A stretch of DNA of 64,000 nucleotides, taken from the NCBI GenBank assembly GCA_022821495.1, contig JAJEDN010000080.1:1-64000 (forward strand), given 5' to 3'. This document shows, piece after piece, positions 1 to 64,000 of this stretch. Both the position numbers and the translations under genes were made by a program. The notes under the pieces are model-generated. The model saw only the letters and a program-made list of their open reading frames with translations, was not told the DNA's origin and searched no databases. Numbering within the stretch: position 1 is the first letter of the stretch; each line of letters begins with the position of its first letter. The DNA comes from Candidatus Poribacteria bacterium. GTDB lineage: Bacteria > Poribacteria > WGA-4E > WGA-3G.

Positions 1-1
1 T

Positions 2-112
2 ATGCGAAACGCAGCTATCTCTGTTTTGCGATTTACTGGACATACAAAAATCACTGACGCACTCCAATATCTCGCAGCTCAACCTAAACTCGCAGTTAAC
101 CTCATAAAATGA
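2..112 (+). CDS. C-terminal fragment of a transposase (ISAs1/IS4-like), truncated by window edge
   Basis: Frame from nt 2 reads MRNAAISVLRFTGHTKITDALQYLAAQPKLAVNLIK*, like DDE transposase C-termini; followed by ACAATTGAATGACCCTG (121-137), which recurs inverted at 15200. Confidence 0.4.
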   Translation: MRNAAISVLRFTGHTKITDALQYLAAQPKLAVNLIK

Positions 113-241
113 AAAATCGTACAATTGAATGACCCTGCCAAGAATAAAGTGAAACCTTGAAAAATAATAGGCGTTATGATAGAATGGTAACACAATAGAA
201 GGACAAAAAAATTAATTAAATTTTGCCTTATGGAGGATCGG

Positions 242-1015
242 ATGCGCTTTGAAAACCGGGTCGCATTTGTAACTGGGGGCGGCGGACCGTTAGGTATCGG
301 AAGAGCCGCGTGTTTGGCGTTCGCTCGCGAGGGCGCGTCTGTCGTAGTTGCTGGCGGTCGAAGCGCGAATGCAGTCGCTGACGAAATCCGAGTCAAAGGC
401 GGCAAAGCTATTGCTGTTCCTTTAGATGTTACCAAGCCTGATCAGGTTCAAACAGCCGTAGATACGGCAATGGATACATTCAAACGCATTGATATTCTAT
501 TCAATAATGCGGGTATCCTTGGTCGTCAAACGTTGTTTGAACTGACACCAGAACTATTTGATCAGGTGATAGCGGTTAATGTGAAGGGATGCCTGCTATG
601 TGCACAGGCAGTCGCTAAGGTAATGATAGCGCAGGGGATACACGGACGTATCATTAACAATTCGTCTATTTATGCCGAAGAATCACACGTCGGAGTACTC
701 AGTTATTGTGTCAGCAAAGCAGCATTGAATCGGTTGACGCGAAGTCTGGCACTCGAATTGCGACCACACGGTATAACGGTAAATGCAGTCGCACCGGGCG
801 GTGGGGCGCCGACCGGTATGAATGCATCGCAGAACATCCCGGATGATGACACACTTCCCGAGTTACCGATCGCTCCGACGGACGCACCGCTACTTGAACG
901 TGGTGCAACAGTATGGGACTATATTGGCGCGGTATTGTTTCTGGCTTCCGACGAAGCCGCCTATATTAGCGGCGATATTATGACGATTGATGGTGGTGCT
1001 GTTTCGCGCCGATGA
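242..1015 (+). CDS. SDR family NAD(P)-dependent oxidoreductase
   Basis: FVTGGGGPLGIGRAAC Rossmann motif, NNAG, S..YCVSKAAL catalytic YxxxK. Confidence 0.9.
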   Translation: MRFENRVAFVTGGGGPLGIGRAACLAFAREGASVVVAGGRSANAVADEIRVKGGKAIAVPLDVTKPDQVQTAVDTAMDTFKRIDILFNNAGILGRQTLFELTPELFDQVIAVNVKGCLLCAQAVAKVMIAQGIHGRIINNSSIYAEESHVGVLSYCVSKAALNRLTRSLALELRPHGITVNAVAPGGGAPTGMNASQNIPDDDTLPELPIAPTDAPLLERGATVWDYIGAVLFLASDEAAYISGDIMTIDGGAVSRR

Positions 1016-1035
1016 ATTGTTAGAGGAGGCTCATC

Positions 1036-1482
1036 TTGTCGTTTATTGATACTTTCACACCTTTCTGTTTAGCTGTCTTTGGATGGCTTAAAGCGCATGG
1101 GTTGGTCGTCGGTATTATTTCCGGTGCCAGCTTAGTGGGGAGTATTTTCCTTTGCGCACTGGTCATCGCTTACCTACCGTGTGACTATTTTCGCGCCAAA
1201 AGACAGGTGAATCGTATCAAACGACCGATTTTGTGGGGCGGGCTGATTTTCGTAAAAAATTTGGTCGCCGTTATTCTTATTATTGTCGGGATTATCCTCA
1301 TACCTTTACCCGGGCAAGGCATTTTAACGGTATTGATTGGTATTGTCATCAGCGACATTCCGGGGAAACGTAAATTGGAACGGCGCATCATACGTTCACC
1401 CATGGTACTATCCGCTCTGAATCATATCCGTTCCCGTTTCAATCGTCCACTGTTAGTATTAGATGAACCAACAACGGAATAG
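1036..1482 (+). CDS. Small membrane protein, possibly PGPGW-like
   Basis: Hydrophobic segments; LPGQGILTVLIGIVISDIPGKRKLERRI; TTG start. Confidence 0.5.
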   Translation: MSFIDTFTPFCLAVFGWLKAHGLVVGIISGASLVGSIFLCALVIAYLPCDYFRAKRQVNRIKRPILWGGLIFVKNLVAVILIIVGIILIPLPGQGILTVLIGIVISDIPGKRKLERRIIRSPMVLSALNHIRSRFNRPLLVLDEPTTE

Positions 1483-1540
1483 TTCTACCCGCCGAAGGGT
1501 ACAAATCTGATGCCACACACCCAATCGCTGACGATGGCAT

Positions 1541-2251
1541 CTACCGAGGCGCCAATTCCTTGTGAATCTCCAATAACCGTTGAAGTTCTTCAATCGGTTG
1601 CTCAGCGTCATCCACGCGCAGATCAATGTAGCGGTCATTGAAACCGCCATACCCCCGATTCTCTTGAACGACGAGTAGTGCAGCAGATTGCTGTCCACGC
1701 GTGTCGCCTCCAGCCTCCTGCCCAGCGAAGAGTGCCGCCATTAATTTATCAGCGAGTTCACCTTCCGTTTCCTCATAGGCTTTACCCATCGCTTTAACAA
1801 CGGCTTCACCGGCGAGGATATTGCCTTGCGCGGTATAGTGTTCACCCGAAACGGCACCTGCCCATGCGTTACATTCATCGCCAGTGTAGTTAGCGACATT
1901 CCCTTTCGCATCCACGATACCGACCTGCCGCGTTGCGCGTCCTGGGTCGTCCGCGATGAGACGTTGCAAGACCTGTTCTGCCGAAAGTCCGCTTTTGAGG
2001 AGTTTTAAGCCTTTGGGTCCGTATGTTGTGTTTGCCCAAGATTGCGTCGCAATGGCGCCAACCCCAGCTTCCGCCCACGGTACAACCGATCCAACAGCAA
2101 AAAATTTGGATTGGACAGCAATACCAAGGGCACCGGTTTCCGGATCATATCCGACAACCGAAAACGTCGCGACCGGAGGAATATCAGATTTCTCTATTGG
2201 CATATTGGGAGCAGAGAGATGAAATAATAGACTGAGTGGTATCAAAAACAT
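1541..2251 (-). CDS. DUF1028 domain-containing protein
   Basis: ATFSVVGYDPETGALGIAVQSKFFAVGSVVPWAEAGVGAIATQ... typical DUF1028. Confidence 0.85.
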   Translation of the reverse strand: MFLIPLSLLFHLSAPNMPIEKSDIPPVATFSVVGYDPETGALGIAVQSKFFAVGSVVPWAEAGVGAIATQSWANTTYGPKGLKLLKSGLSAEQVLQRLIADDPGRATRQVGIVDAKGNVANYTGDECNAWAGAVSGEHYTAQGNILAGEAVVKAMGKAYEETEGELADKLMAALFAGQEAGGDTRGQQSAALLVVQENRGYGGFNDRYIDLRVDDAEQPIEELQRLLEIHKELAPR

Positions 2252-2275
2252 CTGTTGTGGTTCCGGGGTATCAGG

Positions 2276-3574
2276 TTAATCTTCTTCAAATCGGATTTTC
2301 AAGGAAGCGGCATGTCCCTCAAGTCCTTCTACCTCCGCGAGTTTGACAACGGACGGTGTGACTTTCGCCAAGGCAGTCTTGGTATAAGAGACAAGGCTTG
2401 TTTTTTTCAGGAAATCGTCAATGTTTAGGGGTGAGGCGTAGCGTGTCGCTGTCCCAGTTGGTAGAATTGCGTTGGGGCCGGCAATGTAATCTCCGACTGC
2501 TTCTGGAGAGTAAGCCCCGATGAAGATAGCACCAGCATTTTCGACCTCTCCAAGCCAGTCCATAGGATTCTCTACGTGGAGTTCGAGGTGTTCCGGGGCA
2601 ATTTCATTTGCGAAAGCTACAGCTTCAGCAATATTGGGAGTGACAAAAGCAGCACCATAGTTTTCAAACGCTTGGGTCAAAAGATCGTGGCGAGGTAAGG
2701 CTTTACCTTGTACCTCAATAGCTGTTTTGACCTGTTCAGCAAAACCCAATGAAGAGGTAACGAGGATCGCAGCACACTCGGGGCCATGTTCAGCTTGTGA
2801 GATGAGATCAGCAGCGACATAATCTGGGTCAGCTGTGCTATCAGCGATAACCAGAATTTCGCTTGGGCCTGCCAATTTGTCTATGTCAACGTGTCCATAA
2901 ACTTCTTTTTTCGCAAATTGTACATAGAGATTTCCGGGACCCACAATTTTATCGACAGGTGGGATAGTGTCGGTCCCATAGGCCATCGCTGCCACGGCTT
3001 GTGCCCCGCCACATTTGTAGATTTCTTGAATGCCGCATTCCGCTGCAGCAACGAGCATATAGGGATTAATATTCCGGTTGCGCATCGGGGCGGTACAGAC
3101 GGCTATTTCTTTTACACCAGCGACTGTAGCCGGGAGCACGGCCATCAATAAAGAAGAGACCAAAAGCTGGCTAACAGATGGCACACAAACCCCGATGCGC
3201 TTCAAAGGACGAATCAACTGTCCGAGCACTACGCCATTCGCCTCAGTTGACATCCAGGAAGTCCGCAGCTGCTTTTGGTGAAATCGTTCAATGTTGGTTC
3301 GGGCGTGTGTAATTGCCTCAATATATTCGTCGGTAACTTCTAAATAGGCGTTCCCAATTTCTTCTCTGGATACCTTCAGCTCTTTGGCAGAGATACGGGG
3401 TGCATCTAACTTACGAGTATATCGTACAACAGCTTTATCGCCTTCGGCCTGCACATCGCTCAAAGTGCGATGGACCGTTTTCAAGATACTTTCATCTTCC
3501 AATTTACCGCGTGCTTTCAATTTTGAGAGGAAAGTATCAGCCTCTGTGGTATGGGTTTCAACAATTCGTAGCAT
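2276..3574 (-). CDS. hisD: Histidinol dehydrogenase
   Basis: Full-length; VDKIVGPGNLYVQFAKKEVYGHVDIDKLAGPSEILVIAD, SQAEHGPECAAILVT. Confidence 0.95.
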   Translation of the reverse strand: MLRIVETHTTEADTFLSKLKARGKLEDESILKTVHRTLSDVQAEGDKAVVRYTRKLDAPRISAKELKVSREEIGNAYLEVTDEYIEAITHARTNIERFHQKQLRTSWMSTEANGVVLGQLIRPLKRIGVCVPSVSQLLVSSLLMAVLPATVAGVKEIAVCTAPMRNRNINPYMLVAAAECGIQEIYKCGGAQAVAAMAYGTDTIPPVDKIVGPGNLYVQFAKKEVYGHVDIDKLAGPSEILVIADSTADPDYVAADLISQAEHGPECAAILVTSSLGFAEQVKTAIEVQGKALPRHDLLTQAFENYGAAFVTPNIAEAVAFANEIAPEHLELHVENPMDWLGEVENAGAIFIGAYSPEAVGDYIAGPNAILPTGTATRYASPLNIDDFLKKTSLVSYTKTALAKVTPSVVKLAEVEGLEGHAASLKIRFEED

Positions 3575-3610
3575 GCGTGAATGACTTATCCTTTCTATTT
3601 TCCGAAGCGA

Positions 3611-4876
3611 TTAATCTTTGACTCTCGTAATATTCGCACCGACATTGTTAAGTTTTTTCTCTATAGACTCATATCCACGGTCAAGATGATAGACCCGCGA
3701 GAGAATAGTTTCACCTGAGGCTGCCATACCGGCTGCAACGAGTACAGCCCCCGCACGTAAATCAGAAGCCATCACAGGTGCGCCACTCAAAGCCGGTACA
3801 CCATTGATGATAGCCTTACCACCATCAAGCATAATATCTGCGCCCATTCGGTTCAGTTCAGCAGCATGGATAAATCGGTCTGTATGAACGTTTTCGCTGA
3901 TAATGCTGGTCCCTGACGCGAGGCAGAGCATCCCCATGATCTGCGCCTGCATATCCGTCGGAAAACCGGGAAAAGGCGCGGTAGCGATATCAATGCCTTT
4001 TATCTCGCGTGGCGTTGTGACGCGGACACCGTTGTCATCCCAGTCCAATTCAACACCTGCCTCTACAATCTTCTCCGAAATAGCGGGGATTTGTTGCGGC
4101 GTAATCCCTTTGACGTAAACATCGCCTCGGGTAATAGCACCGGCGACAATAAAAGTTCCAGCCTCAATATCATCTGATATAACGGTATATTCGGTGCCAC
4201 GCAGCTGCTTAACACCGCGAATCGTTAGGACAGATGTCCCGATACCTTCAATATCCGCGCCCATTGTATTGAGGAATCGAGCGAGGTCAGAGATATGCGG
4301 TTCGCAGGCTGCACCACGGATGACAGTTGTCCCTTGGGCAAGCGTAGCCGCCATCATGATGTTCGCCGTTGCCCCGACGCTGGGTCCATATTGCCCCGTA
4401 AGATACATCTCAGTGCCAATTAAACGCTCCGATTGCGCATAAATATATCCCTTTTCCACCGTCACTTCCGCGCCCAAATGCTCTAAACCGCGAATGTGTA
4501 AGTCAATCGGGCGTGGACCGATCGCGCAACCGCCAGGAAATGAAACCTTCGCTTTTCCAAGTTTAGCAACAAGGGGTCCGAGAACATAGATAGACGCACG
4601 CATTTTGCGCACGAGATCATAAGGTGCCTCATATTCCAAGTGGTTTATTGGTTCGATATAGAGTGTAGAATCTTTAAGTTTTATTGTAGCACCGAGACCT
4701 TCTAATACAGCACGCAGCGTCCTGACATCTGTTAGGTTTGGGACGTTATGGAGCACACTGACACCATCGCCAAGGATCGCAGCAGCGACCGCGATTGGAA
4801 GCACAGCGTTTTTGCATCCACTCACAGGGATGGTTCCTTCAAGTCTCGTTCCGCCTTTGATTATTAATCTTTCCAT
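3611..4876 (-). CDS. murA: UDP-N-acetylglucosamine 1-carboxyvinyltransferase
   Basis: GGTRLEGTIPVSGCKNAVLPI, GGCAIGPRPIDLHI; full length 421 aa. Confidence 0.95.
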   Translation of the reverse strand: MERLIIKGGTRLEGTIPVSGCKNAVLPIAVAAAILGDGVSVLHNVPNLTDVRTLRAVLEGLGATIKLKDSTLYIEPINHLEYEAPYDLVRKMRASIYVLGPLVAKLGKAKVSFPGGCAIGPRPIDLHIRGLEHLGAEVTVEKGYIYAQSERLIGTEMYLTGQYGPSVGATANIMMAATLAQGTTVIRGAACEPHISDLARFLNTMGADIEGIGTSVLTIRGVKQLRGTEYTVISDDIEAGTFIVAGAITRGDVYVKGITPQQIPAISEKIVEAGVELDWDDNGVRVTTPREIKGIDIATAPFPGFPTDMQAQIMGMLCLASGTSIISENVHTDRFIHAAELNRMGADIMLDGGKAIINGVPALSGAPVMASDLRAGAVLVAAGMAASGETILSRVYHLDRGYESIEKKLNNVGANITRVKD

Positions 4877-5164
4877 TTTCCGTCTCCTTACAAATCTTTA
4901 GCACAGGATAGATGGATTTTTTATTTTCTCTATAGCATAAACGATGCCAATTGGATACCTGTTACAAACTTAGACGTTACAAGGTTTTTGGGTTTAAAAA
5001 ATTGTGTCAAAATAGACACATGTTATCTGTTTTCCCAAAATTTGCTTGCGTTGCGGGACAATTTTTGGTAATATTTGATTTCAGTTTCACAATCTTAATT
5101 ACGTAGGACTTACGCAGCTCCCACTGCAGTGCGTCATAAGTCCTATTACGGAAAGGTAAAACAG

Positions 5165-6217
5165 ATGGCAGATAAAACATATCGTGTCGGAATTATTGGA
5201 TGTGGTGGCATGGGACGTTCGCATGCAAATAATTGGACGAATACGGGTCGTGCTGAAGTGGTCACAGCTTCAGACATCAGCGAAGCATCCGCTGCAAAAT
5301 TTGCTGAAGAGTTTTCACTTCCAACGCATTATACTGATTTCGGTGAAATGTGCGAAAAAGAGGATTTAGACATCGTCAGTATCACTACATGGCAGAGCGT
5401 GCGTGCCGAACCGACGATCGCCGCTGCTGAAAACGGGGTCTTAGGTGTTATTACCGAGAAACCGATGGCAGCTTCCGTCGGCGATGCACAAGACATGATG
5501 GATGCCTGTGATAAACACGACGTGAAATTAGTTGTCGGACATCAACGACGGTTCAGTTTGCAGAACTGCGAAGCACGACGGCTTATCCAAGAGGGCGCGA
5601 TCGGTCAGCCGCAAGCGATGCTCCGTCGCGATGGACATGGATTACTCAATCGTGGAACGCATGAAGTTGACGAAATGCGTTTTATCCTCGGCGATCCGGA
5701 CCCGTTATGGCTTATCGGGCAGGCGGCACGGAAAACTGACCGCTGGGAACGTCGTGTGAGGACCGAAGATCTCTGTATGGCAGAAATCTGTTTTGATGGC
5801 GGTATCCGCGGTATCTACGAAAGCGATTTACCGGAACCCGGGCTGCGAGGCGATGCGGTTTATGGGGATGATGGGCAGCTGCGCCGCGGTGGCGATGGCA
5901 CGATTGAACTCTTGAACAGCAAAACCGCCGGGTGGCAGACAATCGAACCCCGCCAAAGCGAACCGAATCAATTTACAGAGATGTTAGCCTGGATCGAAGG
6001 CGATATTGATGAACACCGAAACGCCGGCAGACACGGGCTTTGCACGATCGAAATCCTCATGGCGATTTACGAATCATTGCGCATTCAGGACGTAGTAACC
6101 TTCCCCTTAACAACGCGTCCAAACCCACTTGACCTCTTGGTTGAAGGCGGTAAGTTACCCGTGTTTGTTGAAGGACGTTACGACATCCGTGCCCCGTTCC
6201 CGGAACAGAACAAATAG
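5165..6217 (+). CDS. Gfo/Idh/MocA family oxidoreductase
   Basis: VGIIGCGGMGRSHANNW, ITEKPMAASVGDAQDMMDAC; the ATG at 5165 fits better than the 5129 start, which lies in a hairpin. Confidence 0.9.
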   Translation: MADKTYRVGIIGCGGMGRSHANNWTNTGRAEVVTASDISEASAAKFAEEFSLPTHYTDFGEMCEKEDLDIVSITTWQSVRAEPTIAAAENGVLGVITEKPMAASVGDAQDMMDACDKHDVKLVVGHQRRFSLQNCEARRLIQEGAIGQPQAMLRRDGHGLLNRGTHEVDEMRFILGDPDPLWLIGQAARKTDRWERRVRTEDLCMAEICFDGGIRGIYESDLPEPGLRGDAVYGDDGQLRRGGDGTIELLNSKTAGWQTIEPRQSEPNQFTEMLAWIEGDIDEHRNAGRHGLCTIEILMAIYESLRIQDVVTFPLTTRPNPLDLLVEGGKLPVFVEGRYDIRAPFPEQNK

Positions 6218-6235
6218 ATCAGGGCAATCGTTGTA

Positions 6236-6267
6236 TGTTGCCTCCGCGAATCCAAACGGAGGCAACA
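6236..6267. terminator. Stem-loop between convergent genes, probable terminator
   Basis: TGTTGCCTCCG/CGGAGGCAACA 11-bp stem, 10-nt loop; no strong T tract. Confidence 0.4.
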
Positions 6268-6276
6268 CCCACGATG

Positions 6277-7140
6277 CTAACAATCTACATCCTTCCCATC
6301 ACTGCCATAAACTGACAGGCGTTCCTGCGTCGTGACTTCGCCAGCACTCGCCGGTTTGTAATGAAACTGCAGCGCACGGCGCCGCTGCTCAGACTGATTG
6401 ACTGGACTCCCATGATGCGTCAATCCATGCCAGAAGAGACAGCCACCCGGCTTCAGCGGCACCATTGTATCACGCGCGACTGGCACGTCTGTGTCGCAAA
6501 TCTGCCAATCTCGGCGTTTGAAATGGATCATCGGTCCCTCGATATGCGAACCGGGGATGATATGCAAGCATCCGTTTTCAGGGGTCGCCTCATCTAAAGC
6601 AATCCATACGCCGACAACGGTTGTGCCTTCAGGTAGGTTAAAATAAGCACAATCCTGATGCCACGGCTTCTCTGACCCGTGACGCGGCGGTTTGACGAGT
6701 GCCATATCTTGGAACAACTCAGGCGTATCTCCCATAATCTGTTCAAGGACACCGAGGAGCCCCGAATGGGCTGCCATCGCGTTCAGACGTTGCTCGTAGG
6801 CTACAAACCCAAAGATTTTTCTGATGGCATCACGACGTTCTTCATCTTCCCTCTCGTCTTTCTCTTTGACGAGTTTCGGTTCAAACTGGATGGCTCGGAA
6901 GTCGGGATCGTTTCCATCCATGAGGTGAACCATACCTGCCAATGCCTCCTCAACTTCAGGTGCGCTAAAAGCGTCGTTAATGACCAGATAGCCGTGCTGA
7001 TGAAAATATTCGATATCCGCCTCAGTTACGGCAGAAAACCCACCAGAGATACCTTCAGCCGCCGTATCAAAGCGGTAGAGGTCTTCAGGGTACGGAATTT
7101 GGATGATGTCTGTCTGTTCGGCTGTTGCTGGGCTGTTCAT
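6277..7140 (-). CDS. Phytanoyl-CoA dioxygenase family protein
   Basis: WHQDCAYF (HxD), IIPGSHIEGPMIHF, HHGSPVNQSEQRRRALQFHY. Confidence 0.85.
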   Translation of the reverse strand: MNSPATAEQTDIIQIPYPEDLYRFDTAAEGISGGFSAVTEADIEYFHQHGYLVINDAFSAPEVEEALAGMVHLMDGNDPDFRAIQFEPKLVKEKDEREDEERRDAIRKIFGFVAYEQRLNAMAAHSGLLGVLEQIMGDTPELFQDMALVKPPRHGSEKPWHQDCAYFNLPEGTTVVGVWIALDEATPENGCLHIIPGSHIEGPMIHFKRRDWQICDTDVPVARDTMVPLKPGGCLFWHGLTHHGSPVNQSEQRRRALQFHYKPASAGEVTTQERLSVYGSDGKDVDC

Positions 7141-7154
7141 AAAGATGCTCCTTC

Positions 7155-8168
7155 TTAAATTTCTCCTTTGCTTTCACGGATCATTTTTGTCAGGAAATCG
7201 TCAACCCGATCAATAGCGGCTTGGGCGCGATCGCGTGCCGATGCCCCCCTCTCCTCTTCTGCAAGCCACTGTCTCCTTTGCGGAAGCCACTCGTTTGTCA
7301 GGTGGTCAAGTTGATTCAGGAAATGCGGATCTTCGTTTACACTCACGAAATAGTCGATGATACCGAGCAGCCCGTATTTCCGATTAATCTCCATATCGTC
7401 TAATTCGTCTACCATTTGCAAGAAAAGCTGCTGATTCCTGTCCTGTCGCCCTTGCGCAAGTTCACGAGAGGATTCGGTTAGCAGTTTGTCAACGAATTCC
7501 TGCTTGGAGTTAATCCAGCGCGGCAGGTTCCGTACATAATCTTCTAAATCGAAGTTGCCGCGTTGAAGTGCGAAATAAGCGTGGATGTGAATGTTTCGGA
7601 AAAAACCGGTATAACCGACGTTCGGATCCATGGTATCAGCGTCATAGAGGATCTGGTTCTCGATCCTATTGTAGAGGAGTTTAAAGTTCTCCTCTGTGAG
7701 GTTCGTAGGCTTTAGATGTGCGAAGACAACCGCTGTTGCAGCTTCTACAAAAGCCGGTTCAAAGTCGTACATCGCCAAGATATTCTCGGTAATAACTGCC
7801 CCGGATTCGTGATGGACCTTACCGTGAAGATTATGCTTGTTGTAAAGTTCGGTAACGACGTTCTGACCCGCAGGCGTAAGCATCTCGTTTAACCAGAAAC
7901 CATCAGGAGTGAAGACCCGTTTGCCTTCCGCGTCGGTCTTAAAATCACCGTCATATCGTTTCGTGATGTCGTGCAGGGTGCCGGCAACTTCAAGCAGTTT
8001 CACGTCACCGCCTTCCCGTCTACCGAGTTCCATACTTGTCGCACGCACACGCATGGTGTGGTTCCAGGTATAGTGTCGCCATTGGAAGCCGACCCGGTTA
8101 TGTTCCCAAAGCCCAAAGGTTTCGTTGACTAAAGTTTCCAATTCATTCAAGACTTGGCTGTAGTTCAT
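7155..8168 (-). CDS. HD domain-containing protein
   Basis: HTMRVRATSMEL...LLEVAGTLHDITKRYDG HD motif. Confidence 0.6.
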   Translation of the reverse strand: MNYSQVLNELETLVNETFGLWEHNRVGFQWRHYTWNHTMRVRATSMELGRREGGDVKLLEVAGTLHDITKRYDGDFKTDAEGKRVFTPDGFWLNEMLTPAGQNVVTELYNKHNLHGKVHHESGAVITENILAMYDFEPAFVEAATAVVFAHLKPTNLTEENFKLLYNRIENQILYDADTMDPNVGYTGFFRNIHIHAYFALQRGNFDLEDYVRNLPRWINSKQEFVDKLLTESSRELAQGRQDRNQQLFLQMVDELDDMEINRKYGLLGIIDYFVSVNEDPHFLNQLDHLTNEWLPQRRQWLAEEERGASARDRAQAAIDRVDDFLTKMIRESKGEI

Positions 8169-8184
8169 ACAAACTCCTTTTTAG

Positions 8185-8328
8185 TAGTTGTCAGTTCTCG
8201 GTCATCGGCTTTCAGCAGGAATGGCTATCAGCCATCGGAAACCATCGGCTATCAGCAAAGAGAACGTTTGTTAAACCATAGTTCTCTTGCTGAAGGCTGA
8301 CGGCTAACGGCTAATCCGCTGACAACTA
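8185..8328. repeat. Long imperfect intergenic palindrome (MITE/REP-like)
   Basis: Ends TAGTTGTCAG / CTGACAACTA; internal CAGCAAAGAGAAC...GTTCTCTTGCTG stem. Confidence 0.5.
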
Positions 8329-9102
8329 TATGGAATATTTGACGCAGATGAGTGATAACCCATGTGCAGGTGCTGACATCCCGGCTGCGGCTCGATCTTT
8401 GGCTTCTAAAATCCTGCGAAGTTGCGTGTCAGCATCCCGATATTTCATAGTTTTCGCGCCGCTTGCAAGCAAAAACTTGCGATTAAAAGTCAAGACAGTA
8501 CCGGTGATCGCGCGAACCATACCGCGTAGAAACGCATCCGCTTCGATTTCAAAATAAACGTAGGGTGCTTTCTCCCACCAATGTACCTCATAAATTTCAC
8601 AGACCGGATTTTTCCGGTCACTTCCCATCTTTCGGAAAGAAGAAAAATCGTGTTTGCCAACTAATATTTGGCAAAGGTCGTTTACCTGTCTGACACCAAT
8701 TTCTTCGGGAAAAAAGTAGCTTGTCTGTCGCGAAAGTGCGCTCGGATATTCTCGATTCAAAATTGTGTACCGATACCGCCGACTTGTGGCACTGAAACGA
8801 GCATGAAACTCAGGCGACACTTCTGTTACGGAACAGACAACGATATCCTTAGGCATCGTAGCATTAAGCCCTTTCTGAAAAGCGGTGAGTGGCATCTCAG
8901 AGGTCGTGTAGAAATTCGCTACCTGTCCCTCCGCGTGGACCCCGCTATCCGTCCTCCCGGCTCCAATGATCTGTATCGGAGTTTTTGTGAGTTTCGTTAA
9001 CGCGTTTTCGAGTGTGGCTTGGACGGTCGGTAAGTTCGGCTGTATCTGCCAACCGTTGTAATGCGTGCCATCGTATTCAAGCACGAGTTTGATATTGCGC
9101 AT
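8326..9102 (-). CDS. truA: tRNA pseudouridine(38-40) synthase TruA
   Basis: YDGTHYNGWQIQPNLPTVQATLENAL, GAGRTDSGVHAEGQVANF. Confidence 0.95.
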   Translation of the reverse strand: MRNIKLVLEYDGTHYNGWQIQPNLPTVQATLENALTKLTKTPIQIIGAGRTDSGVHAEGQVANFYTTSEMPLTAFQKGLNATMPKDIVVCSVTEVSPEFHARFSATSRRYRYTILNREYPSALSRQTSYFFPEEIGVRQVNDLCQILVGKHDFSSFRKMGSDRKNPVCEIYEVHWWEKAPYVYFEIEADAFLRGMVRAITGTVLTFNRKFLLASGAKTMKYRDADTQLRRILEAKDRAAAGMSAPAHGLSLICVKYSI

Positions 9103-9212
9103 TGTGTCACTCTGTCGTTGGACATCTGAAGCCTAATGCATAAAGATTATCACATTCTGTGAGAAGTGTCAAATCAATTGTAAAATTGACAAATACACAA
9201 CTAAGATATATA

Positions 9213-10187
9213 ATGATTTGGATGAAGAATGATACTACGGTCTACTACATCGAAAAAGAGCAGCACGGCATCCGTTTGGATCGGTTTCTCATCAGTGCGA
9301 CTGAAGCCATCTCTCGGACCTATCTGCAGCGACTGATTCGTGATGGTAATGTCACTGTCAACGACAAAGTGGCGAAACAACCGAGTCATGCCCTTCGAGA
9401 GGGCGACAAGGTCCATTTAACGCTTCCACCGCCGCGCCCTTTGGACACCATAGCACCTGAGAACACTGTTCTTGACATTCTTCACGAAGATAAACACTTA
9501 CTTGTTCTCAACAAACCCGCGGGTATGCTCGTTCATCCAGCGACCGGCGTGTACACAGGCACACTGGTTAACGCTTTACTCGCGCACTGCACAGACCTAT
9601 CGGGCATTGGTGGGGTCGAAAGACCTGGGATTGTCCACAGATTGGATAAGGATACATCTGGCACCCTCGTTGTTGCCAAAACAGATATCGTGCATCGAGA
9701 ACTCTCCGCGCAATTTCAGAAACATAGCATCACACGCCAATATGTCGCTATCGTGTGTGGCGTCCCTGCGAAAACAGCGGGAACGATTGATGCCCAAATT
9801 GCAAGAAGTCGCCGTGATCGCAGACGAATGACAACGGTTGAAAATCATGGACGGCACGCTGTAACACATTATGAAGTCTTAGAGACATATCCGAAATTCG
9901 CGCGCCTCCAACTCACCTTGGAAACCGGACGGCTCCATCAGATCCGTGTCCATCTGCAACATATCGGGCACCCTGTAGCCGGTGACGCAATTTATGGCGG
10001 CGAACAACGCGCCATAAACGATGCCGACACTGGCGCGCTGAAACACGCACTCGCGCAACTCAAGCGTCAGGCGTTGCACGCCCGATTGCTCGGTTTTGTG
10101 CATCCAATAACAGGTGAAAATTTAACATTCTCAGCACCGATGCCGAAAGATATGCAACGGGTTGTAGAAGCCTTAAAAGTGAATTAA
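9213..10187 (+). CDS. RluA family pseudouridine synthase (RluD-like)
   Basis: LVLNKPAGMLVHPATG, GIVHRLDKDTSGTLVVAKT, LHQIRVHLQHIGHPVAGDAIYGG. Confidence 0.93.
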   Translation: MIWMKNDTTVYYIEKEQHGIRLDRFLISATEAISRTYLQRLIRDGNVTVNDKVAKQPSHALREGDKVHLTLPPPRPLDTIAPENTVLDILHEDKHLLVLNKPAGMLVHPATGVYTGTLVNALLAHCTDLSGIGGVERPGIVHRLDKDTSGTLVVAKTDIVHRELSAQFQKHSITRQYVAIVCGVPAKTAGTIDAQIARSRRDRRRMTTVENHGRHAVTHYEVLETYPKFARLQLTLETGRLHQIRVHLQHIGHPVAGDAIYGGEQRAINDADTGALKHALAQLKRQALHARLLGFVHPITGENLTFSAPMPKDMQRVVEALKVN

Positions 10188-10252
10188 ATGAACTTACGCA
10201 TTTCCTCAGCTTGATTGAGAGCAATCTGTTTTCTTTTGACATTCCATAGTAA

Positions 10253-11260
10253 ATGGTATATAATACGGGTATGGAAGAGAGTAGAAACAACCAGCAGTCT
10301 GCATCCGAGGCGTTTATTTTACCGCACCAACAATTCGATATCGTAGCAAAGGATCCGTTCTATGTTTTTCCTGAAGATATGCTGCAATTCCTAATGGACA
10401 GGCTTGACTTTGAGTTCATTGAACACGTTGATAGCAATTTAGCCACCGTCGAAATTCGCCACATGGATGTCTTGATAAAGGTGCTGCTTGAGGGACGAAC
10501 AGTCTTGGTACATTGCGAAATTCAGACTGATGATAGCCAGTATCCGAGCATGGTGCGTCGAAATGTCGGGTATCTCGGTAGGTGCTATGAAAGATATGGC
10601 CTGCCCATTTATTCTTTTCTACTTTACCTTCGGTCAACAGCCGGACACAGAGATCCAGGTGGGTATTTTCAAAATATACCAGGGCACCGATTTATCGTTG
10701 AATATCAGGTAATACGGTTGAGTGAGATTGATGGACAATCTATTCTTGAAGCAGAACAACCAGGTCTAATGCCATTTACCCCTTTAATGAGGCCACCCGC
10801 AGGTATGACACCCGTTGAGTGGACGACGCATTGTGCTGAAGTAATGCAGGCATTGCCCGTAGATACAGCGAAGCGGAATAATTTAATGGTCGAATTATGG
10901 GTCATGAGCGGTTTGGCACATGAACGACAAGACCTCTTAACACTAATTCCGGAGGATATCGTGAAAGAATCTTCAGTTTATCAAATGATTATTGAACGTG
11001 GTATTGAACGTGGTATTGAACGCGGTGTTGAACGCGGCATTCAAGAAGGTAAGCAATTAGGTGCGAAAGAATTTGCTATTGAACGTATTCTTAACTTACT
11101 TAATCGCCGTTTTAATGTAAGTATAGCACCTACCTTGACTCCCTCGCTGGAAGCGATTGATAATCTGCAACATCTGAGTCAGTTGATGGATGAAGCAACG
11201 GAAGCAGAACATTTGGAGAATTTTATTCAGACGCTGCAGACGTTTCACAATGGAACGTGA
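10253..11260 (+). CDS. Rpn-family/PD-(D/E)XK nuclease-type putative transposase
   Basis: MDVLIKVLLEGRTVLVHCEIQTDDSQYPSMVRRNVGYLGRCYERYGLPIYSFLLYL; C-terminal ERGIERGVERGIQEGKQLG typical of the family. Confidence 0.75.
   Translation: MVYNTGMEESRNNQQSASEAFILPHQQFDIVAKDPFYVFPEDMLQFLMDRLDFEFIEHVDSNLATVEIRHMDVLIKVLLEGRTVLVHCEIQTDDSQYPSMVRRNVGYLGRCYERYGLPIYSFLLYLRSTAGHRDPGGYFQNIPGHRFIVEYQVIRLSEIDGQSILEAEQPGLMPFTPLMRPPAGMTPVEWTTHCAEVMQALPVDTAKRNNLMVELWVMSGLAHERQDLLTLIPEDIVKESSVYQMIIERGIERGIERGVERGIQEGKQLGAKEFAIERILNLLNRRFNVSIAPTLTPSLEAIDNLQHLSQLMDEATEAEHLENFIQTLQTFHNGT
10991..11038 (+). repeat. In-frame 12-nt minisatellite (4 units) encoding IERG repeats
   Basis: ATTGAACGTGGT ATTGAACGTGGT ATTGAACGCGGT GTTGAACGCGGC. 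Confidence 0.85.
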
Positions 11261-11310
11261 TCTATAAGATATTGAGAAAATTCAGAACAGGAGATTAAGG
11301 AACTCTGTCT

Positions 11311-12297
11311 ATGGAATACGTTAATTTTGGAAAAGCAGGGGTTAAGGTGAGTCCACTCGCTTTAGGCTTAGGACTCAGGGGACAAAGCGACGCAAGTGAT
11401 GCCCAAAGGCTTATTGAACATGCCATTGATGCCGGCATTAACTTTATCGATTGCGCGAACATCTACGGTCTTATGGACGATCGTGCTAACATCGGTCGCT
11501 CTGAGGAGATCCTCGGCAAAGCGATTCAGGGCAAACGCGACGACGTTGTGATTACGTCAAAGGTTTTCAGTCAGATCGGTCCAGGTCCGAACGATGCCGG
11601 GTTGTCCCGCTACCATATCATGCGGGAAATTGAGCGTTCCTTGAAACGGCTTAATACCGACCATATTGATATTTATCTTATCCACGCCCCCGATGAAACG
11701 ACTCCGCAGGAGGAGACGGTCCGCGCTATGGACGATCTCGTCCGTTCTGGGAAAGTCCGTTATATCGGCTGTTGTAATCATCAAGCATGGCAGGCGTGTA
11801 AGGCACTCTGGATCGCTGATAGTATTAATGCAACGCCTTATATGTGCATCCAGAACATGTATAACCTCTTGAATCGGGATATGGAAACCGAGTTGTTCGG
11901 CTTGGTGCGTGAAGAAGGATTAGGGGTGATGTGTTATAGTCCGTTAGCGGTCGGTTTGCTAAGTGGTGTTTATTCTCCAGATGAACCGCCTCCCGAAGGC
12001 ACTTTATGGGGAACACGGCTTCGCGAGGAATTCGCACAGCGAATGAAAGGCGCGACTGGACAGGTAATATTAACACTTAAACGGCTCGCAGCGGAGTTAG
12101 GTAAAACGCCTGCACAACTCGCTGTCGCGTGGGTGCTATCGCATCCAGAAGTTAGCGTCGCCATCAGTGGCAGCGATACGATTGAACAATTAGACGACAC
12201 GCTCGGCGGTGTCGGTTGGGAACTCGATGCAGCAGTGCGGGATGAACTGGATGAGGTTTCGAGTTCATTTGTCCGTCTCATCGCACCTCCAGCTTAA
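11311..12297 (+). CDS. Aldo/keto reductase
   Basis: GINFIDCANIYG, HIDIYLIHAPDETTP, GKVRYIGCCNH, MCYSPLAVGLLSG. Confidence 0.92.
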   Translation: MEYVNFGKAGVKVSPLALGLGLRGQSDASDAQRLIEHAIDAGINFIDCANIYGLMDDRANIGRSEEILGKAIQGKRDDVVITSKVFSQIGPGPNDAGLSRYHIMREIERSLKRLNTDHIDIYLIHAPDETTPQEETVRAMDDLVRSGKVRYIGCCNHQAWQACKALWIADSINATPYMCIQNMYNLLNRDMETELFGLVREEGLGVMCYSPLAVGLLSGVYSPDEPPPEGTLWGTRLREEFAQRMKGATGQVILTLKRLAAELGKTPAQLAVAWVLSHPEVSVAISGSDTIEQLDDTLGGVGWELDAAVRDELDEVSSSFVRLIAPPA

Positions 12298-12348
12298 TAG
12301 CAGTCGGTTTCCATCAGTGGTCGGTGGGTGGTGGCTTAAAAAACAAAA

Positions 12349-12372
12349 AAGGCGGATCCGAAGATCCGCCTT
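12349..12372 (-). terminator. Rho-independent terminator for the minus-strand PhyH gene
   Basis: AAGGCGGATC-CGAA-GATCCGCCTT 10-bp stem; T-rich tract on the minus strand. Confidence 0.8.
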
Positions 12373-12386
12373 CACATTTTCTGCCT

Positions 12387-13568
12387 TTAGGATTCAGACA
12401 CGGTTTGATAGCGTTCCCACTTATCGCCAGCAGCAGCGGCTTGACGCTCTAACTCAGTCCGCCACCCGACGACTTCGCCTGCCTTGATACGTTCGATGTC
12501 AAAGCCTGCATAGCGATCTTCGAGCCTATCACCGAGTTTGTGATTTGCTGCCCAGCGATCCCACGCTGTTTTCATCCATTCGTGTGGTAGTGCCTCACGG
12601 ACGGCGGGATCAAGTTGCCATGCGAATCGTGCATCGACCACTTTTGGCTCTTCGTCCGAGGGACCGCCCCACTTCGACCAACCGATCGACAGCGTATTGC
12701 GTTCACGCTCAGGCACGGTGTGTCCCGTATGGATCGTTGTGCCATTACGGATGAGTGCTTGACCCGCCTTGAGACGAATCGCGACTTGTCCGGGAAGTGG
12801 ATCTTTGCCATTCCAGCTCGGCGTATAGGGGACACCCTGATCCTTCATGGATTTTGGGAGCAGCACGTCATGCTCAAGAGGCGTACGCCACCGGCTGTGG
12901 CTCCCGACAACGAGTTCATGGCATTCATCGTCTGCGAGTGCCAAAAACATACCGACCCCCTTTGGTTCGGTAATCCGTTTCTCGTTTTCTTCCTGAATTT
13001 CTTTCCAGCGGATCCGCTCAACTTCTTCGGAATAGGCTTCAGTTCCGTCTCCACGGTTGTCTTCTTGTGAGAAGTAACTTTCGCCAGTGCCCCACCATGT
13101 CACGTCTCGGTGCCATCCGAGTCTATTCTCTTTTTTCCGGGGATTGCACCAGAGGAGTATGTTTGTCATCACAAGCTCTTCAGGTGCCGCGCCGCACCAT
13201 GACTTGACGAAGCCGGTGAAATCTGGGGACCCGTAGAATTCAGCGAAATGCGGTTCTTTAAAAGCAGGGTGGAGTATGCCTCGGATTGCCCAAGGTTCAT
13301 TTTCACCCGCCCGGTGAACATAACCTTTTGAACAATCAATAACATCGTAGCCGTTCTCCGGTGCACATGCCTGTGTGACGCGGCGCCCCGCCTCTCGGAG
13401 AATAGGAATCCATGGATTGCCAACAAAGTCGTTGATGATTACGAAACCGTGTTCCCTTAAATGCGCCAGTCTTTCCGGTGTGGATCCGGGTGCAGCGAGT
13501 TCCTGTTTGAAATCAGCAAACGCTGGTGCGCGATAGACTTCTTTCTCAGGTGATTGATCATTGCTCAT
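12387..13568 (-). CDS. Phytanoyl-CoA dioxygenase family protein
   Basis: LGWHRDVTWW HxD, LALADDECHELVVGSHSRW, RNGTTIHTGHTVPERERNTLSIGW. Confidence 0.75.
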   Translation of the reverse strand: MSNDQSPEKEVYRAPAFADFKQELAAPGSTPERLAHLREHGFVIINDFVGNPWIPILREAGRRVTQACAPENGYDVIDCSKGYVHRAGENEPWAIRGILHPAFKEPHFAEFYGSPDFTGFVKSWCGAAPEELVMTNILLWCNPRKKENRLGWHRDVTWWGTGESYFSQEDNRGDGTEAYSEEVERIRWKEIQEENEKRITEPKGVGMFLALADDECHELVVGSHSRWRTPLEHDVLLPKSMKDQGVPYTPSWNGKDPLPGQVAIRLKAGQALIRNGTTIHTGHTVPERERNTLSIGWSKWGGPSDEEPKVVDARFAWQLDPAVREALPHEWMKTAWDRWAANHKLGDRLEDRYAGFDIERIKAGEVVGWRTELERQAAAAGDKWERYQTVSES

Positions 13569-13678
13569 TGTTGTGCCTCCTTTGAAGAAACTTCTTGAAC
13601 ACTCATCAAAACTTAGAATATACTATCACATATTTTCACATATTTTCAAGAACCACAATACTGATGACCGATAACTAT

Positions 13679-15112
13679 TTAATGCATCTCAACTGAAAGA
13701 ACGTAACTCAAGATTGTTACCAAAAGCCATGTGGCAACCAGTACGACGCCAAATGGACGTTTCAGTTGGTCGCCTGATACAAAAATACCACATCGGAAGA
13801 CAATCAAGATAAACAACATCGCAGGGAACAAAAACTGGAAGAACTGTCCATCTGCCTGCAGCCCCCCTTGCGTAGCGGAAGCGGAAACACCGGCAACAAA
13901 AAGCACATTCAGGATATCCGCGCCGATAATGTTTCCGACTGCCAACTCACCGTGTCCACGTCTGACGGCTGTTATCGCCGTCACCAGTTCGGGGAGCGAT
14001 GTGCCGAATGCAACGAGTGTCGCCGAGATAATGTGTTTCGGTACGCCAATGCGTTCTGCCATGATACTCACGGCTGGAATTAAGATCTGTGCAGAGACAA
14101 CAATAATAGCGATGGATCCGATGAGTTTAAGGAGGGTTCCGAATGCCCCTGCTTCCTCGGCGTGTGCTTCTTCAGCACTCTCAGTATCTGACGGCATCGA
14201 ACCTGCCCATCGGATGGACTGCCAAATATACAATGCCAGAAGAATAACGAAGACGACACCAACAAGTTGTGGTAAAACGCCACCTTGCGTAAAGACTTTC
14301 GCTGGAGATGCCCACGGAAAGCAGGCCGCCACCAGAAGGACGCCAGCACCTACTTGCACATTTGACAGCCGTGAAGCCAATTGACGGTTAAGCGGTAACG
14401 GCGCGATCAGAGATGCCAAGCCGATGATAAGTCCCGTATCACAAATAATTGAGCCGACGGCGTTGCCGAGCGCAAGTCCTGGTTTTCCCTGCATCGCTGA
14501 GAGTACAGAGACAGCTGCCTCTGGTGTCGTCGTGCCGATGCTTACAATTGTTGCACCGATCACCGCTTTGCCTAAGCCCCATCGGTTTGAAAGGATTACC
14601 GCCTCATCAACGAGCCAATCTGCACCTTTGCCGAGTGTCGCAAGCGTCACCGCGATAATAATAAAAAGTAACAGATACCCGAAGCCGCTAGTAGGTATTT
14701 TCCTAACAAGAAGTTCAATCCAACCCGCATTGGCAAGTCCGATGAGTTCCTCGAGTGCCTCTGGTTCTTGAAGCAAAGCCTGAAATTCGGCATCGTTGAA
14801 TAATGCTTGAACTTCTGTATCTGCCTTGAGCAGTGCTATGAACGAATCATCTACATCAGGAACTAACGTTCTTAAGACTTCTGGATCCGCACCAACGCGG
14901 CTCATATTCTCCGAGGTCAAGCGTGTATGGACCTCTGATGCTTTGAAAACATTCAGGGCATTTTGAATTTCTGTTCGCTGGAGTGTTGCTTTGTGCTTTT
15001 CAAATACCTTTTCAGCAATGGCATCCTCATCGCCGAAAACAGCGTTCGGAACTAAACTATGAAAAACACAGAACGTAATAATTAGACAACAAACAATCGT
15101 TTGTTTTTCCAT
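13679..15112 (-). CDS. CaCA-family sodium/calcium antiporter with N-terminal exported helical domain
   Basis: GATIVSIGTTTPEAAVSVLSAMQGKPGLALGNAVGSIICDTGLI and ATLVAFGTSLPELVTAITAVRRGHGELAVGNIIGADILN paired alpha repeats; signal-peptide-like N-terminus. Confidence 0.85.
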   Translation of the reverse strand: MEKQTIVCCLIITFCVFHSLVPNAVFGDEDAIAEKVFEKHKATLQRTEIQNALNVFKASEVHTRLTSENMSRVGADPEVLRTLVPDVDDSFIALLKADTEVQALFNDAEFQALLQEPEALEELIGLANAGWIELLVRKIPTSGFGYLLLFIIIAVTLATLGKGADWLVDEAVILSNRWGLGKAVIGATIVSIGTTTPEAAVSVLSAMQGKPGLALGNAVGSIICDTGLIIGLASLIAPLPLNRQLASRLSNVQVGAGVLLVAACFPWASPAKVFTQGGVLPQLVGVVFVILLALYIWQSIRWAGSMPSDTESAEEAHAEEAGAFGTLLKLIGSIAIIVVSAQILIPAVSIMAERIGVPKHIISATLVAFGTSLPELVTAITAVRRGHGELAVGNIIGADILNVLFVAGVSASATQGGLQADGQFFQFLFPAMLFILIVFRCGIFVSGDQLKRPFGVVLVATWLLVTILSYVLSVEMH

Positions 15113-15199
15113 TAACCCCTCCTCATTTTTAACATAATGCACTTTTACTTGAGAATAGATTAACAGATACATTTAGTGAAGTCAAGCAAATCCGCAATT

Positions 15200-15316
15200 C
15201 AGGGTCATTCAATTGTCCATTTTTCAATCGAATTTTCATTCCCAGGCCCGGTAGGGTTTTTGCTGGGGTTACAAACCCATCCCATAAAAGTGAAGCGTGA
15301 CAATTGAACGCCACTG
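15200..15316. mobile_element. Short non-autonomous (MITE-like) element related to the IS at the left window edge
   Basis: Ends CAGGGTCATTCAATTGTC ... GACAATTGAACGCCACTG; left end is the reverse complement of 121-137. Confidence 0.5.
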
Positions 15317-15337
15317 GTCTCAAACATGTTGGGCGGA

Positions 15338-16753
15338 CTACCTATCCGATGTTAGCCCCAACGCTTTTTCTGAAATTGGGATGTTAAAAACGGCGCGATG
15401 CACTTCCATGATTGTCTTGCGATACGCCGGTGTGGGCTGTTTATCTTCATCACCGCCAAGAGACAAGTTTTCCACAGTGACAGTTTTCGGGAACCAGATA
15501 CCGTCAAATTGTGCGAGATGGTGGGTATAAGCAGTAAGGTCGTGCGATTCTTCACGCGGTAGTGGTCTGAGTTCACCATCACGCTTCTCTATGAATACCT
15601 GAGGAAGGGATCTACGGTGCGCTAAAATGCGGGTGGGTCGGTACGCTTTCTGCGGATCCAGCCAAATTTCAGTCGTACGCGTTGAATCAAAATCTGTCCG
15701 TTGCAGCGTGAGAAAGGCGTGTGGCACCCCTTCAATGTTAACTTGTTGAACACTGATCGGTTTAAAGATGCGAATTAATTTTTCCAGTTCAAATCCCCAC
15801 GGGGGCCAACTCCACCAGCGAGGGTTGAACTCTGGCTCAAAAACATCCGAGGGTATCTCTTTATCCCCAAGGGGTATCTCCTTATGTGAGAATAACTGTT
15901 GCCATTCAGTATCAGGCTTCTCTCTGAAATACAGCGTTTTACCGTCCATCCGATATTGAAAGTGCATTCCGTGCCAGTCTCGGAGGGATTTACCATTTAA
16001 TTCCATCTTTTTGCGCATCTTGATATCATAAAAGTGACGATCGCTATCGAATCGGTAGGTAATGTACCAAAACCCCTGCTCTTCATACTGGACCTCTTCC
16101 TTCTCTTTTGCTGCGAAAAAACGTTCAAAGAAATTCTTCTCTTGTTGTCGGATCCGTTGATTCAGCGTAATTGAGAATTCGACCTCACCGCTTTTAAGCT
16201 TGGTGTTGTAGGCTGCTGTCCCAGTTTTGACATCTTCGAGCAGTTGCGTTGCTTCTGCGGAGAGCGGCGGTCTGAGTGTTAGGACCTGCCCCGTCCAGTA
16301 CGCCAAAAATCGGTCGCGATCAATGCGTGCCGCCTGTGAAGGTTTTCCGGGCATACCAAAAGCGCGTACCGATTCTTCAGTTGCCGATTCAACGACAATA
16401 AAATTGTCTATAGCAGTCGTATCTACCTCCGAAGGGTTTTCGTCATCGAATGAGGCTTTGAGGTAGGCAATAACTGGTGTTTCAAGCGTCTGTAACGCCT
16501 CGTAGGTGAGGTTACGCTCCTGCAATTCAATCCCGATTCTATTTGCAACGTCAACGATGACAAACTTAGCGACATAAGGTCCCTGCGCCCTTTGTCCGAC
16601 AATATTTTCGACCTGTTTTAGCGATACTTCAATCTCCAAGATTCTGGCGAGATGATAGAGACTGACAGTACCAGAGGTTATTTTCTGCCCCACTGCGAAA
16701 GCCGATGAAAGTATGAGTAAACCGATGAGAAAAGAGCAAACAAATCGTTTCAT
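15338..16753 (-). CDS. Exported hypothetical protein
   Basis: N-terminal signal sequence; TEIWLDPQKAYRPTRI resembles lipoprotein-sorting/DUF3108-type beta domains. Confidence 0.5.
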   Translation of the reverse strand: MKRFVCSFLIGLLILSSAFAVGQKITSGTVSLYHLARILEIEVSLKQVENIVGQRAQGPYVAKFVIVDVANRIGIELQERNLTYEALQTLETPVIAYLKASFDDENPSEVDTTAIDNFIVVESATEESVRAFGMPGKPSQAARIDRDRFLAYWTGQVLTLRPPLSAEATQLLEDVKTGTAAYNTKLKSGEVEFSITLNQRIRQQEKNFFERFFAAKEKEEVQYEEQGFWYITYRFDSDRHFYDIKMRKKMELNGKSLRDWHGMHFQYRMDGKTLYFREKPDTEWQQLFSHKEIPLGDKEIPSDVFEPEFNPRWWSWPPWGFELEKLIRIFKPISVQQVNIEGVPHAFLTLQRTDFDSTRTTEIWLDPQKAYRPTRILAHRRSLPQVFIEKRDGELRPLPREESHDLTAYTHHLAQFDGIWFPKTVTVENLSLGGDEDKQPTPAYRKTIMEVHRAVFNIPISEKALGLTSDR

Positions 16754-16984
16754 AGTTTTCCTCGTAGTGGAAGTGTTTGGCGGTAAGCCTTAAAATAGTT
16801 GTCAGTTTGCTTCGCAGTGAGAATACGGATTTTTTTTCAAAAAATCCTTCCAGTTTTCAGTTAAGAGAAAGACTTGATAAAATAGTTACGAGTTCCCAGT
16901 AAGAGAAGTGCCTAATGAAAACGTAGTGCTGTCGTTTCATCAGACTCTCACTGCGAGGCACTCTTAACTGGTAACTGATAACTG

Positions 16985-18898
16985 TTAATAATAAAACGTA
17001 TACGTCGGTCTATCAAGAATAATACTTAAGATGTTCCAGAAACTCCCCATGACAAAATCACCGAGTGCCAATCCGAGAAAAAGCGGCACGGTTTTCCGAT
17101 ACAGACCGAGTCCACCGTATTTCAGCACACTCCATTTAGCGAGCGCGCTGATAATAAATGCCGCCCAAAAGAGATGGAGATGGAAAGATACGCCATAACC
17201 GAGCGGATGAATCGGCCACCAGAACAGCCTGCTGCGAACCGCGGACAGCAGGATTGTAACAGCAAAACCGATCCCTATCGCGGCAATGTGTCCACTGTTT
17301 GCATCTCGTGGCGAAGTGAGCCATCCCTCAAGGAAGCGGTACGCCCGCCCACCAAAACTATTAATCTGACCACCGACCTTACCGGAATTAACGCCGAGTT
17401 CAAAAAACGTATCCACCAGCATGAAGATACATAATGGCATAGCGATAACCGTTAGTATAAGCATCAGGCGCGATAACCCTTTCACGTCAAGATTACCACG
17501 TTCAGCGAGTTTAAACGCTTCCAGTTGATGCGGCATCGGGTGGCTCCGATTGTCTCGATTAAACCAGAAAAAGAGGGCGAACCAGGTCAGGTTGCGTGCC
17601 CCGATGCGACGCGTGCCGAGTATACTAACGAGACTGTGATGCGGTCCAATAAAGGTTGTTGAGTGGATAGGGAAACCGATTTGGGCGCGGATACGCGTCA
17701 ACGGAATCGCAATCGTCGCAAAATGCGCCACAAAGAATAGCACAGCGACCCACATCACCATCCCACCCCGCATTGCAAACCCGATGATGAATATACCGCC
17801 GAAAACGATCCCCAAAAACGCCGTGCGATAACGCATCGGTTCTTCCGTATCCACAATCTGCCGTTGTACGAATGCTGCGCGAAACGCCCGCCCAATCTGT
17901 CGGCGTGTTCCCCACACGGCAACTGCACAGATACCGATGTATGCACCGGTGTTCTGCTCATACGGGTAAGGAAAGCCAGGGACGTTTTCCAGTCCGGTTA
18001 GGATAGCAATAAGGTATTGCACTTTATAGAGAAAGAAAAAGAGTAGACACGATGTGAGCAACTCAAGTGGCATCAGGAAACCGAGTCCGACAGCGAACGG
18101 ATAGATAATGATTGCATCCCCACCGCGGAGAAGAGCCGTCCACGGTCTCTCGGTAAACAGCATATTAAGGGGGATATATTTGTTTGGAAAAGTCGGCACC
18201 CATGGAAAAAAGATGTTAAGCCCGTTGACAAGACTGATGATCGCCGCAATACCGAATCCCCACCACATCGCTCGACTCCGTAGAAATCGGCTTGTGTTGT
18301 AGGCGAGTTGGTACGGGAGTTCAACAATCGGATACACGAGGCGTTCCTGTTCCGTCCACTGCTTACGGATGATAACGTTGATACACTGCATCACGAAGAT
18401 TAGCGCGAAAGTGAACGCACACCACCAGAACGTCGGCACCATCCATTTCATCAGATAATGGACTTCAAAAAACGGTTCATCGCCAAGATAAAAGGCGCGA
18501 AGCACGCTCGGATCGTTGATCGTCAACCAGTCCGGTAAGTAGGCCCAGAACAACTCGCGCCACTCGTTTTCAGGCGTACCGAAATAGAAGGCGTGAACGA
18601 TAATTGAGACCAGCGGCAAAAACATATCGTAAGACATGAACAGCAATGTGATTGACATCAGTACATAGAGACTGATCAATTCACCGCCTGTCAGCGCATA
18701 CTTCGCGGCGTATTTTTTTAGCACGGTATTCAACACGGCGATGACCAACAGTGTGAACACAACGCTATAGAAGGGTGCCATCAACGTCGGGAAAGTGTAC
18801 CGGAGCGCCTCACACGCAATATGCCATTTGTAGACGAAAGGCAAGAGCAGTAACGATATGAGGATCGTGCGCAAGGTAATTTTTTCGTGCGTCGGCAT
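16985..18898 (-). CDS. Multi-pass membrane protein (DUF6784/DUF6785-like, tentative)
   Basis: Around 14 hydrophobic segments; 637 aa. Confidence 0.55.
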   Translation of the reverse strand: MPTHEKITLRTILISLLLLPFVYKWHIACEALRYTFPTLMAPFYSVVFTLLVIAVLNTVLKKYAAKYALTGGELISLYVLMSITLLFMSYDMFLPLVSIIVHAFYFGTPENEWRELFWAYLPDWLTINDPSVLRAFYLGDEPFFEVHYLMKWMVPTFWWCAFTFALIFVMQCINVIIRKQWTEQERLVYPIVELPYQLAYNTSRFLRSRAMWWGFGIAAIISLVNGLNIFFPWVPTFPNKYIPLNMLFTERPWTALLRGGDAIIIYPFAVGLGFLMPLELLTSCLLFFFLYKVQYLIAILTGLENVPGFPYPYEQNTGAYIGICAVAVWGTRRQIGRAFRAAFVQRQIVDTEEPMRYRTAFLGIVFGGIFIIGFAMRGGMVMWVAVLFFVAHFATIAIPLTRIRAQIGFPIHSTTFIGPHHSLVSILGTRRIGARNLTWFALFFWFNRDNRSHPMPHQLEAFKLAERGNLDVKGLSRLMLILTVIAMPLCIFMLVDTFFELGVNSGKVGGQINSFGGRAYRFLEGWLTSPRDANSGHIAAIGIGFAVTILLSAVRSRLFWWPIHPLGYGVSFHLHLFWAAFIISALAKWSVLKYGGLGLYRKTVPLFLGLALGDFVMGSFWNILSIILDRPTYTFYY

Positions 18899-19078
18899 AA
18901 GGAGACATCGCGAGGGTTAGCGGATGGTTAGACAGTTGATAAAGTTTCGGAGTGTTACCGCAGAAAAGTGAACCGTCTGCTTATATTTTACGTTTATTCA
19001 CATAAAAGTTCAATCTGATAACTGAGTACTGATAACCATTCTTTCTGACAACTACAAGGACATATAACCGTCATAGCA

Positions 19079-19452
19079 CCCAAACCTAAAGGATTGGGCT
19101 CGTGCTTCATCGTAGTTAGCGTTTCCGAAGAAACGTCTTACATCTACTCCACAGAGGGGTCTAAGCAACCCTCTCAACCGAAAAGTTGACTATTTGTTTT
19201 CAGAATGCGTTTACGAACCCACGATTTTACCTGTGGCATTCATTACATTCAAGTGTTCGTCTATGGCGGTGAAAGCGTAAATACTTTTTTAGTTTTATGT
19301 GCCGCAAAGTATCTAACACCGTAGACTGCGGACAACCTCACACACGACTCCGTGTGATCGAACTTTCCTGCGAAGAGTTTAACAGATTTAGGAAAGTTTA
19401 ACAAGAAAAAAGGAGCGGCATTCTTCCCAATGCTAAAGCATTGGGTTTCCTG
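19079..19452 (+). mobile_element. ORF-less IS605/IscB-type element relic sharing ends with the isrB element
   Basis: Right end GGAGCGGCATTCTTCCCAATGCTAAAGCATTGGGTTTCC; left end CTAAAGGATTGGGCTCGTGC...ACTCCACAG...AAGTTGACTATTTG, both paralleled at 42.3/43.5 kb. Confidence 0.5.
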
Positions 19453-19464
19453 CCCGAAGATTAG

Positions 19465-20601
19465 ATGAAAATCACACAAATTGAAGCCTTCGCGCTCCGA
19501 TACCAAAAGGAAAAACCAGCCGAACAACAGACAGACAATTATTACTTACCAGACGAAGGGTGGCGTTGCATCTACGCACGCCATCACGAAACAATGGTCG
19601 TCCGAATCACCACATCGGACGGCATCGTCGGCTACGGTGAAGGACAGAGCCCTGTCTCACCGCGCACATCGAAAACGATTGTTGAGGAGTTATGTCACCC
19701 CATACTCATCGGAAAAGACCCGTTTGATGTGGAATACCTCTGGCAACGGATGTTCACAGCGATGCGCGAGCGCGGGCACTACACGGGTTTCTTCATTGAT
19801 GCACTCGCGGGCTGTGATATCGCGCTCTGGGATATCATCGGGCAAGCGACGGGGAAACCGGTTCACAAAGTGCTTGGTGGTCGGTATCGGGATACAATTC
19901 CGTTGTACGCCGGTGTGGGTGGTAGCACACCTGAAGCCGCGGCAGCCAGAGCTGCTGAATATGTTGCCCAGGGATATGGCGGATTGAAGATTCACGCAAC
20001 ACAGGACCGCTCGGCAATTTTGGAGATCGTCGCTGCTGTCCGGGAGCGCGTAGGTCCACAAATTAAATTGATGGTCGATGTTCATACGCAGTACAGCGTA
20101 CCGGAAGCGACGCTGCTCGGACGCGGGCTTGAGGCATTGGACGTGATGTGGTTAGAGTCACCGACGGCACCCGAAGACATCCCTGGACAAGCCGCATTGG
20201 CAGACGCATTAGATATGTCCGTCGCGATTGGGGAATGGACACGCACCCGTTTTGAATTGCGGGAGGTATTTGAACGGCGCGCCTGCGATATCACGATGCC
20301 CGATATTGCGCGCACCGGACTCACAGAGGGGAAACGGATTGCCAGCCTCGCCGATACTTATAACATTCCGGTGACACCGCACATCGGTGGCGGTGGTATC
20401 TTGTCGATTGCCGCGACAGTCCAATTTTCCGCGACGATTCCGAACTTCCTTATCATGGAACATTCGCCGGAGGCGTACGAAATGAAAGGACAGATTACCA
20501 CGCGAAAACCGACAGTCAAAGACGGAGCCTTCATCCTTGACGATACCCCCGGCCTCGGTATTACTATTGATACTGCAGTATTGGAAGCCTTTGCAATCTG
20601 A
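19465..20601 (+). CDS. Mandelate racemase/muconate lactonizing enzyme (enolase superfamily)
   Basis: DIALWDIIGQATGKPVHKVLGGRYRDTIPLYAG, GGLKIHATQD, LMVDVHTQYS, MPDIARTGLTEG. Confidence 0.92.
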   Translation: MKITQIEAFALRYQKEKPAEQQTDNYYLPDEGWRCIYARHHETMVVRITTSDGIVGYGEGQSPVSPRTSKTIVEELCHPILIGKDPFDVEYLWQRMFTAMRERGHYTGFFIDALAGCDIALWDIIGQATGKPVHKVLGGRYRDTIPLYAGVGGSTPEAAAARAAEYVAQGYGGLKIHATQDRSAILEIVAAVRERVGPQIKLMVDVHTQYSVPEATLLGRGLEALDVMWLESPTAPEDIPGQAALADALDMSVAIGEWTRTRFELREVFERRACDITMPDIARTGLTEGKRIASLADTYNIPVTPHIGGGGILSIAATVQFSATIPNFLIMEHSPEAYEMKGQITTRKPTVKDGAFILDDTPGLGITIDTAVLEAFAI

Positions 20602-20629
20602 CAACTGACAACTGAAAACTGATAACTAA

Positions 20630-21577
20630 TCAATATCCCTTTTCTTTGTCTACTACGTTGACCAATGGTTCACCGTTCACATATTTGTGCATGTTGTCAA
20701 TAAACAACTCCATTGCGCGTTTGGCGATGTTCTGTGACGCACCCGCCGTATGTGACGTTAAAATCACGTTCGGAAACGTCCACAGTGGATTGTCCGCTGG
20801 ACACGGCTCCGTATAAGTCACATCCAATCCCGCACCCGCCAATTTTCCACTCTCCAACGCAGCAATGAGTGCCGCCTCGTCAACCACCTTACCGCGACTC
20901 ACATTGATGAAGAAGCATCCCTCTGGCAAGGCATCGAACTCTGCATGCGATAGCAATTTATGGGTTTGGGGTGTGATGGGACAGCATACCGTCAAGACTT
21001 CAGAACGGGACAAAAACTCCGGCAGCCAATCGAGTTGTCCCAACGCATCTACAGTGTCGGGTTTGTCCATGGGTTCCGGGTCTACGGCAATCACGTTGAA
21101 GTCGAACGCCTTGGCGCGTTGTGCGACTGCCCTACCGATACCGCCAAGCCCAAGGATGCCCATTGTCATTCCTGATACCTCAACACACGGTAGCCATTTC
21201 CACTCTTTTTCTTGCATCAGATCGAGTTGCGTGTTAATCCCACGGGTCAGTGCCAGGAGTAGCGCGAACGCGTGCTCCGCAAGTTGTGGTCCATACAGAC
21301 GCTTGCTGTTTATTAATGTAATAGGGCTCTCTTTAAAAGCCTGATACATTGAACCTTCGACACCGACGAAAGGCTGCATCACCCATTGGAGGGATTCTGC
21401 ATGTGGGAATGCCGACTCGGACAGCGTTCCGTAAAGGATTTCAACATCTGAGAGATGATCGCTAAGAGACTCGCCTTCCGGCAGAAAGTTGATTTCCATC
21501 TCCGGTGGGGCATCCTGCAGCATATCCGCGACCTCTTGGCTGATCCCACTGGCAATCAGCACCTTGATTTTAGCCAT
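20630..21577 (-). CDS. D-2-hydroxyacid dehydrogenase
   Basis: MGILGLGGIGRAVAQRAKAF, INVSRGKVVDEAALIAAL, ILTSHTAG. Confidence 0.92.
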   Translation of the reverse strand: MAKIKVLIASGISQEVADMLQDAPPEMEINFLPEGESLSDHLSDVEILYGTLSESAFPHAESLQWVMQPFVGVEGSMYQAFKESPITLINSKRLYGPQLAEHAFALLLALTRGINTQLDLMQEKEWKWLPCVEVSGMTMGILGLGGIGRAVAQRAKAFDFNVIAVDPEPMDKPDTVDALGQLDWLPEFLSRSEVLTVCCPITPQTHKLLSHAEFDALPEGCFFINVSRGKVVDEAALIAALESGKLAGAGLDVTYTEPCPADNPLWTFPNVILTSHTAGASQNIAKRAMELFIDNMHKYVNGEPLVNVVDKEKGY

Positions 21578-21721
21578 TGATAATCTCCTTCGTTGTAATA
21601 TTTCCTGTGATAATCATTCACATAAACCGAAGTTTATCACAGATTGCGGAGACTGTCAACAAACTATACCAAACGGAGATTTCATAGGTTGGGTAGAGCG
21701 CAACGAAATTTTGACGAAACA

Positions 21722-24700
21722 CTATTCCGTAAGCGTGAAGCGAAGCACACCACGACCAATGGTCCCAATGTAAAGCGTCTTACCCGCAACAACAAGCGAG
21801 GTGACACGATTCGGGATTTCTGGCGTAACCTGTTTCCATGTGTTAGCGTCCTTTTTCAATTGATACACGTGTCGCGCTGGATGCGCGTGGCTGTCTGAAA
21901 TACCATATACCGTCGTGCCATCTACAGCAAATTTGTCTATAACCAGCATTGCGCCATCCACGTCGGCTGTTTCGTGCCAATCGGTCCCATCACTGGAATA
22001 TATTACCCCTTTGTCGGTGGCTACGTAAAGGATTGACCCCGCGAAGGCAATGATTTTGAAACGTGAAATAGGAAACGGGAGGTTCGCGGTAACATTGTTC
22101 CAGGTGTCTCCCTCATCAAACGATTGAAAGAGTTCTCCATCCTCTTTGCCGGCATAAACGGTACGACCCGACGCAGCGAGTTTTAGACCGCCAGGCACAC
22201 GAAAGCCAGAGCTATCAGAATCCTCACCAGAAGTGGGCTTTCCACCATCTGTTAATCTTGTGTCGGACCATTCAGTCGTGCCAGGTTTCCATCTAAATAG
22301 TTTCCTGTTGTGTTCAACATAGTACGTTTCTCCGCTAACAGCAAATTTTCCGGAACGACCCAACGCAATAAGTTTATCCAGCTCTTGATAACGTTCATCA
22401 AGCGCGCCCCTTAACTTTTTCAGATCATAATCTTCAAAGTCTATTGGTTCATCCACCTTGAAGTTCTGCTTAGCCTCCTCCGTAAGTGCATTCCAAAAAG
22501 AGTATTGTCTTTTGTCCAACCACTCCTGTAACCACTCCTGTTCGTCTAGATTGACCCTTTCAAAAGTGGGGACTCCAAGAATGGCAGTGAATCTGTCGTC
22601 CTCAGCAGATAGGCGAAAAAATCGAGCAGCCATTTTCTTCTCGCCTCTCACATATACGCTTCCATCGAATTTTGCTAAACCGGTAATATTATCAATCCCA
22701 CCAATAGAAAGCAGTGTCCACGATTCACCACCATCGGTTGAACTCACAATTCCATCTGTAGTCTCCGCGTAGAGTTTACCGTTAGCAGCAACTAAATTCG
22801 TGACATCTGTACTCACGATCCCTGTATTGAATTGATGCCACGACTCACCGCCATCGGTTGTTCGATGAACGCCCGTCGCGCCACCTATGTAGAAAGTCTT
22901 TGCGTCTAACATCATAACTGGAAGCGCATACCATCGCCCCTTTAACATACCCTGTAAATTCAATGAAAACCAAGTTTCACCAGTATCAACTGAGTAGAAT
23001 AGGTTCAGCTTGTCTGATACCATAACCTTTGCTCCTGATGCGAATATCTTAATGTGTGATTTAAGGTTGATTTCAGATCCGGAGCGTCCATTTTCTAAAT
23101 TTGTGATAACCTTCGAGAATTCAATAAGAGATCCGTCCTTCAACATCTTTTCATTCTCCACTTTTTTTCTCGGATTTACGGCATACCATGTATCGCCCAA
23201 ATCGGTTGAGCGATAAAGAGACCACCAAGTATCACCTATCATCGTTGCTTTAACCTGCATCCCAACCTGACTTGTGAACTGCTTTCCTACAGCGGCATAG
23301 AGTCGGTGTCCCGCAACTGCCAAGGCATAAACAGGCAGTTTTTGTCCGTGCCTATCTGCCTGCGTCAGGGATAATTGTTCCCATGTCCCACCATTGCGTC
23401 GATAAAGACCATCATCTGTTCCTGCAAATACGGAATTTTCAACGACAGCGAGTGCATGATTTTTTTCCCCCCCTAAACCGTCTTTCAGAGGTATCCATGA
23501 TTCACCACTATCCTCGGAGAGATAAATTCCGTCATTCAGGGCGAGATAAATTGCAATATCAGTTTCCGCACCAGACACACTATCCGTTACCACTATATCA
23601 ATAGGGAGATCTTTTGGATGCGTCCCGAGTGCATTCCAAGTTCCACCCCGATCTGTGGAAGCCAATACCTCTGTATCGGTGGCATAGTATAAGGTATCTC
23701 GGTGTTCTGTCATCGGCCACCATCCGATTTGCGTATATGCTGTATAGACAGAGGGCGCATCGCTGGTAATCAGTTTCCATGCACGCTTACCAGCTGTAAG
23801 CCTATAAAGCCCCACAGCAGTCCCTGCGTAGATATCACCAGAGGTTGTCTCGAAGAGGCTGAGCACTCTCCCACCTTCTGGTCCCTTTGCCTGGATCCAT
23901 TGCGGTTTGGGCGTTGGGATCTCGGCTTCATCAGCAACAACTGCTGCGAAAAGCGGGGCATCCGGTTTCTGACCGACTCCGGGGCTTTTACCGGGGGTAA
24001 CTGAATTGCCTGCCTGATTCCGAGCCGCAGGTTTTGCTGATGCGTCTAAGATAAAGCGTGCTTCGATAATCTCAACAGTCGGTTCCGAGGTGGCATTTAA
24101 ATTGTAGGGTTTCTGGAAGCGGGAGAGGTACTGTGTGCCGACACCGATGAGTAGGAAGATTATGACAGCAGAGGCTGCAGAGATTACCCACGGTCGCACG
24201 GGTTTATTGGCAGAAGTTTTGACTGGAGGCGTACGAGAAATTTTACGCATAATATCCTCTGTCAGGTAAGCAGACAGTTGAAAACTGTCAAGGGATTGTC
24301 GGATCATGTCTTCCTCCTTCTTTAAACGGTTGCGCGCCCGACTGAGGCGGCTTCTGACAGTATTGGCGGAGACACCAAGAAACTCACCGATGGCTTCAGA
24401 TGTCATTTCTCCAAAGTAATAGAGTGTTATCACTGTCCGTTCACTTTCAGGCAATTTTTGTAGAAGTTTTTTGACGATTTCGCGACGCGTTTCGTCGGCT
24501 TGGGTCGCCTGTTTTTCTGCCATGTATCGGGAGTATGGCATCTGCTCCATCTCACTATCATCAAGCGTTTCTAAAGATTCTAATGGCTGTGGATGCTTTC
24601 GGTGCCAGTCTGAACACAAGTGCGACGCGATCACATAGAGCCATCCAGCAAATAAGTTGTGGTTTTTCAAGGTACCAAGTTTCTGATACGCCTTGAGAAA

Positions 24701-24865
24701 CGCGTCTTGTGTGATTTCCTGTGCGATGTGAAAGTCGCCGATTTTGCGCCATGCCAGCGTGTGAACGCCTTTCTGATACTTTTTGACTAAGCATCCAAAC
24801 GCTTCTGGGTTGCCTTGTAGTACCTGTTGAATAAGTTCAGCATCTTTCAATATCATTCCGCGCAC
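21722..24865 (-). CDS. ECF-type RNA polymerase sigma factor fused to TM segment and BNR/YCF48-like beta-propeller
   Basis: N-term sigma region 2 (AQEITQDAFLKAYQKL) and region 4 (SERTVITLYYFGEMTSEAIGEFLGVSANTVRSRLSRARNRLKK), TM (WVISAASAVIIFLLIGVG), then repeated SxDxGxxW motifs. Confidence 0.9.
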   Translation of the reverse strand: MRGMILKDAELIQQVLQGNPEAFGCLVKKYQKGVHTLAWRKIGDFHIAQEITQDAFLKAYQKLGTLKNHNLFAGWLYVIASHLCSDWHRKHPQPLESLETLDDSEMEQMPYSRYMAEKQATQADETRREIVKKLLQKLPESERTVITLYYFGEMTSEAIGEFLGVSANTVRSRLSRARNRLKKEEDMIRQSLDSFQLSAYLTEDIMRKISRTPPVKTSANKPVRPWVISAASAVIIFLLIGVGTQYLSRFQKPYNLNATSEPTVEIIEARFILDASAKPAARNQAGNSVTPGKSPGVGQKPDAPLFAAVVADEAEIPTPKPQWIQAKGPEGGRVLSLFETTSGDIYAGTAVGLYRLTAGKRAWKLITSDAPSVYTAYTQIGWWPMTEHRDTLYYATDTEVLASTDRGGTWNALGTHPKDLPIDIVVTDSVSGAETDIAIYLALNDGIYLSEDSGESWIPLKDGLGGEKNHALAVVENSVFAGTDDGLYRRNGGTWEQLSLTQADRHGQKLPVYALAVAGHRLYAAVGKQFTSQVGMQVKATMIGDTWWSLYRSTDLGDTWYAVNPRKKVENEKMLKDGSLIEFSKVITNLENGRSGSEINLKSHIKIFASGAKVMVSDKLNLFYSVDTGETWFSLNLQGMLKGRWYALPVMMLDAKTFYIGGATGVHRTTDGGESWHQFNTGIVSTDVTNLVAANGKLYAETTDGIVSSTDGGESWTLLSIGGIDNITGLAKFDGSVYVRGEKKMAARFFRLSAEDDRFTAILGVPTFERVNLDEQEWLQEWLDKRQYSFWNALTEEAKQNFKVDEPIDFEDYDLKKLRGALDERYQELDKLIALGRSGKFAVSGETYYVEHNRKLFRWKPGTTEWSDTRLTDGGKPTSGEDSDSSGFRVPGGLKLAASGRTVYAGKEDGELFQSFDEGDTWNNVTANLPFPISRFKIIAFAGSILYVATDKGVIYSSDGTDWHETADVDGAMLVIDKFAVDGTTVYGISDSHAHPARHVYQLKKDANTWKQVTPEIPNRVTSLVVAGKTLYIGTIGRGVLRFTLTE

Positions 24866-25224
24866 CCTCTGGAATCGTCTTATCTTTTAACTTAAGTGAC
24901 GGGTTTTAGGCAGGATCTGTTGCATTATTTTATGATGCTAAACTGTGGACTGAAAATAGTGAACAATGATATAATCTCTGATAGGGGTAAATATCCTTTC
25001 TAAGTTAGAGTTTTGTTCAACTGTAACTTTAGGATATTTACCTTATTTCGTTAACTGTTTTGGCACAGGTATTGAATTAAGTAAACACTTTCCTTTAGCA
25101 CAAGACTGTTCATAGAGGAAAGGCTTCCTTGCCCATCTTTCAAAAGGTGTCCTATTATTTTTCCATGTCCCTATAATTGTCTGAATCACGGATTTTCGCG
25201 GATGACGCGGATGACGCGGAATTT

Positions 25225-25331
25225 TATAGTAAAATCCGAAAATATGTTTACACTTCGCACCGTCGTAGGGGCTGGGTAACCCAGCCCCTACGAACCTACC
25301 ATGTGTGCAAATAATTATGGGATTTACTATA
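25225..25331 (+). mobile_element. TATAGTAAA-ended MITE-like element, copy A
   Basis: TATAGTAAAATCCGAAAATA ... TAATTATGGGATTTACTATA; internal perfect hairpin CGTAGGGGCTGGG-TAA-CCCAGCCCCTACG. Confidence 0.7.
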
Positions 25332-25352
25332 AAAGTTTATGGAGATAATCTT

Positions 25353-25943
25353 ATGCGAATCAAAATTGTCGCTGATGTTGGGGAGGAACTTACCCTCCCC
25401 GTTAACTACAACCACCTGCTTGCAGGTGTCATCTATCGGTTCCTTGCTGAGTCCGACCCTGAATATGCGTCCTTTCTCCACGAGGAAGGCTACCGCGCTG
25501 CAGAGAAACGTTTCAAACTCTTCACCTTCTCACAACTCATGGCGGAACGCCGACGCATCAGCGGCGACAAGATCCATTTCCGTTCAACTTTAACGTGGTA
25601 CGTCTCCTCCCCAGTAGAACGTTTTCTCTCCCATTTCGCCGACACGCTCTTAACCGAGGGCCGACTATCCCTTGCACAGCGTCAGTTACCCATCAAGGAT
25701 GTCACTATACCGCGCATCCCCCGTTTCCAATCAGAGATGCGTTTCCGATGCCTCTCTCCGGTTGTGATGACCACGATCCGTGAGCATAACGGTAAACAAG
25801 CGATGCACTATTGTATGCCCGACGATCCCGCGCTCTCCGAACTCATCCGTCAAAACTTAATCCGCAAACACGAGGCAATCCTCGGTCGCGTCCCAAATGA
25901 CGACACCTTGAGTTTTGCTTTTGATAAAACCTATATCAACTGA
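25353..25943 (+). CDS. cas6: CRISPR-associated endoribonuclease Cas6, apparently C-terminally truncated
   Basis: LPVNYNHLLAGVIYRFL, FLHEEGY, KRFKLFTFSQL, FRCLSPVVMTT, YCMPDDPALSELIRQNLIRKHEAILG; ends before the expected C-terminal G-rich loop. Confidence 0.75.
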   Translation: MRIKIVADVGEELTLPVNYNHLLAGVIYRFLAESDPEYASFLHEEGYRAAEKRFKLFTFSQLMAERRRISGDKIHFRSTLTWYVSSPVERFLSHFADTLLTEGRLSLAQRQLPIKDVTIPRIPRFQSEMRFRCLSPVVMTTIREHNGKQAMHYCMPDDPALSELIRQNLIRKHEAILGRVPNDDTLSFAFDKTYIN

Positions 25944-26046
25944 TTGCCGAATATAAAGACAACCCCCTAAAGAATCAGAATCAGAATCAACGGTATGAAT
26001 GCCGTGTGGCATTCACTGCCCCTTATCGGGAACTTTTGATTGCCGA

Positions 26047-26112
26047 ATACAAAGACAACCCCCTAAATCCCCCTTATCAGGGGGACTTTAAGGAGGAATG
26101 CGTAAGTCCTCA
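26047..26112. repeat. Fragment of CCCCCTTATCAGGGGG / AGGACTTACGCAT repeat family
   Basis: AACCCCCTAAATCCCCCTTATCAGGGGGACTTTAAGGAGGAATGCGTAAGTCCT. Confidence 0.6.
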
Positions 26113-26218
26113 CCAATTGATTTGGCATCTGCATTTGGAGATGTGTTATAATTTTATCAAGCACAGAAAACTATCATACAACAGATAATCAACACATCAC
26201 ACAAAAGGATTCTCAAGA

Positions 26219-26881
26219 ATGCGAACGCCAAACGTTTCAGACGCAAAGGAAAAGATCCAAGTCATCAAATATCTCGATGTCGGAGACATGACAATCACAG
26301 GTTCAGGGAAGGTCAGCGATAAGGCTTTTTACGCGGCGAAGGAAATCATTTTAACAATCACTTCTAAACACCCAGAAATCCTTAACAAACTTGCAGGATA
26401 TGAATTCATCCTGATCGCGCCAAGGGAAAGTATCACAGCCTCTCTCGGATGGGAGGAGAGCAAGTCGCGTCTTGCAGGTCTCGCTTTAACACCGCAAGAG
26501 TCTCTGGGGTTTCCGGGTCGATTCGCCTCTTATATCGAAAAGAAAAAGAAACCGAACATGGACGTGTTTGTTCACGAGTTCGGGCATGCAGTCCATTCTG
26601 TTATTTCAAAGATGGACCCGGAGTTCGATAGATTATTGAATCAAGCCTACGATCAGGCGATGAAACTCGGATTATGGGCAGATAAGTATTTTGCTGTCGA
26701 TAATTGGAAGTTAGAATCCTCGCCGATAGACGAGTATTGGGCAGAAGGTGTGCGGATGTGGTATTATGTCGGTAAAGATCAGGAATTCAAAAATAGAAAT
26801 GCGTTCAAGAAATATGATCATGGACTCACGAAGCTGCTGGGTCGATGGCTATCCGAAAAAGATATCCCACTGGAATACTAA
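26219..26881 (+). CDS. Putative gluzincin-like zinc metallopeptidase
   Basis: VFVHEFGHAVHSV (HExxH) and downstream DEYWAEGVRMWY candidate third ligand. Confidence 0.6.
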   Translation: MRTPNVSDAKEKIQVIKYLDVGDMTITGSGKVSDKAFYAAKEIILTITSKHPEILNKLAGYEFILIAPRESITASLGWEESKSRLAGLALTPQESLGFPGRFASYIEKKKKPNMDVFVHEFGHAVHSVISKMDPEFDRLLNQAYDQAMKLGLWADKYFAVDNWKLESSPIDEYWAEGVRMWYYVGKDQEFKNRNAFKKYDHGLTKLLGRWLSEKDIPLEY

Positions 26882-26900
26882 AGCCTTACGCAGCCCGATC

Positions 26901-26927
26901 GCAGGCGGGGTTTCAAACCCCGCCTGC
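26901..26927. repeat. REP-like palindrome GCAGGCGGGGTTT-C-AAACCCCGCCTGC
   Basis: Perfect 13-bp arms; related copies near 30183, 39855, 49609, 59338. Confidence 0.8.
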
Positions 26928-26988
26928 TAAAAAATCTTTCTACAAGTCCCCTGATAAGCGGAATTTAAGGGGTTGCTTTAGCGGGATG

Positions 26989-29900
26989 CTACAGTGGCGG
27001 TAATCCCTCAACAATTTCGACTGTCTGGAGACTCACAGAGATAACACGCGCTATCAAATCCACGATGTACCGAGGCTGATCCTCACGGTTCGGATCGTTC
27101 ACAATCCCACTCCGTTTGTCCACCTTCACACGATACTGATCTATGACCCACTCCAACGCGGAACGGTTGCCTAACTTGTACGCATAAACCTCCGCAGGAA
27201 TACCGTCGAGTGTCAGGAAATCGTTGTATTTCAAGTGCGTCTTGTCTTTGGAGAGGTTCATCTTTTCGACGTGCCAATCTATTTTCATCCCCGGTGTTTC
27301 AATGGCTTCCAGTCCGTCGTATTTCGGGGCGGATTCGTAGTTGATGTGGAGGTCTGCTAACGCTGCGCCTGCGTTGGCGAATCCCCAGAAATCTTCGGCG
27401 AACGGGATATGCGGCAAGTCGCGTTTGAGGTTCATCTCGTATCTCTCACGATAGACAGGGTGGTGCAAGAGCGCGTAATTGTAGTGGAAGATGTCCCATT
27501 TGGTGATGGTGTCGTCGGTGTAATGGTCTCGGAATTCCGTCAATGCCCAATCGGTGATGTTCTCTTGTCGGTTCGCGCCGTCTTCGTCGTAGGTATAGAA
27601 AGGGAAGCATTGAGAACCACCTTGTGGCAAAATATCAGGAATTTTGTTTGTGAGCAGCGCGAACATTGACCACTCTCTGCCGACCTTAATCCATATCACC
27701 TGATTCTCTTTTTCAGTCTCAGGATTGGGAAAAATGGATGGAAACATGTATAAAACATCGCTCATTATCCGGTCAAAGTAAAGGTTTGATTTGGTGAAAG
27801 GACGATAGAGGGCGGTTCTCGTCTTATATTTTGTATATTCAGCAGTTGTTCCGCGTTTTAATTTTACCTTTAAGTCCCGGCTCCAAGCGATCTTTGTGTC
27901 ATCATACACTACAAAGTCATCAATATTCGCGGCTTTGTTCTCTGCCCGTTTCCATCTATCCGCTTCTGTATTGTAGGTTCTACTCATCTGTTGAATGTTC
28001 GCAGTTAGTACATTTTGGTTGAAGTTATAACTCCAAGCGTCACGGTTGGTTTTAACACCGCTACTGTAGGTTTTGAAAATCACACTTGACGCTGCATTCT
28101 TGCTTGCTTTTGCTTCTTTAGTTCCGATCGGAATAAAGGTATCAAATTCGGCGTGAAGTCCTTCGGTGAGCCATGTGTGTCGCGCATCTGGTTCAATCGT
28201 TCGCCATACAATATTACCTACATGTTGGTGTTCATTAAGAAAGTCGAACTTCTGTTTTTTATTCCATAGATCATCGGTACGATAATAAAAAATACGGGAT
28301 GTTTTGGATTGATCTTGTTTTGTTTTGACGAACAGGTTAATGCTCACACCGACCCGAATTCCGAACACATTTGTATCTGAGGCCTTCAATCCCTTCCGCG
28401 CATTCCCACCCAAATCGAAAATATAAATCGCGTCGAAATTGTCTGCGAGATGTTTTCGCATACCGTCGAACGCTGTTCCATCAAGGAATCCACTGTTTGT
28501 TACGAATGCTATAACGCCTTCCTCACCGATTCGTTCCGATGCCCACAAAATCGACTTGACATACGGATCATAAAGTGCGTTTCTATTCGTTGCTTTGGAA
28601 TCTGCGACATAGGTGTCCCGTATCAGTTTATCCATTGCCTGATACTTCCGATTTTTATTATTGTCATTCTCGTTAACCTGCCATGCGTTGTAAGGGGGGT
28701 TACCGATAACGACGAACATATCCGCTGCCTTTTGTTGCTTCACACGTTCTGTGTTTTCACGCGTGAAGAGTTCGCCTTGCTCCTGCTCCAGCAACTCAAA
28801 CGTATCGGCAAGCGCGATGCCTTCAAAGGGTAGATACGTCTCCGTCCGTTGAAAGTACTCCTGCTCGATGTTCAAACTCGCAATGTAATAAGGCAGGAGC
28901 ATCACCTCGTTGCAATGGAGTTCGTGGCGGTATTTCTCCTCTAACGCCGTGCCGCGAATATCCTGCATGAGCCGGACGATGAAGTTACCTGTGCCGACAA
29001 ACGGATCAATGATATGCACACCACTGTCCGACAGCGATCGGTTGAACTCGGTTTTCAAGATATGTTCAACGCTTTTCACCATGAAATCGACGATCGGTTG
29101 CGGCGTATAGACGATGCCGTGTGTATCCGCGACATCTTCGGAGAATCCTTGAAAAAACTTCTCGTAGAATGTATTGAGGAAATGCTGTTTTTGGGAGAAA
29201 TCCTTGCAGAGTGTCGCTGCCTGCTCAATCGCGACATAGAACCGATCTAAGGGTGCGAGAAACGCATCACGACTCACGGCGTGCCGCATGAGTGCGTCGC
29301 TGACGTTTTCAATCTCGCGGGCGATGATATTTCGGCGTGTGAAATCTGACCGTTCAAAAACCGTGCGGAAAATGCGTTCGGTGAGGATGTGTTGGATAAG
29401 CATCTCTTCGACAGCGTCCTGTGAGAGTTCGGGGTTGATTGCGGTACGGCAAGTCTCGTAGAAATCGCCAAAAGCCTCTTTGAACGCCGGATCCGTCTCG
29501 TGGCGTTGTTCGATGAGTTCTTTCAACTTGTTCGCGAGGTCGGGCACATGTTCTCTGAAGTCGGTAACCGCCGTCTGCCAGTTACCGAGTGCCGGTGCGG
29601 TATAAGCGAACAGATATTGGAGTGCTGCGATCAGTTGCGCGGGGTCGGTGATGTCTACATCCAGCGCGACCTGTCCATTTTGGTAGAGGATAATTCGCTG
29701 CGGCGTTTGGAAGAAGGTATTGTCGAGAGGGTAGCCCGCGTCCCGTTTTTCCGAGACAGCTTTAGGAAGGTCGTCATCTATATCTTTCGCTTCCCAATAA
29801 GCGAAAGGCAGCCCGAATTCGTCGAGGATCGCGCCGTCAACAACGATACGGTTTCCTTTGGGTGTGCGCATCGGATACTGTGGGATGAGTGTGGCGTTCA

Positions 29901-30132
29901 CCTGTTTCGCACAGGCATCAAGTAAAAAAGCAAACGGGTTGCTGACCGCGCTTTCGTGTGTAATGGCGTGTTTGTCGTATTGCTGGAGTGTGGCGTAATA
30001 GTCGCGGATTGCTTTGTGGCTGGGTTTGAGATTGAGGTGCGGCATGGAAGGTATGATAGCAGGTTTGCTGTGAAGGATCAAGTGAAAATCCGGTTTGTTT
30101 ACAATTATAGCATCGTTGAAAGTGCTTGTCAA
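26989..30132 (-). CDS. Type ISP/IIG-like restriction-modification enzyme (nuclease plus N6-adenine methyltransferase)
   Basis: VVIGNPPYNAWQ motif IV, DPFVGTGNFIVRLMQD motif I, N-terminal DGAILDEFGLPFAYWEAKD nuclease-like; true start probably near 30045. Confidence 0.85.
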   Translation of the reverse strand: MTSTFNDAIIVNKPDFHLILHSKPAIIPSMPHLNLKPSHKAIRDYYATLQQYDKHAITHESAVSNPFAFLLDACAKQVNATLIPQYPMRTPKGNRIVVDGAILDEFGLPFAYWEAKDIDDDLPKAVSEKRDAGYPLDNTFFQTPQRIILYQNGQVALDVDITDPAQLIAALQYLFAYTAPALGNWQTAVTDFREHVPDLANKLKELIEQRHETDPAFKEAFGDFYETCRTAINPELSQDAVEEMLIQHILTERIFRTVFERSDFTRRNIIAREIENVSDALMRHAVSRDAFLAPLDRFYVAIEQAATLCKDFSQKQHFLNTFYEKFFQGFSEDVADTHGIVYTPQPIVDFMVKSVEHILKTEFNRSLSDSGVHIIDPFVGTGNFIVRLMQDIRGTALEEKYRHELHCNEVMLLPYYIASLNIEQEYFQRTETYLPFEGIALADTFELLEQEQGELFTRENTERVKQQKAADMFVVIGNPPYNAWQVNENDNNKNRKYQAMDKLIRDTYVADSKATNRNALYDPYVKSILWASERIGEEGVIAFVTNSGFLDGTAFDGMRKHLADNFDAIYIFDLGGNARKGLKASDTNVFGIRVGVSINLFVKTKQDQSKTSRIFYYRTDDLWNKKQKFDFLNEHQHVGNIVWRTIEPDARHTWLTEGLHAEFDTFIPIGTKEAKASKNAASSVIFKTYSSGVKTNRDAWSYNFNQNVLTANIQQMSRTYNTEADRWKRAENKAANIDDFVVYDDTKIAWSRDLKVKLKRGTTAEYTKYKTRTALYRPFTKSNLYFDRIMSDVLYMFPSIFPNPETEKENQVIWIKVGREWSMFALLTNKIPDILPQGGSQCFPFYTYDEDGANRQENITDWALTEFRDHYTDDTITKWDIFHYNYALLHHPVYRERYEMNLKRDLPHIPFAEDFWGFANAGAALADLHINYESAPKYDGLEAIETPGMKIDWHVEKMNLSKDKTHLKYNDFLTLDGIPAEVYAYKLGNRSALEWVIDQYRVKVDKRSGIVNDPNREDQPRYIVDLIARVISVSLQTVEIVEGLPPL

Positions 30133-30182
30133 ACACTACCGAGAACCATTCCAGGGTCATTTATAGTCAAGCCCCAATGCGA

Positions 30183-30201
30183 GCGGGGTTTCAAACCCCG
30201 C
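30183..30201. repeat. REP-like palindrome GCGGGGTTT-C-AAACCCCGC
   Basis: Perfect 9-bp arms, same family as 26901. Confidence 0.75.
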
Positions 30202-30256
30202 CTGCAAGTAAAAAGTAACGCTGACTGCCGACGGAAACCGATGGCTAATAGCCAAC

Positions 30257-32011
30257 TTACTCTTGGACATCAGTGGGCTTTGCCCTGAACTGCAACGCGT
30301 CGCTATCATCAGCAATTTCCATCCGATAGTCCCATCCGCCTGTATAGTCCCCGGACTGGATCGTTAATGTGTTCCAACCCGATTTTAAGGGTAACTCAAA
30401 ATGCGCCCATCCACGAAACAGACGCGCCTTGGATGTCGATGCTGCAGGAATCTCGACCCCATTCAGAAAGAGCCTACCGAGATGGCTCCCCCATCCAATC
30501 TGCGCAAATACCTGCTGCGCATCAGGACTGTGAATATAGGTCACGCCATAACCGAATGCCCAGTCCGTGTTTCCGAAGGCATCCTCCAAGTTAATCCGAT
30601 CCGTCTCCGAGAGATGTTCTTGCCAACCGATCTCCCCTGCCTGTCCCTCGTACGTTTCACCGTCATCGGATCCGGGTAGCGGTGCCGTCAGGAAATTTGG
30701 CGGTCCCGCGTTCGCGTCGGCGGGCATCTCTGTCACACCAAGATCGAAAGGTCCCAGAAGCATCCAATCTTTGAGTACGCGCATATCCGATCTATCAATG
30801 GGATGGAACAGATTCTTGCGACCCGCTAATTGTTCGCCACCGTAGACAATGGCATAGTCGTAGGTAGGGAGGGGTATGAAGGCATCAGAGGGTGCCGTCA
30901 GTGTAACAACGCCGCTTGCCGTTTGCCCGGGTTTAACCTGAAAGGCTAACCGGTGTGGCGAAATTTGCCAATGCGCGTTTGCGTCAAAAACAATTTCGAC
31001 ATCCAACTGCTTTTCAAAGGTGTTTTCCAGCGAAATTTCGAGAGCACCATTGGAATACGGTCGCGTTCTATCTATGTTGAAATGCGGCTTAAAGGAGAGT
31101 AGACTCGAAAGTTTCTCTTTGAAAGCTGCAGTTGAGATGTCCGCAGGATGGACGTTCCCGGGTTCGATAATCGCGACGTTAACCGCGTCACCGTCTACGG
31201 TGACAATGCTGTAATGGTCAAACGCGCCCGCTTCCGGTGCCTCTTGCGGGGTCAATCCACCGCCTGTCGCACTCAGCACAAAATAACGGCGGTCGTTCCG
31301 GGTATGCAAGGTTAAGTTATGGTAGTGTCCCGCAAAAACGGTGTACGCCCGATCCTCGAGTGCTTCTTCAATCTGCACCCATCCTGAGTTTTCGTACAAC
31401 CATATCGGTCTGTGCATTAGGACGAACGTATGCCGTACGTCCGAGTGTTGCGTCAATTCATCTTCGACGTATTTTATCTGTGCCTCGCCGAACCAGCCTT
31501 CTTGCGCCCAGTCCCACTCCGCGTGTGAAGGGTCATGCCACTCTTCGGTGTTGAGCATGATAAACAGGCAATCTTTATACACAAACGCTGAATAGGTGCG
31601 CCCAATATTGTCCTTCCAATACTGATACATCACTGGATTCGTAATATCGTGGTTACCGGGTAAAGGCAGAAACGGCAGGATTAGATCGGATTCGTGTTGC
31701 CAGAACTCTTTCCATTCTGCTGCGAGCCGTTCAAGATCGTGTGTATTCCCCTGTATTAAGTCACCCACCATGATAGCGAAATCCGGTTTCAGGACATTGA
31801 TTTCATCTATCGCGCGGTCAAAGACGTGCCATTTATCTAAACCGCCACCGGTTTTATCGCCGATAATCGCGAAACTGAATTTGTCTGGATCGGCGGGAAA
31901 GGGGCGTTCGACAATTGGCATGCTCTCTGGGAAATCGGGCGTTTGCGCGTTTGCTACAGCAGTCATAGCAACGCATAAGGTGAATAGCGTTAGAATCTTT
32001 GGGAAGTTCAT
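30257..32011 (-). CDS. Exported metallophosphoesterase
   Basis: FAIIGDKTGGG..., MVGDLIQG, LPLPGNHD, MHRP, VFAGHYHN; signal peptide MNFPKILTLFTLCVAMTAVANA. Confidence 0.88.
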   Translation of the reverse strand: MNFPKILTLFTLCVAMTAVANAQTPDFPESMPIVERPFPADPDKFSFAIIGDKTGGGLDKWHVFDRAIDEINVLKPDFAIMVGDLIQGNTHDLERLAAEWKEFWQHESDLILPFLPLPGNHDITNPVMYQYWKDNIGRTYSAFVYKDCLFIMLNTEEWHDPSHAEWDWAQEGWFGEAQIKYVEDELTQHSDVRHTFVLMHRPIWLYENSGWVQIEEALEDRAYTVFAGHYHNLTLHTRNDRRYFVLSATGGGLTPQEAPEAGAFDHYSIVTVDGDAVNVAIIEPGNVHPADISTAAFKEKLSSLLSFKPHFNIDRTRPYSNGALEISLENTFEKQLDVEIVFDANAHWQISPHRLAFQVKPGQTASGVVTLTAPSDAFIPLPTYDYAIVYGGEQLAGRKNLFHPIDRSDMRVLKDWMLLGPFDLGVTEMPADANAGPPNFLTAPLPGSDDGETYEGQAGEIGWQEHLSETDRINLEDAFGNTDWAFGYGVTYIHSPDAQQVFAQIGWGSHLGRLFLNGVEIPAASTSKARLFRGWAHFELPLKSGWNTLTIQSGDYTGGWDYRMEIADDSDALQFRAKPTDVQE

Positions 32012-32091
32012 CAATCTCCAAGTTTTTCTAATGTGTTTGTATGTGTCAGGCATTTGATTTTATGCTTCCTCCGTATAGGGAGTGAATTGGT

Positions 32092-32197
32092 TAGGACTTA
32101 CGTAAAGCGGAGTAATTTCGGCATTTTAAACCCAACCCCCCTTTATCCCCCCTTATCAGGGGGGTAGGGGACTTTGAGAGGATATGTGTTAATCCTA
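32092..32197. mobile_element. TAGGACTTACG-ended MITE-like element
   Basis: TAGGACTTACG ... GTTAATCCTA; internal CCCCCCTTATCAGGGGGG. Confidence 0.55.
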
Positions 32198-32356
32198 CAT
32201 TATAGCAGTTGTATATCATAGAATTATAGCACAAATCCAAAATTAGCATTTTGTCAAAGTGCTAAATTTAACTGAAAATTGAAAGCCAAATTAATTGCCA
32301 ACTACACCGTAAACCTGTTATACTTATCAGGGAGATGCGAACGGAAGAATCACACA

Positions 32357-33214
32357 ATGCAAAACACCACACTCGAACCGCGCACGAAAATCCTGATGAT
32401 GCTGATCGCAGGATGCCTCGTCATCCTGCTGGACAGCCCTATCGCCTTGTTCGTCTGTTTCCTCGGCAGCCTCACACTCATCGCGCTGTCGCGACCGACC
32501 TGGCGACAGATCGGCTTGCTCTGCGTTTTCCTCTTTTTTACAACGTGGGGACTCATCTACAGCCAAGCGATCTTCTATAACGAGTTTCCGCGCACGACGC
32601 TGTTCACACTCGTGCCACCGGAATTTCCAATCATTGGGAAGATGACGGGCGGTATACGGGTCTATCGGGAAGGCTTATTTCACGGAATTGTCCAGTCACT
32701 CCGCTTCAACACAACGCTCGGCATCGGGTGTTTCATCATTTGGACGACACAACCGCGGGATATGCTCCTCGCATTGGCGCAACTCCGGGTGCCTGCAACC
32801 CTCGCTTTTATGGTGACGACGGCACTGCATTTCATCCCCGTCATCGCCAACGAGGCATCGGCTGTGTTTCGATCGCAGCGATTGCGGGGGTTCCGATATC
32901 TCCGAGCCAACCTATTCGCCACCTGTCGCGGCGTTATCAACAGTTTCCGTCCGATCTTAGCGGGCAATATACGGCATGCGACGCATCTCAGTGAATCCGT
33001 AGAGAGTCGCGGGTTCTCACCGGAGACAGCGACACAACGCACCTCACTACGGACACTGAAGATGGGGATATGGGACTATAGTTTGCTTGGGGTGCTGGTC
33101 ACCTGTTTAATCGGTATCATCGGGTTGAAGCTGATCTATTTCTGCTATGCGAACGGCATCTATTACACCTCATGGCTGCGGCATGTGTATACCTTTACGC
33201 GCGAGGTTTTGTAA
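32357..33214 (+). CDS. Energy-coupling factor transporter transmembrane component EcfT-like
   Basis: LEPRTKILMMLIAGCLVILL..., ESVESRGFSPETATQRT (coupling-helix-like A-R-G region), 5 hydrophobic segments. Confidence 0.75.
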   Translation: MQNTTLEPRTKILMMLIAGCLVILLDSPIALFVCFLGSLTLIALSRPTWRQIGLLCVFLFFTTWGLIYSQAIFYNEFPRTTLFTLVPPEFPIIGKMTGGIRVYREGLFHGIVQSLRFNTTLGIGCFIIWTTQPRDMLLALAQLRVPATLAFMVTTALHFIPVIANEASAVFRSQRLRGFRYLRANLFATCRGVINSFRPILAGNIRHATHLSESVESRGFSPETATQRTSLRTLKMGIWDYSLLGVLVTCLIGIIGLKLIYFCYANGIYYTSWLRHVYTFTREVL

Positions 33215-33292
33215 ACAGTTGTCAGTTTGCCTCGTAGTGAGAGTTAACTCTTTGTGGCAGTAACAAGGTTTATACCCACCACAGCATGCCTC

Positions 33293-33328
33293 TTAACTTA
33301 TAACTTATAACTTATAACTTATAACTAT
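33293..33328. repeat. TTATAAC heptanucleotide tandem repeat
   Basis: CTTAACTTATAACTTATAACTTATAACTTATAACTA. Confidence 0.8.
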
Positions 33329-33329
33329 T

Positions 33330-33857
33330 TTACCGTCCAACCTCCCACGCCAGATGTTGCAATTCCGGTCCGATCAATTTTTCCCACGCCAATTCCACAG
33401 CAGCAGTCGAACCCGGTGTAGAGATAACGACTTTCCCGCGATAGACACCCGCCGTTGCCCGTGATAACATCGCTGCTGCACCGACCTGATCATAACTGAA
33501 CATCCGAAAGAGTTCGCCGAATCCGGGGAGTGTCTTTTCCAACTTACGATTGAGAATATCAAATGTCGTATCGCGGGGTGCGATACCGGTGCCGCCGTTG
33601 AACAAAATGACTTGCGCATCGCTTTCCGCCATCTCGTCTAACACTGTTTCCACTTGGTCAGGTTCATCTTTAATGATCTGATATGCAACGACACTGTTGC
33701 CTTCTGCAGCGAGTTGTTCGCGTAAAAACACAGCGTTCTTGTCTGTTTCAGGGGTGCGCGTATCGCTGACAGTGACAATAGCGACGGCGACAGGTCCCTC
33801 TTCGGTTGCCATTTCTCGGTGTTGTTGTGTACTTGTTGAAGTTGTTGACATTATCAT
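33330..33857 (-). CDS. moaB: MoaB/MogA-family molybdenum cofactor biosynthesis protein
   Basis: [53 protein letters not shown]. Confidence 0.88.
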
Positions 33858-33870
33858 TTCCTTTCAATTA

Positions 33871-34112
33871 TAGGATTTACGCAAAAAGCAGTAATTTCAG
33901 CATTTTAAACCCCCTAAATCCCCCTTATCAGGGGGACTTTGAGAGGAAGAAACCCCCTAAATCCCCCTTATCAGGGGACTTTGAGAGGAAGAAACCCCCT
34001 AAATCCCCCTTATCAGGGGGACTTTGAGAGGAAAGAAACCCCCTAAATCCCCCTTATCAGGGGGACTTTGAGAGGAAAGAAACCCCCTAAATCCCCTTAT
34101 CAGGGGGACTTT
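33871..34112. repeat. TAGGATTTACGCA-type element with five tandem ~41-44 bp units
   Basis: Unit AAACCCCCTAAATCCCCCTTATCAGGGGGACTTTGAGAGGAAAG; each holds hairpin CCCCCT-TATC-AGGGGG or a slightly shortened form. Confidence 0.9.
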
Positions 34113-36360
34113 ATTGATTTGGATACGTTTTGTTCAAATGCTTGGGCATCGTGAAAAAAACGCCTCCTGTTTGTTCCGCAAGGGTCTTCTGAAAATCTGT
34201 TGGTCCCGGATGACCAATCACATAAGCACGGATCCCTAACGACTGACATACGCTCAGGGCACGTTCGGGTGGATACTTACCCGTCGTCGGTTCATCTGTC
34301 AGAATGAGCAGAATTCGGCTCGCGTACGGGCTGAATTTTATTTTCGGAACGCCTTCCACGATCGCGTCGATAAGGTGCTCATCGCCACCAAAGGGGTCTT
34401 CCATATAACTCGCCAACATCGCTTCGTTCAGCGGCATCTGTGTGACAACTGCACCGTTGATAACCTTGATCGCATCTTTCGCTTCTGCGAAACGGATAAG
34501 CCCGATCCGATACTTGATAGGCAGAATGTCTAACCGACCGATAAGTGTGCTTAAACCGAGCATAATCGCTTGAGATCTGCCGCCCATGCTCCGACTGTAA
34601 TCGAGCATCACAACAATATCGACATAAGTGCCAAATCCTTTTTCAGGGGATGCCGCCGGTGTGCCACCTGCGTAAACGTTCAACTGGTTTTTTTCACTTC
34701 GGATAGTGTACATGCGCCTGCTATTGCGATCGTTGATGAGCCATCTGCTGCCCCGATGTTGCGTCATTGCTGTGAAATTCTCCGACAGATTCCAACTTTC
34801 AGGATAGATACCGGCATAGACGTTCAATCTGTCGCCCTGTTTACGGATCGTGTAAGTGTGATTGGTGGCATAGTCCGTAATGACCCACAGATCTCCCTTC
34901 TCTTTTTCCCAAACCTTGGCATTGTTAAAGAGGCTACCGCCCAAGGATAAAGAGATACCATTTGCTTCAAATTCCCGTGCCAATTTCTTTGCCGGTATAT
35001 CACCGTCTTCGAGCTCGATTTCAAATTTTGACTCCATGCTAAATAACATCTGCCCCCCGCTGCGACGGATGTCTTTGACGATGTCTCGGAACACCTTGAT
35101 AAACGCGCTATTTCCTTTACGCGTACTCGGTAGCGTCGTTCGACCGACACCCTCAATATCTCCCGGAATGCGCTGCCACAGTCCAGCCGTCTGTTCAGCG
35201 ATTTGTTGCTGAAACGGTTCGGGGTGTCCAAGGACGTTGACGCGGACCTCTTGTAGTTGATACTCCTTGATAGCCTTTTCGCGCATTTGGGTGTAAGAAT
35301 CTTCTCTCTTAAAAGCCGTCGATGCGGGTTCATCGGTTACCAGGATAATAAATTTATCCGCATCGGCATGGAAATCAATCCGCTGAAGTGTATCTATTAA
35401 AGCGTCAAGTGCGTGTTCATTGCCGCTCAGCGTTGCTTTTTGCATCCGTCTACGCAGCATACCGACATCGGGCAGCAAAGAGCGGATCTCCAAATTTTGC
35501 CCCGTCTGCCGGACACTGAATTCAGACATACCGAGATGATATTCCAAATTGACGAGGTCAAAGGCATCGGTCAAGGCGTACAGGTTCGCTGCAACTTGCT
35601 GGATGTTGTCCCGCATACTTGCGCTGGTATCGAGGACAAAGACGACGTTAACTTTATCCAATTCTCGTGTCGCTATAATATGATTGGCAATGTTTTCGAG
35701 CGCTTCAGCGAACGGATTGGTGCTGTCCCCCTTGCCAGTGATTTCACTTTCGTCGTCGCCATCACCGTCCCCCACGGTTCCGATTTCGGAAGTCCCGGTC
35801 GATTCCAGTCTGTGGAAACCGTCGCCGCCATCCCCCTTAACGCGTTGCCGTAGGCTCTCTACACCTTCACCCGCCGTGGTCTGAAAGGGACTTGCGACTG
35901 ATTCATGGATCGGTGTGGTTCGGCTACTGAAATGGCGTGCATCCGTCGTTACATCCGGCAGTGAGGTTTCTACGTCCGACACAGATTTTGTCGCGCTATG
36001 CAGCAGTTCCTGCTCCGACTGCCGCAAGGTTTCATTCATCGGATTCGCAGCGGCTGCCAGATCCAAATGGCGTTGACGCTGCTGCGTAGAAGGATCCGTT
36101 TGCTGTGGCACCCGTAACTTTTTAGGTGGTGGCGGCTTGAGGCTCCGGCGTTCTTTGGGAGCAGTTTTCGGTTTTATTAACTCCACCGACAGTACATCCT
36201 CGTTCCCCACCTGTCTTTGGGTATAAAATGAGAACATAAAGACAATTGCAAAGCAGAGATGGACGACGCTTGAAAAGAGGAGTGCGCGTAACGAGCGCTG
36301 CTTTCTATTAGAACGGTTCACGGTTTTTTCTCCATTTCGATAAGTCTGTTTATTAGGCAC
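34111..36360 (-). CDS. Tandem VWA-domain protein with TonB-like N-terminus
   Basis: Two MIDAS motifs (VFVLDTSASMRDN; VVMLDYSRSMGGR), N-terminal TM and proline-rich KPPPPKKLRVP. Confidence 0.8.
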   Translation of the reverse strand: MPNKQTYRNGEKTVNRSNRKQRSLRALLFSSVVHLCFAIVFMFSFYTQRQVGNEDVLSVELIKPKTAPKERRSLKPPPPKKLRVPQQTDPSTQQRQRHLDLAAAANPMNETLRQSEQELLHSATKSVSDVETSLPDVTTDARHFSSRTTPIHESVASPFQTTAGEGVESLRQRVKGDGGDGFHRLESTGTSEIGTVGDGDGDDESEITGKGDSTNPFAEALENIANHIIATRELDKVNVVFVLDTSASMRDNIQQVAANLYALTDAFDLVNLEYHLGMSEFSVRQTGQNLEIRSLLPDVGMLRRRMQKATLSGNEHALDALIDTLQRIDFHADADKFIILVTDEPASTAFKREDSYTQMREKAIKEYQLQEVRVNVLGHPEPFQQQIAEQTAGLWQRIPGDIEGVGRTTLPSTRKGNSAFIKVFRDIVKDIRRSGGQMLFSMESKFEIELEDGDIPAKKLAREFEANGISLSLGGSLFNNAKVWEKEKGDLWVITDYATNHTYTIRKQGDRLNVYAGIYPESWNLSENFTAMTQHRGSRWLINDRNSRRMYTIRSEKNQLNVYAGGTPAASPEKGFGTYVDIVVMLDYSRSMGGRSQAIMLGLSTLIGRLDILPIKYRIGLIRFAEAKDAIKVINGAVVTQMPLNEAMLASYMEDPFGGDEHLIDAIVEGVPKIKFSPYASRILLILTDEPTTGKYPPERALSVCQSLGIRAYVIGHPGPTDFQKTLAEQTGGVFFTMPKHLNKTYPNQ

Positions 36361-36486
36361 GCCGACTTACAGCATTGCGTACTCTATTTAACCCAGATTG
36401 CCACCTATACGTTGACATTATATGTTAAGTCAACGAGCAATTTCTATGCCAATCCGCACAATACCGCACCCATAGGTTCATTGTAA

Positions 36487-36634
36487 TATAGTAAAATCCG
36501 AAAATAAATGAACACTTTTACGAAGATAACCCCCCTAGGGGAAACACCCCAGCAAAAACACCCGCCTTATCAGGGGGGATAAGATTGGAATCGTTTTGAT
36601 TTGATGGGTTTCAATAATTATGGGCTTTACTATA
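36487..36634 (+). mobile_element. TATAGTAAA-ended MITE-like element, copy B
   Basis: TATAGTAAAATCCGAAAATAAATGAACACTTTTACGAAGATAAC ... TAATTATGGGCTTTACTATA. Confidence 0.75.
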
Positions 36635-37067
36635 AAACTCAGCGAGAACACTGCACAAAATAGGGCATTCTTTATCTGCCGTTGCACGAAACAGGGCATA
36701 TTTATGGTGCATTAGAAAAATAAGTAGGCATTACCAACAGGGTCAATATGGCAAAACCTAACAACCGCGTCGTCTTCATCAAAATTTCCTCAAGAAATCA
36801 GGGATGTGTTCCATAAATGTATATGGAGAGAGGTCGTAGACATTTTGCGAAACTTAGGTCATTATACCACGTATAACAAAGTACATCAAATTAAAGTTGA
36901 CAAAATTGATACTTTCTGCTAAACTTTTAGGAAATTGATTGCTTTGCACTTTTTTCTTGCAATTCATGTTCAAAAAGTGCTATAATTGATTAAGTGGATT
37001 TGCATTCTGATCAACTTCTCAAGGTGACGTATACTACCCGGCGGAAGATGAAAAGCAGGATCGCACC

Positions 37068-37151
37068 GCTGACTAAAACCGACATCGGTTCGGTTTACCG
37101 ATGGTATGTCAGCACTAAGACACGTGATTTACATGCAGTACTGCTATCACG
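37068..37151 (+). promoter_or_regulatory. Candidate structured 5' leader RNA
   Basis: GCTGAC/GTCAGC outer stem enclosing four contiguous 7-mers AAACCGA|CATCGGT|TCGGTTT|ACCGATG, followed by CGTGAT...GCAGTACTGC...ATCACG hairpin. Confidence 0.5.
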
Positions 37152-37251
37152 AAAAGTAAGAATCTGATGAGGTAACGGATCTTTGGGAAGCGCGCTTTTT
37201 GCTCAAAATTCGGAACCTCGTGTATATTTTGTAGAAGGAGAATTCATAGCT

Positions 37252-37995
37252 ATGAAAAAACTAACAATCTTTATCACACTTGCCTGTGTTGTGATGATTT
37301 CGCCTATAGTGCTCGCACAAGATTGGCAGACAGGTGATGACTGGATTGCAAAATGGTGGGGACTTGATCTGGTAACCAACACTGGCGGTTTCGGTACCTC
37401 TGCTGGAAAAGACTATCTGCTTGAAGGTAGCCAAAAGTCTAACAGTGAGTTCGGTACGCCTATTATTTCAAACGCCTCTGTTTCGACACGCGATGGGGCA
37501 GGAAAAACAGCAAATGCCATCGTTGATCTTGAGGAAAATGGCGGGCCACTCACTTGGGGTATTGTTGATCTTAATGTCGAAGATCAATTCAATATGTCCA
37601 CAAGCCACGGTTTCGGTGACGCATCAAACATCACATGGCACGGCATTATCGTCATTATTTCGCCGGAGGATCGGACGACAACGATGCATCCCGCACACGA
37701 CGATCACGCCCAAATCTGGCTCAACGGCACACAGATATATGATAATTCCGTCTGGACAGGTGGTGCGCAGGAAGTCACAACGCCAACTGAAGTTCAACTC
37801 AAGAAGGGTGAAAATTACTTGCACTACAAGTGCGGTGAATCGGGCGGCGCGGATTACCTCAATCTCCGCTTCGAACCAACCGACACAGATCTCCTCATCG
37901 CTCCGACAATGAGCGGTCTCTTCTTGGATGTCTTGACCCCGGTTGAAGCACGCGGAAAACTCGCGACACAGTGGGCAGATCTCAAACGGAAATAA
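37252..37995 (+). CDS. Exported protein of unknown function
   Basis: Signal peptide MKKLTIFITLACVVMISPIVLAQ; HAQIWLNGTQIYDN and KKGENYLHYKCGE resemble a PA14/jelly-roll-like fold. Confidence 0.6.
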   Translation: MKKLTIFITLACVVMISPIVLAQDWQTGDDWIAKWWGLDLVTNTGGFGTSAGKDYLLEGSQKSNSEFGTPIISNASVSTRDGAGKTANAIVDLEENGGPLTWGIVDLNVEDQFNMSTSHGFGDASNITWHGIIVIISPEDRTTTMHPAHDDHAQIWLNGTQIYDNSVWTGGAQEVTTPTEVQLKKGENYLHYKCGESGGADYLNLRFEPTDTDLLIAPTMSGLFLDVLTPVEARGKLATQWADLKRK

Positions 37996-38010
37996 TTTTT
38001 TCGTTAATGC

Positions 38011-38045
38011 AAAAACCCGTATCCAAAACCGGATGCGGGTTTTTT
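38011..38045 (+). terminator. Rho-independent terminator
   Basis: AAAAACCCGTATCC-AAAACC-GGATGCGGGTTTTTT. Confidence 0.9.
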
Positions 38046-38106
38046 ATTCTCTGACCTCTTCCCGTAGGATTCTCGCTGCGGAGCACTCCTGATCACCACA
38101 TTCCTA

Positions 38107-39753
38107 TTATTCTGATTCTATAATCCTCAAAACCTGATTGATAGATATATCCTCCAAGACCTGTCTCGTCCCACTTTGCCATACAACCGTAATCTTCTCA
38201 ACACGCTGATGCGCGCCTAAACCGAACAGTAAACGCGTATCACTCCCCGACGCATAACTTGAACCGCTCTTTACCTCTCTGATCTGTGTCATCTTCCTCG
38301 TCACAACCGTAACCTTCGCCCCGATACCATCACGGTTACTTCGGGTGCCAATTAATTGGATAGCCAACCAATTTTTCTGGTTTCCACCGTCGTTCCGAAG
38401 TAAAACTGATCGCTGGTTGGAATTCACGACGACAATATCGGTATCGCCATCGTTATCGTAATCGGCAGTCGCGGCAGCCCTACCCACCAGTGCCTGTGTG
38501 AAATAAGCACCAGTAGTTCCTGACACATCGGTGTACGTCCCATCACCTGTATTTTGGAACATCTGGTCGCGTTGCGCATAAGTCTCATGGTCCATCAAAA
38601 CTTCGATGACATCTTGTGGATGCCCGTTTGCACAAAACAGATCAAGGTGTCCATCGTTATCGTAATCTAAAAATATCGGACTGAAACCGACAAACGGCAG
38701 CGTCGGTTGTTCCAATCCGCTGTCTGCCGTCGTGTCGGTAAAAAACAGTCCTTCCTCGTTCTTATAGAGGGTCGCCTTTTCAGAATTTGCGACGATAAAG
38801 TCAAACCACCCATCACCGTTGTAGTCGCCGCTATCTATACCCATAGAGCCTTCAGCAACCCCTTTCTCATCATAGCCGACACCGATGAACAGGCTCTCAT
38901 CTGTGAAAGAGCCGTCGCCGTTGTTATGATACAAGAAATTCCGGTTGGTATCGTTAGTGACGTAAATATCCGGGAACCCGTCATTATCGTAGTCACAGAC
39001 GACAGCCGCCATGCCTCTCCCTTCAGTCGGGTTTGTCACACCGGCTGCCGCAGCGATATTTGTAAACGTCCCGTTGCCGTTGTTTCGGTAGAGCACATCG
39101 GCGGTGCCTTCATAACTGCGCGGATGCCCGTAACCGATGATACCTTTAAAGGTTGTGACCGGCATCGACAATTCGTATACCAAATAGTTGACGACAAAAA
39201 TATCCAAATCACCATCTACATCGAAATCGAGATAGACGGCTGCGATACCCCAGTGGTCGTTATCAATACCAGAGGCTTCGGTAATGTCAGTAAAGGTGCC
39301 GTCGCCGTTGTTTTGGTAGAGTGTATCCCGTCCAAAGTTTGCGACATAGAGATCCGCATCACCATCATTATCAATATCACCCGCGGCGGCTGCCATCCCG
39401 TACCCTGTGTCGCCTGTCCCAGAAACCTCGGTAACATCTGTAAAACTGCCATCACCATCGTTGCGATAGAGCACGTTTCCAAGCTGTGCCTGTTGTGGCT
39501 CTTGCTTCGCTTGCGGAACATAACCGCTGTTAACAAAATAGAGATCAACATCGCCATCGGTGTCGTAATCAAAAAAGACGGCACCCGATCCCATCGTCTC
39601 AATGATATGCTTATGTTCGGTTTTACCGTTGCTGTGTTTGAAGTGGATGCCCGCTGCTTCAGTGACATCCACAAAGATAGGCGGTTGTGCGGCAGCACTG
39701 CTTATAAGTACGAATATAAGAAGTAATACTATTTCTAAAAGTTTATATCGCAT
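38107..39753 (-). CDS. CRTAC1-type FG-GAP/VCBS repeat protein with ASPIC/UnbV C-terminus
   Basis: Repeated DYDNDGxxDI/DLY motifs; C-terminal NWLAIQLIGTRSNRDGIGAKVTV...LLFGLG. Confidence 0.92.
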   Translation of the reverse strand: MRYKLLEIVLLLIFVLISSAAAQPPIFVDVTEAAGIHFKHSNGKTEHKHIIETMGSGAVFFDYDTDGDVDLYFVNSGYVPQAKQEPQQAQLGNVLYRNDGDGSFTDVTEVSGTGDTGYGMAAAAGDIDNDGDADLYVANFGRDTLYQNNGDGTFTDITEASGIDNDHWGIAAVYLDFDVDGDLDIFVVNYLVYELSMPVTTFKGIIGYGHPRSYEGTADVLYRNNGNGTFTNIAAAAGVTNPTEGRGMAAVVCDYDNDGFPDIYVTNDTNRNFLYHNNGDGSFTDESLFIGVGYDEKGVAEGSMGIDSGDYNGDGWFDFIVANSEKATLYKNEEGLFFTDTTADSGLEQPTLPFVGFSPIFLDYDNDGHLDLFCANGHPQDVIEVLMDHETYAQRDQMFQNTGDGTYTDVSGTTGAYFTQALVGRAAATADYDNDGDTDIVVVNSNQRSVLLRNDGGNQKNWLAIQLIGTRSNRDGIGAKVTVVTRKMTQIREVKSGSSYASGSDTRLLFGLGAHQRVEKITVVWQSGTRQVLEDISINQVLRIIESE

Positions 39754-39854
39754 TAACTGCACCGGGCATAACATTAACTGCACCCTTGACCCAGACCCCG
39801 GTAGGTGCGGTTTCATAGGGGAACATCGCAGCAAAAACACCGCACCGGGCATAA

Positions 39855-39885
39855 CTGCAGGCGGGGTTTGAAACCCCGCCTGCAG
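39855..39885. repeat. REP-like palindrome CTGCAGGCGGGGTTT-G-AAACCCCGCCTGCAG
   Basis: Perfect 15-bp arms. Confidence 0.85.
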
Positions 39886-39955
39886 CGGCTGGGAGAAGTA
39901 AGACGAGTTGAGGGATCAATAGTTTGGAAGGTTGATACTTTAGCATTATATCGGA

Positions 39956-40825
39956 CTATTTAGATGTTTTTTCAGCGGTCTTTGCCAATCGGAAACCGAC
40001 AAAGGAGGTCTTCAAATTCGGATAGAGGTAAAACCGGAACGTAGTGCTGCACCGGCTGATCTTATCAACCCAGGAACCCCCTCGGATAACACGCCAACTG
40101 CCGACAACCGGTCCTGTTGGATTCCGCTTCGGGCGTTTCGTGAAGACTTGCGAAGTGTGCCAGTAATAGACATCGCTATACCAATCCGCAGTCCATTCCC
40201 AGACGTTGCCTGCCATATCCATCACACCGTAGTAACTCTTGCCCTTCGGAAAGCTGCCAACGGGTGCGAGACCATTCTTATAACCATCATTATCGGCAGC
40301 GGTGTTCGCGTAGGGTTCGATTGCATTGCCCCAGGGCCATATCCTGTCAGTGTAGCCGCGCGCCGCTTTCTCCCACTCCGCTTCTGTCGGTAGACGCATG
40401 CCTTTCCAAGCCGCATAGGCATTCGCGTCGTGCCAAGAAACCCCGACAACAGGATGATCAGGGAACTGCTTTGCCCGTTCAGGCCAGTTACCGATCTGCG
40501 GAATGTGTGTAAAATTTTCGGGAGTGTGTTGCTGCATTTCTGCTGCGGCAGCGGCTTGCTGTTTCCAAAATTCGTAGTATTCGGCGTTTGTTACTTCGTA
40601 CTTGCCGATGTAATAGGCGCCGAGATAGACTTTATGCATCGGTCTTTCATCAGCGGCGCGGTTGTCGCTTCCCATTGTGAAGGTCCCAGCAGAGACGAAT
40701 ATCATATTCTCTGCATCTTGTGCGAATACAGCAATACCGGGGAAAAGCAGAAGCATCAGATATTTCGCGATCAGACTGAAATAACTATTTCTGTTTCGCT
40801 TTCTGTTCGGATAAAAGGTGTTCAT
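39956..40825 (-). CDS. Formylglycine-generating enzyme/SUMF1-family protein
   Basis: MIFVSAGTFTMGSDN, VSWHDANAYAAWKGMRLPTEAEWEKAARG, MDMAGNVWEWTADWYSD, RVIRGGSW. Confidence 0.9.
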   Translation of the reverse strand: MNTFYPNRKRNRNSYFSLIAKYLMLLLFPGIAVFAQDAENMIFVSAGTFTMGSDNRAADERPMHKVYLGAYYIGKYEVTNAEYYEFWKQQAAAAAEMQQHTPENFTHIPQIGNWPERAKQFPDHPVVGVSWHDANAYAAWKGMRLPTEAEWEKAARGYTDRIWPWGNAIEPYANTAADNDGYKNGLAPVGSFPKGKSYYGVMDMAGNVWEWTADWYSDVYYWHTSQVFTKRPKRNPTGPVVGSWRVIRGGSWVDKISRCSTTFRFYLYPNLKTSFVGFRLAKTAEKTSK

Positions 40826-41963
40826 AAGCGCGGTAATGCTCCTGCGCGAGCTTCTGGTTTCCAAAACTCTGATATAATTTTGAGACGTTAAGATGGTAGT
40901 AGGGTTGCTCGCTATCGAGTTCGATCGCTTTTTGGAACGTAACGAGTGCCTCTCGTCGTTTGCCTTGCATTGCATACGCACTACCGAGGGTGTTATAAAG
41001 GATCGACTGGTCGGGCATCAGCTGGACAGCCTTTTCGGCGGCTTCCGCAGCATGCTTAGGATAGTTTAGCGCCATAAATGTTCGGCTTAAACCGTGATGA
41101 AAATTGGCGTTGTTCGGTGCGAGTTCAATGCACCTCTGAAAGACTTGGACGGCTTCGGGATAGTTTTTTTGGCTCATCAACAGGGAGGCTAAGCCTGACC
41201 ACGCTTCGAGGTTATTCGGTTCTGCGCGTGTGAGGCGCGCGAGACGTTCATATTCAGCAAATTCCTTTTGTAATTGTTGGTAAATTTGCATCTCGGCTCT
41301 GCTTTTCTCGCGGTCCCCTAAACGGAGATACGCCATACCAAGCCCATAATGCGGTTCTGCATAACGTCCAGGTCCGAACGCTAATGCTTTTTGGAAGTTC
41401 TCTATCGCTTTCGTATATTCTTTTAAGTTGAGGTAAGCCGTACCGAGTTCTTGATATGTGCCTGCTGCTTGTGGTTTCAACGTAAGGGCTTCCATCAAGG
41501 CGGGGGCAGCGTCTCCATAGCGCCGGAGTTTTAGAAGTGTTTTGCCGAGCATTTCCTGCCCGCGCGCATGATGCGGTGAAAGTTCAACAACCTGTTCTAA
41601 CACTGGCACTGCGTCTGCCCATTTATCAAGTTTGAAATACACAACGCCGAGCGAGTAGAGTGCCTCAATGTTATCGGGCATCAACGCTAAAGACCGTTGG
41701 TAACTATCGGCAGCCTTGTTCCAGAATTGCTCTTGGGCATAAGCCATACCGAGATAGTGGAGAATTTCAGAGTGATCCGGTTCGATCGCCAGTGCGGTTT
41801 CAAACTCGGATATCGCCGTCTGATTGTCGCCACGGAAGATAGCACTAAACCCTTGTTCTACGTGTCGAACGTATTTGCTATGGTCGCCAGATTTTTCATC
41901 GGCGGTACCAGAGAGCGGCAGACAGATCGAAAGAAAAATAACAATTTTCAACCAATTTCGCAT
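40785..41963 (-). CDS. Exported TPR-repeat protein
   Basis: Multiple TPR units (AISEFETALAIEPDHSEILHYLGMAYAQ etc.), signal peptide. Confidence 0.9.
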   Translation of the reverse strand: MRNWLKIVIFLSICLPLSGTADEKSGDHSKYVRHVEQGFSAIFRGDNQTAISEFETALAIEPDHSEILHYLGMAYAQEQFWNKAADSYQRSLALMPDNIEALYSLGVVYFKLDKWADAVPVLEQVVELSPHHARGQEMLGKTLLKLRRYGDAAPALMEALTLKPQAAGTYQELGTAYLNLKEYTKAIENFQKALAFGPGRYAEPHYGLGMAYLRLGDREKSRAEMQIYQQLQKEFAEYERLARLTRAEPNNLEAWSGLASLLMSQKNYPEAVQVFQRCIELAPNNANFHHGLSRTFMALNYPKHAAEAAEKAVQLMPDQSILYNTLGSAYAMQGKRREALVTFQKAIELDSEQPYYHLNVSKLYQSFGNQKLAQEHYRAYEHLLSEQKAKQK

Positions 41964-42132
41964 TTTTTACTTTTCCTTGCGGTTCAATCAGGTAGGTTAT
42001 CGAAAAATCTCCGTTGTGTATATCCAGCCCGGCGTGTTGCTTGTGCTTACTTTTCTTGTGTTAATTCTAACTGTAGTCCCGAAAAAAGTCAAGTTTATAA
42101 AACCAATCAATGCTATACTATACAGATACTAT

Positions 42133-42259
42133 TATAGTAAAGCCCATAATTATTGAGACACATCCAATCAAAGCGATTCCCATCTTATTCCCCCCTGATA
42201 AGGGGGGTTAGGGGGGTTATCTTCGTAAAAGTGTTCATTTATTTTCGGATTTTACTATA
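42133..42259 (-). mobile_element. TATAGTAAA-ended MITE-like element, copy C
   Basis: TATAGTAAAGCCCATAATTATTGAGACACATCC ... TTATTTTCGGATTTTACTATA. Confidence 0.75.
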
Positions 42260-42302
42260 AATTCAGAAAATAAAGGATTAGAAATAGATGTCAATAACCC
42301 CC

Positions 42303-42497
42303 TGCTAAAGCATGTGGGCTTGTGCGAAGCGTATACCAAACGTTCACTCCACAAGTTAAACTATTTTCTACAGTAATATATCGCAGTCTCTTGGCGTGGT
42401 CGCCTGAGTAATGTTTCGGATACTCCCCTCGTCTGATTCCACTTCGATATTGCGATCTGGAAGGGGCCATACAAACTCCATTGGAGATTTACAAACT
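42303..42497 (+). ncRNA. Candidate omegaRNA upstream of isrB
   Basis: Noncoding 5' region with stems CTTGTG...CACAAG, GAAgCGT-ATACCAA-ACGTTC, GGCG-TGGT-CGCC; position as expected for IscB/IsrB omegaRNA. Confidence 0.45.
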
Positions 42498-43520
42498 ATG
42501 TTTGTTCCCGTTGTTGATAAACACCAAAAACCACTTATGCCCACCAAGCCTTCGCGGGCAAGGAAATGGATGAGAGATAAGAAGGCAACACCGTTTTTCA
42601 AGAATGGCGTATTTTGTCTGCGTCTCAACGTTGATCCTTCTGATAGGTATTTTCAAGAGATTGCCGTAGGTGTTGACCCCGGTAGTAAGAAAGAAGGCTT
42701 TACTGTCAAATCAGAATCACATACCTACTTGAATGTGCAAGCAGACGCTCACAATAAAGTCGGTAAAAAGATTGAAAAGCGTCGTGAGTTGCGGCGAGGG
42801 AGACGTTCTCGTAAATGTCCGAATCGCAAGAACAGGATGAATCGTCTCGGAAATAAAGTGCGTATTCCCGCAGGCACGCGTGCGAGGTGGGATTGGAAAC
42901 TTCGTATCCTTGGCTGGCTCTCTAAACTCTATCCGATCACGCGTGTCTGTGTGGAAGATATTAAGGCACCGACGATAGAACATGCGAAAAAATGGAATCA
43001 GTCCTTTAGTCCTTTGGAAGTCGGTAAGCAATGGTTCTATACTGAAATAGCAAAACGGTGGCAACTGCGAACCCTTCAAGGGTGGGAAACAAAGGCGATA
43101 CGCGATAGGTTATCACTGAAAAAATCGTCAAAGAAACTATCGGAGACTTTTGACGCACATTGCGTTGATTCTTGGTGTCTGGCATATCATAGTGTTGGCG
43201 GTGATAACCTACCGGATAACACGGATATATTCTGTATATCACCGATACCGATCCGCCGGCGAGAACTCCATAGGCAAAACCCACAAAAGGGTGGGAAACG
43301 CCCACGTTATGGTGGAACTACTTGGAATGGATTGGTAAAGAACACTCTCGTTAGACATGTTAGACATGGATTAACCCGTATTAGCGGTTTCAGCGAACAA
43401 GGTATTTCACTATATTCTTTAGAGGGGAAACGCCTCTGTCAAAACGGAAAAACAAAAGATTTTAGGGTGCTAACACGCCTAAATTTCAATTATAGGAGCG
43501 GTGTTTCCTCCGCCTGCTAA
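42498..43520 (+). CDS. isrB: IsrB-like RuvC nickase (IscB family lacking HNH)
   Basis: PLMP motif KPLMPT, RuvC-I VGVDPGSK, Arg-rich bridge KRRELRRGRRSRK, RuvC-II CVEDIKA, RuvC-III DAHCVDSW, C-terminal RRELHRQNPQKGGKRPRYGGT; no CxxC HNH insert. Confidence 0.85.
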   Translation: MFVPVVDKHQKPLMPTKPSRARKWMRDKKATPFFKNGVFCLRLNVDPSDRYFQEIAVGVDPGSKKEGFTVKSESHTYLNVQADAHNKVGKKIEKRRELRRGRRSRKCPNRKNRMNRLGNKVRIPAGTRARWDWKLRILGWLSKLYPITRVCVEDIKAPTIEHAKKWNQSFSPLEVGKQWFYTEIAKRWQLRTLQGWETKAIRDRLSLKKSSKKLSETFDAHCVDSWCLAYHSVGGDNLPDNTDIFCISPIPIRRRELHRQNPQKGGKRPRYGGTTWNGLVKNTLVRHVRHGLTRISGFSEQGISLYSLEGKRLCQNGKTKDFRVLTRLNFNYRSGVSSAC

Positions 43521-43550
43521 AGCAACGGGGTTTCCACACCGAAAACATTG

Positions 43551-44639
43551 ATGAAACAGGTTACAATTTATCGCGAGCCGGGCCGTTATGCGGGGTGGCC
43601 AGCGAACTACGGCATCTGGGCATGGGACGATGAAATCGTTGTCGGCTTTACCGTGGGCTACCACAAATCGGACGGGGGTTTTCATCGCCGCGATCGAGAC
43701 AGACCCTTTACAGGGATGCAAGCACGAAGCTTAGATGGCGGTGAAACATGGCACGTCTCAGAAACACCGTGTCGTCTACCCGCAAGAGGCACACTCTCCG
43801 CAGATGAACATGTGGAGGAACAGCATAGATCTACAGCGGGCGCAGCGTTCGATACACCGCAGCGCGTCGATTTTACGCACCCAGATTTTGCGATGATGTG
43901 CAGCCGATCCGGTCTCAGATCGGGATCGTATTCGTGGTTTTACACCTCTACAGATCGGTGCAAAAGCTGGGACGGTCCCTTTAAACTGCCGATGTTCGGA
44001 TACACCGGCATCGCAGCGCGCACGGATTACCTTGTTTCGGGTGCAGATGAATGCTTGGTATTCCTCACGGCATCAAAATCAGACGGTGAGGAGGGGTTGG
44101 TATTCTGCGCACAGACGACCGATGGCGGTGAATCCTTCTCGTTGTTATCTCAGATCGGGCCTGAACCTGAAGGGTTTTCTATCATGCCTGCAAGTGTTCG
44201 GTTATCGGATTCACGGATTTTAGTTGCGGTCCGGTGCCGCGGTGAAGGTAAAGATGCCCGCGTAGACTGGGAAGAGCGGCTAAACTGGATTGATCTCTAC
44301 GGTTCAGATGATAACGGACAGACCTGGAATTACGTGAACCGACCCGTTGAAAATACAGGACGTGGCGGGAATCCACCCACATTAACGCTGCTTCATGATG
44401 GTAGGCTATGTCTTATCTATGGGTACCGGGACGCACCGCACCGAATGTGCGCGAAGTTAAGTAGTGATGCTGGTGAGACCTGGGGCGAAGAAATCGTCTT
44501 ACGCGATAACGGTGGCGACCCTGACATCGGTTACCCTCGCACGGTCCAACGTCCTGACGGAACTGTAGTAACTATCTACTATTTTGATGAGGAACCCGAT
44601 GGCGATCGGTTCATTGAAGCGACATTGTGGAAGCCGTAG
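43551..44639 (+). CDS. Sialidase/neuraminidase-like BNR-repeat protein
   Basis: SLDGGETWHVSE, STDRCKSWDGPF, TTDGGESFSLLS, SSDAGETWGEEI Asp-box motifs. Confidence 0.75.
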   Translation: MKQVTIYREPGRYAGWPANYGIWAWDDEIVVGFTVGYHKSDGGFHRRDRDRPFTGMQARSLDGGETWHVSETPCRLPARGTLSADEHVEEQHRSTAGAAFDTPQRVDFTHPDFAMMCSRSGLRSGSYSWFYTSTDRCKSWDGPFKLPMFGYTGIAARTDYLVSGADECLVFLTASKSDGEEGLVFCAQTTDGGESFSLLSQIGPEPEGFSIMPASVRLSDSRILVAVRCRGEGKDARVDWEERLNWIDLYGSDDNGQTWNYVNRPVENTGRGGNPPTLTLLHDGRLCLIYGYRDAPHRMCAKLSSDAGETWGEEIVLRDNGGDPDIGYPRTVQRPDGTVVTIYYFDEEPDGDRFIEATLWKP

Positions 44640-44643
44640 GGTT

Positions 44644-45984
44644 CTACTTGGTGCTTGAACGCAAATCGAAACAGACCAGACGGTCTTTGCCACGGATGTA
44701 AAGATAACCACCTGCAAGCACCGGGGCTGCCCAAGCCGGGTATTTCACTAATGGACGACCCCTCTCATCTTTCGGTATAACTTGCGAGATTACCCTTAAT
44801 TGCTCTGGTGTGCATTTAAGGAGCATCAAGCGTCCGTATTCGCCGAGATAGATGAAGTAGTCGTTCACCCACAGCAACGAGGCGCGTTCATCGACGCGTT
44901 GCGACCACGTGACTTTACCCGTTTTGAGCTCCACACAACGGAGTTCTGCACCGTTAGGGCGTTGCCCACTACAGGCATAGAGGTAGCCCTCATGATGGAT
45001 TGCGGTGTTCCAGTGCAACTCCATGGATTTGTTTCTGCGCGATGCCCGATCTTTCCAAACGACTTCGTACCCACCCGGATGCACCTTAACAACTGAGCTG
45101 CCAATGCCGTAGGACTCACTAATAAAAATATGATCATCTGCAACGACTGGACTTGAAGCGTTGACAGATTCAATCTTAGAGTGCCGCCACGGATAGTGGA
45201 AATCTATTTCACCCGTTCGGGGTTCAAAACCGACGAGTCCGCCACGCAGGAGCGCGAATCCCCAACGTCTATCACCAATAGTGGTGAAAATTGGACTCGC
45301 GTAACTCGCGAGTTCATCAGCGATTTGGTAGACAACCGCACCCGTGTGTTTGTTAAAAGCGACGATGCCGCTCCCGTTCGAGGCAGGTCTACCGTTCGCG
45401 CCCCAAATATCTTTCGGGCTGCCCGGTGGCGAACCACCGATCTGAACAATAAGCAATTCGCCTTCCACCCCAGGTGCTGAAGCGACACCGAAAAAGTTTT
45501 GGACGACGTGGAACTTCGCCATCGTGTCAATTTCCCACAAACTTTCACCATCTGAGACGCTGACACAATGTAACATCCCGTCTGCGCCGAAGATATAGAC
45601 GCGATCTCCGTCAACAACCGGACAACACCGCGGTCCGTTGTTGTAACCGTACATATCTTCATAGTCTGTTGGATATTCAAACCGCCAGAGTTCGTTGCCA
45701 GTGCGGCTCTCGAAACAGGTGAGGCGCGCCATATTTCCGTGGCGTGCGAAGATAAAGAGTCGTCCGTTTGCCACCGTTGGCGCGCCGTAACTCGTCCCAA
45801 TTTCCTTCTGCCAGACAACCGGGGGACCTGTTTCTCCCCATGGTGCGATGTCTACCTTTTCTCGCGACTTGCCGTTTCGCGTGGGACCGAGAAAATCGTT
45901 CCAATCGGAAGCAAACGTCCCTATCAACCCTGCCATCCAGAGGTTTAGGAGCAGCAACAAGATAATGTGCGCGAATGTTCTCAC
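44644..45984 (-). CDS. PQQ-binding-like beta-propeller protein
   Basis: DWNDFLGPTRNGKS, SRTGNELWRFEYP, KTGKVTWSQRV repeats; signal peptide. Confidence 0.85.
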   Translation of the reverse strand: MRTFAHIILLLLLNLWMAGLIGTFASDWNDFLGPTRNGKSREKVDIAPWGETGPPVVWQKEIGTSYGAPTVANGRLFIFARHGNMARLTCFESRTGNELWRFEYPTDYEDMYGYNNGPRCCPVVDGDRVYIFGADGMLHCVSVSDGESLWEIDTMAKFHVVQNFFGVASAPGVEGELLIVQIGGSPPGSPKDIWGANGRPASNGSGIVAFNKHTGAVVYQIADELASYASPIFTTIGDRRWGFALLRGGLVGFEPRTGEIDFHYPWRHSKIESVNASSPVVADDHIFISESYGIGSSVVKVHPGGYEVVWKDRASRRNKSMELHWNTAIHHEGYLYACSGQRPNGAELRCVELKTGKVTWSQRVDERASLLWVNDYFIYLGEYGRLMLLKCTPEQLRVISQVIPKDERGRPLVKYPAWAAPVLAGGYLYIRGKDRLVCFDLRSSTK

Positions 45985-47000
45985 GCAGCGATCTCCTCAT
46001 TTGCCCGCTTCACAAGGGCATTCATATAGGCAATCGTGTACGCGGTGCCGACGCGGTGATCACCCGCCATGCTCGGAATATGATCTGGAATCAACACACC
46101 GTTGAAATCCACTTCACGAAGGGCTTTCGCGACGTGATACATATCCTGATAGCCGTTATCGACAAAGGTCTCAACGAAATGTGGGAGCGGCTGATCGACA
46201 TTGCGGAAATGGACTTTAAAAATTTTGTTCCGTTCACCGAAATAGCGGATGGATTCAATCACGTCTTTCCCCATCAGTTCGCCGCCTTCTAACCAGCAAC
46301 CGACGCAGAAACACATCCCGACATTCGGGCTATCAGCAATCTCAAGGGCGCGTTTGTAGCCTTCAAAACTACTGAAGATACATCTTGGAATTCCGGCGAG
46401 ATGGAGTGCGGGTGGGTCGTCAGGATGGATACCGATCATCACACCGGCTTCCTCTGCGACGGGTGCGGCTTGTTTGATGAAATACGCGTAGTTATCCCAA
46501 AGTTCCTCTTCACTATATTCGCGCCCGTGTGAGAGCGGCATCCCATATTTCTTACCGCCCCAGTGTCCTACATCGGCAGCCTCAAGATTGAATGCCCTTG
46601 CACTGGCACCACCACGGGTAGTTTCACGCTCAGTACTCCAGATACCGTTCCCCATGTGTGCGTAGGTCGTATACGGAATTCCGGCTCTACCGAGATCGCG
46701 GATGTACTGTTTGTATTGTTCAACTTTCGCGTCGCGGTTCTCCAGGTTCAGCACAATCCCGTCCTGATTGTGGACATCAGAGTTGCCAAACCCGTAGATT
46801 TTCAGTCCAGCGTTCTCGAAAATCTCGCGGCGACTCATGAAATAATCGTAGTTTGCGTTCTCACCGTTCGTCCAGAGAACAACATAGTCAACATCCATCT
46901 GTTTAGCAAACTCCAAGTCTGCTTCGCTCGGTTCCGGCGACATCTGTGCCGTAACTTTCATACCGGGTTCAATGTTGTCCAGAGGGGTTTGGGTTGCCAT
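45981..47000 (-). CDS. uxuA: Mannonate dehydratase-like protein
   Basis: GIHPDDPPALHLAGIPRCIFSSFEGYKRAL, NVGMCFCVGCW, KIFKVHFRNVDQPLPHFVETFVDNGYQDMY, HIPSMAGD. Confidence 0.88.
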   Translation of the reverse strand: MATQTPLDNIEPGMKVTAQMSPEPSEADLEFAKQMDVDYVVLWTNGENANYDYFMSRREIFENAGLKIYGFGNSDVHNQDGIVLNLENRDAKVEQYKQYIRDLGRAGIPYTTYAHMGNGIWSTERETTRGGASARAFNLEAADVGHWGGKKYGMPLSHGREYSEEELWDNYAYFIKQAAPVAEEAGVMIGIHPDDPPALHLAGIPRCIFSSFEGYKRALEIADSPNVGMCFCVGCWLEGGELMGKDVIESIRYFGERNKIFKVHFRNVDQPLPHFVETFVDNGYQDMYHVAKALREVDFNGVLIPDHIPSMAGDHRVGTAYTIAYMNALVKRANEEIAA

Positions 47001-47133
47001 TGTGTACCTCCATTTTTTAAGGGTTTTCGGTCATCGGTTCCCGGTTTTCGGTTAAGACCTCGTGGCGGTCGCCAATTCTGTCACTGCCACAAGATACCTC
47101 TTTAACCGACAACTAACAACTGATAACCAGCAA

Positions 47134-48531
47134 CTACTCTTCATCGCCTGCTTCTGCCTTGAGTCGATATAATTCTGCTGTCAATTCGGTAACAATATCT
47201 GCGTACGCTGGATCATCGTAGACGCTGCACATCTCGTTCGGATCTTTCTCCAGATCGAAAAGTTCCCATTCCGGTGCTTTCGATTCATCAAGTGAACCCG
47301 TTGTGCCGAGTGCCTCGCCGTAATAATAGATGAGTTTATAGCGATCTGTCCGTATCCCATAGTGTGCTGGAACATAATGGTGCGCGAGGTGCATCCAATA
47401 ACGATAATACATGGACGTTCGCCAGTCATCAGGGGTCTCGCCGTTGAGGATAGGACGTAGACTCGTGCCTTGCATGTCGTCAGGAATTGACACGCCTGCA
47501 TAGTCGAGCCACGTCTCCGCGAAATCTATGTTTAAGGACATCGCATCGGACGCGCTGCCGGGTTGAATCTCGCGCGGGTATCGGACAAGGAACGGCATCC
47601 GTAACGATTCTTCGTACATGAACCGTTTGTCATACCAACCGTGGTCACCTAAGAAAAACCCTTGGTCAGAGGTATAGATGACGAGCGTGTCGTCCGCGAT
47701 ACCATCTTCGTCGAGATAGTCAAGCATCCGCCCCACATTATCATCAATTGAAGCGACGCAGCGGAGATACTCTTTGATATATCGCTGGTAATTCCAGTTT
47801 GCCATCTCTTCCTCGGATAGTCCTTCCGGCGGCGGACCGAGTTGATCAATCTTGAGATCCCTTTCGGTCATGTCCCCGAAAACGCGCATCTTCGCTTCCT
47901 TTGCTGCATTTGAACGGTTCGCGTAATCGTCGAAAAAGTTGTCCGGCATCGGAACATCACCATCCTCGAACATGTCGGCGTGTTTCTCATCGGAGTCCCA
48001 TGGGCGGTGTGGTGCTTTGTGGTGGCACATCATGAAGAAAGGTCTATCCCTATCGCGGTTTTGCAGCCATTCTAACGAGAAATCGGTAATAATGTCGGTG
48101 GTATAGCCTTTGTGGGTTTTCCTACCGTCGGGTTCAATCATCACAGGATCGTGATAGAGGCCTTGTCCGGGCAGCACGTTCCAGTAGTCAAAGCCTGTCG
48201 GGTCAGCATCACCGCCGTGTCCGAGGTGCCATTTACCGACCATCGCGGTTTGATAGCCATCCGCCTGTAGCATCTTCGCGACATTCGGTCTTCTGCCGTC
48301 AAAATGATCGCCTAAAGTCTTGACCCCGTTAAGGTGGCTGTGTTTGCCGGTCAGAATGTTCGCACGGCTCGGTGTGCAGATGGAATTGACACAGAAACAA
48401 TTGTGGAGAATCATACCGCCATCTGCGATACGATCAAGGTGCGGTGTTTGATTAATCCGACTCCCGTAGCTGCTAATCGCGTGTGAGGCGTGGTCATCGG
48501 ACATGATGAATAGGATGTTAGGTCTGCTCAA
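47134..48531 (-). CDS. Sulfatase
   Basis: RPNILFIMSDDHASHAISSYG, CTPSRANILTGKHSH (CxPxR). Confidence 0.95.
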   Translation of the reverse strand: MSRPNILFIMSDDHASHAISSYGSRINQTPHLDRIADGGMILHNCFCVNSICTPSRANILTGKHSHLNGVKTLGDHFDGRRPNVAKMLQADGYQTAMVGKWHLGHGGDADPTGFDYWNVLPGQGLYHDPVMIEPDGRKTHKGYTTDIITDFSLEWLQNRDRDRPFFMMCHHKAPHRPWDSDEKHADMFEDGDVPMPDNFFDDYANRSNAAKEAKMRVFGDMTERDLKIDQLGPPPEGLSEEEMANWNYQRYIKEYLRCVASIDDNVGRMLDYLDEDGIADDTLVIYTSDQGFFLGDHGWYDKRFMYEESLRMPFLVRYPREIQPGSASDAMSLNIDFAETWLDYAGVSIPDDMQGTSLRPILNGETPDDWRTSMYYRYWMHLAHHYVPAHYGIRTDRYKLIYYYGEALGTTGSLDESKAPEWELFDLEKDPNEMCSVYDDPAYADIVTELTAELYRLKAEAGDEE

Positions 48532-48645
48532 TTGTGGCTCCTTTAAATTTGCAATTTTCCGCTATCATATCCTATTCCGTATGAGAAGTCAATCTTTTTT
48601 ATTTAATAGCCCGTCAGCCGGCGGCGGTCAGCAGTCAGTTAACAG

Positions 48646-49446
48646 TCAAAAAATGTTTAACGACGGCGGTGGTGCAGCGAGGGTTTGTCCTTGTGCTGTC
48701 GTATTGATTTGTCGTTGATACCACTTCGACCAGACCTCTCCCTCTTTCGCGATACCTTTTACGGTTCCTCGTGTCTCTTGGTAACAAGAGATTAAAGCCG
48801 GTATACCAAAGAATATGACAGTTTGGAAGAAAACGTTCGCAAAATTGCGTGCTGTCTCAATAACACCTGCCCACTCTACGACAACGAATAGCAAAACAAA
48901 AGGGGAAAACCAGCATGTGAAATGAAGGATAAAAAACATCGGATCGCGAAACATAACGGAGACCGTTCTTCGCGCTTTACTGAAATAAGTGTTAACTTGT
49001 GTCGCTTCTAATTTCGATGGTGGTTCCGTAAGCACGACATCTTCTCTTATAACTTCCGGTTGCTGATCGTACCACTGCATCCACGTCTGTCGTTCTTTGG
49101 CAATGCCTTTTAGATTGCCTTTCGCTTCTCGGTAACCGATGATCAGAGCAGGAAGAACGATGAAAATCCAACCTTCATCTCTTACGACCTCTTTGACAAC
49201 ATCGTCAAAAATAACCGAAACGATTATAGCGAAGTTCTCAAGCGATTCAGGTAGGTCGCTCAAGGAAGTTTGTATTAGCGAAAGCACACGTGGCCACGGA
49301 TTGCGCTGATCGCGAAAAGACGGTCCCTCTGCAGATGGATCCTCTGACGCAACGTTTAAACCAACATAGAAAAACCAGCATACCAACTGAACGATGAATG
49401 GAATTGGGTTCCTCGCCATGAATGACAGCGTTTCAAAGACCTTCAT
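48646..49446 (-). CDS. Membrane protein with internal duplication
   Basis: PALIIGYREAKGNLKGIAKERQTWMQWYDQQ vs PALISCYQETRGTVKGIAKEGEVWSKWYQRQ. Confidence 0.6.
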   Translation of the reverse strand: MKVFETLSFMARNPIPFIVQLVCWFFYVGLNVASEDPSAEGPSFRDQRNPWPRVLSLIQTSLSDLPESLENFAIIVSVIFDDVVKEVVRDEGWIFIVLPALIIGYREAKGNLKGIAKERQTWMQWYDQQPEVIREDVVLTEPPSKLEATQVNTYFSKARRTVSVMFRDPMFFILHFTCWFSPFVLLFVVVEWAGVIETARNFANVFFQTVIFFGIPALISCYQETRGTVKGIAKEGEVWSKWYQRQINTTAQGQTLAAPPPSLNIF

Positions 49447-49608
49447 AACATCACCTTCTTACGAACGCTTTATTTGCAACTTTGGGGTATTGCGGAGAGA
49501 TTTTCATCTTTAGGTGCGACACTATCCGTTTTCTTCAAAAGAATTGAAGTCCGCACGTGGTTAATTATCGCTGTAGAACAAGAACGTGGTGTAGGTAAAA
49601 TTAAAAAT

Positions 49609-49629
49609 GGCGAGGTTAGAAACCTCGCC
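49609..49629. repeat. REP-like palindrome GGCGAGGTT-AGA-AACCTCGCC
   Basis: Perfect 9-bp arms. Confidence 0.75.
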
Positions 49630-49649
49630 TGCAACGATGCGAAGAACAG

Positions 49650-50678
49650 TTATTTCGCTTTAATTTCTTCCCATGCGCGGTCGTAGTGCCTCGTAAAATC
49701 GCCGGGATCTCTCAGCCATTCAAGCGACTCCAGGACCTCTTTGGGTGGGTAGATGAATTTGTGTTCGCGTAGATTTTCGGGCAAGAATTCTTTCGCAGTA
49801 GGCACACAGGTACCGTATTTCGTGAAGGCGGTAATCTTGGCGTTGACTTCGGGACGGAGGAGATAGTTGATAAACTGCTCGGCGCGTGCTTGATGCGGAG
49901 CAGATTTCGGGATGCAGACGGCATCGATAAATTGACTTGATCCTTCTTTAGGGATAACATACTGGATTGTTGGACGTGTTTCGGCTGCGCGGAACGCATC
50001 ACCACTCCAGCAGTGCGCCATAACGACATCACCAGCGATAAGAATCTCTTCCGCCTCGCTCTTATACTGTTTCACAAGCGGTTTCTGTGCGATGAGTTTT
50101 TCTTTTGCCGCCTTAAGTTCCTTAGGATCGGTCGTGTTGAGGCTGTATCCGAGCAGTTTAAGCGCAGCACCGATCGTTTCACGCTGGTCGTCTAACATAC
50201 TGAATTGATTCTTATACTGCGCGTCCCAGAGGACTGACCAACTATCAGGTGCCGGTGAGACAACAGCCGAATCGTAAGCGATGCCTGCGGTGCCAAATGT
50301 GTAAGGGATAGAATATCGGTTTTCGGTGTCGAAGTATTTACCGAGAAACAGCGGACTGATGTTCTGAAAGTTCGGGATATTGTCGCGGTTCAATTCGGCT
50401 AACAGGTTTTGCTTGATTAAGATGGATACCATATAGTCAGACGGCATGATGATGTCGTATCCTGTCGCACCTGCCATTAACTTCGTGAGGAGGTCTTCGT
50501 TGCTCGCATAAGTATCAACAAGGACAGTAACCCCGAACTCCTTTTCAAATCCTTCACGGATGTCATCGCTGACGTAGCCTGCCCATGTAAAGACATTGAG
50601 TTGTTTCTTCTGCCCGATGCTATCACCGATGAAAAGTGTAAGGAGTATGAGGACTAAGAAGATATATCTGTTGCGCAT
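49650..50678 (-). CDS. potD: Spermidine/putrescine-type ABC transporter substrate-binding protein
   Basis: LNVFTWAGYVSDDIREGFEKEFGVTVLVDTYASNEDLLTKLMAGATGYDIIMPSDYMV. Confidence 0.9.
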   Translation of the reverse strand: MRNRYIFLVLILLTLFIGDSIGQKKQLNVFTWAGYVSDDIREGFEKEFGVTVLVDTYASNEDLLTKLMAGATGYDIIMPSDYMVSILIKQNLLAELNRDNIPNFQNISPLFLGKYFDTENRYSIPYTFGTAGIAYDSAVVSPAPDSWSVLWDAQYKNQFSMLDDQRETIGAALKLLGYSLNTTDPKELKAAKEKLIAQKPLVKQYKSEAEEILIAGDVVMAHCWSGDAFRAAETRPTIQYVIPKEGSSQFIDAVCIPKSAPHQARAEQFINYLLRPEVNAKITAFTKYGTCVPTAKEFLPENLREHKFIYPPKEVLESLEWLRDPGDFTRHYDRAWEEIKAK

Positions 50679-50812
50679 GTTTACTCCGTTGGTTCTGTTC
50701 TATGTAGTTAGGCGCGGGACGATTGCGTTTGCTAAAATCGAAACCGCCCCATCTGCTGGTGCTACCAAGATATTGACAAAGTCTGTTATCTATGCTAATG
50801 TAACAATGCTAC

Positions 50813-51190
50813 TTATTCATCAGATTTTTCGGTAGGGAGTCCTTCTGCTTTCCAGCCGCGGAAACCGCCAGTGAGTACTGAAACGTTTTCATAACCCATG
50901 CTTTTTAAGGTGTTTGCGGAGAGTGTCGCACGGGTGCCACCACCGCAGTAGGTAACGATGTGTGTATCTGCGTCAGGGGCGACCTCATCAATATCAAGTT
51001 CCAAGTAGCCGCGCGGCAGTGAAACGGCATTCGGTAGATGTTCTTCGTCGTAATCGGGTTCGTCTCGGACATCCAAGAGGATGATTGATGTTGTAGTCTC
51101 TGTGAGTTCGTCGGGTGATATGTGTCCAACGTTTGCTTTCGCTTCGGTAACAAGTTGCTCAAGGGTTTTCAGGGGCATAGTTTCCTCCAA
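50813..51190 (-). CDS. Rhodanese-like domain protein
   Basis: ILLDVRDEPDYDEEHLPNAVSLPRG, IVTYCGGGTRATLSANTLKSMGYENVSVLTGGFRGWK; Cys present. Confidence 0.9.
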   Translation of the reverse strand: MEETMPLKTLEQLVTEAKANVGHISPDELTETTTSIILLDVRDEPDYDEEHLPNAVSLPRGYLELDIDEVAPDADTHIVTYCGGGTRATLSANTLKSMGYENVSVLTGGFRGWKAEGLPTEKSDE

Positions 51191-51365
51191 AATTTTTTAA
51201 CTATTGGTTATCTGGGCGAATTTCGAACGATGTTCAAAATTCGGTTTCTGGCACATCAGTTCCTCATAGGTTACGTAAGGTTTTTTAGAACTATAGCACA
51301 AGGTGAGTTGATGTGTCAACTTTTTTTGATGATCACAAAATCGGTTCTATAGGAAGAGAAAAAAA

Positions 51366-51809
51366 ATGGAATTGCTAAAAAAGTCGGTGCAATCCGTGCT
51401 TGAGAAAGACCGGATTGGAAGTCCAGTGTTCCTGCGGTGCGTCCTTCACGTCGCTGGTGAAGATGTGAACCCACTATCATCGGTGGCAGAGATGACAGCA
51501 CTCGCGAATGAGTGGATACCCGCATCCCCCGCGAGCGTCTATACGCAAGGGGACGCGAATGGAACACAGGTTACGGTAATGGTTCACTATGTAGGTGGAC
51601 AGATGGCACTGCTGAGTGTCAATCGGGTTGATGTTGATACCGCAATTGACCTCATGTTGGTCGGTAACAAAGGGGTCATCTACCATGAAACGCCGGTCGG
51701 TAGACACCACTTGAATGCTATCCCGCCAGGATTGGGTGGAACAGGCGAACTGACAGCGGCGATCGCACAATCGCTTGACAGGGGTCAGCCTGTCGTATTG
51801 GAGGGTTGA
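51366..51809 (+). CDS. Conserved-looking hypothetical protein
   Basis: 147-aa ORF in a directional pair with the downstream Gfo/Idh/MocA gene. Confidence 0.6.
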   Translation: MELLKKSVQSVLEKDRIGSPVFLRCVLHVAGEDVNPLSSVAEMTALANEWIPASPASVYTQGDANGTQVTVMVHYVGGQMALLSVNRVDVDTAIDLMLVGNKGVIYHETPVGRHHLNAIPPGLGGTGELTAAIAQSLDRGQPVVLEG

Positions 51810-51811
51810 TC

Positions 51812-52954
51812 ATGCAACAGAACAGAAAATATGGAGTCCTATTACTCGGTGGCAATCGCACGCACCAAGAGAATTACGCCTTGAGTTTTGCGCAGGATGC
51901 GCGTTGTAGATTGGTCGCCTTCGCTGACGAACCAGAAGCACCCCCAGAACGGATTGCGTTGGCACGGTCGCTTGCGGAATCGATGGATTTGCCGTTCATA
52001 GACCTTGACGCGGCGTTGGCACGTGAGGATGTGCATATCGTCAGCCTCTGCACGGAGGTAGAACGTCGCGGACGTATAGGCGCGAAATGCGCAGCTGCAG
52101 GAAAGCACGTCTATCTTGATAAGCCGATGGCACTCAACCCAGAAGATACTCACAAGATTATTGATGCAGTTGCGAAAAGTGGTGTCCGAACGCAGATGTT
52201 CAGCAACATTCACAGTACCTGGGCACGTACTGTCCAGCAGGCATTGACGAGCGGACGGATCGGCGCGCTTCAGGCGATTCATTGTGATGTGCTATTCTCC
52301 AAAGGACATCCAGGCACCGCACCTGTCGGAGAGAAAAGAATCCAAAACCCCACGCTGGAACGTTACAGTTTCGTTGAAGCCAAACCTGAAATGTTCGATG
52401 TCGGTGTCTATGCTGTGTCTATGGTGAATTGGTTGACACAGAAACGCGTGCAGCGGGTTTTTGGCGGAACAGCGAACTATTTCTTCAAAGAGCATCGCGA
52501 CTGCGGTCTTGAAGACTTTGGTGCTTTGGTACTAACGTTAGAAGGTGGGATCACAGCGACAATTGTTGGTGGACGCTACGGTTGGCAGAGCCATGCACAG
52601 GGTGGTGTTCGGAAAGTACATCTCGTCGGCACCGAAGGCACTTTGACATTCGATGCGTCGGCGAACCGTTTGGAAGTTTTTGCCGCCGAACCGGCGTTTG
52701 AACCGCCAACACCGCATCCGCTCGATCCGATGGGGATGTGGAGTAGCACGCAAGCAGAGATTCAGATGCGACCGAAACAGCAATGGATAGATGTCGGTAG
52801 CGGAGATGATGGACAGCGGGAATTTAGTGCGTTTGTGGATTGTATTGAGAACGGTGTAGAGAGTGAAATGAACGCCGAATTTGCGGCGCATTCTGTGGAG
52901 ATCATCTGTGCGGGGTATCGTTCCGCGGCAAGTGGTGAGGTTGTCGCTATATAG
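51812..52954 (+). CDS. Gfo/Idh/MocA family oxidoreductase
   Basis: VHIVSLCTEVERRGRIGAKCAAAGKHVYLDKPMALNPEDTHKII. Confidence 0.88.
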   Translation: MQQNRKYGVLLLGGNRTHQENYALSFAQDARCRLVAFADEPEAPPERIALARSLAESMDLPFIDLDAALAREDVHIVSLCTEVERRGRIGAKCAAAGKHVYLDKPMALNPEDTHKIIDAVAKSGVRTQMFSNIHSTWARTVQQALTSGRIGALQAIHCDVLFSKGHPGTAPVGEKRIQNPTLERYSFVEAKPEMFDVGVYAVSMVNWLTQKRVQRVFGGTANYFFKEHRDCGLEDFGALVLTLEGGITATIVGGRYGWQSHAQGGVRKVHLVGTEGTLTFDASANRLEVFAAEPAFEPPTPHPLDPMGMWSSTQAEIQMRPKQQWIDVGSGDDGQREFSAFVDCIENGVESEMNAEFAAHSVEIICAGYRSAASGEVVAI

Positions 52955-52969
52955 CCTTTCCCCTTATAT

Positions 52970-53118
52970 TATAGTAAAGCCCATAATTATTGAGACACAT
53001 CCAATCAAAGCGATTCCCATCTTATTCCTCCCTGATAAGGGGGGTGTTTTTGCTGGGGTGTTTCCCCTAGGGGGGTTATCTTCGTAAAAGTGTTCATTTA
53101 TTTTCGGATTTTACTATA
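52970..53118 (-). mobile_element. TATAGTAAA-ended MITE-like element, copy D
   Basis: TATAGTAAAGCCCATAATTATTGAGACACATCC ... TTATTTTCGGATTTTACTATA. Confidence 0.75.
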
Positions 53119-53350
53119 ACCTATAAGCTTCCAGAAATGCAGCTTTGGAAATGCCAGCTTGGGTACAAATCCTGCGCAATGTTGAGCCTTTGATACGACG
53201 ATGATTCGGCAAGACTAATACATTTCGGCTTCCATCTGGATTCTCACGCGCCATACAGATATGATTCCGTTCACGAATTATACGATATCCTAATTGTTCT
53301 AATGCCCGGACAACTCTATTTTTAGGGGCATCTGTAGGAAAACGAGGCAT
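53114..53350 (-). CDS. HicA-like type II toxin
   Basis: RVVRALEQLGYRIIRERNHICMARENPDGSRNVLVLPNHRRIKGSTLRRICTQAGISKAAFLEAY. Confidence 0.75.
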   Translation of the reverse strand: MPRFPTDAPKNRVVRALEQLGYRIIRERNHICMARENPDGSRNVLVLPNHRRIKGSTLRRICTQAGISKAAFLEAYRL

Positions 53351-53568
53351 TAGATGTTCACTTCAGTTACGAAAACGTCCAAAGCGGGTTCCTCTGCTTC
53401 AAGTTCTTCTTTTCCGAAAGTTTGAATATAAAACCGAATTGCAGAAGTCACGTCTGCAACGCTTTCTTCGTAGGTATTACCTTGTCCAATGACAACACCT
53501 TTCAATCCTAATGGATAAGCGACATAGCCATCGGTATGTTTTTCGATAATAATTTTGAATGGTTGCAT
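53350..53568 (-). CDS. HicB-like antitoxin
   Basis: FKIIIEKHTDGYVAYPLGLKGVVIGQGNTYEESVADVTSAIRFYIQTFG. Confidence 0.75.
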   Translation of the reverse strand: MQPFKIIIEKHTDGYVAYPLGLKGVVIGQGNTYEESVADVTSAIRFYIQTFGKEELEAEEPALDVFVTEVNI

Positions 53569-53702
53569 TTTGTTCACCTTACTTTTTATAGATAGTCTCA
53601 CTGATAGCTTTGAATACAGCACCCACTGCGCCAAAACGGTGTTCATTATACATTAACATTATAACACAAAATTGCGTCGCGTGCGAATGCAGGATTTTCT
53701 TG

Positions 53703-55544
53703 CTATCCGCTAACACCTATCGCTTCAAGTTGCGCAATCTGTTTTACCCACGATTCTCGGATTTCTGGGGAATAGTCGCCAGGGAGTAGCGATTTTCGTG
53801 TGCAGTTGAGGAGAGCTTGTAAGGTTTGGTATTGTCTTATGGGGCCGATATTGGGGAGGATCCGATCTTCGGCGACAGCAATGATTTCATCTAAAGTGAG
53901 TTCACCCGTAGCCTGCGAATCTTCCTTCAAAATGCTGGCGGCTTCAAGGTCGGAGCGCAACGAGGCGAAACTGGCAGCAGAATAGCCTTCAGTTACCTTC
54001 AAAAGCTGTTCCACTGCATCGTCAGGGAGAGAACCCGATAAAACCTTCGCAATCGTCCAGCGAAGGAACGCCTCACGGTCTTCACCGCTCGGATCGAGCA
54101 CGGGAACTACCATATCCCCGACTCTGCCTTCCCGTCGCAAGTCGGGAGAAAGATTGTAGATGCGGGCAGTCATCAGCAGCCATGTGATGTTACCACGCAG
54201 CTGCGGATCCGACATCATCGCCTGTATCTTTCCCGTCAAACGTCGTTCTGTGCTATGTGCATCCTGTCCGACACCACCGAATTGCGTATCCGCTTCATCA
54301 ACGAAGATGAGCACCTTCACGAGCGCCATCAACAACCGTCGGAGCCGTTCAAAGATGACATCCGTCTGTCCGAACCACATACTACGGATATTTTTGAGGA
54401 CAAGGACAGGTATATCAAGTTCACCGGCAAGTCCCTCAAAAATAAAGGTTTTTCCGCTGCCGATGGGACCACAAACGCTCATCCCAGCGAGCGCATCAGG
54501 CCCCGTTGAAGTAATACGCGGGATCAGCTGCGTCTTAAGAAACTCCACCAGTTTTTGATTCCCGATGATGTCCTTTAGACTGTGTGCGGGTTTTTTGAAC
54601 TCTACAACATCTTCACCCAACTGTGCTTGGATAAATTCAGAGACTTTCTCAATAACAGCCTCGGGTTGGAGCCTCTCACCGGCATAACAGGCAGAAAGAA
54701 GGAGTTGACGGAGTGCTTGTATGGATAACCCCGCAGTCAGCATTGCGAGTTGTACTTGTGTACCCCAGAGGTTCAACGGCTTCTCTACCAGTTTCGGTGT
54801 GTTGTTAAACCATGAAACAAAATGCTGACGTTCCGACATCCCCGGTGCTGGTATTTCAACAGTGACAACCTGCGGTAACCTAATAATCCGAGAGTTCAGG
54901 AGACTCGGAGATTCTGTGATGAAGATTACCGTATCGTTACCGTTCATAAAATTGGAGTCGGATATCCAATCCTGAACAATACTAACCCTGTGTCTGTCAG
55001 GGAGGGAGAGACTCCGAATTTCGCCTTCCGGGAGCAACATATCTGCGGCTTCTATCAGGATAATCAGTTTCTCTGATAACAGTTTTTCGCCTTGCGCGTT
55101 TGTGCTTCGAGAGAGCAGGCAAAATTGACGGAGGAGTTCAAGTGCTAACGTCGGGCTGCCGATAGCATCGTTCATGTACTGCGTAAAAGATGCATCCAAT
55201 GGCTCTGTGGCAGTATCAAGTGAACCGAGAGATGTCCTTTGAGACCGTGCTGCCTGTGTAGCACTGGGTATGCCACCGCTCGCTTTTATATCCAGATCCG
55301 TCTCGGTTGTGCCTCGCCATTGGTTGAACGCTTGCTTAACTTTTTCACGTTCAGTTTCTTGGGCAAATCTTATGGGACCGTTGAGTTCGTAAACGATCAG
55401 AATGAACCCGTCTATATCCCAACTACGGGTCAGAAAAGGGACGAGCGGAATATAATCCGTGTCATCTTTTTCGCGTATAAAAAAAAGATCGTGGATATTT
55501 CCAGACAGGACGAGACTGCGAGACGTTCCTGAATTAATGAGCAC
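53703..55544 (-). CDS. AAA+ ATPase
   Basis: Walker A GPIGSGKT, Walker B VLIFVDEAD; second N-terminal ATPase-like domain. Confidence 0.85.
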   Translation of the reverse strand: MLINSGTSRSLVLSGNIHDLFFIREKDDTDYIPLVPFLTRSWDIDGFILIVYELNGPIRFAQETEREKVKQAFNQWRGTTETDLDIKASGGIPSATQAARSQRTSLGSLDTATEPLDASFTQYMNDAIGSPTLALELLRQFCLLSRSTNAQGEKLLSEKLIILIEAADMLLPEGEIRSLSLPDRHRVSIVQDWISDSNFMNGNDTVIFITESPSLLNSRIIRLPQVVTVEIPAPGMSERQHFVSWFNNTPKLVEKPLNLWGTQVQLAMLTAGLSIQALRQLLLSACYAGERLQPEAVIEKVSEFIQAQLGEDVVEFKKPAHSLKDIIGNQKLVEFLKTQLIPRITSTGPDALAGMSVCGPIGSGKTFIFEGLAGELDIPVLVLKNIRSMWFGQTDVIFERLRRLLMALVKVLIFVDEADTQFGGVGQDAHSTERRLTGKIQAMMSDPQLRGNITWLLMTARIYNLSPDLRREGRVGDMVVPVLDPSGEDREAFLRWTIAKVLSGSLPDDAVEQLLKVTEGYSAASFASLRSDLEAASILKEDSQATGELTLDEIIAVAEDRILPNIGPIRQYQTLQALLNCTRKSLLPGDYSPEIRESWVKQIAQLEAIGVSG

Positions 55545-55642
55545 TCCGGCTTCCGTACGGAATGCATAGGTCGGGCTTTTAACGGCTATGAGTTCTCGCC
55601 CCCTTCTAATTTATTAAAAAGCGAACCTGTTCTGATAGCACT

Positions 55643-56479
55643 TTAGAGCGGCAGCTCAGAATCGGAATCCTCTGTCTTCTTGGCGGGTTCCGTCTCTGTC
55701 TTTGTGTCCGTCTGTTGTGCCCCAAAGATCAAAGCATCAAACTCGTCCGAGGCATTAGATGAACGCGCTGCAGCGAGGAATTCTTCCTCTTCGCTTTTGG
55801 AATCCGTACCAGCCAATTCCTGTGCGACCTTTGAACGTCCTTTCGCTTTTTCACGGATTTCTCGCATCCGAGACAATTCAGCAGAGGTTCCGTCCATACT
55901 GATACCCGAAAGCATATCAGCGATCTCTTCTTGCTCGCGCGCAGTGATGAGATCAGCAACCGCTTCAGACTGCTCGCTCTTAATCTTATCTAAATCACGA
56001 TGTAGGCTGGTAATCTGGATTTTATGGGAATCAATATCCGATTGGGCACTCTCGATCTCACCTTCGAGTTCATCAATGCGTCCCTCTTTCTCTTGTAGAT
56101 TGGAATTGAACTCTTGGTAAGCCGTAACACATCGCGTGTATTCGGCGTGCTGTTTGACTTCTTCCGGAGCCATTCCCTCTTTTTGTAAATCCGCAGCGGT
56201 CTGTTGTGCTTTCGCAATTGCCCCAGCTTTCAATTCTTCCAAATTTTCGACTTCATCGGTAAGATTCTTTACCGAGGATCTTTTTTGTTCAACGAGTGCG
56301 ATCAGCTGCCCGATGGCTTGCTTATAGCGTTGGATGTTCCCCTTCTTATCAGCGATGATGTCTTCATAAGCACCCCTAACGGCTTCGGGGTTTTCCATCA
56401 TCCTGTCCGCGGTTTCGTGTGCGCGGCCCGTCAACGTATACCAGATAGCCTTGAAAAATCGTGTGAATCCGTTTGCCAT
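55643..56479 (-). CDS. PspA/IM30 family protein
   Basis: FTRFFKAIWYTLTGRAHETADRMMENPEAVRGAYEDIIADKKGNIQRYKQAIGQLIALVEQKR, long coiled coil. Confidence 0.8.
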   Translation of the reverse strand: MANGFTRFFKAIWYTLTGRAHETADRMMENPEAVRGAYEDIIADKKGNIQRYKQAIGQLIALVEQKRSSVKNLTDEVENLEELKAGAIAKAQQTAADLQKEGMAPEEVKQHAEYTRCVTAYQEFNSNLQEKEGRIDELEGEIESAQSDIDSHKIQITSLHRDLDKIKSEQSEAVADLITAREQEEIADMLSGISMDGTSAELSRMREIREKAKGRSKVAQELAGTDSKSEEEEFLAAARSSNASDEFDALIFGAQQTDTKTETEPAKKTEDSDSELPL

Positions 56480-56895
56480 TTTAGTTTCTCCTATTGAATC
56501 GCACTTGAAAATAATAAGATAAGCGCGATTTTTCTGTATTGCTTTGCGACCGATATTAATGCCATTTAAACGGTGTGGAACCGTACAGCAAATTCATCGT
56601 ATCGTATTTTAACATATTTTTATCTAAAACTGCAAGAAAATTCTGCATAGCGTTTCAGGTAAATCAGGATAGGCAGTTTTAGACCTCCATAAACGGTTTC
56701 ATATCCCAGAGCAGGATACTGCCATCAAAACCGCCACGCGCTAAGAGGTCAGCATCCGGTGAGAAGGCGACATCTTGAACGTCTATTGAAACTATAGGAG
56801 AACTGAATGGATCTGAATGCCCACGAAATTCTGCTTGACACAAAGGAGATATCTAAATAAAATAAACAATAAACACGACTTTGAATTTGCAGAAG

Positions 56896-59310
56896 ATGGG
56901 CATACAACCTACAATACATAGGACATTCTCATATTGGCTGTGGTTTACCTTATTCGGTGCATTGGCACTGATGCTTGCCAATATGCCGCTATTTAACATA
57001 CTGGCTTTTGAGTTCTGTGCCGTATTAGCACTCGGTATCTCTTTCGCTGGAGGGCATGTGCCCCTCACAGTCGTGTGGCAGATGAAACGACAGCCGGATG
57101 CCCTTTCCGGTTCACCGAGACAAATTGTGATCCGGTGTTTCTGGAGTGCACTACTCTTTAACTTGGGGCTGCTCATACTACCGCTCGTTATCATCCTGCT
57201 GAATGCGTTACGGATTAAAAATTGCAATTTTAGTGAAGGATTTCTCTTCTTTTTTCTACTACCTGTAATCAGTTGTGTATACGCGACAGCAGCGGGAACA
57301 TTCTTCGGGTTCTGGATTAAGAGACGGTGGTTGGCATACTTAGCATATCTCGGATATCTTTTGCTTTCCTTTGTGCCGGTGGTCATCAATCTGATATTCC
57401 ATCCGCCGGTGTTTGCGTATCACGCGACCTTCGGATATTTTCCAGGACCGATTTACGATTTCGTTATTCGGATAACAAATACGCTATTGATCGCTCGCGC
57501 GGAAACACTCCTCTGGGCACTCCTGTTTTTTGGACTGTCTGTTAGTATTTGTGAAATAAGTAGAGATACAGGATTGATGCCCCAACTGAAGTGGCGGAAA
57601 TTGTTCAGTCTACCTACAAAACGTTTAGCGTTGTATCTGTTAATAATCTGCTTACTCGGTTTCCAATTCTATGCAGGCGCGTTAGGTATCCGCCCGACTC
57701 GCGGCGATATCGCCCAAAAACTTGGCGGCTTCCGTGAAACCGCGCACTTTGAAATCTTCTATGCCCGCGAACTTGAAACAGAGATTGAACGGATCGTTGA
57801 GGATTGCGAATTCCAGTACGCACAAGTATCTGCCTATCTCATGCCAGACGGAGACGTACTCTCTCGGAAAGTCCGCGCTTATATCTATGCATCGCCTGAC
57901 CAGAAGAAGCAGTTGATTGGTGCAGGTAATACATCCGTGGAAGATCCGTTTGGACACGGATTTCATATCCACGCCCAAGGTTTTCCGCATCCCGTCTTGA
58001 AGCACGAATTGGCACACGTGTTTACCGTGCCTTGGTCGCCGCTGAAAGTGAGCCTAAAGATTGGACTTCATGAAGGGATTGCGGTCGCAGCGGATTGGAG
58101 CGAAGGCAGACTCACGGCGCACCAATGGGCGAAGGCGATGCGTCAAATGGAGATTGCACCGCCATTGTCAGCCATTATGGGACTCGGATTTTGGGGACAC
58201 GCCGGTTCACGGAGTTATTTATTCGCGGGTTCCTTTGTTCGGTTTCTTGTTGATACCTATGGCATAGAGAAATTTAAAGCAACCTTTCCTTTCGGTGATT
58301 TTGTTCGACACTATAGCAAGGATTTGTATTCGCTTGAAGCGGAGTGGATTGATTTTTTGGAAACTGTACCATTACAAGATGAAGATATAGCCTATGCGAG
58401 TTACCGTTTAGAGCAACGCAGTGTTTTTGAACGCATCTGTGCCCATGAGATGGCTGCGCTGCGCAATACCGCGTGGCAGGCGTACTTCCGAAAGGATTTC
58501 GTCACCGCTGCAGAGAACTTTGAGAAAATGCTATCAAATGAACCTGAGAACTTAACCACACTGCGGGGACTGATGTATAGTGCATATCGAATGCAGAATT
58601 ATGACACGGCGTTATCTTTAGCGGACCAAATTGCAAGCGCGGAAGACACCCGGTTCAGTCCTGAAGCAATACTACTGAAAGGCGATATTTACTGGCTAAA
58701 AAACGAACACGAAAAAGCATTGAACGCATACACTTCTATCGAAACAGAATATGATACAATTGAACAGAGGCGTATCAAGCGGATCGTAGCACTCTCTTAT
58801 CCGAGTATAAGCCAACCCCTATCAAGTGCAGCAATACAAGAGGATCGATCGCTTCGAGAGTTACTCCGCACTGTCTTGGTTGAACCCAAAGATGCAGCAG
58901 AGAAAATGGCATATTTGTCAACATGCATTCAAACAGCGCCAGATATGTGGTTAGCCTATCTCTTAGCCAGTGAATTGCTTCATAAAGAAGGGGCATGGCA
59001 GAGCAGTAATCAGTATTTGCACAACGCGGTAGTACTCTTAGAAAAGTCCCAGATATCGGGGAAGATTTCTCCAGAGACTCCATCGCTGCTACAACTGACC
59101 CCGCAGCAATACGACAGTCTTCTGTTAGAGACGCGGCAGACAATAGGCATCAATGCCTATCATCAGAAAGATTACAAGACCGCGATAAGCGTGTTCGCCG
59201 AGATTGCCGAAGATGAAGTATTGCCTCTCGGAACGCTACTAAAAATGGAAGACTGGAAACAGCGGAGTCATTGGGCACAATTACATCGCCAAAACTCTAT
59301 AAGTCCTTAG
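56896..59310 (+). CDS. Multi-TM protein with HExxH peptidase-MA-like domain and TPR repeats
   Basis: N-terminal TM cluster, VLKHELAHVFTV HExxH, C-terminal TPR-like NFEKMLSNEPENLTTLRGLMYSAYRMQ. Confidence 0.7.
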   Translation: MGIQPTIHRTFSYWLWFTLFGALALMLANMPLFNILAFEFCAVLALGISFAGGHVPLTVVWQMKRQPDALSGSPRQIVIRCFWSALLFNLGLLILPLVIILLNALRIKNCNFSEGFLFFFLLPVISCVYATAAGTFFGFWIKRRWLAYLAYLGYLLLSFVPVVINLIFHPPVFAYHATFGYFPGPIYDFVIRITNTLLIARAETLLWALLFFGLSVSICEISRDTGLMPQLKWRKLFSLPTKRLALYLLIICLLGFQFYAGALGIRPTRGDIAQKLGGFRETAHFEIFYARELETEIERIVEDCEFQYAQVSAYLMPDGDVLSRKVRAYIYASPDQKKQLIGAGNTSVEDPFGHGFHIHAQGFPHPVLKHELAHVFTVPWSPLKVSLKIGLHEGIAVAADWSEGRLTAHQWAKAMRQMEIAPPLSAIMGLGFWGHAGSRSYLFAGSFVRFLVDTYGIEKFKATFPFGDFVRHYSKDLYSLEAEWIDFLETVPLQDEDIAYASYRLEQRSVFERICAHEMAALRNTAWQAYFRKDFVTAAENFEKMLSNEPENLTTLRGLMYSAYRMQNYDTALSLADQIASAEDTRFSPEAILLKGDIYWLKNEHEKALNAYTSIETEYDTIEQRRIKRIVALSYPSISQPLSSAAIQEDRSLRELLRTVLVEPKDAAEKMAYLSTCIQTAPDMWLAYLLASELLHKEGAWQSSNQYLHNAVVLLEKSQISGKISPETPSLLQLTPQQYDSLLLETRQTIGINAYHQKDYKTAISVFAEIAEDEVLPLGTLLKMEDWKQRSHWAQLHRQNSISP

Positions 59311-59337
59311 TTTGAGCAGGACTTACGCAGCAATTTG

Positions 59338-59362
59338 CTGGCGAGGTTTTAAACCTCGCCAG
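59338..59362. repeat. REP-like palindrome CTGGCGAGGTTT-T-AAACCTCGCCAG flanked by 20-bp direct repeats
   Basis: Perfect 12-bp arms; TCTATAAGTCCTTAGTTTGA at 59296-59315 and 59380-59399. Confidence 0.8.
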
Positions 59363-59455
59363 CGGCGTGCGGACAAAATTCTATAAGTCCTTAGTTTGAA
59401 CTCTGGATTAATCTTTAGAAGGATTTTAGATCAATTGAGATCGTTAGGAGACGCT

Positions 59456-61375
59456 ATGAAACTTTTTGTGCCGGGAAGAATTTGCCTGTTCGGAGAACAT
59501 ACCGATTGGGCAGCAAGGAACCGGCTATTAAACGCAGAACTCGAAAAGGGGTATACCTTAATAACCAGCACAAACCAAGGGGTATATGCTGAGGTTAAAC
59601 CACATCCTACGCAGCTGATTTTGAATACAACGCTCAGTGATGGCACCCACCACGGGCCCTATAGCCTGCCTATGGAGAGGCGTGCGCTTCTCACTGAAGC
59701 TGAAAAAGGCGGATTTTTTAGTTATGCTGCTGGTGTCGCCTATCAAATTTTAACCAACTACCGGGTCCAAGGACTGGAAATCGATAATTATCTCACCGAT
59801 TTACCCGTTAAAAAAGGCTTATCTTCGAGTGCTGCCATCAGTGTTTTAGTCGCACGCGCCTTCAATCGGACTTATGATCTCAAGATGACAATACGCGGTG
59901 AAATGGAATATGCCTACCGTGGTGAGACGACAACACCTTCACGCTGTGGACGGATGGACCAAGGGTGCGCATACCAACGTCCTATCCTCATGACATTTGA
60001 TGGCGACAACGTTGATGTCCGAGAACTCAGTGTACCGAAAAACATGTACCTCGTAATTGTCGACCTTGGTGCCGGTAAAGATACACGCCTGATATTGCAA
60101 CAATTAAGTCACTGTTATCCGTTCGCTGAGAGCGAATTAGAGAAAAATGTACAGCATTACCTCGGTCCCCTAAGCGCGCAAATTACGCAAGAAGCATATC
60201 AAGCACTACGGGATGGAGACGCGGAATCCGTTGGTAAACTGATGACCCGCGCACAGACAGCGTTCGATAAACACCTCATACCTGCCTGTCCATCGCAATT
60301 GACGGCACCTGTCCTCCACAAAGTCCTCAATTATGAACCCATCCAACCCTATATCTGGGGTGGCAAAGGAGTAGGTTCCCAAGGCGATGGATCCGCACAG
60401 TTTATTGTTAAAGATGAAGAGAGCCAGGCACGCGTCATCGAGATTATCGAACAGGATTTGGAGATGTCGTGTCTGAAACTGGTGATTGAAGCGGGCAGCC
60501 ATGTCCGAAAAGCCGTCATCCCCGCTGCAGGGTTTGGGACTCGCCTATTCCCTGCTTCAAAAGCGATGAAGAAAGAGCTCTTCCCTGTGATTGACAGTTC
60601 TGGACAAGCGAAACCCGCAATTATGGCGATTGTTGAAGAGGCGATAGAGGCAGGTATTGAGGAGATTTGCCTTATTGTCCAACAAGGCGATATCGAACTT
60701 TTTGAATCGTTTTTCAAAACGCCACCCCCCATTGAACACTATAACAAACTCAGTAAAGAGAACAAGACATATTGCGATTATCTACTGGAGCTAGGCAGCA
60801 AAGTGACCTTCGTCACACAGGATGTTCAAGAAGGTTTCGGGCATGCTGTTTATTGTGCAAGGGAATGGGTTGGAAACGAACCTTTTTTATTGATGCTCGG
60901 TGACCATCTCTACGGTTCAAGTGAAGAAAGATGTTGTGCACGACAAGTCGTGGAGGCTTATGAACAGGTAGGCCACAGCGTTGTCGGACTTAAAGAGACA
61001 CCGATTGAGCAGTTATCAAACTTCGGCTGCGTCACGGGCGTATGGAAAGAAGCGGACGCATTACTATCGGTGACGGAGTTTTACGAAAAGCCGGATCCTG
61101 AGTACGCAATGGAGCATTTGCATATAGATGGTATGGATGTGGACCAGTTCTTGACAGTGTTCGGTATCTATGTCATTCAACCCCAGATTTTCGATTTTCT
61201 CGAACAGAACATCTCGCATAACCTACGCGAGCGCGGTGAATTCCAGCTCACTTCCTGTTTAGATGAATTGCGGAAAGCAGAAGGTTTTTCGGGGTATGTC
61301 GTCAAAGGACGACGCTATGACATCGGGCTTCCCGAGGAGTATCGGCAAACGGTTATTGATTTCAGAAACGCTTAG
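59456..61375 (+). CDS. Bifunctional GHMP sugar kinase / GalU-type UTP-sugar-1-phosphate nucleotidyltransferase
   Basis: N-term FVPGRICLFGEHTDW and LPVKKGLSSSAA (GHMP); C-term KAVIPAAGFGTRLFPASKAMKKELFPV (nucleotidyltransferase). Confidence 0.85.
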   Translation: MKLFVPGRICLFGEHTDWAARNRLLNAELEKGYTLITSTNQGVYAEVKPHPTQLILNTTLSDGTHHGPYSLPMERRALLTEAEKGGFFSYAAGVAYQILTNYRVQGLEIDNYLTDLPVKKGLSSSAAISVLVARAFNRTYDLKMTIRGEMEYAYRGETTTPSRCGRMDQGCAYQRPILMTFDGDNVDVRELSVPKNMYLVIVDLGAGKDTRLILQQLSHCYPFAESELEKNVQHYLGPLSAQITQEAYQALRDGDAESVGKLMTRAQTAFDKHLIPACPSQLTAPVLHKVLNYEPIQPYIWGGKGVGSQGDGSAQFIVKDEESQARVIEIIEQDLEMSCLKLVIEAGSHVRKAVIPAAGFGTRLFPASKAMKKELFPVIDSSGQAKPAIMAIVEEAIEAGIEEICLIVQQGDIELFESFFKTPPPIEHYNKLSKENKTYCDYLLELGSKVTFVTQDVQEGFGHAVYCAREWVGNEPFLLMLGDHLYGSSEERCCARQVVEAYEQVGHSVVGLKETPIEQLSNFGCVTGVWKEADALLSVTEFYEKPDPEYAMEHLHIDGMDVDQFLTVFGIYVIQPQIFDFLEQNISHNLRERGEFQLTSCLDELRKAEGFSGYVVKGRRYDIGLPEEYRQTVIDFRNA

Positions 61376-61389
61376 CGTGCCGTATCTAC

Positions 61390-64000
61390 CTATGTATTCG
61401 TGCCACGCTTGATAACAACGATTGTCAGATCATCGTATTGCTCCGCTTCGCCGACAAAGTCCCGAGCATCATTAACGATGTGTTGGACAATCGCTTCTGC
61501 ATCAAAATTATCAGGGATCCGTGAGACCGATTCTTTGAAACGCTCTGTCCCATACATCTCCTCTTCTGGATTGAGTGCCTCAATGAGACCATCTGTATGA
61601 AAGATCAACACATCGCCCTCAGTTAAATCGAAAGTCGTAGATTCATATTCCACTCTTTTCATGCTTCCAAGCGGAAGGTCACCACTCTCAATTTCGATTA
61701 TATCTGTCCCGCGTTTAAGAATCGGGTAGGGTTGTCCACCATTAGCATAGTCAATCCGTTTTTCGGTTTCATCAAGAACAGCGAGGTTCAAAGCGATGAA
61801 ACTCGGCCCGTACATCCGAGGTGCTAACCCTGTATTGAGATCGCTAAGAATAACAGCGGCTTCGGATTTGAAACGCGAGACTTCATATAACATCCCATTC
61901 GTCAACACAGCGTTCATCGCGCCTCTCAGCCCTTTTCCTGCAGCGTCGGCTACTGCAATAGCGGTATGTCCATTCGACACAGTCAGGTAATCATAGAAGT
62001 CACCCCCCACCTGTGTTGCAGGAACCGACATGCCTGCGACATCAAACCCTTTCATATCAGGTGACTCCGTAGGCAGAAGTCCCATCTGAATATTCTGCGC
62101 TTCGCTCAGTTCAGCGCGGATGCGTTGTATCTCTGCTTCTTCCCGTTGTCGCACTTCATTACGCAGCTGCAACGTGTGTCGTCGGTTAACGACAAGGCGA
62201 CCGATCAAGGCAAAAACGACGGTTATGAAAATAAGCGTCGGTAAGTATGTCCGCCAGCGCGTCCAAAGCGGCGGCGGGATACTAAAGTTCACTATTGCAG
62301 GTGGTTCGGTGTAGGACCAGTTTTTACGAAATGCCTTAATGAGGAAACTGTAGTTGCCGGCTTTGAGGCCAGTATAGCGAATGCGGAGCGTGCCTTTTTG
62401 GTTCTGAAACTCCTGTATAACATCGCTGCCCATAATCTGCTGATCCACCAACCCAGGGATAGAAGAGGGGGTCCAACTGTCAGAAAGCGCATCAGAACTG
62501 GTAGCTAATAGCGAGAATTCCTCCGCCGAAAGTTGCGTCCAAGCCGGGGTATCCAGTCCAATTAACCTAAACTCATAGGAGAGCCCTTCTCGCAGGGAAC
62601 TAATTCCTCGGACATCGAAAGTTTTGGCTCCGCTTGCGGGTAACACCAAAGTAGATGAGAAATCGGTGTAAGATTTATCAGCTTCCAAGGCGATAATTCG
62701 ACACTCTGGCAGTCCACCGCGCGCCGGTGTATACTGTGTAACACCCGCTTCAGTCGCAAACCAGATGTCTTTATCAGAAGATTCAAGAATCTTTGAGATA
62801 TTGTTGTGCGCCCAACCGTTTTTTGTCGTTCGATTGTGGAAAGTCTCACCATCATATCGAACGGTACCGCCACCTCTTGTTGCGAACCATATATTTCCGC
62901 GGCTATCCTCTATCACGTCCCGTACATTATCTACAAGAAACCCATCTTCTTTTGTTGTGTAAGTTGTCAGGTTCTTCCCATCATAGCGGACTGCCCCACG
63001 GGACGTTGCCAACCAGAGAATTCCGTCCTGAGAAGTCACGGACGCGTTTACGGGTGCGAGTTTATTAATAGCCTGAACTTCGCCTAACCTCGTGCCGTGA
63101 TAGGTTTTCAGAGCATCCGAAAAGAGAAAAGTGATTTCGTCACTCTTTTGTGTTGGGTGCTGCCATACTGCCAGCGGCGCGGATGTAGGTTCGCCATCAA
63201 GTAGAACCGGTCTACCCGTTTCGCTGTTGCTCCAGTAGATCAATCTCCCCGTCACCGCATTGAAAAACCATTTGCTCTCTTGTGGCGTTTTGAGTCGTGT
63301 TGTCGCTTTCAGGTCAAGCACATCGGGTTTAATAGATCGAGTTGTAGCGGTTACGAGATCAATGTTTTTTGGATAGCGTTCTACCTTTCCGTTCTCAAAA
63401 TGCACCCATAACCTATCGTCAGAATCTCTGTATAAGTCAGTGATGACAGCGGTTCCCGGCTCAATTGCGAGAACTGAAGTATCTGACTGCCTTTCGGAGG
63501 TCGTTTGGAATAGAATTCTTTGGAAACCGCTGTCGGTAAGCCATAATAACCCTGTGGCATCTGCTTTGAAAAGATGCCCACCAAATGCCATCCATACGTG
63601 TTCTCCCTCCGTAACGAGGACATCCGTATTGCTATCTGACCGCTCGCCACCAGGACCGATTTTTGTTCGGATAGCGATAGAAATTTGATGCCCGTAATTG
63701 CCGTTTGCATAGCGGAAGAACGTATATCGTGTGGCATTACCTTGCGGTCTCGGCTCGTTTACAAACCAGATGTCTCTACCGACTTCAAATATTTTCGAGA
63801 TTTCAGCCTGTGGTCGTCGTCTATCTCGTCTCACTGTGCCGAGCCTTAATGACGCTGTGGTACTTTCACCCGTTTCCGTATCATAACGTGCAACACCCCC
63901 TGAAACGCTGAACCAAAGATAACCCCGGCTATCCTCATACATTGTCCGAATCCTACTGGTACCAAGTCCAGCATGCGTAATAACCGCGGGGGTCGGTTCA
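61390..64000 (-). CDS. Reg_prop beta-propeller / Y_Y_Y / TM / SpoIIE-type PP2C phosphatase, 5' end beyond window
   Basis: Repeated IxEDSRGNIWFATRGGG propeller motifs; IQMGLLPTESPDMKGFDVAGMSVPATQVGGDFYDYL phosphatase; frame stays open to 64000 (THAGLGTSRIRTMYEDSRGYLWF). Confidence 0.9.
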   Translation of the reverse strand, partial: EPTPAVITHAGLGTSRIRTMYEDSRGYLWFSVSGGVARYDTETGESTTASLRLGTVRRDRRRPQAEISKIFEVGRDIWFVNEPRPQGNATRYTFFRYANGNYGHQISIAIRTKIGPGGERSDSNTDVLVTEGEHVWMAFGGHLFKADATGLLWLTDSGFQRILFQTTSERQSDTSVLAIEPGTAVITDLYRDSDDRLWVHFENGKVERYPKNIDLVTATTRSIKPDVLDLKATTRLKTPQESKWFFNAVTGRLIYWSNSETGRPVLLDGEPTSAPLAVWQHPTQKSDEITFLFSDALKTYHGTRLGEVQAINKLAPVNASVTSQDGILWLATSRGAVRYDGKNLTTYTTKEDGFLVDNVRDVIEDSRGNIWFATRGGGTVRYDGETFHNRTTKNGWAHNNISKILESSDKDIWFATEAGVTQYTPARGGLPECRIIALEADKSYTDFSSTLVLPASGAKTFDVRGISSLREGLSYEFRLIGLDTPAWTQLSAEEFSLLATSSDALSDSWTPSSIPGLVDQQIMGSDVIQEFQNQKGTLRIRYTGLKAGNYSFLIKAFRKNWSYTEPPAIVNFSIPPPLWTRWRTYLPTLIFITVVFALIGRLVVNRRHTLQLRNEVRQREEAEIQRIRAELSEAQNIQMGLLPTESPDMKGFDVAGMSVPATQVGGDFYDYLTVSNGHTAIAVADAAGKGLRGAMNAVLTNGMLYEVSRFKSEAAVILSDLNTGLAPRMYGPSFIALNLAVLDETEKRIDYANGGQPYPILKRGTDIIEIESGDLPLGSMKRVEYESTTFDLTEGDVLIFHTDGLIEALNPEEEMYGTERFKESVSRIPDNFDAEAIVQHIVNDARDFVGEAEQYDDLTIVVIKRGTNT

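What the first reader, a model, noticed from the sequence alone, without database searches (positions are those of the whole stretch)
42301..43535. IsrB (HNH-less IscB relative) element with candidate omegaRNA and recognisable ends
Seen: the ORF at 42498-43520 has a PLMP motif, RuvC-I VGVDPGSK, an Arg-rich bridge helix, RuvC-II CVEDIKA and RuvC-III DAHCVDSW. RuvC-II runs into RuvC-III without a CxxC/HNH insert. About 195 nt upstream are noncoding with several short stems. CCTGCTAAAGCA occurs at both element edges. Established: IscB and IsrB are RNA-guided OMEGA proteins whose omegaRNA lies 5' of the ORF, and IsrB is a RuvC-only nickase. Inference: this copy is probably intact, with its guide drawn from sequence just left of ~42300.
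Basis: partly seen in the sequence, partly recalled or inferred. Interest (0 to 1): 0.75.

Follow-up and report, generated by a model that had tools for sequence, protein, structure and literature searches.

The report
RNA-guided transposon sitting on start codon
This is an intact copy of a small RNA-guided DNA-nicking transposon (IsrB) of sponge-symbiont bacteria; its family lands exactly on the start codons of host genes, and each copy seems to bring its own ribosome-binding site so that the gene can still be read.

Summary
Window 42290-43550 is an IsrB OMEGA element of Candidatus Poribacteria: a 208-nt omegaRNA scaffold (HEARO-like, 23 of 34 pairs with compensatory changes), then a 340-aa IsrB (best solved match DtIsrB, 8dmb, E 3e-37) with catalytic residues intact and no HNH. 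CCTGCTAAAGCA is the tip of a transposon-end hairpin at each side, not the terminus. The genome holds 15 strong IsrB matches; empty sites in relatives fix both ends exactly (no duplication) for six other copies. The guide is the host sequence just left of 42290, and the TAM just right of 43550 is ATGA. New here: (1) the TAM is usually a host start codon (25 of 44 sites; 11% of random and 16% of intergenic NTGA sites), also in cyanobacterial IsrBs; (2) the trailing end carries AGGAG, a covarying hairpin and a 7-9 nt linker before the host ATG, probably a split ribosome-binding site; transposase-bearing relatives with the same hairpin lack AGGAG; (3) the TAM-reading residues covary with the flanking tetranucleotide (R to Q with ATAA, Q/T to R with ATGG). 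ORF-less elements share these ends and carry an SRP-RNA-like module. Nicking, expression and reinitiation are untested.

The parts
42270..42289 (+). Inferred guide: 20 nt of host leader, ATAAAGGATTAGAAATAGAT, read into the omegaRNA 5' end
   Evidence: Sits directly left of the GTCA end; 20-nt guide by analogy with DtIsrB; left flank joins NTGA in empty sites of other copies
42290..43550 (+). Whole IsrB element, 1261 bp, no target duplication
   Evidence: Ends aligned in about 70 copies; exact empty sites for six other copies. For the window copy itself the downstream gene start is conserved in relatives but the leader is diverged
42290..42497 (+). omegaRNA scaffold, 208 nt
   Evidence: 44-sequence alignment, 34 predicted pairs, 23 with compensatory changes; HEARO RF02033 matches starting at the same GUCA in sister copies, sub-gathering
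42298..42318 (+). 5'-end hairpin with TAAA loop (right end in transposase terms)
   Evidence: Covarying stem; holds one CCTGCTAAAGCA
42483..42486 (+). GGAG, Shine-Dalgarno of isrB inside the omegaRNA 3' end
   Evidence: Sequence; same placement is described for SL7 of DtIsrB (PMC9581776)
42498..43520 (+). isrB, 340 aa: PLMP, RuvC-I/II/III, Arg-rich bridge helix, TAM-interacting domain with GKR-LC-Q
   Evidence: stop codon TAA lies in the loop of the 3'-end hairpin
43494..43498 (+). AGGAG, Shine-Dalgarno-like, directly before the 3'-end stem
   Evidence: Exact AGGAG in 45 of 70 copies; codon bias; kept in most ORF-less elements; absent in transposase-bearing elements with the same hairpin
43499..43541 (+). 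3'-end hairpin: outer stem CGGTGT/ACACCG around the inner TAAA hairpin (left end in transposase terms)
   Evidence: Outer stem covaries (CGGGCA/TGCCCG, CGGGAT/ATCCCG, CGGCAA/TTGCCG and others), median pair probability 0.95; holds the second CCTGCTAAAGCA
43542..43550 (+). 9-nt linker AAAACATTG to the element end
   Evidence: 7-9 nt in 57 of 70 copies
43551..43554 (+). TAM ATGA, which is also the start codon of the host gene
   Evidence: NTGA is the known DtIsrB TAM (PMC9581776)
43551..44639 (+). Host gene whose start codon is the target: BNR/sialidase-like protein, 362 aa
   Evidence: PF13088 2.8e-11; same start conserved in relatives

Best explanation
It is an intact, non-autonomous IS200/IS605-type element encoding the OMEGA nickase IsrB. 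Shown by sequence: its exact ends, its omegaRNA fold, intact catalytic residues, and the target rule. The element inserts between a host leader and an NTGA whose NTG is usually a gene's start codon. Inferred: transcription from the host promoter runs through the leader, giving guide plus omegaRNA; IsrB with that RNA recognises an empty copy of the same site (leader plus NTGA) and nicks it, so that recombination with the filled copy restores the element. A Y1 transposase acting in trans moves it. Inferred: because insertion cuts the gene off from its own Shine-Dalgarno, the element ends in a replacement, AGGAG placed next to the host ATG across a looped-out hairpin, so the gene can still be translated and the insertion tolerated.
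For: IsrB identity. OmegaRNA covariation and HEARO likeness. Exact empty sites at six loci in many relatives. Start codons: 25 of 44 sites against 11% of all and 16% of intergenic NTGA sites (binomial p 2e-13 and 1e-9); start plus leader Shine-Dalgarno 17 of 44 against 2.5%; 11 of 17 ORF-less elements by the same strict rule, four of them also in the 44; annotated or evident starts follow cyanobacterial IsrBs at Stanieria, Leptolyngbya, Nostoc dpdE and Dolichospermum. TAM code: R and Q/T with NTGA, Q with ATAA, R at the fourth-base reader with ATGG, as DtIsrB R323/Q326/Q326R predict. Replacement ribosome-binding site. Transposase in trans: intact tnpA elements share the same end hairpin and ATAA-type flank as the ATAA class of IsrB.
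Against: No expression, nicking or translation data. Copies are related, so binomial values overstate independence. About 40% of copies are not at a recognisable start codon. In folding, AGGAG is unpaired only about 66% of the time and can pair with CTCC downstream. ATAA-class copies keep an AGGA-like sequence although ATAA is no start codon. Rfam HEARO matches are below the gathering score, and the window copy itself is not matched. The empty site was not shown directly for the window copy. The AlphaFold model is of low confidence (mean pLDDT 63.6).
Confidence: 0.78

Rival explanations
1. Ordinary IsrB element; the start-codon excess is only survivorship. Insertions inside genes are lost, and those at start codons happen to be tolerated because the NTGA TAM often coincides with ATG/GTG plus A.
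For: The TAM NTGA alone makes start codons frequent targets; random NTGA sites are start-like in 11%, intergenic ones in 16%.
Against: Survivorship alone predicts about the intergenic rate (16%), not 57%; it does not explain the AGGAG-hairpin-linker end, its codon bias, or its absence in tnpA-bearing elements.
Confidence: 0.3
2. AGGAG before the 3' stem is not a ribosome-binding site but a constraint of IsrB's C-terminus (Tyr-Arg-Ser-Gly) or of transposase binding.
For: It lies within the isrB reading frame in IsrB-bearing copies; the end is a transposase substrate.
Against: Arg is AGG in 35 of 39 at this site against 11% elsewhere, and Ser is always AGC/AGT against 31%; other residue pairs keep AAGGA or AAAGG; most ORF-less elements keep AAGGAG or CAGGAG; tnpA-bearing elements with the same hairpin lack it.
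Confidence: 0.2
3. The window copy is a dead relic: the IsrB reads through but the RNA is no longer functional.
For: Its P1-like 3' strand reads TATTTTC instead of TATTGAC, weakening the GUCAAUA pairing; no Rfam hit for this copy.
Against: The TTTTC variant is shared by many copies, including ones with other features intact; full ORF, both ends and TAM residues intact.
Confidence: 0.12
4. An IscB that recently lost its HNH domain rather than a true IsrB.
For: The NCBIfam IscB model matches the N-terminal half.
Against: Score far below that model's cut-off; full-length match and best fold match are to DtIsrB; all 24 aligned relatives lack HNH.
Confidence: 0.03

Closest known systems
Desulfovirgula thermocuniculi IsrB (DtIsrB; PDB 8dmb; PMC9581776)
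   Same: RuvC-only with PLMP, bridge helix and TAM-interacting domain; omegaRNA 5' of the ORF with the isrB Shine-Dalgarno in its last hairpin; NTGA TAM; TAM readers R323 and Q326 both present here (GKR-LC-Q)
   Different: About 32% identity; scaffold about 208 instead of 262 nt; start-codon landing and the trailing AGGAG-hairpin end are not described in the parts of the DtIsrB paper searched here
HEARO RNA (Rfam RF02033), i.e. omegaRNA of IscB/IsrB
   Same: Starts at the same GUCAAC..CCCC..UAAA..GGGGC hairpin; similar layout
   Different: Only 22-38 bits against a gathering score of 83
IS200/IS605 elements (ISDra2, IS608)
   Same: Subterminal hairpins, no target duplication, tetranucleotide target beside one end, partner Y1 transposases with the same end hairpin; from memory, ISDra2 has a TTGAC right-end cleavage site, the reverse complement of this GTCAA end
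   Different: No tnpA in the element; target NTGA read as a start codon; isrB points opposite to the transposase-defined orientation
Standalone omegaRNA/HEARO loci (from memory: reported in Ktedonobacter)
   Same: ORF-less elements with omegaRNA and the same ends
   Different: The ones here carry an extra conserved ~200-nt RNA with a motif like SRP RNA domain IV

Membership tests
IsrB (OMEGA nickase) | RRXRR/PLMP N-terminus with full-length similarity to a known IsrB | tested here: met
   PF14239 6e-34; 8dmb E 2.8e-37 and 2.4e-43 by profile; Foldseek 9e-24
IsrB (OMEGA nickase) | RuvC catalytic residues intact | tested here: met
   D60, E153, H221, D224 invariant in 24 proteins
IsrB (OMEGA nickase) | No HNH domain | tested here: met
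   About 340 aa, RuvC-II runs to RuvC-III without insert
IsrB (OMEGA nickase) | omegaRNA directly 5' of the ORF with conserved fold | tested here: met
   HEARO sub-gathering in sister copies
IsrB (OMEGA nickase) | NTGA-type TAM 3' of the guide-matching target | tested here: met
   Flanks and empty sites, residue covariation
IsrB (OMEGA nickase) | RNA-guided nicking of the non-target strand | not testable with these tools
   Needs biochemistry
IS200/IS605 transposon | Subterminal hairpins at both ends | tested here: met
IS200/IS605 transposon | Precise insertion without target duplication | tested here: met
   Six empty sites
IS200/IS605 transposon | Own Y1 transposase | tested here: not met
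   None in the element; Y1 genes elsewhere in this genome and in relatives, some with the same end hairpin, so it would be a passenger mobilised in trans
HEARO RNA (RF02033) | Score above the Rfam gathering cut-off | tested here: inconclusive
   22-38 bits in sister copies, cut-off 83; the window copy is not matched
IscB | HNH domain inserted in RuvC | tested here: not met

The most novel reading that the evidence does not exclude
A family of RNA-guided transposons uses the start codon as its TAM, taking a host gene's leader as guide (and host promoter as driver) and paying back with its own split ribosome-binding site; the ORF-less members join the omegaRNA to an SRP-RNA-like module, possibly loading IsrB or transposase at the ribosome, a bacterial counterpart of Alu.
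Probability: 0.2. Interest if true: 0.93.

Novelty: new variant of a known kind. Interest (0 to 1): 0.72.

Why it matters
It gives a reason for the NTGA TAM of IsrB: it is the start codon plus one base. Host promoter, host leader and RNA guide then fall into one design, and the element appears to pay for the gene it separates from its ribosome-binding site. The natural match between TAM-reading residues and the flanking tetranucleotide is a ready-made table for reprogramming IsrB (including the R-for-ATGG switch that was engineered as Q326R) and shows that the TAM of an IsrB can be read from its insertion sites.

Tried and rejected
Rfam on the window element: nothing. Rfam for SRP in the ORF-less elements and in the second RNA context: nothing, also at permissive thresholds, so the SRP likeness rests on the 8+8 nt core, its conservation in five of six copies found by other means in this genome, and flanking covariation. 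tmRNA: none. dnaN as proof that an essential gene tolerates the insertion: rejected, the genome has four dnaN-like genes. A stricter pattern for ORF-less elements missed them. A viral-contig scan gave no answer. A first outer-stem search picked a wrong alternative stem and was redone. Paper searches found no report of start-codon landing by IsrB/IscB elements in the open-access library held, which is weak evidence of novelty.

Full report
What is there. The ORF at 42498-43520 encodes 340 aa. It matches the RRXRR family (PF14239, 6.3e-34) and, among solved structures, best the IsrB of Desulfovirgula (8dmb, 2.8e-37 by sequence, 2.4e-43 by profile). Foldseek with a low-confidence AlphaFold model (mean pLDDT 63.6) also puts 8dmb first (9e-24). 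D60, E153, H221 and D224 are invariant in 24 relatives and there is no HNH insert. It is an IsrB.

Family and ends. The window lies in a 5.4-Mb, 133-contig genome; all 59 close relatives found in a species-level genome collection are in Candidatus Poribacteria assemblies. A PF14239 search of the window's genome gives 17 matches, 15 of them over the family's cut-off, some cut at contig ends. Aligning about 70 copies fixes the left end at GTCA (42290) and the right end just before an NTGA-like tetranucleotide (43550). Joined flanks of 13 copies searched in 116 genomes gave uninterrupted matches across the junction for six of them, in up to 25 genomes each, with nothing missing and nothing duplicated. 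For the window copy the downstream gene start is conserved in relatives but its leader is diverged, so its empty site is only inferred.

omegaRNA. The 208 nt between the left end and isrB align in 44 copies; 34 pairs are predicted and 23 have compensatory changes. Rfam's HEARO model matches sister copies from the same first base, at 22-38 bits, below its cut-off of 83. The last hairpin holds the isrB Shine-Dalgarno, as in DtIsrB (PMC9581776).

Guide and TAM. DtIsrB reads a TAM NTGA 3' of the target with R323 (third base) and Q326 (fourth base), and the engineered Q326R accepts ATGG (PMC9581776). The aligned residues here (GKR-LC-Q) are the same. In the Poribacteria set, copies followed by ATGA or GTGA have R and Q or T. 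Copies followed by ATAA have Q in place of R (KQVVL or KQVVF). Three copies followed by ATGG (L007, L131, L119) have R at the fourth-base reader; a fourth with R there, L118, has ATGG next to its less clearly mapped end. So the tetranucleotide to the right of the element is the TAM of the protein inside it, and the guide is the host sequence to its left.

Start codons. In 44 sites with both ends and an NTGA flank, 25 have the NTG as start of an ORF of at least 60 codons with a short upstream extension, against 11% of all NTGA sites in the same flanks and 16% of intergenic ones (p 2e-13, 1e-9; copies are not fully independent). A Shine-Dalgarno in the left flank together with a start is seen in 17 of 44 against 2.5%. 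ORF-less elements: 11 of 17 by the same rule, four of them also among the 44. In the window the target gene is a BNR/sialidase-like protein starting at 43551. IsrBs on cyanobacterial plasmids (31-54% identity) show the same at Stanieria, Leptolyngbya, Dolichospermum and Nostoc (dpdE, whose in-frame ATG at the element end lies 21 nt before the annotated GTG).

Trailing end. Directly before the host ATG the elements read AGGAG, a 6-bp outer stem with strong covariation, an inner TAAA hairpin, then 7-9 nt and the ATG. With the hairpin looped out, AGGAG is 7-9 nt from the host start. Coding does not explain AGGAG: the Arg codon there is AGG in 35 of 39 copies against 11% elsewhere in the same genes, and Ser is AGC/AGT in all against 31%. 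Most ORF-less elements keep AAGGAG or CAGGAG. Transposase needs do not explain it: five elements with a tnpA gene and the same hairpin have no GGAG there. Three cyanobacterial elements have GGAG or GAGG directly before the host ATG. I infer a replacement ribosome-binding site. Against: AGGAG is unpaired only about 66% of the time in folds, and ATAA-class copies keep a related sequence without a start codon.

Mobilisation. No transposase is in the element. Y1 transposase elements in the genus share the same end hairpin and ATAA-type flank as one IsrB class, and one isrB element (L228) sits exactly at the start codon of a Y1 tnpA. Transposition in trans is inferred.

ORF-less partners. Elements of 404-575 bp with the same ends carry the omegaRNA and then a conserved RNA with the core GTCAGGTC..GAAGCAGC, the non-Watson-Crick core of SRP RNA domain IV, in place of isrB. 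The pair next to the core changes T-A to G-C in step in all 23 aligned sequences (these were selected by the core). The same module occurs in a second, promoter-preceded RNA in at least two genomes (L204, L207). Rfam does not recognise it. Its role is open.

Noticed in passing
L046, L047, L048, L049, L190-L214 (genome C24, C58, C67 and relatives): ORF-less elements with the same ends and omegaRNA, plus a conserved RNA containing an SRP domain IV-like core (GTCAGGTC..GAAGCAGC) with an extended capping stem (loop GTGCGAG or GTGACAG).
   Followed up: partly
L204:1355-1730, L207:1359-1715, L194:1493-1728: The same SRP-like module in another intergenic RNA, about 360 nt, behind a sigma70-like promoter in L204 and L207; not in Rfam.
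   Followed up: partly
L228:190-1449: An isrB element inserted exactly at the start codon of a Y1 tnpA gene, giving an accidental isrB-tnpA arrangement.
   Followed up: partly
L255 (Nostoc PCC 7120 plasmid alpha): An RRXRR/IsrB element ends directly before an in-frame ATG 21 nt upstream of the annotated GTG start of dpdE; the annotated start may be wrong.
   Followed up: no
L007 / G000:C46:13374-14942: Element between the Shine-Dalgarno and ATG of one of two tandem dnaN-like genes; the genome has four dnaN-like genes in all.
   Followed up: partly
window:42184-42220: C-rich/G-rich repeat (CCCCCCTGATAAGGGGGGTTAGGGGGGTTA) just upstream; a stretch containing it is 99% identical in a relative (G025).
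   Followed up: no
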